Source of the DNA: Jaapia argillacea MUCL 33604
Lineage: Eukaryota; Basidiomycota; Agaricomycetes; Jaapiales; Jaapiaceae
Assembly: GCA_000697665.1 (NCBI GenBank)
Contig: KL197795.1
Span: 1-52,444 of the forward strand
Direction of reading: 5' to 3'
Length of the DNA: 52,444 bases
In this document: positions 1 through 52,444 of the stretch, in pieces
Position numbering within the stretch: position 1 is the first letter of the stretch
Layout of the letters: each line of letters opens with the position of its first letter
Program-made: the position numbers and the translations under genes
Notes under the pieces: generated by a model
The model's database searches: none
Seen by the model: only the letters and a program-made list of their open reading frames with translations
Told to the model about the DNA's origin: nothing

Positions 1-420
1 TACAGGGCGTTCCTAGGGGTTCTTTGGGGTGTAGAATCCATTGGAATCATCCCCAAGAATTTAGGGGGTGTTCCCACTGCTCTGCCCTACCCCTCTCCCC
101 TACCCTTGCTTGGGCAGAAAGCCAAACTCATGCTGTAAATTCGGTTATAGGGTCTTCCTAGAGGTTCTTTAGGGTGCAGAATCCATTGAAACCACTCCCA
201 AACCCTTAGGGGAGCTTGCCATGGAGCTGTCCACAGGGTGCCCAGTCACTCCAGCATATCTTGTGGTAGCCATATCTCCAGAACCAATGCACCAATTTGG
301 ATGAATGTTGGATCATTTTAATGCCACTAATGAGTACTTTAAGATGTCCCATCCCAATGGAAAAAGTAAGATATATATTATGTTGGGCCCATAAATACCA
401 AGTTATACATTCACCGCGAC
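1..420. repeat. Diverged direct repeat, likely edge of a dispersed repeat
   Basis: A segment of about 50 bp at 18-68 recurs at 164-213 (spacing 146 bp). Both copies share a core reading GGTTCTTTGGGGTGTAGAAT, with scattered changes. The sequence between and after them (to about 420) is pyrimidine-rich or A/T-rich and has no coding character. The element runs off the left edge of the window, so its class (LTR, MITE or other) cannot be decided. Confidence 0.5.
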
Positions 421-1978
421 TCCGGATGCGACACTGAAATCGTTGGACCTGCACTACAACAGGGCCATCTGCACCACTTGATTGTTCTGAGCTTGCAGGA
501 ACACCGGAAGGCGGTGGCGTAGAACAGGGCTCAGGGTTCGGATATTGGCATGGAGGGCGAGTTGTCGACATCTGGGGAGGAGGACTTTGAGCTGAGTGGC
601 TAGTATGGATGCTTTGACTGAACAGAACTGAAATGTACCCGTCATTATTCACCAGGGCCCCAGAAGCATTGGCGATGGGATGATTGCCATGCTCCGGCGA
701 GACGTGACTTAGGGCATGGGGAAAAGGATCTGAAGTCTGTATCCAATTGTCAATATGCACTCAAAGAGGATAATTTTCTGGAAACACACAGGGATTCCAT
801 GTCCGACGGGCGAACTTCGACTCTCTCTATGTTTATGGGTGGCAGTAGCATAACTTCAAGGGCCCAGTCAATATGTCGACAAGAAAAGAGTAGTGTAAAG
901 ATAGCGAAAGACTCACTTCGCTACAGAGGGGCAACGCGGCGTATGGGCATGACGGGCACGGAGGAATAGATACGAAGGCCGCATGGTTGAAAAGTCCTGG
1001 AAATCTTGGTGACGGGGAAAGTTTTATCACTCAATGGGTTCATGCGTACATCTTGTTCCACAATGAGTGCTGGGAAGGTGTTGGATTTGCAATAACGCGT
1101 GATAGTATGGTCTGGTATGATCATACTGGAACCAGGATCAAGAGACTGTGCGGCGGGGTGGTCCACCGACGGGCCAAGGTTTGGAATGAAAGACAGAAAC
1201 TGACGAAGAATAGAGATGTAGGGGATCGGGCATGATTGAGCCATTGAGCCACCCGGGAGATGGGAAGCCTGTTTATCGTCATATCTTGGTTTCGCCTCGA
1301 GGCACCGACACCTCTCATCCCGAACCATTTTCTATTCCAGATACGATTACCCATCCACTCGTGGACACTCAATACAGAAAGGCAGAAGCTCTCACTCATC
1401 ACAATCTCAGCATCTCACAAGGCTATCACGTTGTCGTCCCTCCTAAACAAACCGACTGAACATCTCCTCTGGGTGAAAACATCGAGGCTGACTCGTACAG
1501 TCGCAGGGCTCGATCACCAAACCTCTTGGCGAGTCAAGCGCAACAACATTCAGATGGTCGTGGACAAGTCTACATTGTTGGAGGCGGAAAGGGAAGGATT
1601 ACTATCGGGTTTCGAAGAAAGAGCTTGACGTCAAGCGCGTATGTACCTGAGGAAATGTGAAAGTGGAAATCGTAGTCTTCAGGGGCTCAGTACCTCTGGT
1701 GCGGTACCCACCATTTCACGTTCTTTCTGTATGTTTCGCAGTGCCCGTATACCCCGGACATTTGTATCTACACTCGTCCTTATCGGTGAACCCTATTGGA
1801 TGACATGACGACGCGGACGAGGGAACTCACGCCCCACGAAGCTTGACGGAGCGAGTGATTGATACCGAATCCGCTGCGAATTGACACGATCCGTGATACA
1901 TCGCAAATATGACTGCCGAAAGGGATACAGGATAAGAGAAACCAATAACGATACAGGACAGTCCACGAGACGAATAGC
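421..1978. other. No convincing gene
   Basis: Several open frames of 60-185 codons overlap on both strands. None starts with a well-placed ATG, shows a recognisable motif or joins to another frame through plausible introns. The longest (minus strand, 206-760) begins at a GTG and runs into the repeat above. I treat this as intergenic or degenerate sequence. Confidence 0.4.
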
Positions 1979-3826
1979 TCACGACGCAAGTTTTAAAGGA
2001 GCAGGATATGAAAGCATTGTAGGGTACCTCGGACTTCCACCACCCTGTGGCGTCGAACTCCCCTGAGATTCACCCACACTTCCGCCACTCCCTGGAATGT
2101 GGGGCATTGCGGCCTGCTTGAGTTTGTGTGGAGACTGAGGGATGTAACCAGGAGGCAAAGGGGGAGGTAAGCCAGCGACAAAGTAGACTGGCATGGCTTG
2201 TTGCATCGCCTGGGGCGATCCAGGCTGCTGGTGTTGTTGCGCTTGAGGAGAAGACGGGTATACGTACATCGGCTGGAAGTTGTTACCGGGTGATGGCGAG
2301 TAAGTGTAGCCATATGGGTAAGAAATTTGCCCGTACGCGTGGGGATCAAGGGCTGCGAGATGAGAAGCGGAGGGCGAATGCGGCTTCGGAGAAGTGTGAC
2401 TACGAGAGTGAGTGTGCCCTCGAGAATGGGAATGACTATGGGTACGAGGACCAGGGTCGCTCGTACGCGACGTATGTCGTGTGCGTCGGTGAGTGGAAGT
2501 ATACCCCGACGTTGAAGCTCCCCTGGTGTAGGAAGGCTCGCCAACGCTGAGCATATCGAGCGTGTGGCGCCTATCCGTGTACCACTCCTTGTTTGCATCT
2601 CGCACCCGCCATCTCGAATATCGATAGCGACTACGAGGGTTATCGCCTGGAATATAATCGGCAGCTACACGTCTGTTACCAGATGCCATCCATGGAAGGT
2701 CGTTCAGATCCTTGAAGAACTGGTATACGCGCTGGGCGTATGACCCGAGAGTGGTGGCTGTCGTACGGATCGAGCGACTCATCTTGTCGTAATCGGAGGT
2801 GGGACGGAAGTTGGGGCTTCCAGGAGATCTCGGATCGGGAACGACAAGCGGCTCGCCGCGAGGAGACGGAGTATGATGAATGTAGGTGGTGCCGTGAATT
2901 TCGGGGGGATAACCCTCATGATGAACCATTGTAGTGGACCCATCTCGTATATCCGGCGTGTGGCCTCGTAGCTCCTCCTCTTCCTCTTCCTCGACTTCAT
3001 CCTCCTCCGAGACGTGTGTGTGGTGAGAGGTGTGACGAGAGTTATGACGGGAGGGCTGCGATTCATGCGAAGGATGTCTAGAATCGAAGGATACAGATCG
3101 ATTCGATGGGGCGGGGGTAGGGTGCCGAGAAACGTGAGACGGAGCTGGTGTGGGATGCTCTTGAGGCATATCCATAGCCTCGACGTAGTGGATGGGCGGG
3201 ATAGGTGGGGGCTGAACCCGTCGTATCGGAGTGTGGTATCGGGGAAGGGTATCCACAGTATTGAACGATGCGCCGGTCCCATACGTATCCGTCGTACCTC
3301 TCCGGATGGGCTGCTTTTCACGACCAACACTCCTCACCATCGCCTTGGGCAATTTCTTCAAACTACTCACAAATCCGCCAACGAAGCGTCGACGACCGCT
3401 CTTCTGCAACTTACTCGGACCAGGCAACATTATCGGCGGGGGAGGAGCTGCAACCACTTCATCCCTTTCCTCCTCGACCTCTTCCTCTTCCGGTTCCTCC
3501 GCGACCTCCTCCTCCTCCTCCGCATGTTGATCGACACTAACACCCATGTATTCAAAGTCCGAATACTCAGAAACGCCGCGAGCGTGCTCGACGGGAGGGG
3601 GTACGGGAATAGGTTGCGGTGGGAGCGGTCGTCTTCTGGGACCTCCCGATTGGGGCATTGAGATCCATGTTGCGGCACTGGCTCGACTGGCGTGGCGTGC
3701 TTGGCTGTAGGCGTACCCTCCAGGGATACTTGGATCTGGTTGGTAGTTATCGAGGGGACGGAGAAACGAAGGGTCATCATGAACGTCACTCTGCGGAGTG
3801 CGGTATTCGAGATACGGGTCTGTCAT
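1979..3826 (-). CDS. Low-complexity basidiomycete protein, 615 aa, function unknown
   Basis: One uninterrupted frame. I choose the ATG at 3826 (protein begins MTDPYLEYRTP), because the 25 codons upstream resemble 5' leader. The protein is mostly disordered. It has a proline-rich segment, then an acidic Glu run (about residues 103-125), then a basic patch with the motif GRRRFVGGFVSSLKKLPKAM (about 143-162). A second acidic run follows (about 270-290). A compact block near 365-405 contains YAQRVYQFFKDLNDLPWMAS. Then come His/Ser-Arg repeats and a Pro/Gln/Tyr-rich tail. The two compact blocks look like the conserved core; the rest looks like flexible linker. No catalytic motif or membrane segment is visible. 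It is transcribed away from the PX-domain gene, with about 390 bp between the two start codons. I recognise no named family; a scaffold or RNA/DNA-associated role would be a guess. Confidence 0.75.
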   Translation of the reverse strand: MTDPYLEYRTPQSDVHDDPSFLRPLDNYQPDPSIPGGYAYSQARHASRASAATWISMPQSGGPRRRPLPPQPIPVPPPVEHARGVSEYSDFEYMGVSVDQHAEEEEEVAEEPEEEEVEEERDEVVAAPPPPIMLPGPSKLQKSGRRRFVGGFVSSLKKLPKAMVRSVGREKQPIRRGTTDTYGTGASFNTVDTLPRYHTPIRRVQPPPIPPIHYVEAMDMPQEHPTPAPSHVSRHPTPAPSNRSVSFDSRHPSHESQPSRHNSRHTSHHTHVSEEDEVEEEEEEELRGHTPDIRDGSTTMVHHEGYPPEIHGTTYIHHTPSPRGEPLVVPDPRSPGSPNFRPTSDYDKMSRSIRTTATTLGSYAQRVYQFFKDLNDLPWMASGNRRVAADYIPGDNPRSRYRYSRWRVRDANKEWYTDRRHTLDMLSVGEPSYTRGASTSGYTSTHRRTRHTSRTSDPGPRTHSHSHSRGHTHSRSHTSPKPHSPSASHLAALDPHAYGQISYPYGYTYSPSPGNNFQPMYVYPSSPQAQQHQQPGSPQAMQQAMPVYFVAGLPPPLPPGYIPQSPHKLKQAAMPHIPGSGGSVGESQGSSTPQGGGSPRYPTMLSYPAPLKLAS

Positions 3827-4219
3827 GGCAAGAAAGATAGAGAGAAAGGTGGGGTAGGCGAGGAGGGGTATTTGAGGAAGACCCGAGTGCCTCGTGTACA
3901 CAGGACGTGGATAAACGGCCAGATCCCACGTGCAAAGACTTCATTTCGGCGAGGAGCAGGCTGCGCGAGACTCCATAGCACAGTCCAAACCCAAAGCTAG
4001 AGTTATCGCCCAAGATGAAATGAAGAGGCAGATATCCAAGTAACCAGAGCCAGTGCAGAGTCCATGCCATTCCGCAGCGGAGCTGGGAGAGAAACAACCC
4101 AAGTCTGTTTTCCCACACTCCCCTCCCAGTAACTCTCGTCTTGTATTTACCCTTGAACCGTATCATGCTCTTGTCAATACTCCACTACTGTCAACAGCCC
4201 CCATAACTATTCAACTATC
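3827..4219. promoter_or_regulatory. Shared intergenic region between divergent genes
   Basis: These 393 bp separate the start codons of two divergently transcribed genes (minus-strand low-complexity protein and plus-strand PX protein). The region must hold both 5' leaders and probably both core promoters. I see no clear TATA box or named site. Confidence 0.35.
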
Positions 4220-5070
4220 ATGTCGCTCTCTCCATCCCCTCAATCCGGCCCTTCTTCACACTCAGTTCCTCGTCCTGCAACCCCGACACACCCTTTTCGC
4301 GGTTCGCACAACTTGCTTGAAGTCATCCCAAATGGGATAGACGTCGAGGAAGAATCCCGGTTGTACGAGGAGCTCTGCGAGGTGAATACCTACAACCTCC
4401 TATCATCCTAGCCCTGTGGTATTCATACGCATACTAGAGTCCAGAGACACACACTCCGACATCAAATACTCCTACGAAATCCGGCCCTCGCCGACACGCT
4501 CCTTCTGTATTGTCAAATGACATCTGGCTCGGCGACAACTCCGGCTCAAGCTCTACCTTTGCTAGAGATGTAAAGATTAGCGGTTGGACGAACGTAGGGG
4601 ACAAGTTGGGCGGCGCCTATGTTGGTGAGCTCTATCTGCTTCTTTTGTGATGCAGTGGTCATTTATTCCATTCCGCACAGTGTTCGACTGTGTAATCAGA
4701 ACGAAAGAGGTAAGTCTCCCATCCCAACCTCCAGTGTTCTTTCACCTTAATGGTGTTAATTTCCAATAGGAGACGTCCATCCACGTCCACAAGCGCTACT
4801 CTGATTTCGAGCGCCTATATTCAGACCTCGTCCATACTCTTCCCGTACGTCTCCATTATTCTTCGATCATGTACCCTCCTTGTACCTCGCCTTCTCCAGC
4901 GGAATCGTCGCCATCTCATCCCGGCCCTGCCACCAAAATCCGCTCTGGCGAAGTATCGGCCGGCATTCTTGGATAAACGACGGCGACAACTGGAACTTTG
5001 GCTAGCGTCGGTTGTGTTGCATCCAGATGTTGGGGGTTGTACAGCTGTGGGGAGGTGGGTGATGGAGTGA
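4220..5070 (+). CDS. YPT35: PX-domain protein resembling YPT35 (phosphoinositide-binding, endosome/vacuole)
   Basis: Five exons: 4220-4381, 4438-4624, 4681-4709, 4770-4844 and 4900-5070. The introns of 55-60 nt have GT-AG ends. The joined frame gives 207 aa. About 80 disordered N-terminal residues precede a PX domain. It includes the segment FARDVKISGWTNVGDKLGGA, the phosphoinositide-contact motif KRYSDFERLY and a proline-rich loop (ALPPKS), then AKYRPAFLDKRRRQLELWL. The last two segments match the PX signature of an RYSDF motif followed by a loop and a basic Rx5-RxxLexWL helix. There is nothing after the PX domain, so this is a single-domain PX protein as in yeast Ypt35, an endosomal/vacuolar adaptor that binds PI3P. 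Short sorting nexins (Snx3-like) are the main alternative. The domain call is firm; the symbol is by resemblance. Confidence 0.82.
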
Positions 5071-5171
5071 TTCACGAGTGTACCGTGGCGTATGTAGAGT
5101 GATGGACTTTTTGCTTTGACCATTCTCTTCTCAGTCACCATATTAACCTCACTCGAGGATCCGATCGTAAC

Positions 5172-5253
5172 GGCTTAGTGGTCTAGTAGTATGATTCTCG
5201 CTTCGGGTCATCTGAACTGCGAGAGGTCCCGGGTTCAATTCCCGGCTGAGCCC
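5172..5253 (+). tRNA. tRNA-Pro (anticodon CGG) with a 10-nt intron
   Basis: A full cloverleaf can be drawn. The 5' arm GGCTTAG pairs with CTGAGCC (one G-T pair) and the discriminator base is C. The anticodon stem is CTCGC/GCGAG, and the T arm is CCGGG-TTCAATT-CCCGG. The loop reads TTCGGG, then 10 extra bases (5208-5217), then T. This puts anticodon CGG at 5204-5206 and the intron at the canonical 37/38 site. The body closely resembles other eukaryotic tRNA-Pro genes. Internal A and B boxes are intact. Confidence 0.93.
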
Positions 5254-5263
5254 TTATTTTTTT
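5254..5263 (+). terminator. Pol III terminator of the tRNA gene
   Basis: A run of seven T residues (5257-5263) starts four bases after the discriminator base, as expected for RNA polymerase III termination. Confidence 0.8.
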
Positions 5264-5600
5264 CACTTTTTGCTTCACCCCCTCAACCTCCATCTCAATC
5301 GTTGCCATCATTGCCGCAAATTCACCAGAACTCCAAGAGAAGATCCATCAATAGTTTTGGCCTCGCATCGACTTCACATACAAAGTTACAAACTTGATCC
5401 CGCCCCAGACGGATACTTGCCGGATTTAACACATGTCCTTCATAATTTGTCGGCCTTCTGCCTCAGCGAAAGTTATTCGAAGGTGCAATGTATCGATGCA
5501 TCAGAACTGATGGCTTCGTAGGACGCAAATACTCGTACAAGATACACGTGATAAGCCAAAAATACAACGACCGATAAGATACAACATACAACAATACCGC
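5264..5600. other. Intergenic, no gene seen
   Basis: Between the tRNA and the 3' end of the minus-strand regulator. Contains short open frames only, with no coding signature. Confidence 0.4.
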
Positions 5601-8600
5601 TCACACCATTGGATTCCCAGTCCACGAGAAATCAGCAAGATTCCAATCCCCTTGCAGAGGTAGAGATCGCCAAAAGTCATTATCCAGTGCTTCATGGTCT
5701 GAAAGAAGTCGAGAGAATTCTTCGGACGCTGGAGGTGGATTGAGGTCATAACTGAACGCGAAGGTTAGTGACAAATCGAGGAAGATACAGTGACACTCAC
5801 ATCGACTGGCCGGAGGAGGGCAACGGGAAACTGGCGAATGAGTTTCCATTTTGTAGGAATCCGAGGTGGTCGTTTGCCGCTGGATGGGACGAGCCATTCA
5901 TCGTAACTGGATGAGAGTGTATTGGAGTCTCGAATGAAGGCTCGAGAGGTAGTCGGGTATTGATACTTGTGATTCCATTGTGATGTGGGCCAATTCGACG
6001 TGTATCGCTGGCGAGTGTATCTGCACGTGTGGCGTCGGACATCCCTCCTCGATGCCGTCGCGAATCCTGGTGAGAGCTTCGTGGGTGAGGGCTCTGAGCG
6101 CGGCTCTCCACAAAGTCCCTTCCTCGGCTAAAGGTACGCAAGAGGCCGTTGAGCAGTCTTGCATACCGTACGCCAGGGTGTTGTTCATCTGTGCTGGCGC
6201 AGGCCAGACAGACAATAAGACGTTTCAGGAGAGCCAGAGTCTCCGGCTGGTCGTCCGCCACAATCGCCCCGATGAAGACCGCCTGTTGGATGGGTTAAAA
6301 CGGGCCGCAAAAATGTTGGACAGTATAGGTACCTTGAGCAGGAACACAGCCGCATATCTGGAAATCAAAGAGACATGAAGTATCGTTGGGACAGAACTAA
6401 CACAACACTCACGAGAAGAAGAGATAGAATCGATATGGGAGATAAGGGAGGGCGCCACCTGGATGCAATCGATCAGTGCAGATCTTCACCAATTCAGTCT
6501 GGCGTTTCCAAGTCAGTTTGATGAAACCCAATCACAACCGCTGATACGAACCGCCGCGTTGATGCCCTCCAGAATGAACTTAGCGTCCGGCGAACCAGTA
6601 ACTCCCCGGGGAAAGATGAGGTCATCGAATGGCTTCTTGTCACCTTCATCCTTCATTGCTTGCAAAGCTGTAGGGGCCGCTCGTTGGACATGCGCTTGGA
6701 ATGCAAACGAGGAGATATATAGCCGCAGGTAATGCTGAATGGAGGGGCCATGGTCAAGCATCTCTTCACGCGATGATAGGTGAGAATTTACATACAAAAG
6801 AGATCCACACGCACTCGAAAATCGGGAACGTCTCCCATTTTTTGTCACCCCAAGTTAACCGGAAGCCATTCTGAAAGAGCACAAACCTCTGAGTGGACAC
6901 CACGTAGTGCGATCGGGACTAGACCTACAATACCTACGGGAGGCTCGTCAGATATCAGCTCTAAGAGAGGTGGATATGACGACATACTTCGCGTAAAGGC
7001 ATCGAGATACCTGAGCGAACCGTAGATATTAGTCGCCAAGTATACACAGGAACGGGAATGAGCATACTTATGGTATTCCCCCACTCTGACTAGAGTGATT
7101 GTACGATCTTTGGAAGGGTACAGAATGTCATGGGCCGAGGTCATGGTTTGCGTCAGCTCCACATAGCTGACGAACAAAAGTCAGCCCGTCGTGCTCTCAC
7201 AGATTAGTTGCATGGGCATACGCTTGTACCAAGGAGGAGAAATCGTCTTGAACGCCTGCCACTGGTCGCAGAGTTGGGAAGTTGATAAATGGACTGGGTT
7301 CTGTGTAGTAGCCCGATGACTGGAAGCAAAGTCCCGGACCTGGAAATACACAGGTATCAGGAGAGACGAGATTGGCGAGTAATGAGATTACCTCGACTCC
7401 AGAAGGCCTTGCCTGCGCAGGTGTCAGATATGAGACTATACTCAGATGACTTGCACTTACCGATGCGAATGGATATCCTGAAGATCGAGCATTTCAGCCC
7501 ATAGCCATGGAGATGATGTATGTCACTCACTGTCGGTCAAACATATAGCAGTCTTGGAGATGCTCAGCATACTGCTACAACGACGAAGAACCGAACACCT
7601 ACACGTCCAAGCAAGTCGCTCTCTATGAAGGCTATCGTCCATCTCGTCTGAAGATCCGTCTGGGGGTATGAAGGTCTTCTGATCGAGTCCCATCATATAA
7701 CTTGTGGAAGGTTAGGGGTGCCAACTCCGATATGGTAAGCACTCACCCAAGTCGAACAGCCTAGGACGTTGGCGATACTTAAGCTGACGCACAACAAGAG
7801 GACAGGTAGGAACTGACAGTACCGACGAGCATCCAGGACATGCGATTCTCCTCCTCATGGATATCGACGACGTCTTCGTCGGACTGACGTGGCAGGTACT
7901 CTAGGGTGGCAGAGTGATGACAATGAATGCAAAACTGGGGTGAAGCCTTACCAGAAAGCAACAACAGCGCTTCTACAGTCCCAACCGTGGCCTTCTTACC
8001 ACACATAATTCCAGTGATACAGGACTGGATGGTTGCGTCACATGTGAGCTGATGGCGAGGGTGAATGGGAGTCCACTGACCTGCAAATAGGACCATGACC
8101 GCTCATGTATCTGCGAGTTCTTCTCGTGACGAGACGCAATGACAATAATCGTGGCCAAGAGATGAGGCTCTTCGTCAGCGAAAGCTGCTAGTTGACCAAG
8201 CGTTTTGGGAATCCGATGGTGGGGAATCATCGGGAAGATGAAATGGATTCGGGTAAAGAAAACGTCCACGAGATCATGAACTTGAGAAACGTTCAGGACA
8301 CCATCTTTTACCAGGGGGAAATTCTCGAGGGATGGTGTAGATCGGTGGGATTGTACAAGTGGAGACAGTCGCGATGATCGAGGAGATACATTGCGGGGAG
8401 GAGCAGCTCCGGTTCTGCTCGTCTCCCCGGCAGAGTAGTTGTCTTCTGAATCGCTGGAGCCTTCTCCAGTATTCATTTGGTGTGCGGCCTCGGAAGCGAG
8501 GACGAGCAGATTGACGGCATCTTCAGGGTTTCGGAGATTGGCAGCCGCAAGCCTTTCGGGGCCAACGGGAGAGTGTGAATCGCGCCGACGACGTTTTGAT

Positions 8601-9143
8601 GGACGGTGTGTTCTATCAAACGAAGATGCAGGAGAGGGTTGAGCATCAGCTGCAGAGCGTGGTGATATACCAGCACCGTCGTCAGACAGAGAATGGGGAT
8701 TGTGCGTCAGACTGAGGGCTGAACGCGGAAATCGGGAGACAACATCAGGGATCACATTCAAAGCAGATGAAGGGTTGGACGCACGATAAGGGGTTTTAAC
8801 CGTACTCGAGGGTCCGAGCAGCGGACGTGTATCGCTGTGAGATTCCAACAGGTCCTCCTCCCCATCCACGTCCTTGCTCTTCGATCGAATCCTCCCACCC
8901 CGGCGAGAAGGAGCAAATACACATTCCCTGCCCTCCCTACGACAACGAGCACAGGGAGGATCCTTTGGTGAATCTACATCTCCGAGATCACACTTGGCTT
9001 TGCGTGAACGCTGAGAACGAATGAACCAAATGTCAGCGTGATAAGAATTGTCGGTTGTGAACAGGACGGACGCAATGCAGGCAAGCCTTGAAGGCCCTTC
9101 GAGCGCGCAGCTGCTGAGCAGTTTCCTGGGATGTGGTGGCCAT
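5601..9143 (-). CDS. Zn2Cys6 fungal-specific transcription factor
   Basis: A multi-exon gene. Exon 1 (9143-9072) starts at ATG and ends in ACLHC. A 61-nt intron splits the zinc cluster, and exon 2 (9010-8081) continues RSRKAKCDL and then [11 protein letters not shown]. Together these give the C-x2-C-x6-C ... C-x2-C-x6-C binuclear cluster. A basic stretch (SKRRRR) and a long Ser-rich linker follow. The fungal transcription-factor middle domain is spread over many small exons with 50-60 nt introns. Recognisable pieces are [20 protein letters not shown], a segment with ERLAWT...[19 protein letters not shown], and the helical part near 6.2-7.2 kb. The last exon ends at 5601 after a disordered tail ([10 protein letters not shown]). 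The protein is nuclear and predicted to bind DNA at CGG-type sites. I could not fix every exon edge between 7.9 and 6.2 kb. Its target genes are not evident. Confidence 0.85.
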
Positions 9144-12100
9144 GGACGACGTCGACAGCGTTAGCAAGCAAGATGAAGTACAGAATGTGGGGTATTCAGG
9201 CTGTTCCGTTCCGAAGTTCCTGTTCCTGGTCTAACAACGCGGCAGCTTTTGCGGGTTTGCTCAGCACTCCTTTTGTCGACGCTGATGGCGTTTACCACCA
9301 GGATTTGTTCGCGGCTCATTTTCTTTCTCTTTCGAGGGCTATTCTCACCGTATACCTGCCGTGGAAACACACAGAACCCATCCTGTGGGTGAACCCCCGT
9401 AAATCCTATTCAGTTTGTGCGTCTTGGGCGTTATTTTGGCGAATTTTCGGACGAGTGGTCATCACTGGCGTCGATCTCGAAATCACTCCCGCTCTCCAGT
9501 ACACCAACTGCTACTCTTGGCGATGGGAATGTTTCATTTGTTCCAGGCTCTCTGATGATCAATATATGCCCGAAGGAACCCAGTCCTCGACGCAGGTCTC
9601 GTACCGAACCCCATCACCTACCCATTTCTCACTCCATGGAGATTGGGCAAAGAAGCGGTGTCGCCGAAGCATTTAGCTATGTCGAGACACATCTATTCTC
9701 AGCCTTTGTGGTGTCGATGCTCCGAATGCCCTCGACTGTTTTCCGAAGTTTAACTATCCTTCACGCCATCAAATCTCACCTCGGCGGGAACTGTTTCCAG
9801 CATGAGATCTGCAGAGAAATCTCATCCCATCAAGGTCATCTATTGGCCGACGGTTCATATGTTATACCCATCGACATGTCTGACCTGCCAACAATTTCGA
9901 GCCATTCTAGGCTACCTCGTCCCGTCTTCTCGTTCCATCTTTCATTAATGTCCTCCCTTAGTCGCCTCTGTGTCGCGCAGATCCCGGCCCCCTCTCTCGC
10001 GATGAAATCGCCGGGCAAGCGTGGAGCATACCTTCGCGGCATGTCTTGACGTTGCGAACCTTACCCAAGGGCTGCCTACTCACAACGCTCTTCTATTGGC
10101 TGCTTTCCGCATCACCTGTGTCTTACCCGCATGAGGCATGCCCAGTATAGTCCTCACCAGTTCATCTCCCTCAGGCTTCTTGGCTGGTGCACGCTTGTCA
10201 AATATGAATTACTTTCAAGTTCATTCCATGCGACGCCTTTCAATCAATGAGTTACTTCATTGGATCTGTATTTTTCATGATGATCACTCATGTTGCCCTT
10301 CACTCGGACCCATTTCGCTCTGGAACGGCCGTGTGGTGCTTAGGGTACCGAAACCTTGCTAATTGAACAGGACTTGAAGGTGACTTTCAATGCCTCATAT
10401 GGCAAGAGCGAAGACGCCCTCAAAGTTCGGAGACGTGTAGGACACATAAAGGATCCTTCTTCGCCGATTTATGTCGCCAATACACGCTACGAGTTGCCCT
10501 GTTTGACCCCAAAGCCCGGAAGCCTTCTTCGAGAGTCAACGGTTTGTTGCTCGGCACCCTCCATATTGCTACCATCCCTAAATCGTTTATCCAGGCAACT
10601 AGATTCTGAAATAGCGTACACTCGATTGTGCTACATAACGAGAAGGCATGCGGCTGGAGATACATAGGGCATACGCTTACAGAGGTACACATACAACTTG
10701 ATTATACGAGGCCTAGGTTAGAAAATGTATCCAGTCGATAGCCCAATATTACTACGTAAACCCAAGATGAACGAACAATTTTACCCCCCGTCGAAGAGAT
10801 GACGAATAGGGATCCATATCCAAGCTATTTCTGCTGCAAACTGTCTCCATCCTCCGACGTCGTACGCGGAAGAGTGACCAAGATGAATCCAGGCGGTACG
10901 AATGAAACCCGTGGAGACCTTCTCGCGACGGTCGTTAGTCGTTTCCAAGCGAGTGTGATGCCTCGCTTGATAGTTGGACGTGAGGGTGTGTGTTGTGGGC
11001 GAGGTAGTCGACATGGCTGCGCACACTCATGGTGCTCCTGTCGGTCCTCGTAGTCGCGATGAAGCTTCGGACGCGAGAAGGGATTGTGATAATGCACAGG
11101 TTGAGACTTGCGATAGGGATCTTCATTCAAGAAACTCCAACTGCTCCTGAACGACCGGTGAGGAACATCCAAAGGGATCAACCTGTCAAACAACTCACGG
11201 AAGATTCTTGGACAGGGGTAGTGGTGAGGAAATGGAACCCTGGGTGGGAGCCGGTCCCGAAATGATAGCGGATCGAAGCATGACGCTCAAGCTGTCAGAG
11301 TGTTTGGGCGACCGAATAGCGAACAAGGTGATGAGGGTGTTAGCACAAGAGCAAAACCGGAAGAACAGGTTGAGCGGTCAAATTGGCTGTGGTCCAAGGA
11401 CTGGCAGTGCTTCTAATATATATTTCAACACCAACCGCCACATATGCACCGCTTTATCCAACATGTGGGATGGGCGTGGACGGAGCGACGAGAACAAAAG
11501 GAAACCGAGCAGCGCGCCGACCGCAGAAGGCCAGCATGAGTGCAGAGCGGCATCCACGTGATCTGGATGATCAAAGCGATTGTGATGTGGAGAGGGGGTG
11601 GACCCATGAAGAAGAGAAAACCAGATCCTAGTTATGAGGGACAGGTTATAGAGGAGTGTAAATTGACGTGATCGTACCTGTTAGTATAACCGGCGAAAGA
11701 CCTTAATGGGAGGGAACATCGAGACACGTTCGGGGGTGCGTGCATGGGTGAAAGAATCGAAGCGCTGCGTCCTTCATTAGGCGCTCAAGTCATGAAAGAC
11801 GTGTGTATTGTGTACATCCCGACGAGCGTGCAGGATTGTCGGGTGGCATGAGGCCGGCGAGTGTGTCATAGAATAGCAAGAACAGGAGATCGGCACTTGG
11901 CCCGATTACGTGCTGAGATTGCACCGAAAAAAATGTCAGGATAACGCAACCAAGGCCAGAGGATCGTGGTGGGATGTTAGGCCGGCTGTCATTCGAGATG
12001 CTTGTGGGCAAAGGGTAGACAATCACACCATGGGTTAGGCGGAAGCGGTAGTAGTCCCCCGAAAAGAGGAGGAATGACCAGATTCCGAAGGGGGTCAGGC

Positions 12101-12379
12101 ACACCGGACATTATCGCAACAACAAGGATACTTTATTGGGAGATCCTGCGAGCTACCTGCGTACCATCCAAGCATGAAACTTGAAGCTTGAAGAACTGGA
12201 GGAACTGGAAGGAGGAATGACAAGTCTTGAACGAAGCAAGTCCATCCGGCCAAAGCCGTGCCAATGAGCGCTAAAATTTTGGGACTCCGCCAAATTTTTG
12301 GATTGTGGATGTGGATGCGGGTCTGAGGAAGTTTGCGGTGTCCCTTATCTTTTCTCCTCCTCTTTTCACGACTTTCGCC
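9144..12379. other. Long stretch without a confident gene
   Basis: Overlapping open frames occur on both strands (the longest is plus 9417-10049), but they have no recognisable motif, strong start or coherent splicing. On the minus strand between about 12.1 and 10.8 kb, several short hydrophobic frames could be exons of a small membrane protein, for example a segment with ALLGFLLFSS near 11.5 kb. I could not join them into one gene. The last 300 bp before 12380 must hold the KAP123 promoter. Confidence 0.35.
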
Positions 12380-15300
12380 ATGGATGTGCGTAAATCAACC
12401 AGAAAAATACGCCAGTAATCAATTCTGATCCATCCCATCCAACTCGCAGCCCAATTTCGTCCAGGGCCTTCATGATCTCCTTGTCCAATCCACCGCAAAT
12501 GACACTGTCCAACTCAAGGCTGTAAGCTGATTTCGTAGATCTCTGTCTCCAGATTGTTTAGAATCTCAATCCATCTCTTCGGTCAGGCTACGTCTCAATT
12601 AAACCAGCAATATTACAAAAATGCTGCTTGCATTCCCGCTCTCGCCAGCATCATCGCAAGTTCGCCATCGGAATCGGTATGTGCCTCCGATCATGAATAT
12701 CTACGTCAATTTACGCGTCGTTTACTCTCTATTATAGGTTCGCCAGCTCGCTGCAGTCGAAATGAGGAAGCGGGTCATGGCCAACTCCGGTGATTTCTGG
12801 CTTCAAGTCCCTCAATCCGATCGAGAGCAGATGAAAGCAAAACTTCCGGAACTCACCTTATCGGAGTCAAAGTATGTCGCATGTTAACATCCCTCGACGA
12901 TCTTACTCAAAACGTGTGCAGTAACCTCGTCCGCCATTCCACTGCCCGTGTGGTAGCCGCGATCGCAACCATCGAAATCCCTACCGGAACATGGCCCCAG
13001 CTTCTCCCCTTCCTTGAACATACCGCCACTTCTCCTCAAGCATCACATCGTGAAGTCGGCGTCTTCGTCCTCTATGCCGTCCTTGAGAATATCATTGAAG
13101 CTTTCCAAGACCACCTTCAAAGTTTCTTCAAGTTGTTTGAATCCTTGTTGAACGATCCAGAGAGCGCGGAAGTTCGTGTAACAACTGTCAGGTGAGCAAT
13201 TTGGAATCCCTTGGTCTTTTCGTTTTGCTGAGAGAATCGCAGGTGTCTGGGCGTCATTGCCCAGTATATCGACGCAGACGATAAAGCGGATCTTGTGAGC
13301 TCGTCCTGTCACCCTTGCCACTCTCTGCTCACCTTCCCTCCCAGAAATCGTTCCAAGCCCTCCTGCCTGGTATGATTAATGTGATCGGGCAAACTGTCGA
13401 GGCCGGAAATGAGGCCGGAGCACGTCAATTATTTGACGTCCTTGAGACTTTACTCATCCTCGTATGCCTCTCACTAAATGAGACCTTGTTCGATTCGTCA
13501 CTAACCCCTGTTTTCAGGAAATTCCCATTCTCTCCAATCACATCCCTCAACTTGCGCAATTCCTCCTTCAATGTGGTGGCAATCGTAATTACGACTCCGA
13601 TCTTCGTGTCCTGGCCCTCAACGCCCTCAACTGGACTGTCGAATAGTACGTCTCACTCCGATTCGGACCTGTCAACTATACTCATCTGCGATCAGCAAAA
13701 AATCGAAGGTGCAAAGCAACAACCTCGCACCGGCCATCTTGGAGGGTTTGATGCCAATTGCCTGTGAAGAGGAGCCCGAAGATGTCGACGATGAGGCACC
13801 CTCTCGTGTATGTGTACTATCGAACTTGGCATATTTATCATCTGACCTGATCCGGACAGTCTGCCCTGCGCATCATCGATACCCTTGCCACCTCCCTTCC
13901 TCCGAGCCAAGTATTCCCGGCTCTTCGTACTCTCCTTCAACAATACTTCGGTTCTCCTGATCCCGCAAACCGTCGGGGTGCTATGCTCGCCCTGGGCGTC
14001 TCAGTCGAGGGCTGTAGCGAGTTCATGACGCCCCATATGTCCCAAGTTTGGCCTGTTATCGACGCTGGATTGCAAGATGGGGATGCGACCGTGAGGAAAG
14101 CCAGCTGTGTCGCGGTCAGTTGTTTGTGTGAGTGGTTGGAGGAGCTCTGTGCTGCGAGGCACTCCGTGTTGGTCCCGGTAAGTTCTGTCGGTCTCCTCAT
14201 CACCTCAGAAGTTTCTTACCCTTCTTCTCAGGCCATTATGGCCCTCGTTAGCGACCCCGCGACTCAACGTTCAGCCTGTACGGCTCTCGACGCACTCCTC
14301 GAGATCATGCAGGACTCTATCGACCAGTACCTCAGCCTCATCATGCAGCATCTCACCGGCCTTCTCGAGACTGCACCTATGCCCGTTAAAGCTGTCGTAA
14401 CCGGCGCCATTGGTAGTGCGGCACACGCCTCGAAAGAGGGTTTCCTCCCTTACTTCCAGCCCACCATGGAACATCTCAAACACTTCCTTGTACTCCAGGG
14501 AGAGGGTGAAGAGTCCGAATTGCGGGGTATCACCATGGACGCTGTTGGCACCTTTGCTGAAGCCGTTGGGAAGGATGTTTTCCGCCCATACTTTGCGGAT
14601 ATGATGAAGCAAGCGTTCCAGGGTATTGAGATGGGTAGCGCGAGGTTGAGAGAGTGCAGCTTCTTATTCTTCGGTGTTATGGCTAGAGTTTTTGAAGAAG
14701 AATTCTCTCCATACCTTCCCAACGTTGTTCCCGCCCTGATTGCCAGCTGTGAGCAGGCTGAACATGGGCAAGAACCCCAGTCCCGTGAGCCATTCCCCTT
14801 TCCACGAGTCACATTTGTCCGCATCCTAACGGGAGCTGCTTCATAGTCACCAACAAGGAGGCCGCCGTGGCCTTTGGCACAGGTACATCCCCCACCAATG
14901 CCATCGTTATCCAAGACACAGGAAACGGTACCGCCGAGGTCGAAATCGAGGACCTCGATGGTGACCTCGACAAAATGCTCGACGTGAACAGCGCCATCGC
15001 CGTCGAGAAGGAGATCGCCGCCGATACTATCGGTGCCATTTTCGCCGCGACCAAGACCCACTTCCTGCCCTACGTCGAGCAATGCACTTTAGAACTCGTC
15101 TCCCAATTGACTCATTATTATGAGGGTATCCGGAAGTCCGCGACTGAGAGCTTGCTCGAGATTGTCAGGACCTTCTACGAGTTGAGTAACGCCCCTGAAT
15201 GGGAACCGGGAATGGCTTCCATCACGGTAAATTCTCACGTCCTCGGCTTTTCTGCGAGCATTTCTCATTGTGCCTTTGTAGACTCAGCAGATTGACTTGA

Positions 15301-16597
15301 ACGTCAAACAGTTGATCGGCCATGTTCTTCCACCACTCTTGGAAATGTATGACTCTGAGGACAACAAGTGAGTGGCTTCATCCGTTCTCGACAATGTCTC
15401 TGCCTCTCCGCATGTGATGAGAAGATACGTTAACTCAGCTCACATTGATGCCTCATCGGCATATGAGATGAACGCGTTCTATTACTGATTCCAAATCTCT
15501 CCTCAATCCTCTCCATAACCTACATACTGATTGGCCTAATTCGCTAGGACCGTTGTTGCGTCACTGTGTGTCGGCCTGGCCCAGACTCTGAACGTTGTCG
15601 GACCTGCTTTCTTGGATGGCAGTGAGTTTCGACCTTCCCAACGGCATCTTCGTTGATTGATTGGAGTGTTCAGAGCTCGAGGACATCAGCGCCATGGCTG
15701 TCCAGATCCTCGAACAAAAGGCTTTGTGTCAACAAGATCCCGACCAAGACGAGACAGAAGAGGCACCTGAAGATCAGGCAGAATACGAATCTGTCTTGGT
15801 TTCGTCTGCTGGTGACCTCGTCGCTGCGTTGGCCAATACATTGGGCGCCGACTTTGCGCCCGCTTTCGGGAAGTTCTTCCCGCTGATCGCCAAATACTAC
15901 GTAAGCCCTGTCAACCTCGTTCATCCGTGATAGATCTAACCGGCGTGCATTACAGAAAAAAAGCCGTTCCCTTAGCGAGCGTTCGTCCGCCATTGGATGC
16001 TTAGCAGAAATCATTGGTGGCATGAAGACCGCGGTCAACGATTGGACGCATCCTCTCATCGAACTCTTCTACAAGGCGCTCAGTGACGACGAACCTGAAG
16101 TCCAGAGCAACGCTGCTTTCGCTGCTGGGCTCCTTGTCGAACATTCCGGGGTGGACCTCTCCCCTCAGTACCTACACATCCTTGCAGCCCTCCGCCCATT
16201 CTTCGTTGTCGCTCCCGACGCCCCATCACAAAAGTTCAACGCCCGAGATAACGCATGCGGTGCTGTTGGTAGACTCCTTGTCAAGAACACTGCAGCGGTG
16301 CCCCTTGATCAAGTCCTTCCCATTTTCGTCGGCGCTCTCCCCCTGAAGCACGACTACCTCGAGAACAGACCCGTTTTCCGTGCGATTTTCCATCTCTTCC
16401 GCAACAGTCCTCAAGTCTTCGTCCCTTACATGGACCAGCTATTGTCCGTTTTCGCTACTGTGTTGGATCCCAGTGCACCAGATCAGATTGGCGATGAGAT
16501 CAGGGGAGAACTAATCAACTTAATTGGAGCGCTTAATGCGGAGGATCCTGGTCGGATTCAGGCTGCTGGTCTGGCGATCTTTGTCCCCGGTAATTAA
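12380..16597 (+). CDS. KAP123: Importin beta-4 / karyopherin Kap123
   Basis: Sixteen exons can be joined in frame from ATG 12380 (MD, a two-codon first exon) to TAA 16595-16597, giving 1086 aa, close to the usual size for Kap123/importin-4. Fourteen of the fifteen introns are about 50-65 nt; the one at 15368-15547 is 180 nt. The N-terminus (FVQGLHDLLVQSTANDTVQL, then QLAAVEMRKRV) is the importin-beta N-terminal repeat. The body is tandem HEAT-type helices throughout. An acidic loop (CEEEPEDVDDEAPSR) and an Asp/Glu-rich insert (EVEIEDLDGDLDKML) are typical of this family. The C-terminus ends AAGLAIFVPGN. The protein carries ribosomal proteins and histones H3/H4 into the nucleus, releasing cargo on binding RanGTP. 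The very short first exon is easily missed by gene callers. Family identity is very secure. Confidence 0.96.
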
Positions 16598-18247
16598 CGA
16601 GTGCATCACTGTATGTTGGAGCTTTGACTCCTCTTTATCACTTTTTCGTCGTGTTCTTCGCATTGTTGGATCTCATCACAATTCCCCTCCCTCTTCACGT
16701 TCTTGCATCGATGCCCCTTGCTGTTGACATTACTATTCTAGATTGACCATGTTATTGTTGTTGGGAATCATCAGCTGTTGCTACGAGTATTGTATTTCGA
16801 TTAGACCAGTGTATTGATGTCTTCGAATATATCCTCTTCATACGGCTCAATTTCTTGCTGGCGTGAGTAGCCCTATTGGCATCAGCCCCGCCGTTTTCGT
16901 TCCAGCTCCGTCTACTTCGTCACCAGAGCTAAGCCTGAAAGTGTGATACCGAGCCCTGTCACAACTTGGCTGTATTGGCCGCGCTCGATGGCGTTTTGGA
17001 TGTTACTACATATTTGGTTTGACTTAGGATCAAGCAAGGCAAAGAGGGAGAAAAATGGATGCGATTTTGCTCGATACTTTCGAGGACAACGATGATGAGA
17101 TACGGACAACGAATGCTCCATAATCCCACCTTCACCGTCCAACTCGCCCGAAATCCCCCATCGGCCATGATGTTACCCTTGATATTGTTCAGGCTATACG
17201 ACAGCGTATGCAACCAGATGAGATCTACTAAGACCAACGGAAGATGTGAAAAATACGCGAACTTAGTGAAAGAATACAAAAACAAACGTGTGACTCACTG
17301 ATGGTTTCCTGCCTCGTTCAAGTGCCCATCTACTCTTAGAAGAGCACCTCTTCATGGACCTTCCTTATGTTGAGCAGCATGCTAGGGAGGGAAAGTTTGA
17401 ACGCAAGGCTGTCAAAGCGAGCCAAGGCATAAATCAGGGTGTGAACACTTCTATTCCAATCCTATGAGGGTGCAACATGAACGCCGAGGGTCGTATGAGC
17501 TAGGCGCAAGTTGGGTTACCAATGGGAGATGCATGAAGATATAAACTTATCATCGTAAATATCCCGCACACCCTGGTGAGAGAGTTTTAGGATGACCTCA
17601 AAGTCTGCATGCAAGCTAACTAGCTTATGTAAGAGCCTCCCAAGATTTGCCGTGGCGGGTGAAACTGTTGATCGATTTTTGGGTCTAAGAATGAACGATA
17701 TGAGGAACCGCAAGAAGGAACTGTCCGAACGATGGTGAGGAATAGATAAGTCCACGCTCCAGGAAAGTCTGAGGGGGTGGGTGATATGCAGATAAGTAGA
17801 AGATTCGCGTTGAAGTTGAACGATGCTGATGGCGCATTATGCCATCGCCGTAGATAAGGGACCCTTTTGGCTTGGACACCACGTCACTGGCGGATTCGCG
17901 GAGTGAGTGCGCTGTATCAAGGGGCAGACTGTCTTAGAAACCGAATGGGAATAAAGGTCCACTACGCCGACGAAGGTGGAATGTCGGTAAGAGGTGTCTG
18001 TAGGTACACGGCTATCTCGGTGGTGTAGTCATCGACGATGTTGTACGGCCTGAGAGTGCAGGTGTAAAACGGAGAACGTTGATACCAGGGTGTGCATGGT
18101 GGTGAGAAGAGAGAAAGGCCACAGCGGGTGGCGTTGAATATGGGGAAATGTTGTATTGGTTAGATGATGGGTTTGCGCTTCGATCGACGATAACCCCTTA
18201 TCAGGCCGGGCGGTAAGGAACCTTGGTATGAAGCTATCGAGGCCAAT
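16598..18247. other. Intergenic stretch with one weak membrane-protein candidate
   Basis: Apart from the minus-strand candidate listed separately (16959-17355), this interval shows only short frames. The 3' part (17.4-18.2 kb) has no coding signature and must include the upstream region of the F-box gene. Confidence 0.35.
16959..17355 (-). CDS. Possible small membrane protein, unrecognised
   Basis: A minus-strand frame reads about 100 residues with two or three hydrophobic segments (near LPLVLVDLIWLHTLSYSL and RCPYLIIVVLES). Removing a plausible intron (donor GTGAGT, acceptor CTAAG, around 17298-17262) joins it in frame to an ATG at 17355. Another frame just downstream (to 16912) ends GLGITLSGLALVTK and may be a further exon. 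I do not recognise the family and the model may be wrong. Confidence 0.25.
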
Positions 18248-19949
18248 ATGACTGGTCAAACTCGACATTCACACCATGCTCTCCAACCTCTCTTCATCTC
18301 CGAGCTATGTCGTTACATTTGCGAGCATGTTGCCGATGCTCCCCTGCGCGAAAGAAGACGCCACTTGCTATCACTAGCGCTCTGCTGCCGAGTGTGTTAT
18401 GAGCCAGCAATCGAGATTTTGTGGGAGCGGCTGGATAGCATGGAACCTCTTCTTCGTTTGCTTTCGTCCGTGGAGTGTAGAGACGAGTCTAATGGCTCGT
18501 GGAACGGTAGCCGAACCGAGATAACTCTACTGATGGTGGAGTCTCTGAAACGGCGTGGTGGTAACACCCGTGTTGTTCGAAAGATTTGGGTGAGTAATAC
18601 TTGTAACTCCGTGGCGTTTTTTAATCAAGTTTTTATTGCAGAGGCTGGATGATACGAAACGCCTCAGCAGAGAGGACTGGATCCGTTTCGACTTTTACTC
18701 CCAACGAGTTCGAATTATCCAGATCGGAGACCCAGAGCAACTCAAAGTCTGCCACATTCTGGCAAGGGAGAGGGGGGATGCCTTGCTCCCATCTCTCAGA
18801 AACCTCACTTGGAATTGTCACCCAACATCCGGATCTGTCACCTCTGGGCTCGTCACGGATAATAATATCTCGCCTTTTCTCTCCCCCTCATTGCTTGAAC
18901 TCGAGATCCGGCCCCCGCCGAATATGGAAGATAGTTGCTTCGGTGGTTGGAACCATACGATGGAATCTGGTGGGCTGTCCCTGGAGGTATCTGCCAAATC
19001 CCCCTCCCTTCGGAGTTTTACCATGTCACTGCCCTCGCCCTCTCTTGTCATCGCGCCATTTTCCCATCTTACAAGTCTCCGAGCTTTTCATCTTGGGCCA
19101 CGCTCTACCACCCTATGCGATTCGAATGTGGTGAACGCGTTAGCTTCCCTTCCCTTACTCGAGAGTATCTCGGTCAAGGGAGTCTCATCAGATTCCTTCG
19201 AAGCCGTCACACAATCAATGGGTTTCCCGGTTCTGAAGTCGTTGAATCTCTACGCCTCTCACCTTACGGGGGTCTTATCGCTACTAGACTTCATATCATC
19301 TCCCTACCTCGCTCATATCACCGTAACTCCACAACGGATCTGGCGACAATCCGATTATCACGAAGTCTTCACCCGACTCTCCAAGTTCTCCAGTTTGGCG
19401 AATATCAGCTGTCCAAACACTACTCCCAAACGTTCCCGATCGGCTCCGATCCTTCTCGACCTATCCGCGATGCTCGCCCTCGAACCACTACTGAACATTT
19501 CCAACCTCCAACACCTAAACTTCGACGCCACAATATCGGGTGGCTTATATCTTCCCTTCACCTCCCACGAGATCTCGCGTATGGCTTCAGCCTGGCCGAA
19601 AATCTCATCCCTATCGCTAACATCGCCCTCATTCGAATTCCATATCTCATGCCTCTCGTCCATTCACCTCTTCGCCAACCTCGAACGGTTTGAGTTTATC
19701 GCTGGATATTGGATTGGTGCGGATTACTTGGGTATACCCCTTGTGGAGGAAGGTCAAAGGGCGTTAAACGTGAAGGTACTGAGAATTGTTGGTGTGACCC
19801 CTTGTGCCGAGGAAGACGAGGAAGAGATTGCGAGGTATATTGTCGGTGTAATGCCGTCACTGACTGAGTTTCTTGTCCCAACGTTCGGTGCACTCGAAAC
19901 AAGGGTAGGGAGATTGCTTGGTATTGCGGCCCCCCGAGGTACTACTTAG
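18248..19949 (+). CDS. F-box / leucine-rich-repeat-like protein, 549 aa
   Basis: Two exons, 18248-18589 and 18642-19949, joined across a 52-nt GT-AG intron with no frame change. The N-terminus (residues about 14-60, LQPLFISELCRYICEHV ... LALCCRVCYEPAIEILWERL) is the F-box pattern of Agaricomycete F-box proteins: a short helix pair with conserved Trp and Leu. The rest is a series of Leu-rich strands and helices typical of irregular LRR domains (for example PLLESISVKGV, LKSLNLYASHLTG, ISNLQHLNFDA). By family it would be the substrate-selecting subunit of an SCF (Skp1-Cullin-F-box) ubiquitin ligase. Its substrate is unknown. A second, broken gene of the same type lies 1.3 kb downstream, so this is a local family. 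Confidence 0.85.
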
Positions 19950-21283
19950 TTATGTATATTTATCGAGTGTCATGTAGACTTGTACGCATTCCTTGAAAAG
20001 GCGAGTTTGGTTGACATTCGATTGGTTTGAAATAGTGTCGTTCTACCTGTCAATCCCAAGTTCACAAGGTTCTTAGTCGACGTTTGAAAAATGGTGGATT
20101 ACAGAGGGGAGCCAGCATGGTGGGATGACGGCTTGTGATGTGCGGTGGGTCAGCTTGCGAGTACGATGGGCCCTGGGGAAAGAAAGAGGAGGAATTCAAT
20201 AGTGAGGGGATATGGCTGAGCAGAAGGAGACTGGGGAGTGGGTACGAAAGGAAAGGGGTGAGGGTTAGGGTGGTGAGACGAGGGGAGGCCAAGCCACGAG
20301 AGTGAAGATACCGAGAAGGATGGGGAAGAGTAATTTGGTCGCAGGAAATGAAGCGATAGGGAAGAATAAGAACGGAAAAGATGCGCATACAGAGGACGCT
20401 CAATATCACCTGCAGATTCTCAACAAACGTAACTTCCGATGCTAAACCCAAGCCGCCCCGTTAATGAGACAACTCTTCTGCTTGTGAACTACGAGTTGAC
20501 CTTTCGAACCCAACCAACATAGTTATCAGCGACGCTTTGAGTACTAGTGCCGAAGACTCGAAACACGAAATGGAGTGGACGAAAATTTGAGGTCGTTTCG
20601 AAGTCGGGTAACGATTTTGGCTGTTAAGCATACAGTCGCTTGGGCGTAGCTCACAGATCAAGGTAAGGGAAAGCCGATGAATTTCAGAGAAATCAATCCA
20701 ACAAGAGGCAGAAGTAGCGGAAGCAACGGTCGATACTTGGGCCGGCCCGGAGATGACGGTCCTCGAAAATGGAGTTCAAGTTGAACGACCGCATCACAAT
20801 CACATTAATATAGTAACCTCCGACTCCATGCTTCGAGACTGAGCCTCCCGCAAAGGATTTATGGTTGAAGTAAATGGTCTGTTATCCATCACCACGCCAG
20901 ATGACTCGAGTGGACTGTAGGTGAGTTAGGCCTCCTTCCATGCTCCTCAGGTGCATAATTTTGAGATGATTGCGATCCATCCTCCTCTCCTCATTTGTGA
21001 GAGGATTGATCTCTGGCGATGCGGCTGCCGTCAAGCTTTGAGATGAATCGCCTTGTGACTCCCATTGCCGACAGAAAAGACTTAGACGACAGACCCACAT
21101 TCGCTTCGATCTTCCATAATGGACTGTGGACAATAGGACTCGCTGTTCCACTGTGGCCCGGCTTTATCTTATGAAAGAGCTTGCAACATCACCACACATC
21201 TGCAGCTCCGCATTCTGTGTCAACTCGAGCTTTCTCTCAAAGCCTCCTCAACCGGAGTCATCTACATCTCTCTGTCGGTTCTG
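19950..21283. other. Intergenic between the two F-box genes, no gene seen
   Basis: Minus-strand frames near 20062-20451 are hydrophobic and Ser/Pro-rich. They begin at a non-ATG codon and show no motif. I see no RNA gene or repeat here. Confidence 0.35.
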
Positions 21284-22852
21284 ATGCCCGCTTCAGCTGC
21301 TTCGCACGTGTTTTGCATTGTTGAAATCTGCGGCTCAATCTGTGAGGAGGTCCAGGCGCACGATATATCCTCCAATGAGCGATGGCAAAAGAACTTCCTA
21401 CAGTTCGCTCTGTGCACACGTTCGATTTGCGAGACAGCTCTAGATATACTGTGGGAGGAAGTGGACGATCCAGAGCCTCTTCAGAAGTTGGCTCCTCCGC
21501 CGTGAGTCTCTAACTCCCCTGTACTTTCACTATATACTCACATTGTCGAGTTAAGTCGAGGGATACGGAACCGGAGAGCTGGTCGCGGTTTGAAATGTAC
21601 GCTCGGAGAGTCAGGCACCTGCGCCTCCACGATGGCAACATCGGTACCTCGCTAAAGCTCGCGCGGCGTTATTCCACACCATTATTCCCATATCTCCAGT
21701 CTCTTTCATTTCATAACCGCCGCTACATCCATCTTTCCGGCCAGCTTGTGGACAATGAAGTGGTCCCTTTCTTGTCTCCGACGTTGGTCCGATTAACTAT
21801 CCAGTGTTTCCTATGGAGACATCCATTTCGGCTACTTCGCGATGAGAGGCTCCAAGCTTTCTTGTCCACCCTCCCTTCAAAATGTTCACTTCTCAAGCAT
21901 CTGGTTCTCGCCGGCTCTTTACCGAGGTTCATCGGCTTCGATGCTTTGAACCATATCGCTCAACTCCGTACACTTGACGTCCAAGACGTCACCGAGTATA
22001 ATATCTTCGACCAACCGACCATCTCCGCGTTATCCAGTCTTCGTTCGATCACGAACCTCTTCGTCCCCCAGGTCTACTTCGACCCTTGCGCTGGTAAAAG
22101 CCTCCCTTATCGATCCACCTTCCCATCCCTAGAACCCGTCGAGTTAACTTTGGGAATCCTGCAGGTGTCGAGAACCTACTCAACTCCATCTGTAGCCCTT
22201 CACTTCGAAGTGTCGCATTGATGTCCATCGATTGGACGGACATGCCTCACGTCCTTCCCTGCTTGGAGGCACTGAGCTATTTTCGCTCTAGCCTTGTGAC
22301 TTTCCAATGGGAAAGAGAAATCACAGCACCCCATATGGAGAAAGACTACGACTGGGACCTGGAAAAGGATGGGTTTGGATTCATCAAGCCTTTACTCAAT
22401 TTGAACCTCGAACACCTTCACATATACGAAGGAAAATCGGCTTTCGAGTCCGACGACCCACCAGAGGCCTTCATAACTCCGGCGGTCATCGAAAGGATGT
22501 CCAATCGTGGCCGAACATCCAAAGTCTATCAATCGTCTCAAACCTCTTCACATTATCCTTTCGTGCCCTCCTATCCTTCCCCGCATACTTTCCACACCTC
22601 GATTACTTCGCCATCACGTTAATTATCGACCACGACTACCAGACAGCTCTTGAAGAAACTCGAGACACTTCGCACGCTCTCTCATAGCTTCTAATCGCCG
22701 AGGGCCACTGGTTGGCAAACTATCAAGATAGTACTTGTTGTTGACACAGCACGATCTACTCCATATTTCCGAACGTACGGCACTTTGTGGCGTTGGGGCC
22801 CGAGGGCTGCTCATATATCGCTCTTGACTGCGTATGGGCAGTGATAGTCTGA
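21284..22852 (+). pseudogene. F-box/LRR-like gene broken by several frame changes
   Basis: The ATG at 21284 opens an F-box-like N-terminus (ICEEVQAHDI ... LALDILWEEVDDPEPL pattern, in the same arrangement as the gene upstream). A GT-AG intron candidate follows at about 21501-21555, but it does not restore the frame to the next coding stretch (from about 21556). That stretch reads as LRR-like sequence to about 22140. The signal then moves to a second frame (NPAGVENLLNSICSPSLRS ...) near 22145 and to a third near 22500 (SWPNIQSLSIVSNLFTLSF). The final recognisable segment, SIFPNVRHFVALGPEGC, ends at a TGA at 22850-22852. No introns explain these switches. I infer a decayed paralogue; sequencing error in a multi-hit pattern seems less likely. 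Confidence 0.7.
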
Positions 22853-23504
22853 GTCAGTAGACCGGAATCTACAGTGCGTCATTTCGATGTTGGAAATTGG
22901 ATTCCTCTCTTGACGGTGTTACGATTTTCGGTGTGTTATCGATTCACATAGCTTCTCCGTACTTCGCAGCAAATTTAACGTCCCCCTTGTTGACATTTCA
23001 TGAGTAGCAATAGATATGCGACGCAATCACATCTTGCTCGCGAGATCTCTGATCCGACGCTAGCCCATGATGAGAATTCAGAGCCACAAGAACACGCCAG
23101 AAAATCAACATCCAGGGGATATCAGCACCTCTCACCTTGCGAACAAGTGGACTCCGACGCTGAGTGTACCGAACGTCAAGGGGAAACGACATCGAGAGTT
23201 TCCCTAAAGGTATCGCCTCGTGATCTGCGAGCGAGATCAGGCCTTCCAGAAATTCAAGCAAGTGTGATGATCAATGGTGGGTCTCAAAGTCTCACATTGT
23301 CAACGAAGGGACACTGGGACCCTCGTTTTTGTAAAAGGAGATTCCAGGTGTGTCTAGGGTTCTTAAAGCATTGAACGGCAACCCATTTTCTCTGTGAGCA
23401 CCGAGTTACCACGGTAGGCTAACGATAGGGCGAAATATGCGGGATGACAGCATCTTCGAAAAAGTGGGGTATCGTGAACAATCGTCGGCCCCTAGCACAG
23501 ACCT
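22853..23504. other. Spacer with one unsupported small frame
   Basis: A 124-codon plus-strand frame (23000-23374) starts at an ATG and encodes a hydrophilic, motif-free peptide. I cannot tell whether it is real. Nothing else is seen before the first shared upstream element. Confidence 0.3.
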
Positions 23505-23540
23505 TGGATTACACACCTGTGAGAGTCGGCATCGTAATGA
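23505..23540 (+). promoter_or_regulatory. Upstream element of the secreted-protein family, copy 1
   Basis: GGATTACACACCTGTGAGAG is present here, 171 bp before the ATG at 23676. The second half found at the other four genes (ATGACGCCGTAAAG) is degraded to a sequence reading GGCATCGTAAT. It is the most diverged of five occurrences. Confidence 0.6.
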
Positions 23541-23675
23541 TAGAAACTCGTCCGACGTAATCACGAGAAGACGCCCTAATAATGATGAAACCAATAACAA
23601 GAAACAAGACAACATTGCTCTACCCGGCTGTAGAACGTCCATCGGAGCGACCAACACGTCACAGCCTCAGACGTG

Positions 23676-24092
23676 ATGAAGTACTCAGTCGCCCTCACCA
23701 CCCTCATCTCTACTCTTCTACTGCTCTCTAGGACGTCATTGGCGTCATGTTACGCATGTCCACTAGTTGATCACAACCAAACGCCATCGCAAAATTTAAC
23801 CAGCAGCGAATGGTACAACGAATTTGGAAGGGATGACTTGATATGCCAGTACCCATATGCAGGTTATCCAGGACAATACTACGAGTGCTCGTACGACTGC
23901 GTTGTAAGTAATATCCACGGTTGACAGAGACAATATAAACCAACCTAATGATCGTCCAATCTATTTCTTTCTCGACAGAGCGGGCAATGGGCGGGCGGGA
24001 AGACTTCACAGGGGTGTCCCGAGAAGGCAAACGCCGTATCTTGCTCGAATACCAGGGCAGTCTGTCTGACGCCAGCACAGATAGGGGAGTGA
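23676..24092 (+). CDS. Secreted eight-cysteine protein, copy 1 (type I)
   Basis: Two exons (23676-23903 and 23979-24092) with a 75-nt GT-AG intron give 113 aa. Residues 1 to about 24 form a signal peptide: a Lys near the start, then a Leu/Thr-rich core ending at SLAS. The mature part has eight cysteines, in the pattern C-x2-C near the N-terminus, IC, EC, DC, GC, SC and VC. It also has conserved SSEWYNEFGRDDLICQYPYA and GYPGQYY motifs and ends CLTPAQIGE. Size, secretion and cysteine content fit a small secreted protein/effector-like class, presumably extracellular with four disulphides; its function is unknown. The start is the ATG at 23676, not the in-frame GTG just before it. It is the only undamaged type I copy in the cluster. 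Confidence 0.85.
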
Positions 24093-24870
24093 GTCATGGA
24101 GGCAGTTACAGTGGGAGCTAAGATTCGGATGGCTAGGTTAGAGGATGATGCCAAAGCGCGTCCAATGGGAGGAAGGAGGAAAGGGACGAGCACGTAGACG
24201 TATAGAAGAATGCTGAAAGGAGAGAGTTGACTCATCGACCAGATTATAGTACCAGACTCATCCTGGTTAAGCGCTTTCGAGCCCACGAATCAGAACTCAA
24301 CCGAATCATGGCTGAAAGCTATACCGCCTGGGGATGGATATTCGACGGGCACAAGGTCACGGACGCAAACAAATCCATGACCATACACTCACTCGAGGCT
24401 GAATTGGGTCAAATGGAGTCAGCAACGAAGGGATGGGATAATGAAGCCAGACGAATAACGAACCGATGATCGGATACAGCATAAGACCCACATTACCGCT
24501 TCTTACCGCCGAATACAGGCAGCCTGAGTCTATCACAAGCTGTCGTCCCACAATTCCTGTTTTCAAACCAATCCCATTAGAAGCCCCGAGTCTGCAATTA
24601 CCGTCACCTCCGCGACATCCGACTCCAGTTACTCTCACCAAAGCTTGTGCTCAAACCACGGATGAGAGCCCATCAGCGGAATCCGACGACTTTCCGTTGA
24701 ATTCCAACGGACGAACACTCTCAGGTTTCTACACCGAATCAACTTCTTTATGGTCATCGCGCTCGTTGAGAAGCCTAACGGGTAATATTACGCCTGTAAT
24801 AGGGAAACGCCCGCGTAACGATAGGACCTTTGAAAGGATCAGCGTTGATTTGACAACGAAGATCATAGAT

Positions 24871-24905
24871 AGGATTACACACCTGTGAGAGGTGACGCCG
24901 TAAAG
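24871..24905 (+). promoter_or_regulatory. Upstream element, copy 2
   Basis: GGATTACACACCTGTGAGAG followed directly by GTGACGCCGTAAAG, 185 bp before the ATG at 25056. A TTTAAG box lies between them, near 25003. Confidence 0.65.
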
Positions 24906-25055
24906 CCAACAGTCACCTGAGTGACAATCAAGAAAACCCAGACGACGATGAAGCAAACCTCTCGCTGATGGGAAGGGGAGCTTAATGCACTGAACGACAT
25001 TTAAGCACTCCACCAGACCATAAAACAATCACCGGACTTGACTACCCTCGAAGCC

Positions 25056-25454
25056 ATGAAACACTCACTAGCCCTCGCCACCATCGCCACCACCGTTCTC
25101 CTACTCTCTGGAACGTCGCTGGCACAATGTTATGCATGCACCAGTTGATTATGGCCAGACATATCCCCAAAAGCTATCTAGTAGTCAATGGTACAACGAG
25201 TACGAAAGGGATGACTTGATATGCGAATACCCATATGCAGGCTACCCCGGGCAATACTATGCTTGCTCGTACAATTGCCTCGTCAGTAAATTTCGCCACT
25301 GATAGAGACGTTACTAATCAAATCAATAATCCACCAACAGGACGGACTGTGGGCAGGCGGAAAGACTTCACAAGGGTGTCCCCAACAGGCGGACCCGGTA
25401 TCTTGCCCAGATCCAACGGCAGTCTGTCTCACACCAGCACAGACGGGGGAGTGA
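25056..25454 (+). pseudogene. Secreted eight-cysteine protein, copy 2 (type I), frame-broken
   Basis: The ATG at 25056 and a normal signal peptide (ending SLAQ) are followed by CYAC. Compared with its duplicate at 29640, two bases are then missing, so the frame reaches a TGA at 25146-25148. Beyond the lesion the family sequence continues in another frame: QWYNEYERDDLICEYPYAGY, the cysteines, an intron to about 25340, and a terminal exon ending CLTPAQTGE with TGA at 25452-25454. The rest of the gene is well preserved, so the break may be recent. Confidence 0.8.
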
Positions 25455-25940
25455 GTTGTAGAGATACGTATGACCAGGTTACCGTATGGGAGGATGATGC
25501 TGAAACTATCGTGAGGGAAGGAGACTAAGATGACCATGTAGCCACGCCTATGTAACCAGGCCGGTAGCAACTACCTAGGGCGGGAGGTGACGAAATGTCA
25601 ACCACAATCCGCAATCCATGCTGGATAAAAATAGATAACACACCAAGAGTGAATCCGCTGAGATTGCAAACTTCACGAAATCCGGACTGAAGTAGAACAT
25701 CCTTCCACCAAAACAATCTCCTGTCCCCATCCTAAGCTGGGCCATCCCATGGATTCCATTGGAGATCTATGCAGGCAAACACTCCAACATACTTGCGAGA
25801 AATCGGGTTGTCGTCCACCATGCCTGAGCTCCGAGATGTAATAGCCAACTCTGGATAGGACAACGCTCTCAGAAGAACAGAACCTTCGGAAGGATCTGAG
25901 TATTGAGTTGACAGCTGACAGCCCCTGAAAATCACGAGGG
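25455..25940. other. Spacer between copies 2 and 3
   Basis: Matches 30031-30499 in block B. Short frames only, no gene seen. Confidence 0.4.
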
Positions 25941-25975
25941 AGGATTACACACCTGTGAGAGATGACGCCGTAAAG
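25941..25975 (+). promoter_or_regulatory. Upstream element, copy 3
   Basis: GGATTACACACCTGTGAGAG followed by ATGACGCCGTAAAG, 209 bp before the ATG at 26150. A TATTTAAG box at about 26092 lies roughly 58 bp before the ATG, in TATA position. Confidence 0.7.
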
Positions 25976-26149
25976 GAATGAAGCCGTTTGAGCTCAGTGG
26001 TCTGGCAGCAACTAAACAAAGCCTCGACAATGATGATGAAAACCTCCCACAACCGTACGCTGATGGGAGGCGTACTCAAATCAGTAATCACTATTTAAGT
26101 AAGGCACCGCAGATAATCGAGTGCTCACCAAATTGAACCACCCCACACA

Positions 26150-26561
26150 ATGAAGTACTCTCTCACTCTTACCACCCTCGTCTCCACCATCCTCCTCCTC
26201 TCCGGGACATCACAAGCACAATGCTTCGCGTGTCCGCCAATTGATTACGGTCAAACGGACCCCCAGCCCTTGTACAGCACCGAATGGTACAACGAATTCG
26301 GAAGAGATGATTTGATTTGTGGATATCCAGTAGCGGGTTACCCTGGACAGTATTATTACTGCTCGTACAATTGCATCGTAAGTAATATTCACGAGGGACT
26401 GAGACGTTAACTAACGATTCCTGACCACCCTCCTTTTCTTCAAACAGAGCGGAGATTGGGCTGGAGGAAAGGGTGCAGGAGGGGAGTGTCTCCTCAATGC
26501 GGACCCTGTATCTTGCTCGGATCCAACGGCCATCTGTCTCACGCCAGCACAGATTGGATAG
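26150..26561 (+). CDS. Secreted eight-cysteine protein, copy 3 (type II)
   Basis: Exons 26150-26377 and 26448-26561 (70-nt intron) give 113 aa. The signal peptide (about residues 1-24) ends TSQAQ. The mature part begins CFACPPIDYGQTDPQPLYS and keeps TEWYNEFGRDDLIC and GYPGQYYYCSYNC. The second exon reads GDWAGGKGAGGEC and ends CLTPAQIG. All eight cysteines of copy 1 are conserved. The second exon differs from type I in its Gly-rich GAGGEC segment (type I has TSQGC), so types I and II are distinct subfamilies. It is intact, with a clear TATA-like box and the shared upstream element. Function unknown; extracellular by signal peptide. Confidence 0.87.
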
Positions 26562-28540
26562 TGAGCGGTAGAGAAAGTCAAGCGATGAAAGGCAGGCGAC
26601 CAGGTTTGGAGGATACTATATAAATGTGTCTGAGAGGAAGGAGGAATAGGATGAGCACGTATACAAGTGGAATGACGCTGAAAAAGAGAGTTGTCTCACT
26701 AAACAAGACATTTTGACGTTAATCTGACGCGACGCCAAGAATTCTTCCTCCCGGTAACCAAGGTCAGTCGACCGCGGCAAGTTTGGATACACTTCGATAG
26801 CCAATGGAGGCGAGCTGGTTGGGTTGGTGCACCTGCCTGGACTTCAACAGGACTATGATGATGGGGGTGTGCGGTACCAAGGAGAGCTGAAATAAACCCC
26901 AAGCGACACGAGGAGGTGGTGAAGATAAGAAACGAAAAGGCGATCCAGAAATCATGGCGCACCTCGATCCCATCAACCTCTCCGTTCAAGCCTGATCTCA
27001 ACCATGATGTCATTGCCGCCGCTTACAGAGTACACATCCAACTTGAGGATGCTCGTTCTTGCACAAAGATGGGAGACTCGATGCAGCGCCACGACCGTAC
27101 ACGATCGGGGTGATCTGTCTCCAGTAGTGTGCTGGTGCGATGCAATATGAAAGCTCGAGGGGTGTGGGAGTGGAGCGACGAACCGCGCTCGTCTCATAAG
27201 GGATTTGGTGTGATGACCTGAATGCTCGTCTGATTCTATATCGTACGATGCTCATATCAGGTAGGGTCGTTGATAGGGACGGCAGGTATGGCGTACTGGG
27301 ATGTTGAAAACTCGGGGTCAACTTCGTCTCCCCAAGCGCGCGGTCGTTTCGCGTCAGACTACTGCCGGACGTTCCTATCGCCCTCCCTCGAGTTATGGAA
27401 GATGGTCTACGCAGAAGACCGTAACCCGCGAAATAGGGAATCGATGAAAAGGGTAATTAGGTGATGGCACCATCCAGATTTGGCTTCGACTAACCTCAAG
27501 TCCCATCCCCTAACAACCGTGGCGCTTCACCCACCATCGACCTGTCACCAAACACCTCGCATCCCGTCCCCAGAGACCTCCTCTCCATCCTGCACCATTC
27601 TCATGCATCCTCCGGCGATCCATCCTCAACCAAGCTCTCTTTCAGTCCACTGACGGCGACCAGTCATCCTCCGCTGACCGAGCTTCCTATCCACTGACCA
27701 GATCCATCCTCTTCAAACTTCACGCATCCTCGCACCAAGCTGATACTTGATCCTCACCGACCATGCATCACGCCTCGTCCATCCTCCGCCGACCACTTTA
27801 ACTTCCACCAACCACATTCATCATCCATCGACTTTAGACTCCAAACAACCCCACGCCTCATCCCTACCACATCTAAGTGTCATATACGAGCTGAAAGAGA
27901 GATGGGTTAACGATCGTATCTGAGAAGAAAGGATGGTAACACAAGGGGTGGAGTAACTTACTACAGCAACTCTTTGCATGGAACATCGACAAGATTGTGG
28001 AACACCGTCCGCCAGCTAGTCCCTCGATAGTGGGGGATTATGCCAACCCTAACCAGATCGATCAGAGCCTAGATGAGAGGTGAGGACATGTGGAAGTGAC
28101 CCACGATGGCATAGACTTTGGACTTCTCTGGCCAAAGTATTATTCATCGTCACTTTCCATCTTCTACCAAATCACGACTACCCCTCTACCGGCGGCATAT
28201 CATCGACATCCCGAGCCTCGAACTACCTAGTTTCAGCGACGTCGGTCATCCTTTGTGCCAAGAGCAGGGCTGCTATGCGGAGTGAAATAGCTGGTGGGCG
28301 TGACGTAGGCATGGCGAGTGATGCCAGAAGATTCAGAACTGGACGTGTGGGGAAATTCACGCGACAGGCCCGCGCATCTTCTCGGAAACAGGTCGGGAAT
28401 GGGACCATGGCGTGGCTAGGGACAAGAGTGAAAGGGGAGTTGGGTTGTAACATGTAGGGAGTGACCGAGAAGCGCCAACCACACGAACTTCGTGGCGACG
28501 GCAAAATGGTTGCGCTTGTTGTTGTAGACAATGTCAAAAG
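26562..28540. other. Non-coding part of block A
   Basis: Minus-strand frames near 26699-27321 have a counterpart at 31442-31948 in block B. Frame and length are not conserved, so I do not call a gene. At 27540-27830 the motif CATCCTC(CG) recurs many times in a pyrimidine-rich tract. Confidence 0.4.
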
Positions 28541-28659
28541 TCAAAGCAATCGATAAAAAGAAAATTATGGATAAATTGACATATTAGTCGTTTTATTTAT
28601 TTCTGGGATCGTATTTCTAGTTTCTCGACTTTCGGTAAGCAAACCGTTGCCGCTGTCTA

Positions 28660-28695
28660 CACTGGCTGACGCCGACACAGATAGGAGAGTGAGTC
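28660..28695 (+). pseudogene. 3' relic of a type I secreted-protein gene
   Basis: A short stretch resembling the end of copy 1 (CTGACGCC...ACACAGATAG, then GAGTGAGTCGTGGAGGCAG) with no upstream exons. The following 200 bp also match the region after copy 1. It marks the broken left end of block B. Confidence 0.6.
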
Positions 28696-29474
28696 GTGGA
28701 GGCAGTTAAGAGCTTAGATACGGATGGCCAGGTTAGAGGATAACTTATGCCAAAGTCTGTTCAATGGGAGGAAGGAGGAAACGGATGAGCACGTATATAT
28801 GTAGAAGAATGCGGAAAAGAGAGAGTTGACTCATCGACCAGACTACAGTAGTAGGCTCATCCTGGTTCAGAGTGTTTCGGCGTTTTCGAGTCCATGGATC
28901 AAAACTCAACCGAATCACGGCTGAGAGCCATATGGCCTCGGGATGAATATTCGACGGGCACGCGGTCGAGGACGCAGACAGATCCACGACCATATACTCA
29001 CTAGAGGCCGAATTAGATCAAATGGAGTCAGTAATGAAGGGATGGGATATTGAAGCCATACGAACAATGGACCGATGACCTGATGCAGCATACGACCCAC
29101 ATTACCGCTTCTTACCGCCGCCAAATACACGCAGCCTGAGTCCATCAATTCCCGTCCTCAAAACAATCCCATTAGAAGCCTCGAGTCTGCAACTACGTCG
29201 CCTCCGCGACATCCGACTCCAGTTACTCTCACTAAAGCTTGTGCTCGAACCACCGTTGGGAGCCCATCAACGGAATTCGAGGACTTTCCGTTAATTCCAA
29301 ACGGACGAACAGTCTCATGTTTCAACACTGAATCAACTTCTTGCGGTCATCTAGGTTCCTGAGAAGCCCAACGGGTATTATTAGGTCTTTAATAGAGTAA
29401 CACACGCGGAACGATAGGACCTTTGAAGGGATCTGCATTGAGTTGATAGCTACCGGTCCATGGGGGTCGCAGAT

Positions 29475-29509
29475 AGGATTACACACCTGTGAGAGATGAC
29501 GCCGTAAAG
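29475..29509 (+). promoter_or_regulatory. Upstream element, copy 4
   Basis: GGATTACACACCTGTGAGAG followed by ATGACGCCGTAAAG, 165 bp before the ATG at 29640. A TTTAAG box lies near 29600. Confidence 0.65.
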
Positions 29510-29639
29510 GAAGCAGTCATCCTAGTGACAATCAAAAGAAACCCAGACGACGACAGACCTCTCACTGATGGGAAGGGGAGCTGAATCTAGTGAACGACAT
29601 TTAAGCACTTCACCAGACCGTGAAACAACCATCGAAGCC

Positions 29640-30030
29640 ATGAAACACTCACTAGCCCTCGCCACCCTCGCCAACACCATTCTCTTACTCTCTGGGAGGT
29701 CGCTGGCGCAATGTTATGCATGCCCGCCAGTTGATTACAGCCAGAAATAACCCCAAAACATATCCAGTAGTCAATGGTGCAACGAGTACGAAAGGGATGA
29801 CTTGATATGCGAGTACCCATACGCAGGCTACCCCGGGCAATACTATGCCTGCTCGTACAATTGCCCCGTCGCCACTGACAGGGACATCACTAATCAAATC
29901 AATAATCCACCAGCAGGATGGACTGTGGCCAGGTGGAAAGACTTCACAAGGGTGTCCCCAACAGGCAGAACCGGTATCTTGCTCAGATCCAACGGCAGGC
30001 TGTCTTACGCTAGCACAGACTGGGGAGTGA
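29640..30030 (+). pseudogene. Secreted eight-cysteine protein, copy 4 (type I), nonsense
   Basis: The ATG, signal peptide and CYACPPVDYSQK read normally, then a TAA occurs at 29748-29750 where copy 2 reads ACATAT. Downstream, the conserved Tyr/Cys motifs (DLICEYPYAGYPGQYYACSY) and the second exon (GGKTSQGCPQQAEPVSC) remain readable to a TGA at 30028-30030. The lesion is different from the one in copy 2, so the two type I duplicates were inactivated independently. Confidence 0.8.
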
Positions 30031-30499
30031 GCCGTAGAAATGCGTATGATCAGTTTGCCGGATGTGAGGATGATGCTGAAACTATCTGAGGGAAGGAGAG
30101 AGAACGATGACTATGTAGCCACGCCGGTAGCAACTACCTAGCGGTGGGAGGTGATGAAATGTCAACGATAATCTGCAATTCATCTAGATAAAAATAGATA
30201 GCACACCAAGAGTGACCCCGCTGAACTTCGCGAAAATCTCGACTGAAGTGAAATGGTCTTCTACCAAAGCAAGCCGCTCGTCCCCTTCATAAGTTGGGAT
30301 AGCATCCCATGGAATACATTAGAGATCTACGCAGTCAAACACTCCAACATCTTTGCGAGAAATCAGATTTTCGTTCGCGGGGCCGGAGCTCCGAGGTATA
30401 ATAGCAAAGTCCGGGTAGGACGACGTTCTCGGAAGAACAGAACCTTCGGAAGGATTTGACTATTGAGTTGACACTGTCAGCCCCTGAAAAGCACAAGGA

Positions 30500-30534
30500 A
30501 GGATTACACACCTGTGAGAGATGACGCCGTAAAG
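30500..30534 (+). promoter_or_regulatory. Upstream element, copy 5
   Basis: GGATTACACACCTGTGAGAG followed by ATGACGCCGTAAAG, 213 bp before the ATG at 30713. A TATTTAAG box at about 30655 sits in TATA position. Confidence 0.7.
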
Positions 30535-30712
30535 GTATGAAGCCGTTTGAGCTCAGTGGTCTGGCTGGCGGCAACCAAACAGAGCCTTGACGATGATGAA
30601 GAAAACCTCCCACAACCATACGCTGATGGGAGACATAATCAAATCGGCAAACGATATTTAAGCAAGGCACCGCAGATAATCTAGCGCTCACCAAGTTGAA
30701 CCACTCGACACA

Positions 30713-31136
30713 ATGAAGTACTCCCTCGCTCTTACCACCCTCGTCTCCACCATCCTCCTTGTCTCCAGGACAACGCGAGCACAATGCTTCGCATGCCCGC
30801 CAATCGATTACGGTCAAACCGACCCCCAACCTTTATACAGCAGCGAATGGTACGACACATATCCAGATAATGATTTGATTTGCGGGTATCCTGTAGCGGG
30901 CTACCCAGGAGAGTACTATTACTGCTCGTACAGTTGCACCGTAAGTAGTCTTCCACGACAGACTTGAGACGGTTACTAACCATTACTGACCCCCCCCCCC
31001 CTTCCTTTTCTCAAAACAGAGCGGAAAATGGGCTGGAGGAAAGGGTGCAGGGGGGGAGTGTCTCGGCACCGCAGACCCTGTATCTTGCTCGGATCCAACA
31101 GCCATCTGTCTCACGCCAGCAGAGATGGGACAGTGA
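30713..31136 (+). CDS. Secreted eight-cysteine protein, copy 5 (type II)
   Basis: Exons 30713-30940 and 31020-31136 (79-nt intron) give 114 aa. The signal peptide ends TTRAQ. The mature part keeps CFACPPIDYGQTDPQPLYS, then SEWYDTYPDNDLIC where copy 3 has NEFGRDD, and GYPGEYYYCSYSC. Exon 2 is GKWAGGKGAGGEC ... CLTPAEMGQ. All eight cysteines are present. Amino-acid changes from copy 3 cluster in the DTYPDN segment, while signal peptide and cysteines are constant. The intron carries 12 consecutive C residues (30990-31001) upstream of its acceptor. Intact, with both upstream element and TATA-like box. Function unknown. Confidence 0.87.
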
Positions 31137-34037
31137 GCCGTCGAGACAGCTACGAGATGAGAGATGAATGACTAGGATTGGAGGATACTGGTCAAATGCG
31201 TTGGGAAAGGAGGAAAACCATGAGCACGTATACATGTAGAAGGACGAGAAAACCGAGAGTTATCTCATGAAATTTTGACGGAGGCATGACGCAACGCCGC
31301 GACTTCTCAACCAACACGTATCCGTCGACAGCGGCGATACCGAGCCGTTTATAGGAATAGACTTCAACAGCGAGTGGAGGCATGCTGTATGGTTCGGTAG
31401 CCCCGCCTGGACTTGAAGAAGACTTTGATGAAGTGGTTATTTCAAGTGGGTGGGACCAAGGCGAGCTGAAATAAACTTCGAGCAAGAACGGCGATCCCAG
31501 TGAGGGGAGGTGGCGAAGGTAGGGCGCGGGAAGACAATCCATAAATTATGGAGGCACACCTCGATCCCCTTATCTCCACCAAACCTCTCCCTTCAAGCAT
31601 GGTGTCATGCATGCCGCCCAGGTGCCAACTGACGTCAAATCCAACTCGAAGAGGCTCGTTCTTGCTCGGAGACGGGAGCGTCGATGCGCTAGCACCACTA
31701 TTGTACTCGATTGGAAGCGATCTATCCCAGTCGTGAGGTGATAAGATGCGATATGGAAACTTGAGGGGTGGGGGCGTGGAACGACGAACGACGCTTGTTG
31801 CAAGAGGGGTTGTGTGGGAAGACCTCGATTTAGGTTGTGTGCTATATTGTACGATGCTCCTATCAGGTCTGGTTAGAGGCAGGGACAGCGGATATAACTT
31901 ACTGGAATGTTGAAAACTCGGGGTCAACCCGTGAAACAGCTGCCGCACGTTCTTATCGTCCTCCCTCTACCACGTCAACGGGGTTATGTAAGATCGTCTA
32001 TGCAAAAGTCCGTATCTCCCAGCTAGATCTCCAGCGGGGGTTATTCGACCGACTCTTCTCTTATCCCATGATCTCCTCCCAATAACAGCGTCTGTACCAC
32101 GATCTCCTCCAAGGTGTTGGGGATGAACTCGAACAGATGCTGACTGCGGAGGGAATGATTGGTTGTGAAAACGTGAAGCGATACGATGCACTAAACTGCA
32201 TACCTGCGAACACCCGCGAGAGCAATTCATACCATCCAATTTCCGATCAGAAAGCAAGACATCCATACTACTTCCCCCAACGACACTCCCTCTCCATCGC
32301 CAATCCTCAGTGGCGATGCGGCACTACCATCTGGATTGCCGATGATACGGACCGAAAACGAAAGACTGGAAGCTGGAGTTCGCGGCTATGCATAATCCGG
32401 AGTCAGGGATGACGGTGAGGAGGGGCAGTGAAGCGACCGGGCTAATGCACCTGATGACAACGCCACACCCCACTATACCATATCAGTATGGGTAGTGAGG
32501 AGACGAGATAAGTGGATCCCCGATACTGTACGGGTGACGGATGTCGTACGAAGGCAGAGTTTGATGCCGATGATAAAGAGCGAGAATGTCTTTGAGAAGA
32601 ATGGCACGAACGCGTTGAGTCTGATACCAATGCGGGGTTGATGTCGAGAAGTCGAGAGGAGGTATCCTGTGGAGGGTCGACGTGGATCGTCGACTTCCGA
32701 GTTGTGGTCGAAAGGAAAGGGAAGAAAGAATTTGTACAAGTAGATTGATGATTGGAGTTAGAAGCCGGCAGATGGATCCAATGGAATGATATTTGACGTC
32801 CATGTCTTGGAACGATATCGAGAGGAGTCACCTTGCAGCATCGTGGGGTTGCTTGTCCGTAGCATTCGGTTCCTCCACTCGGCCCGTCCCCGATCAACTC
32901 ACGCAATCGCCACCCATCTCCCACTCCATCTAGTCTCTTTCCATTCTCCCATAAACACGTATCTCATCCTCTACCAACCGCGATACTTCATCTGTCATCA
33001 ACCTCAACACTTCATCGATTCACCCTCCGCTAGCTGAGCTTCCCGTATTCCGCCGACGAGATTTAACCTCCACACATCACACATCCTCGCAACAACTTGA
33101 GACTTGAAGCTCCATCGACCATGCATCGTGCCTCGTCCATCCTCCGCCGGCCATGTTTATCTCGCACTGATCGCAATGACCACCTATCCACTTTAGACTC
33201 CAAAAGAACGAACGCCTCATCCCTTGTCAAGAGCATAACGTATCGGGGCTGGTATATGGAGTGGAATAGCCGGTGGGCGTGAAGTGGCAATGGCAAGTGA
33301 AGCCAGACTGCCACGTTCGCCAGAGAGGTCAGGAATGGGGCGGTGGCGTGGCCACGTCACATGAGTGACCCTAACCCACTCACTACTCCCCATTCTGCAT
33401 CTTCTGCATTCGAGAAATCCGAATCTCAAAGCTCTTCATTCAGTGTCGATGGGTTCCATAATCCATGGCGAAAGATTTCGCGGAGGAGATGAAGCTCGGC
33501 AGACCCTGCAATAGCCGCCCAATCCACGACTCCCGCGACACGACTTTAGTTGACGAAACACACGATCTCGCCTGGCAGACCGTACACATATGCACCTACT
33601 AACCCGTAGGCGCCCACACCCATCAGCGACGTTAACCTTGCTAACAATAATGAATCATTTGCCGCTCCCATCCTAGGCGCTTGCTGTGGAGCCTTGTGGC
33701 GCCTTCGTATAGCATACGGTCCGACTCCCGTGAACAACGTCCGTTCAACGCATGTTTTACGTGATGCTTCCTTACGAGCGTTTGGCAATGAATGCTGATG
33801 AGTGCCACGCTTTCGAGGTTGTTGTTACTCATTTACCTCCAAGGTGTGTTTTGGTGCGTATGTTTACCTTTCTTCTAGAAAAGCAGGCTTTCGGAAGTTT
33901 TCTTATACAATGTCTTTGCAGAACGCTAGAGAGAATGGTGCATGTGGTACGATGATGTTCACCTCTCCCCGCCCTCTTCGCCCAATCCCTAGGTTTGAGA
34001 ATACTCCGCATTCGGCGTCCGTAATTCACCATCTGCT
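31137..34037. other. Rest of block B and flank, no confident gene
   Basis: Open frames on both strands (for example minus 31442-31948 and minus 32442-32924) lack motifs, and the block A equivalents do not keep the frame. 33400-34037 shows only short frames. Confidence 0.35.
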
Positions 34038-35330
34038 CGTTAGCGCCTTTCGCCGGTATCGTATCAACTCGAGCGGGGATTTTTCATTTCTCAAAGCCCG
34101 AGCGCCCATATCTGTGATACTATTGGTCGCTCCTTTTAGAAAAGGCGTCAATGATATTCTAAGGCCTTCGAGTCGCGTACGTCCAACCACTTGCCCTTGC
34201 CTAAATTTTCTAATGGCCGTCAACATTGTCATTCACAGGCTGATTCCTGACCCTCCCTTAGGTCATAAACGATCACCGTTGTCACCCCTCGAACGCGCCT
34301 TTCCAGCCTCCTCGGCCCCCTTTCAGGCTCAAGAACACCGCACCTTTAGCAGCTGCATCACCCGTGTTATCGTTAGCGCCTTTACATCATACCCGTGCAA
34401 ATTCAAACGGGGACTTCCATTATTCAAAGCTGGAACGCCCATAGCTGCGATGCTGATGGGCGCTTATATTAGAAAAGACGCTAGTGATGATACGTGAACT
34501 CGCGTGCGTCTTATCTGATCCTCAATGCTACCATCCATATGCCCATTCCTGACTCTCCATAGGGACACAACGATCACCGTTGTCTAACCGCCGAACACAC
34601 AATGCTCACACCTTTCCACCCTCCTCGACCAAACAGAATCTACTTTCAGGATTATTGCTGCGCCTTTAGTAGCTACGTCACCGTCTTATCGTTAGCACCT
34701 TCCGATCATACACGTGTAAACTCGAGCAGAGGTTCCCAACATTCAAGGCCTGAGCGCCCATGGCTACCTACTATTGGGCCCTTTTGAAATAGGCGCCAAT
34801 GTCATTTTGACGCCTTCGAGTCGCGTGCGTAGCGTCTAACCTCTCATTCATGCCTAAATAATCGTCAGTACTGTCATCCACAGACCCATTCCTGACTCTC
34901 CGTTGAAACACAACGATCACTTTTGTCTAAACATCGAAGACACGATGATCACACCTTGAAATTACCGCTCCTTTAACAGCTACATCACCCATCTTATCGT
35001 TAGCGCCTTCACATCGTACACGTGTAAACTCAAGCGGACGTTTTCAATATTCAAAGCCGGTACGCCCATAGTTGCGATGGTATTAGATGCTACCTTTGGA
35101 AAAGGCGCCAGTGATAATAGTTGAAGGCCATCGAGTCGCTTGAGTTTAATCTAGCCTCTCTTCATGTCCAAGTTTTGTAGTGACCGTTGCAATTGCCACC
35201 CACAAACCTGTCCCTAACTCTCCTTTGGCACTTCAGTGAATACACAGGTATCGGAAACTCGGCTTCCAGTATCGATGCCACAGATACTATTGATGGACGA
35301 CATAGACCCTCGCACGCCCACCCCTCAAGG
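34038..35330 (+). repeat. Diverged tandem repeat, about 310-335 bp unit, four copies
   Basis: Units can be anchored on CGTTAGCGCC (or CGTTAGCACC) at 34038, 34371, 34690 and 34998, giving spacings of 333, 319 and 308 bp. Each is followed by a region reading AACTCGAGCGG, then GCCCATA..., then AAAAGGCGCCA and CCTTCGAGTCGC. The copies are clearly related but well diverged with indels. The long plus frame across the first two units (33802-34497) is an accident of the repeat. Confidence 0.75.
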
Positions 35331-35519
35331 TAACGTCTCGTACATCCTACCAAGTCTCTGAAGCTCCATTTTCGGTATCGATAATATCGATGGACAATAT
35401 GGGCGCTCCGTGTACCACATCCTCGCGTTTTTAACCGAAGCAAAGCGGCGCTTATCGCCTCACAAATCAAGTCATCAAGCTACACACACGTTACGCCCCG
35501 TTTGCCTCATTGTTTGATC

Positions 35520-37146
35520 ATGCCATCCGCTTCGTGCCATCCCCGGATTTCCTTATATTACGGTGTGCATCCCCTCCCTGTCATTATCTTTCTTCGCAAA
35601 CCCTAGTCAATGATGCCCGAGTATGCATCTTGAGACTCTCCTTTGTTACTTTGCGCTAACTTGAGTTCAGCAGTACCCGTTACTACAACGTCACCATCCA
35701 GAGTAAGCAATTTTAGGCATCGAATTGATGATAATCTTAATTTGTTTCGGCAGATTTGTCGATCGAAGGACTACGGATACCGCTCGGCAGCATCGCCACC
35801 ACATCTTTCCTGTCGTTTCGCGTCGGTGGATATGAATTACAATCCTCGACGGTAAAGGACGCTCCTAATCCACCTTGGCACGGAGAAGAATGGCAATTGT
35901 GCGTCGATCGTTCTTTGCTCATGAGGAGATGTGTTTTACTAGGCCTTCTTCGTCAGTTCGCTCAAGGAAGGTGACTCGATCGAGGTCATTGCCATGCATA
36001 AAGGGCAATTTCTCGAGAGAACAATTGGGAGTGCCATTATCCACTCTGCAGGCATCCTTGGATCAGGGTCAGATAGGCGTCAGTTTCTGACTCCCCTTGG
36101 GAAACATGCTTCACTTCTCACTTGTTGAATCCTCAGCTATTACCCTCCGTTTAGAGAAAAGAGCACACTGCAAAAGTAGGGGACTCCTGAAATTGTGTAT
36201 CTCCGATAAAGGCGACCATCGACTGGACGGCCCAAAGATGGATGAAAAACCTCATCCTCATCGTATATACGAAGCTCACGACGCGGCCTTTGCATTACGG
36301 TTCGACATGGAATCGTACTATAAACCTCTGAAGCTTGTGACCGAACACATGGGTTTTGTTCTTTCTGTCTTTGGAAAGATAGGCGACGTATGAGCTTTGC
36401 TAGACATGCCAAGCTGACAGGGCTCCACTTAGATCCATGTAGTTCTACAAGCAGCATGCGAGCTACTCACAGCAGCATACAAGGTGATTCGGCCACTCCT
36501 CACATTATGACAGACTGTTGGCTGAATTTACACAGGCTCTAGAAGTGCAGCGTCAACGCGACGAGCATGTCGTAGCCCTAGCGACAGCTATGGCCCGCTT
36601 GTTCGCATGGTCCCGCGAAGTTAAACAGCTCAAGGATCAACTGCATTCACTCAAGGACACTGTTAAAAAGATGGTCGACCACGCTCATGTATGTGCAACA
36701 TTTATTCTCGAGTATATTAAGCATGGTTTCCTTCGTACGTCGCTGGCAACATCTCTCCACAATCGCTGCTCATCTTCTCTTAGACCGCATGATCCATGGC
36801 CGTGATAGTAAATTGGCCGAATTGATACGTGAATGCACAGATTTGCGCGGCACCTTCCTAGTTGATCTTGAGGTTGCGAACCTTCTGAAGGTGGATAGGT
36901 TGGAACAACGTCAAGGTACCCATCCTCCACTGTTATCCGTATGTGATGGACGCTGACGATCTGTGCACAATAGTCTTCCGGTACAATACAGGGTTCTTAT
37001 CAGGAGATGAAGACTCTGAAGACGACGACGAAGACGATGGTCTCCGCCATCATATGGGATCTCCGCTTCAAGCTCCCGATGGACTTTCGGAGTTCCCGTA
37101 TCACTCCCGTGAATGGGCGAGAAGTATGACATCTTCTAGGGTTTGA
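35520..37146 (+). pseudogene. NLR-type N-terminal module (C2 + helical domain) without NACHT, probably a remnant
   Basis: After a short unresolved start, a C2-like domain reads LSIEGLRIPLGSIATTSFLS and KDAPNPPWHGEEWQL. The frame then shifts near 35900-35960 to IEVIAMHKGQFLERTIGSAI and ILGSGSDRRQFLTP. Several exons then join through 45-58 nt GT-AG introns: the FALRFDMESYYKPLKLVTEH exon, VLQAACELLTAAYK, and a long helical exon with LFAWSREVKQLKDQLHSLKD, AHVCATFILEYIKHGF. This is the arrangement seen N-terminal to NACHT domains in basidiomycete NLR/STAND proteins. After VANLLKVDRLEQRQ the sequence turns into an acidic stretch (SGDEDSEDDDEDD) and stops at 37146. No P-loop follows. I infer a truncated copy with at least one frame lesion. 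A short stand-alone regulator is the alternative. Confidence 0.6.
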
Positions 37147-37752
37147 AACCCTCTCCGATGGAGGAGCCACACCTTCACTGAACGCCTCGAGGTAGCGACT
37201 TGCGATACCGCTTTCTCCTTCTCCCATATTCCAGCAGTGATTTCATCTCGGCAAACATCTTGCTTGTCATCTATGGTTTCGATTCTTCTAGTACATTCTC
37301 CGATCTGGCATCGACGAATTTACATCACCGTGACTTCTAATCTCACCCTTGTGAAAGGCTGCGCCAAGGGGATATGCTGGAATCTACCGTCACTCAGTCT
37401 TCCACGGTCGCCATCTATTATTTCGGTAACATGTCCATGGAATGGATCCTTCACAAGCAGTGTTGCTACTCGGCCTTTTCACCATCGAACTGCGTACATC
37501 GCGACTAATGAATAGTCGTCGCCCACCAAACGCCGAACCTCCGCATCCATCCCTCTCCCCCTGGTATCGTTCCCTCTCACCACGAAACGTTCCTACATTA
37601 TATTTATACACCGATAAAGTCCAGGAAAAGGTCCACCACGAAGCACGAGCAGTACACCAAGTCAACAGCAATAAAAAGTCCCATCATTATCATACAAACT
37701 CCAAAGCTATCCCTCTCAATCGCTCCAATAGACATATCCCACTCATTCGCAC
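37147..37752. other. Intergenic, no gene seen
   Basis: No NACHT motif or other recognisable coding sequence after the NLR-like remnant. Frames on both strands are short or overlap. It ends at the stop codon of the C2H2 gene. Confidence 0.4.
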
Positions 37753-39598
37753 CTACGATCCCTGACAAGTCTTCAAATGCCTCCTCATCGCATCACTCCT
37801 CGAAAACTTCTTCCCACACCCCAAATGGCACTCCGTCTTCAGCAATCCACAATGTACACCCGCCACATGCCTCCTCATCGCACTCTTAAGATCCAGCGTA
37901 CAACCTTCCCAACGACAAAGGGTAACCGTTCCATCATCTCCTTGACGAATGTGGTGTACGCCAGAGAGGTGTTGGTTGAGAGCCCACCTTGTCTCTGGAA
38001 TCGACTGACCGCATCCTGCCCACCTGCAAATGAGGGACTCTGCTATTACTGCAGGGCGGGAGTAGGGGGTCTGTCTTGACTGCCTGTCGGCCCTGACCTC
38101 TTGTGAATGTCTCGAGGGTCCCGCTACTGGCTGCTGCGGAGTGTCGATCTGGGCCGAAGGCAGAACCATAGCGGTTGAGGGACCGGCTACTGCAAGTGTA
38201 AAACCAGTGTTGGAGGTAGACACACTGGCTGCAGGATGTCTGGGGCACGGCTCGAACGACGGTAGAGAACCAGGGGGAGGGAAGAGATACTCCGATCCTG
38301 GGTAACCAGTCACACCTCCCGACACCTCCGCCAAACGATTGCCTCCAAAGTGAGTGTTCGGTGCGATACCCGAAGTAGGGAGCATCCTGGGATACTCATT
38401 CACACCTCCCGACGCCTCAGCCAAACGATTGGCTCCTAGGTAGCTATTCGGCGCGATAATCGACGTAGGCAGCATTCTGGGATAGTCAGTCACACTTCCC
38501 GACGCTTCAGCCGAATGATTGGCTCTGTGGTACGTATTTACCGGGAGCACCGAAGGAGGGTGCATCGAGCCCACTTGATAGCCATAGGCACCAGATATTT
38601 GTTGACGGTACAACACTGGTAAAGTATCCACCTGATGGCCAGAAGTAGTGTTCTGCGAATTAATAGACGACGTAGGGTTCGCGAAATTGGAGGGAAAGCT
38701 GAATTGAGGTGCATAGTATGGATGGGGTAGTATATCACCCTTCAAGTTTGGAGTATTGGCATATGAAGAGTAGGATGAAGTTGGTGGCGTCGAGGAGGTG
38801 TTCGTAGACGACGGTGTAGAGGCGGTAGATGGAGGGGACGGAGCTTGTGTTTGATCAGTGAGGAAGAGGGGAGGTGAGGTTCCCTGGGTAGAGCTGGGAG
38901 AATATGGGGAGTAGCCATCGACGAGATGGGCTTGTGGGGCCCCTTGGATGAGGGAAGGATTTCTGTTTATGATATCATTAGTCACGAGCACATGAGTAAG
39001 GGATGAGAAAGGGAGAGACGCACATGACCGAATGCTCATAATGACCGAACCCTAAAGACTCAACTGGATAATCCCCAGAACCAGTAGCAGAGCCGGAAGG
39101 AGAACCTCCACACACGATCTCATTCCTATCCGAGAACATATGAGGGGCTGTAGAGACAACGTCGAACGGAATGAATACGCGTACCCTTCGATATCTTCAA
39201 CAGGACTTTCGTCCGATGTGGTCGGGTCGTCATCAAAATTGATGTACATATCGAACAGAAGGCAATCATCACTTGAAGGGCTAAGCGTGTCGTTCCTCCC
39301 CGATGTTGGCGACGTCTGGTCATTTTGGTTATTACTCCTACATTAGAACGTGACGTGAGGATTCTAATCAAAGAGAGGAGGATGAGATACAAACAAGGAT
39401 GTGGCGGGGTATGGAGCAGCGTGGTTGAACAGAAGTGACGATCCGTAATAACTGGCACTGGGCATGACCAGAGAGTCCTCTCTGAAGAGATCACGAACGA
39501 ATTAGTGAGTCTCGTTGTCGAGGTTCGAAGTACCATGAGCGGCACACTTACCGACGAGTGGCATTGAGGTGCTTGGACATGTCAAAGCTCTCAGGCAT
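37753..39598 (-). CDS. C2H2 zinc-finger protein, 532 aa
   Basis: Five exons join in frame: 39598-39552, 39481-39395, 39337-39185, 39125-39024 and 38962-37753, with GT-AG introns of 57-68 nt. The start is the ATG at 39598 (MPESFDMSKHLN). The first 400 residues are disordered and Ser/Pro/Thr-rich and include three copies of a 30-residue repeat. The C-terminus has three tandem zinc fingers: CRWAGCG ... HLSGVH, CRWEGC ... HVAGVH, and CHLGCGKKFSRSDAMRRHLK followed by a terminal Cys (CCHC-like). The CRWxGC type resembles the atypical fingers of Gli/Zic-like fungal regulators. A nuclear DNA-binding regulator is likely; target unknown. The region just upstream carries a 136-bp tandem duplication. Confidence 0.87.
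38322..38600 (-). repeat. Three 90-bp in-frame repeats in the C2H2 gene
   Basis: The segment coding for NRLAEASGG recurs at exact 90-bp spacing (anchors at 38331, 38421 and 38511), giving three 30-residue units of the form ANRLAEASGGV-YPRMLPTS-IAPN. The third unit in protein order diverges at its end. Confidence 0.85.
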
Positions 39599-39661
39599 TG
39601 TTGGTAGGCGAGAGGTAGGCGAGAAGGAGCAAGTAGAACTAGTAGAAAGGGTAGAGAGAGC

Positions 39662-39927
39662 TAGGGAAAGGGTATCGATGACACTTGGGCGGAGGAAACA
39701 CAAGGGGTGGGATGTAGAGGAAGGTAAGGAGGAGGAGAAACGAGTCGCGAACGCGAATCCTAGCCACGCTCCCGAAAGAGGTCACGGCTGATACAACTGG
39801 GGAAAGGGTATTGATCAAACTTAAGTGGAGGAAACAGAAGAGGTTGGATGTGGGGAAAGGTAAGGAGGAGGAACGGGCACGAAAGCGAGTCTCAGCCACG
39901 CTCGCCGAAAGAGAAAGAGGTCACGGC
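39662..39927. repeat. Tandem duplication of about 136 bp upstream of the C2H2 gene
   Basis: The stretch beginning GGGAAAGGGTAT at 39664 recurs at 39800. Both copies continue through a GGAGGAAACA segment and GGTAAGGAGGAGGA to CCGAAAGAGGTCACGG, with indels near the end of the second. It lies 60-330 bp upstream of the C2H2 start codon. Confidence 0.75.
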
Positions 39928-42137
39928 CCGGGGGGGAAAGCTGTGACAAACAACTCAACAGACGCGTTCCGTCGCGCTTTCCACTGTGTTCGTAGTTCCC
40001 TAGGATTTTGACCGGCTCCCCGCTTACAGGTCTATGGCTTTGGATCGGAGTTCAGGACAATGGTATGACTTGTGAACTGCGCTTTGGTGTTGGCATTGAC
40101 GAAGCGATCAGGAGAGTGTGGATAATTGTCCCCGAGTGCTTTGGTTGGCTTTGACTACATCATTCGAGCGAATCCATCAGTTCTCTCGAAACTGATAACC
40201 TCGAGTAGTTAATTGACCCACCGCCAAGCTACTTGCACCCTCCACCCTTCCGCACTGCGGACGTTTCTGTTATCAGCAACACAACCCGCATCAACAACTA
40301 AGAGGTTCGAGAATCTCGTTCTCGCCACCCTCGTTACCAAAGGACTCGCGGCAAAAGGCAATCTTCTTCACGGACAACTCGAGGGGACGAAGTCGATACT
40401 AGAGTAGCGGCACCGGAGGACGGATCAACCCAGAGTCAAACACGGGCTGATGTTCGCCTCGGTATTCTCTATCGATGGGGGTTAATGATAGGTCTGTCAT
40501 TTAACGAAGCCGGGAACTTCGCGAGAGCTCACAACGAAGAATGTATTCTTCCCTCTCCGTATATGTTCGACTCGGTACGCTTTGACTGTAGCTACACCAT
40601 CGGGAGCAAACATATCAGTTTCCAGACCGATAACGTCGCATGCTAATGGCAACGGACGTACCACCGTGCTACTCGCACCCCTCACATTTCCAGAATGAAG
40701 ATGCTCTATTGTTAGCGACACGAGAAGCAGGAGGGGCAATCAAGATGTTCGACCTTCTCGTCTTCGCCACACCCGTTCCGAAATGCAGGACACGAGGTGG
40801 TCCTCACATACAGATTAGGGGACGAAGAGGATGTTATAACCACGAAGAGAGCTGAGTACGGACCAGTCCAATCATAATGTAGGGCCTATGCCGACCTCCG
40901 CGTTTCCTTCATCATCGAATAGCCTGGCTGGTTCCATACAATCAGGTCGGGGGCTCGACTCGCGTGGAATGATATCAACGCTGGGGTTATCTGTGGGTCC
41001 ATGGTAAGTCTTTCGTCCATCGATGGGAACTCGTGCGAGCTCACCTCAGCGTAGACTTAGGCCCTCTCTCCAAAGGTATGTCTGTGGTGACTCCAGTCGA
41101 CGCAGGCTACTACACAATCATGGTCGGAGGGGTGAGGAGGTCAGTATTCGCCTGCTTGATTTCGAGCGACACCAGCTGGTCCGAGAGAGTAGAAGTGATA
41201 GTGCCAGGGCATATAGAATGAAGATGAAGTGGAGACGATAGGTTGAGGCACTAGAGCTCTATCCATGGCGCACCATCCACAAACACTAGCCAATGACACC
41301 GTCGACTCGCTCGGGAATGCGAACATCCGGAGAGACCCTATGCCATAGACGCGACTTCTCGATTGAACCCATACCTATCGAATATCGAGGGATATGTGAA
41401 TGGAGGTAGACCCAACCTCGAATAGCCTTAGACCCCCCAAGCCTGACAGTACGCTTTGATATGGCCTCCCAGTTCTCGGTGAATGCGGCTTGAATCGTTG
41501 TTGCGCTCGATGTGTGGTTCGATAGGGAAGCATAACAGTCGACACCGAGATCAAGAGAAATTCAGTTCGTGAGGCGATTCAGAGTACCAGGAGATTACAG
41601 TATATGCAGTAATTTCAGTTCAATTGAAGTGGCCACCCATAATTGCGTGTCACTTTGTGGCGTGCAGGTGTTTGTTGGTGTTAGAATCGGAGGTCATTGG
41701 CACACAATCGTCAACAACGTTTTGATCCGCCCCGACATTGGCGTGATAGCATGCAGAGTCTGGCACGTCGCACCTCTGACCACTTTCTAACTCCACCCAA
41801 CAACTTCATCGCAATTCTTCACTTCCGCCTCCCCTCATACATCTAGCCACACCACGCATTGAGTCATAATTCCCCCCTTCCAACTATACAGCGTATTCTA
41901 AGCATCTCCAACCCTAAGTCGAAGATCACTTTGCCTCCCACATTCGATGTCTCCGTCGCTCGGGAAATCCATGCGGGACTCGCAGGGAGAAACATTCTCA
42001 GGATGAGGTGTGACCGCGTTGTGCAACGAAAGAGTCGGCGGATCTTAGACGGGAGGAGCTGCGTGGTTTCTACCTTCTTTCCTTCGTGTCTCGAGTTCGT
42101 GATACCATTTACCCTCACTCGTATCCCCACTACCTTG
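39928..42137. other. Degenerate region, no confident gene
   Basis: A weak repeat pairs about 40190-40340 with 40615-40790. Scattered short frames look like decayed coding sequence (plus 41033-41221, ending VIVPGHIE; minus 40497-40739, ending SSREVPGFVK). I cannot assemble any of them into a gene or name a family. Confidence 0.3.
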
Positions 42138-42328
42138 GACTCAATGGAATACATTCTCCCATATCTAAACGCCATCCCCAAAGAAGACGCATTCCATCCC
42201 GTATGGTGCAAAGCTTAAGATCAGTCAGTGTAAGACGGCCAAAGCGGAGACAGAGAATGTCGGTCAATTCACTTCTTCCAACCCAAATTGCAATGCTGGT
42301 TATCTTCATAGGCCGAAAAGCTGATATC
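42138..42328 (+). pseudogene. Fragment of a paralogue of the 632-aa orphan gene
   Basis: Translated in two frames, this segment reads DSMEYILPYLNAIPKEDAF, then WCKA, and after a frame change MSVNSLLPTQIAML and IGRKADIL. The intact gene at 49353-51302 has DSIPILSCLYTILMEDAL, WCKV, MTANSLLWMQIMML and IGRKVDLL in the same order. DNA identity is highest at GGCCGAAAAG(C/T)TGAT. The match stops exactly at the left end of the inverted-repeat element. Confidence 0.6.
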
Positions 42329-42501
42329 TTGTCTCGTTCCCATCCGCTGTGGTTGCGGCCCAGCAGGGGAGGTTTTCCGAATGCGGAACATTCGGTGCTG
42401 GGTACGCACCACAACGTCTGGGGCATTTCACTTCAGAGCTCCCCCATTGAGTCACGTTCGGAATTTTTTGTCACGTAGACCTGTTCTCGTCCTGTCGCAT
42501 G
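42329..42501 (+). repeat. Left terminal inverted repeat
   Basis: 173 bp, beginning TTGTCTCGTTCCCATCCGCT. It aligns without gaps to the reverse complement of the right repeat, with about 10 differences, all transitions. Similarity stops sharply on both sides. Confidence 0.9.
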
Positions 42502-42548
42502 CTCTGTAAACATTCCTCTGTCGTGGCGCGTGCTTCCCATATCCGTTA

Positions 42549-45296
42549 ATGTCCCTACGCTGGGAGGACTACTTCCTCAGCGACGAAAATAACGAGGAAT
42601 TGTATGCTTCAGATTCTTCGGATTAAGACTACGCACCATCCCCAACCCCCCGGGCAGAGCCTGGTGAGAATCCCGGTCGCTCGCATCCACCTCCCCACCT
42701 ACACAACACCGAGTTTCGTCGCTCTTCATTGGCAAACGACGAGGTGTTCTCTAAAGTTCGAAAAATTCTTGCTCTCATTGAGGCCGAGGGTCTCAACTTG
42801 ACTATCTTTCTGGATGCAATATTTTGGGGAAATCCACACTGTGTCGATGATCCCCAAGTTAGATATGCTCGAACTGCTCTACTTGTCAGCTCTCAGCTCT
42901 CGGATATTCTACACCGAATGTGGCAGCCTCCGCTATCATCAAGGTCTCATCATTCCCGAGCCAAAGGGGCTCGTGAAACCATTGTCCAGCTAGTACACGA
43001 GTTCGAAGAGGATGCGATGCGACACGAGATGGCAATAATATCGAAACTTTTTCGTACGTCGGCAGATCAGCTTCGAGAGGAGGACCTGACGAACTTCGCA
43101 TATGAGGGTGTATTGAAGGAGGTGAAGGAGGGAGCACCAAATCTGTGGAGAGTGTTGTCGCTCGCTGGCTACACGGCGAAGCAGAGAACTGTCAACTCTC
43201 ACAAGAACCCGGAGATTGTGAGGACTTCCGTCCAAAGCTCAAAGGCCTCACTGACCTACATTATACTCGCAGATCCTGCTCGTCATCGTCGCAATGCTCT
43301 CATACACAATGAGTCACCACAACAACCGCCTTCCGAAAATTTTTGCAGTCTACTTCAAGTCAAGAGGGGTGGCAGGGAGAGCATTCGATTGCCTGCACAA
43401 ATTGGGGCTCATGATGAGCCACAAGTGGACGACAGAGGCCACCGAGGAGATCTCGAAGAATTGTATGAACGAGGTGGTTCGGTTGATGAAGGACCACATA
43501 TGGATCTTCTCGCACGATAACGTTAACATTCTGTTCCGGGTCTACTCACAGCGAGTGGATAACAAGAGCCATTTTGCTTGCGGCACGGCTGCGACAGTTT
43601 TTATCAAGCGTTCCGGATCAATTCTCCCTCCATATGTCAATCATGATATGAAGGCAACATGAGCGTGGGGATTGTATCATGTCCTAACACCGAAGGATAT
43701 TTTTGAAATGAGCTACCAGTCATATCCGCCGTTGGTGAAGCAAATGACTTACCAGGTCCTCCGCTTCCTCATCGAGTCACCTGAATTTGACTTTGGCACC
43801 TATCACGACCGAGACGATCCTCTATTACAACCTGCACCACCTATGCGAGCGCTTCCTTGTGGCGAAGAACACATTACTCTTCAGTACATGCTTGGGACTG
43901 TGGAGATCACAGAAGCTGCATACGAGGGCAATGACAGGCTAATCGATGAGTGGTTTCGGCAGTTGGGGATGAGCTCGATGGAGGAATGGAAGAGGACTGG
44001 GTTGGAGAGGATAATTCCGTGGATCGGCGACCAGCTGACTGTGGATAGGCTACAGGGACTCTACCGAATGCGAAACGACGAGTGCAATTCCTTCGAGCGA
44101 CTTGATTGGTTGGTTCCCGTATTTGGATGGCTCCATCTCCAGATGGCGTTTTCAAACTCCCTCCATCGTCAGTACTTGGGAACACTATCGGGAAGGGGCC
44201 TGAATCAGGCCTTTGAGTTACTCGAGAGGAAGGGCTTGAAGACTGTATCAACATGAGGGCCATTTCATCATGATCTAGAAGAGGCACTTTACCACATTGC
44301 AGAAGCCCACATTCGTGTATGCTGGAAGTTGGTTGGGGGAGTAGGGGACCTTGCAGAATTTTGGAGCCTTGATGCGAAGCAGATCACCAACCTCGCGGTG
44401 AAGCTTGTGAGAGAGCATGCATCTAGTGAGGCCTTGGATAGGATGGATGAAGTCCTTCCAGATATGCGCGACAAAGTTCAGCGCCAGATGATCATGTTCA
44501 ATCGTGATGTACTCCATTACATTGTCCTGAATCAGGCCATCAAGCACGGCGATGTCGGCATCATGGAGAGTATGCTCCCTTTGCTCCTCTTGAGGTTTCT
44601 TGGTGGCAAGAACTACAAGTACACAATTGAAATATTGGAGTTATTACAAGGGTTGTGTCAGGAATGGCCACCTGCTGTCAGGTTTGTGAAGTCGAATCAA
44701 GGCTTCGAACTCACCAGTCTGGAAACTGATCTCCTTATAGAGACTTCGTGAGGGATCACTGTTGGCTTGTAAATAATACAGGGAAGCGGAGTGGATTCCT
44801 CCCCGTTGATACTGCGCAAGAGATGAATATCAAAGACATTAAAGTGAGTGTAGGCTCTGCCTTGGCAAAAAAAGTCCCATTTACGAGGTATCTGAAGGTG
44901 ACACATCGTTCGGAGGGACCGAACATTGATTGGGCATACTTGACAAAGATTCACCCATCTGTTCGTATCATGCGATTGGTGACAGCGAAGGTGGATGGCG
45001 AGCTTGGCCTCCTATCACGAGGGAAGAAGCACTCTGTGCCGCAGAAGCAAAAAGATGTTAAACGGCTTGAAGACACGTATGAAGCGTCACCTGGCATCCA
45101 CGTTTACACACCTGGGAGGAAGATACAATTGAAATGTGACTGCATGCCGGATGTGATAACTGAAGGATGTCTTGTAATGCAGAAGGGGCAGCGTATGAAG
45201 CGATGGCAAGATGGTTGCACTTTCGAAAGATCGACTGGTGAAGATTGGGAGTCAGATATTGTTGGGAGTAGTGATTCTGGCATCGATAGTGAATAA
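42549..45296 (+). pseudogene. DUF6589-family protein, candidate transposase (inactivated)
   Basis: ATG 42549 (MSLRWEDYFLSDENNEELYA) is followed by an in-frame TAA at 42624-42626. The frame then runs through the DUF6589 N-terminal block (VFSKVRKILALIEAEGLNL, RYARTALLVSS). A 57-nt intron (donor GTGAGG at about 43217) leads to MSHHNNRLPKIFAVYFKSRG. In-frame TGAs occur at 43660-43662 and 44254-44256, and a one-base frame change at about 44750. Conserved family blocks are all present: GDQLTVDRLQGLYRMRNDEC, FGWLHLQMAFSNSLHRQYLG, GRGLNQAFELLERKGL, FHHDLEEALYHIAEAHIRVC, GFLPVDTAQEMNIKDIKV and LSRGKKHSVPQKQKDVKRL. The Asp in GDQLTVDRL and later acidic residues would suit an RNase H-like transposase, but that is inference. 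Converging with the helicase inside shared TIRs supports a mobile-element role. Confidence 0.82.
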
Positions 45297-45378
45297 AATT
45301 CTATAGGCATAGATTACGGTATACGAGAATGAAAGCCTTGCAGGGGCCCTCAGACACTACTTACACCTGACTGCAGCG

Positions 45379-48300
45379 TCAATATAAATTTTCAAATTGC
45401 CGGGGCGTAAGTGGTTTCATCCACGTCAATGTACAGCTTGAACTATCATTACAGATTGCCGGCGCATTGAACCACCCATATTTTGAGATGGATGGTGCTT
45501 CGCTAACCGCCGATACCTGATCTGACGAATTCCAGACAAACTAATGAGTGGAAGCAACTGAGAGTAAGGATTCAGACAAAGGGGACTCACCTGCACCCAG
45601 TCTGGTGGCTGGACACGATTGTTGATGGAGGAGTCTGATAGGGCACTATTGGGAACATTTGCAGACCCCGTGTGCATTTCATGTTGCTCCGTTCCGCGGT
45701 TCTCCTTCTCCAACCGTCGCAAATCTCTTCTGCTTTCCTTCCTTTGCTCCTTCTCCAGTTGCTCAGCTTCGTCAACACATGCAAGTACTGCCAAAACATC
45801 ATCGCCATGATCCAGAACCAACATCCATGGTGGATTCAGATCTTCAATGTTTTGGAGAGCTGGATTCAATGCGAGCATTGTAAGTGTCTTGTTGGGTAGG
45901 ATTGCCTCCGATGTGAATGGTGCTGGAGCATGTTTTGATCGTTTCGTGGAATATTGCCATTCTTGAAGGGCGGTGTGGGTATGTTTGAGCCAATCTCCTT
46001 GGCGAATTGATGCGCTGTGCGTGTTTGACCTGGGATGCTTGCCGTTCACATTGATTGAGGTGCCAGCTGGAGTCGATGGTCTGGAAAGTGTAGACTTGGA
46101 GCTATCATGGTCAGACTCAGAGCTGGAAGTTTCCGAACTTTGTTCGCCAATAGTAGGTAAGAGTCCTTCGTCGCAGCAGAACCCCGTGGGTGCTATATGG
46201 GGCGAATCAACAATGCAACGGAAGGTATGCAGATGCCAACTCACCACGGCGACACCAGGGGGGATTATCAAAGTAAACATCAGCAACATCTCATCTACAG
46301 CCTGTGGATTCAATCCACTTCAGCAAACCACTCTCAATTTCCTTTGCCCACTCTGTTTGCTGACCATCAATTGGAGGATCTTGAGCTCCTCCGTCTTGGT
46401 CAGAATCTGCTTCTTCATTTGTGGTCTTCCTCTTCTTTTTCTTTCTCTGCTTCCTGACCGAATTCTCGACCAACAAGAAAGCTCTTGCCTTGATACTCGA
46501 CGACTGACCTGCATGACCTGTGTAGAGGAAAGGAAAGTTTCCGGGTAGAAGGACTTTAGACTCGTAAGCGTAGCCTAGACGTAGCGAGAGAGAGAGAGGG
46601 AAGCGAGTGGGAGACAGCACTCTGTACTCGGTTTAACCATGTACAGGTGTGAGGTATGGGGCTGCGAATCAGGAGTAAAGGCGAGAGGGTTGGCAGCTAG
46701 CAGAACTTTCGAGAGCCAGGGAGCCAGATAGTCGTAGACGAGAGGAGTTAGATCAGATCGCAAGCGCGGAAGTAAATTCCACATGCGTTAGAGTCCAGAA
46801 GGCTTATTCAACCGAGAGCTAATCTTATCGAGATCGAGTTTAAGCAGTAGGTTCAAGTGTTCGAAGGGAGGAATTCGCATTCACACAGAGAGATAGCAGT
46901 AAGCACGGGGGGATAATTTGACAAGGGCCCTCAAAGGTGGGCGGAACCTAAATACAAACTCCCAATGCACCCGCGTGATCTCCGCCAGTGCCTTCACAAT
47001 GGGAAACTAGTTGAGATGACAGAGAGACAGGTAGGGGCTAGTAGAAATAGTGAAAGAATTCGATGTGAAAGAGAGGAGTGGGAGAGTAAGCTAGGAAGGA
47101 AGTGTGCATGTCTGAATCAAACGAAAAAGGAATTACGATCTATGAAATCAAGCATCAGAGTACCATCAAATCCCATACTGTTGGGGCAATTGCTCAGGGA
47201 GAAGATGACTCCCAAGCGATCTAGCTGGGGCAATGCACCGACATCCCAGTCTGACCAACGGGACCCAGCGATCAAGCCCTGGGTTCTCCCCTACTTCCCC
47301 AACAGATCTGGAACTCAACAATAAAGCTTCAACGAGATTTGAATAGGTAGAATGTGGAGGACAGCCGAGACATATGATTGAGTAGAAGGTAAAACGGAAG
47401 CGAAAAGAACGAGAGATAAGATAAGAGAAAATCGACGATCGTGAAGAACAAGATGATAAGATAAAATCCGAACCGAGTCCTCCGACGTGTAGGCAGCACA
47501 TTCGCAAGGGGCTACGCATGGTTTGACAATGGCGTAGGCTTGCATTCTTGTGGCTTTCCGATTCTGGTAGTTAGTCTTCAAGGGCTAGATTTGATTGTGA
47601 GTGTGTTGAAAACGGAATTGATTCTGATTTAAAAGTAAGAGTCTATCATATTTCTACGTGTAGACTGCCCTCTTCTTCCACACCTGCTCTCTGCAACCAA
47701 ACTGTGAGAGATCGCGACACTCCAAACTGGATGACATCCTCAATATTCGAGATATCCACACCCTATCATTGTTTCACCACCAACAAATCGAGAGGGAGCT
47801 CATTGGATGCTCATCATCCCAGCCGCCTCAGTAGCCACTAATATCTCAATATTACCAGCTTGGAACTTTTTGACTATCCACCGTTTCGTGAATGGTTTCC
47901 GCAAGGCATGAAGACAGTCGATGCGAGATCGTAGTTCCACTGGGAAGAGTGAGTGAATATGTTTGCAGAGTGTTTGGGTCAACAGAATGGAGTCAGCAAA
48001 TACTATTGTTTTCTTCATCGACGCGGGTGACTCCAAGCCATTGGTTAGGATGGAATCAAGAGCTGTGTAGTCAGACTTCCCGTTGATATACATCACTCCA
48101 TATGCAACATTCGACTGATCATTACCGAGATTGAGATGGAATGATAGGTCCTTATCTATCAACAAACTTTTCTGAACCTCCTCCAATGCTTGAGGTGTGA
48201 GTGTGGCTGATGTTGCAAGAATTGGCTTTCCAGCTGGGACGAAAGCACAGAGACTTGCCAATTCACCATACTCTGGCCGGAAATCACCACCCCACTGTGA

Positions 48301-48962
48301 TATGCAATGGGACTCATCAACAACAAAACCAATGATGTCGTCATAGAAATCCTTTGAGTTCAGTATTTCACGGAACGCAGAGTGCTTGAGACACATCTCT
48401 GGAGAAGCCAAAATGGCCTGATATTTCTGCTGGAGAATTTTCTATCCAAACCATCAGTAATCATGTGTACAAACGAGTCAAAGGCAGAAGTAAACCCTTA
48501 CCTGATGAAGGCTCGGACACCAGCTTTCGCCGTTGACAGCTTTTGCTGAAATACCCATGTTCCGAAACCGAACGGACTGAGACCATTACCCACTGCCCAT
48601 CCACAGCAAATATTGGTTCTTACCTGATCTTGTTCGAGATTCTTCAGTGGGGAGATGATGACGACCATCTTCCTCCGATCTTGCAGCAGGAGTGGCATGA
48701 CAAAAGGCATCGTTTTCCCTGAGCCTGTGCCAGCTATGAGAGTGCAATCAAGGCCCAGATAAAAGGTCTCCAAGATGTCTACCTGCCAGTCGTATGGGTC
48801 ATAGTGAAATTGTTGGTGGAAGAGCCTTCGAAGGTCCGTCCTTGATTGCTCGGAATCATAGCCAGATTTCTTATTGGCGGCCAAGCGAGCATGCTCAAGG
48901 TTATCATAGGAGAGTTTCTTGTCAGCCTCATGCACCTGAGTACGGGATTCAGAAGTAGCCAT
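45379..48962 (-). pseudogene. RecQ-like DExH helicase of the element (inactivated)
   Basis: Exon 1 (48962-48624) begins MATSES and holds the RecQ Gln motif region (YDWQVDILETFYLG) and Walker A GTGSGKT. Exon 2 (48576 to about 48502) has RFRNMGISAKAVNGESW. Exon 3 (48441 to about 47815) has KYQAILASPEMCL, the DESHCISQWGGDFRPEYGEL box and motif III LATSAT, and reaches LVATEAAGM. The next donor reads ATGAGC, apparently a lost GTGAGC. The following exon, VDISNIEDVIQFGVSRSLTV, stops at WLQRAG (47684). Coding resumes at 46517 as HAGQSSSIKARAFLLVE, giving QRAGHAGQ where motif VI is normally QRAGRAGR. The zinc-region segment reads STGCR-stop-DVADVYFDNPP with a TGA at 46291-46293, then APTGFCCDEG. The C-terminal tail is disordered and coiled-coil-like. 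The 3' end at 45379 assumes one more intron; without it the frame ends at 45426. Confidence 0.85.
46518..47683. other. 1.17-kb interruption of the helicase gene
   Basis: Coding sequence breaks inside helicase motif VI (RAG | HAG) and resumes 1166 nt later. The gap has GT at one edge and AG at the other, so it could be a long intron. All other introns in the gene are about 50 nt, so an intron that took up inserted DNA is likely. The plus frame at 46965-47324 has no motif. TGTTGGGG at 47179 and CCCCAACA near 47300 form a small inverted pair, but they are too close together to be a whole LTR. Confidence 0.55.
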
Positions 48963-49029
48963 CGAGAGGGAAAGGACTGTGTGTTTGTTGATTGCGTTGT
49001 CAGACTCAGACACGTCGTGTGGATGACAT

Positions 49030-49202
49030 CACGCAACAGGACGAGAACAGGTCTATGTGACAAAAAATTCCGAACGTGACTCAATGGGGGAGCTCTGAAG
49101 TGAAATGCCCCAGACGTTGTGGTGTGTACCCAGCACTGAATGTTCCGCATTCGGAAAACCTCCCCCACTGGGCTGCAACCACAGCAGATGGGAATGAGAC
49201 AA
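49030..49202 (-). repeat. Right terminal inverted repeat
   Basis: Reverse-complement partner of 42329-42501, 173 bp, outer end GAGACAA. It ends 150 bp before the ATG of the next gene and begins about 68 bp upstream of the helicase ATG, so it probably contains or abuts the helicase promoter. Confidence 0.9.
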
Positions 49203-49352
49203 CAAGGCCCCTTCAAGTACACAACTCAGCCTTGGCCACACTATGACCTTGTTTATCCTATTCTATTCAATATCATACCTTGCTGGATTCACTTTTACCG
49301 TTACTTTCCCGGAAGCCAACCCACCCACCTACTGTCGCCACTTATCAAAGAT

Positions 49353-51302
49353 ATGTCCACTGCCATCGAACTTGTCGGGCTTGTGATCGCTTTTTTCTCC
49401 CTCGTCCTGCATTACGTGTCCTCACCCGATGCCTGCGGCCTGGCAGATAGCACCGCTATCAGCCGGTGGTCACTCAAGACCATTTACAGGTGGGATTATT
49501 TGGACTGGAAGGTCATAGTTCAATATGCTCACCCTGTTCTGACATCTAAAGATGCCATAAACATTCTCATGGTACAGGAAGACCTTTGTGTTGAACGTTT
49601 GCGATCGATTCCAGATGTTAACGTGACAGAGCTATATCAGCTTTCTGATGGATACAGCAGTAGCATGCAGATGAATGCAGTCCCAAAGTTGGTCTTCACT
49701 CTTTGTGGTGCAGAAGACCAGCGCGAGATTCCCCTTGAAGACCTCCCCCGCCATCACTGGACAATAGCGAAGGCGATCGAGAAAGATATGGCACAACGGT
49801 GCTTATCATCGGTTCTGTGCAAAGTGTCGTGGTGTAATCTGATGAACGACATTGGAGTGGACCTTGCATTGGTCCAAAGCACTGAGCTGATCAACGTTGA
49901 TCTGATCCCGTCCTCGCTTAATGCACCGCCTGTACAAATTCACCTGTCCGACCTCATTGACCTCGGTTTGTTGCTTGGTATGAAGGTTGTCGGAGTCGAT
50001 GAAGATAACCACATCCTCACCATGACTGGGAAACACTGTAGTATCACTACCCGTTACTGCAAAGGTGTGGGACAGCTCTCGCGATACTCTGGTATGGCAT
50101 CTCAGGTCCTGCCTATTATTCGAGCAGCTAAGCCGAAGGAGCTTCGCATCGCGATGGATACTGCAGCTGGAATTCTTCAGCTCGGTGACTCCTTCGCGCC
50201 AACATGGGACTGGGGGTATAACTCAGTTGATTTAGTCTTGGGGACTGTATTGGGAAAGGCAGAGGGGGAGGGATGGGAAGAGATCAATATCAAAGATATT
50301 ATGGGGCTGCTTGAAGGTGACTCTGATGTCAAGTGGGGAGGTAAATGGTGATACCCCAAAACACCCTCACCTCGATTCTTGTTTGCCCTAGTATCCAATA
50401 TGGCCGTTGTCAACGCCTTCCCAAATGTGCTCCTGCACAGCTGGACAATAGAGGAGCGACAATCAGCTTGCCAGGCGGCATTCGATCAGATCCATCGCTC
50501 CGTCAAGTTCATTAAGGCCCCACATAACCTATTCCATGCCATTCAAAAGAATGGAGTTGACATACTAGTCATGGGCAATTTCAAGGCCGCGAACAATTAT
50601 GGATGCGAGTATGGGGGTTTGCATAGTTGGTTGTCCACTAACCTTGCTGTATTCACATCACGACTGGCAAGATGCTGGCCTGTGGACGGCATTACAGACA
50701 GTATTCCGATTCTCTCATGCCTCTACACCATTCTCATGGAAGATGCATTGGGCACAGAATGGTGCAAAGTTTACCACCAAGGCGATGTCACTCTGGCAGA
50801 TCAGACTGACTCAGGGGACGAAGAACTTGATTGGAAAATGACGGCCAATTCGCTCCTTTGGATGCAGATTATGATGTTGGATACTTGGATTGGCCGAAAA
50901 GTTGATCTCCTCACCCGACGGGTCTCAGACGAGGTCGCTGTCCCTGCCGATCTCGCTGCCGCAACGACCTGTGCGAACATATCGATGCAGTTGCTGCAGA
51001 CCACTGTGTGGAAGAAGTCTAGAATGGAGTTCGCGAGGGCATATTTAGTTCGATTGGTGGAAGGAGTTGATGGGAATCCTGTCAGTTGCATATCTATGGG
51101 GGTAGGAGATGGGGTAGCCCAACCAACTCTTGGCCCTGCTGGTTGGGAAAACATGCCGTTTGGAAGCCCCGAACACTGGGCGGCTATCGATGCTGTCCTT
51201 ACCATACGCTCGATGCTCCTGGTGTACCAACTCGAGATCATGAATGACTTGTCAGCGTTGCTTCGCCTTCATCGATTCAATCTAGTTGTGCTGCTCGCAT
51301 AG
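49353..51302 (+). CDS. Orphan protein, 632 aa, one N-terminal membrane segment
   Basis: Exons 49353-50340 and 50392-51302 join in frame across a 51-nt GT-AG intron. I choose ATG 49353 (MSTAIELVGLVIAFFSLVLH), because upstream codons run into the transposon repeat. Residues about 5-22 form a single hydrophobic helix (GLVIAFFSLVLHYV), a likely membrane anchor. The rest is globular with no motif I recognise. Landmarks are YLDWKVIVQYAHPV, LGLLLGMKVVGVDEDNHI, a Cys/Trp-containing central region, and a C-terminal part with MQIMMLDTWIGRKVDLL. There are no nonsense or frame lesions, in contrast with the adjacent element genes. A decayed relative of its C-terminal half lies on the far side of the element (42138-42328), so the gene belongs to a family. 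Whether it is cargo or host gene is open. Confidence 0.8.
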
Positions 51303-51985
51303 TGGCACTGGCAATGTTCCTCATTCTTGGTTGATCTGAACTCTTCCCTTCATTATCTTGTTTGTACAATGTTTGCCCTGGTCTTCAAACGGTTTTGCCA
51401 GAATTGTAATGATCTATGTGACTTACTTACCCCTGTCCTTCGATTTCTGTTCTCTTCAGCTTCCTTTTTGTTGACCCGGTTTGACTCTAGCCTACCTTTT
51501 CCATCCCTATCACCTTTTCCGACTTGTGACGCATTACTTCTTGGTTGACATTGTTGTGCTTTTTTATGATTGGCTACTGAGGTAGCTTGGATTGCTTCGT
51601 TCGTCTTCCATCTGAATTAGCGTATTATTACCAGAACCGAGTACCTAGTAACATGTACTAATCAATTTGTATCGCATTTGTGAGAGCGCCTCCATTTAGT
51701 TCTGTTCAACCTGGCCAGCAGGTCAAGTAGAAGTGATACGCATACTCACACGATTAAGTGACCAAAAATTCCTCCATCCTCACCAAGGTTTCAGCCCCTC
51801 CTAAAAACTCCTTCCATGACCGATAGATACTGCAAGTCGCTGTGGCTGCAATGATCGTCGGCTTGTGGGTCTTACAATGCAGGATAGAGGTAACATGAAC
51901 TCTTTTCGAGCTGCCTTCTGAGGCTATTGGCCACTCTGTTCTGCACTTTTCCCCCTTAACATATGGTATACCCGAGTGTACAAAT
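51303..51985. other. Intergenic, no gene seen
   Basis: T-rich sequence after the orphan gene, probably its 3' end and spacer. The frames present (for example 51327-51548) are hydrophobic by composition and have no support. Confidence 0.4.
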
Positions 51986-51989
51986 TTCC

Positions 51990-52444
51990 CATAGACATGG
52001 TGTACCCGAGGGCCACCCGAGGTGTCTGTATTGCATAAGACATGGTGTACCCGAGGTACAGATTCTGCATGAGAGTGGTCTACCCGGAGGTAGAATCTGT
52101 ACAAATATGACTTAAGAGATGGTGTACCCGATGAGATACCTAATACAGATCTCTGATGAGAGTGGTCTATCCAGGGGGTCAAAACTGTACAGATATGGCT
52201 TAAGAGGAGGTGTACCTGATCAGACACCCAATACAGATCCCTTGTGTAAGGGGTCTACCCAGTGGTCAAATCTATACAGATATGGCTTAAGAGGAGGTGT
52301 ACCCGATCAGACACCCAATACAGATCCCTGATGAGAGTGGTCTACCTGGGGGTCAAATCTGTACAGGTATGGCTTAAGAGATGGTGTACCTGATCAGACA
52401 CCCAATACAGATCCCTTGTGAAAGGGGTCTACCCAGTGGTCAAA
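51990..52444 (+). repeat. Minisatellite, 87-bp unit
   Basis: Units anchored on TTAAGAGGAGGTGTACC-type starts occur at 52113, 52201, 52288 and 52375 (periods 88, 87, 87) and run off the window end. Each unit has two related halves, one with GGTGTACCCGAT and CAGATCCCT, the other with GGTCTACCC and GTCAAA. Shorter, more diverged GGTGTACCCGA units precede them from about 51990. Alternate units share internal variants (TTGTG-AAGGGG versus TGATGAGAGTGG), suggesting a two-unit higher order. Confidence 0.88.

Follow-up and report, generated by a model that had tools for sequence, protein, structure and literature searches.

The window, by which we mean the whole stretch of 52,444 nucleotides analysed here, contains a pair of long inverted repeats with two genes between them, one coding for a protein of the DUF6589 family and the other for a RecQ-type helicase. 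The question raised by this locus is whether the stretch is a mobile element that carries its own helicase and, if so, to which lineage it belongs.

The two arms (42329-42501 and 49030-49202) aligned over 173 nt without gaps, at 94% identity (blastn, E 5e-72), and the element measures 6874 bp from end to end of the repeats. This alignment, together with profile matches to DUF6589 on the + strand and to the helicase on the - strand, confirmed the arrangement given in the preliminary description, namely 173-bp gapless inverted repeats around two convergent genes. The features are as follows:

42329..42501, + strand: left terminal inverted repeat, beginning TTGTCTCG
42549..45296, + strand: DUF6589 pseudogene, putative transposase, with an acidic N-terminus and a presumed ATG at 42549
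43684..45032, + strand: PF20231 (DUF6589) domain, in pieces, including a conserved GD motif whose Asp is D504 in the protein encoded on contig C13
45429..49028, - strand: helicase gene of the RecQ family, with pieces at 48501-49028, 47803-48441, 47649-47762 and 46294-46632, plus a tail at 45429-46319 (from profile matches and shared frames)
46521..47682, no strand given: dispersed repeat within the helicase gene, 1162 bp, ends TG...CA, 4-bp direct repeat CCTG
49030..49202, - strand: right terminal inverted repeat, ending ...GAATGAGACAA on the + strand

The arms of the window copy differ at 10 positions, all of them transitions. At eight of them, CpG in one arm faces TpG or CpA in its partner; the remaining two form one adjacent CA/TG pair. 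This is the pattern expected of once identical arms after CpG decay. Decay was also apparent in the DUF6589 gene. The PF20231 profile matched three consecutive pieces of the + strand (3.1e-49, 1.3e-42 and 9.8e-20), and the frame is broken by an in-frame TAA at 42624 and by TGA at 43660 and 44254; two frame changes correspond either to indels or to introns. The window copy of the element looks dead. On the - strand, the helicase gave two DEAD matches (9.5e-09 and 7.5e-09) and a Helicase_C match slightly beyond the cut-off (6.6e-05). TIGR00614 (recQ_fam) was the top NCBIfam match for all four helicase pieces scanned, which came from the window contig (labelled C87), C13 and C40; its score stayed under the whole-protein cut-off because the queries were pieces. 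The top PDB match was RECQ5. The tail piece at 45429-46319 is common to the window copy, C40 and C13.

Sibling copies were sought in the whole genome (43.7 Mb, 95 contigs). This genome yielded 56 hydrophobin matches, against none in 14 control genomes; as hydrophobins are fungal proteins, the host is a fungus. A genome-wide profile search returned 23 PF20231 matches, which were grouped into 12 DUF6589 places (C35, C40, C14, C87, C13, C22, C3, C12, C29, C6, C21 and C10). At nine of these, inverted repeats surround both a DUF6589 gene and a RecQ-like helicase:

C87 (window): 173 bp, 94% identity
C13: 206 bp, 81%
C14: 202 bp, 98.5%
C12: 180 bp, 95%
C40: 39 bp, 97%
C3: 264 bp, 97%
C35: 120 bp, 82%
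C29: 29 bp, 97% (E 4e-6, the weakest of the nine)
C22: 121 bp, 96%

Repeat length thus spans 29 to 264 bp, and identity 81 to 98.5%. The nine copies lie on nine contigs, three of them (C87, C22 and C29) less than 20 kb from a contig end and six far from ends. Both genes are on opposite strands in every copy, convergent in eight and divergent in one. The sole divergent copy, at C35:181927-191251, is also the longest of the nine (9.3 kb). When the genome was searched with the window helicase piece, eight places matched, all eight beside DUF6589; these were the best-scoring candidates among the matches listed, so that distant host RecQ genes may also exist in this genome. With an iterated helicase profile, the fetched stretches also yielded C22, bringing helicase matches to nine of nine copies.

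The other three DUF6589 places (C10, C21 and C6) are without helicase. At C10:377955-380497, 72-bp inverted repeats 2.5 kb apart surround a DUF6589 fragment, and this pair is possibly a deletion derivative. Neither a repeat pair nor a helicase was found in the 9.1 kb read at C21, nor was a helicase in the 6.6 kb read at C6, which is cut by the contig start. A genome search with the left repeat of the window copy recovered its own two arms and three partial matches at two places. On C20 there was a lone arm-like match, with no partner arm in the 4.1 kb read. On C3, at 126514-126674, lies a 160-bp palindrome without genes, the halves of which match the window inverted repeat at 75-79%; it is possibly a MITE derivative of the same family. 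Both gene-less matches look like derivatives. Of the repeat-bounded copies reached through DUF6589, C10 being set aside, nine of nine hold both genes.

To what extent do the two genes form one unit? Over the nine copies, pairwise identities of DUF6589 and of the helicase co-vary, with a Mantel r of 0.913 and none of 20000 permutations as high (nine of the 12 DUF6589 places entered this test, C10, C21 and C6 being left out as they have no helicase). Identity between copies goes down to 15% for DUF6589 and 21% for the helicase, indicating that the pair has stayed together while diverging deeply. When the open frames of the nine copies were compared all against all (E up to 1e-3), common signal lay in the DUF6589 and helicase blocks; the other common signal came from the opposite strands of these two blocks and from the nested repeat, and no third gene block common to the nine copies was seen when the list was read by eye. 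Such close co-divergence suggests a need for the helicase in movement; we consider the chances that it is essential to be evenly balanced.

Three copies have an exact 9-bp direct repeat flush with the inverted repeats: C3 (GGGTGGTGG), C22 (GTCTTTCAT) and C14 (CGCTGTGGT, or 10 bp with the first base of the repeat included). Assuming equal base frequencies, the probability that 9 bp agree by chance at a given position is about 4 in a million for each. These three elements start with CAGGCTC, TAGTCTC and CAGACTC, and the start of the window copy, TTGTCTC, is alike. No target duplication was found at the other six copies, the window copy among them: at its ends there was no direct repeat of 7-8 exact bases, or of 9-13 bases with one mismatch, within 20 bases, and none of at least 5 exact bases within 12 bases. 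The 8-bp direct repeat at C29, which lies 17 bases beyond either end of the element, was left out of the duplication count. A clean empty site was not found with the flanks of the window copy or the C22 left flank, the latter having only diverged relatives. The flanks of the window copy likewise gave only diverged relatives (67-82%), on C52, and at one place there about 2.4 kb separate two flank-matched parts, versus about 0.8 kb expected. The flanking segments 41408-41732 and 49402-50400 have these relatives at C52:161000-165018 and 181700-191906. Since both flanks have relatives on C52, the element was inserted within a duplicated gene neighbourhood.

Nine repeat-bounded two-gene copies, and the exact 9-bp duplications at three of them, identify the 6874-bp stretch as a DNA transposon, and the proposal of a large transposon carrying its own helicase is upheld on this evidence.

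That DUF6589 is the transposase, as had been proposed, is the best inference from these sequences. It is reached mainly by elimination, the blocks shared between copies being DUF6589 and the helicase, with no third seen. The acidic triad, which the preliminary description suggested looking for, is not conserved in full in all copies. The C13 gene, an open frame of 737 codons (728 from the first Met), served as reference. D504, within the GD motif, is Asp, and H539 is His, in all 11 copies that have letters there. D333, within an xDN motif, is Asp in 9 of 11; of the other two rows, one has Asn and one is badly aligned. Asp is found at D651 and at D678 in 8 of 9 copies each, and column 613 holds an acidic residue in 8 of 9. 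Over alignment columns 301-728, no third acidic residue was kept in all copies, none exceeding 8 of 9. The conserved acids would suit a DDD/E site without proving one, and are only suggestive. The DUF6589 protein of the window copy, folded as a single sequence of 498 aa with TGA translated as Arg, reached a mean pLDDT of 36, too low for use. PDB sequence searches returned one chance-level match each for the C13 protein (E 0.52) and for alignment A1 (E 0.13), and relatives were not found in the viral contigs or prokaryote genomes scanned.

To which lineage does the element belong? Being a DNA transposon that encodes a DDD/E transposase, AcademH, reportedly so named by Kojima in 2020, has terminal inverted repeats; it occurs in fungi or animals. 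Here, inverted repeats (nine copies), 9-bp duplications (three of nine), a RecQ-type helicase (nine of nine) and a fungal host were all found. According to the text available from PMC10045372, AcademH elements encode a helicase and produce target duplications of 9 or 10 bp, AcademX elements of the same superfamily have a nuclease in place of the helicase and duplications of 3 or 4 bp, and the duplication length is tied to this choice between helicase and nuclease. The elements described here differ from AcademX by their helicase and by the 9-bp duplications at three copies. The available portion of PMC10799480 reports AcademH as a low-copy element of Basidiomycota, Ascomycota and Mucoromycota. 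As far as the excerpts of PMC6416283 go, most fungal Academ copies have recognisable domains, e.g. PF00270 and recQ_fam, a likeness to our element, and annotations frequently list these copies as host genes. The excerpts make no mention of DUF6589, which is a difference. Putative non-autonomous Academ elements are reported in a basidiomycete (PMC8290104, in the part available). The accessible parts of PMC12730594, PMC9674265, PMC12210899 and PMC12810828 hold nothing decisive on the identity of the element.

On this basis, the 6874-bp stretch is very probably an autonomous DNA transposon that has decayed and that belongs to the Academ superfamily, AcademH lineage, a filing made on published descriptions rather than on compared sequences. 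It follows from the agreement of helicase, duplication length and fungal range with what is published on AcademH. In the partial texts, AcademH resembles the element as a low-copy, helicase-bearing fungal DNA transposon with 9-10 bp duplications, and no difference was found on these points. The novelty implied by the preliminary description for a DUF6589/RecQ element is consequently not upheld, a helicase-bearing fungal element having already been named. What may be new is the link itself, between DUF6589 and the AcademH transposase. DUF6589 as a term was absent from the literature searched, where PF20231 appeared only in an unrelated context and which most subscription papers lie outside; the link may already be familiar to Repbase users.

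Because the likeness to AcademH is one of descriptions, and DUF6589 is absent from the literature searched, one may ask whether the element belongs instead to a separate superfamily, which would have acquired its RecQ helicase independently and have 9-bp duplications by coincidence. Helicase, duplication length and fungal range all agree with the AcademH reports, as far as their available text goes, and we find such a coincidence unlikely. We are just as doubtful that DUF6589 founds a helicase-bearing superfamily of its own, distinct from Academ, with an obligate opposite-strand RecQ pairing. Among named lineages, KolobokH is the other fungal group with a RecQ helicase: in the sections of PMC9587614 available, it is known from fungi alone and encodes this helicase beside the transposase, as in our element. 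In KolobokH the transposase domain is followed downstream by the helicase, and Kolobok duplications are TTAA (3-5 bp for KolobokP), whereas here the duplications are of 9 bp, none TTAA, and the helicase is on the opposite strand in nine of nine copies. Strand alone is a weak argument against Kolobok, given that one rhodophyte Kolobok described in the same sections likewise encodes its RecQ helicase on the complementary strand. A C or D three residues before the conserved His, as in the C/DxxH signature of KolobokH between the second D and the last E, occurred in none of 11 copies, a count that depends on the presumed placement of the catalytic residues. KolobokH was rejected on duplications and strand, and we give it hardly any credence.

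The grouping of the two genes could also be fortuitous, host genes such as a subtelomeric RecQ being paired by chance, or duplicated, between accidental inverted repeats. Near-telomere RecQ genes are known in fungi (PMC4522978 and PMC10817607, in their accessible portions), and three of the nine elements are close to a contig end. Against this, each of nine contigs has a repeat-bounded copy, and six of these copies are remote from contig ends; three copies have flush exact 9-bp duplications, and both genes diverge jointly. For the siblings, chance pairing is refuted by the inverted repeats, the duplications and the Mantel result, and for the locus as a whole it is extremely improbable. Two other identities were rejected: MuDR/MULE, since the intact C13 protein matched DUF6589 and one sub-threshold family, with no MULE domain (E up to 1), and Helitron, which has neither inverted repeats nor target duplication, both being present here.

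The most likely course of the element's movement is the following. DUF6589, acting as a DDD/E-type transposase, would bind and pair the inverted repeats, excise the element and insert it with a 9-bp stagger, and gap filling after this staggered insertion would yield the 9-bp duplications. Less certainly, the RecQ helicase, whose gene is on the opposite strand, might act in excision or repair by unwinding the ends or the gapped target, or might assist gap repair. If the link between DUF6589 and AcademH is right, fungal proteins annotated as DUF6589 would be AcademH transposases, and adjoining "RecQ helicases" would be transposon genes and not host repair genes. Gene counts would have to be corrected, and the combination of PF20231, a neighbouring RecQ gene and 9-bp duplications would provide a profile for intact copies.

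The window copy later decayed, mainly through CpG loss, and took in the nested repeat at 46521-47682. Counting itself, this repeat gave at least 22 matches across the genome, two of which are inside the C12 sibling element. An edge test at its C7 relative gave no duplication. From its features it looks like a solo LTR, a call that we hold softly.
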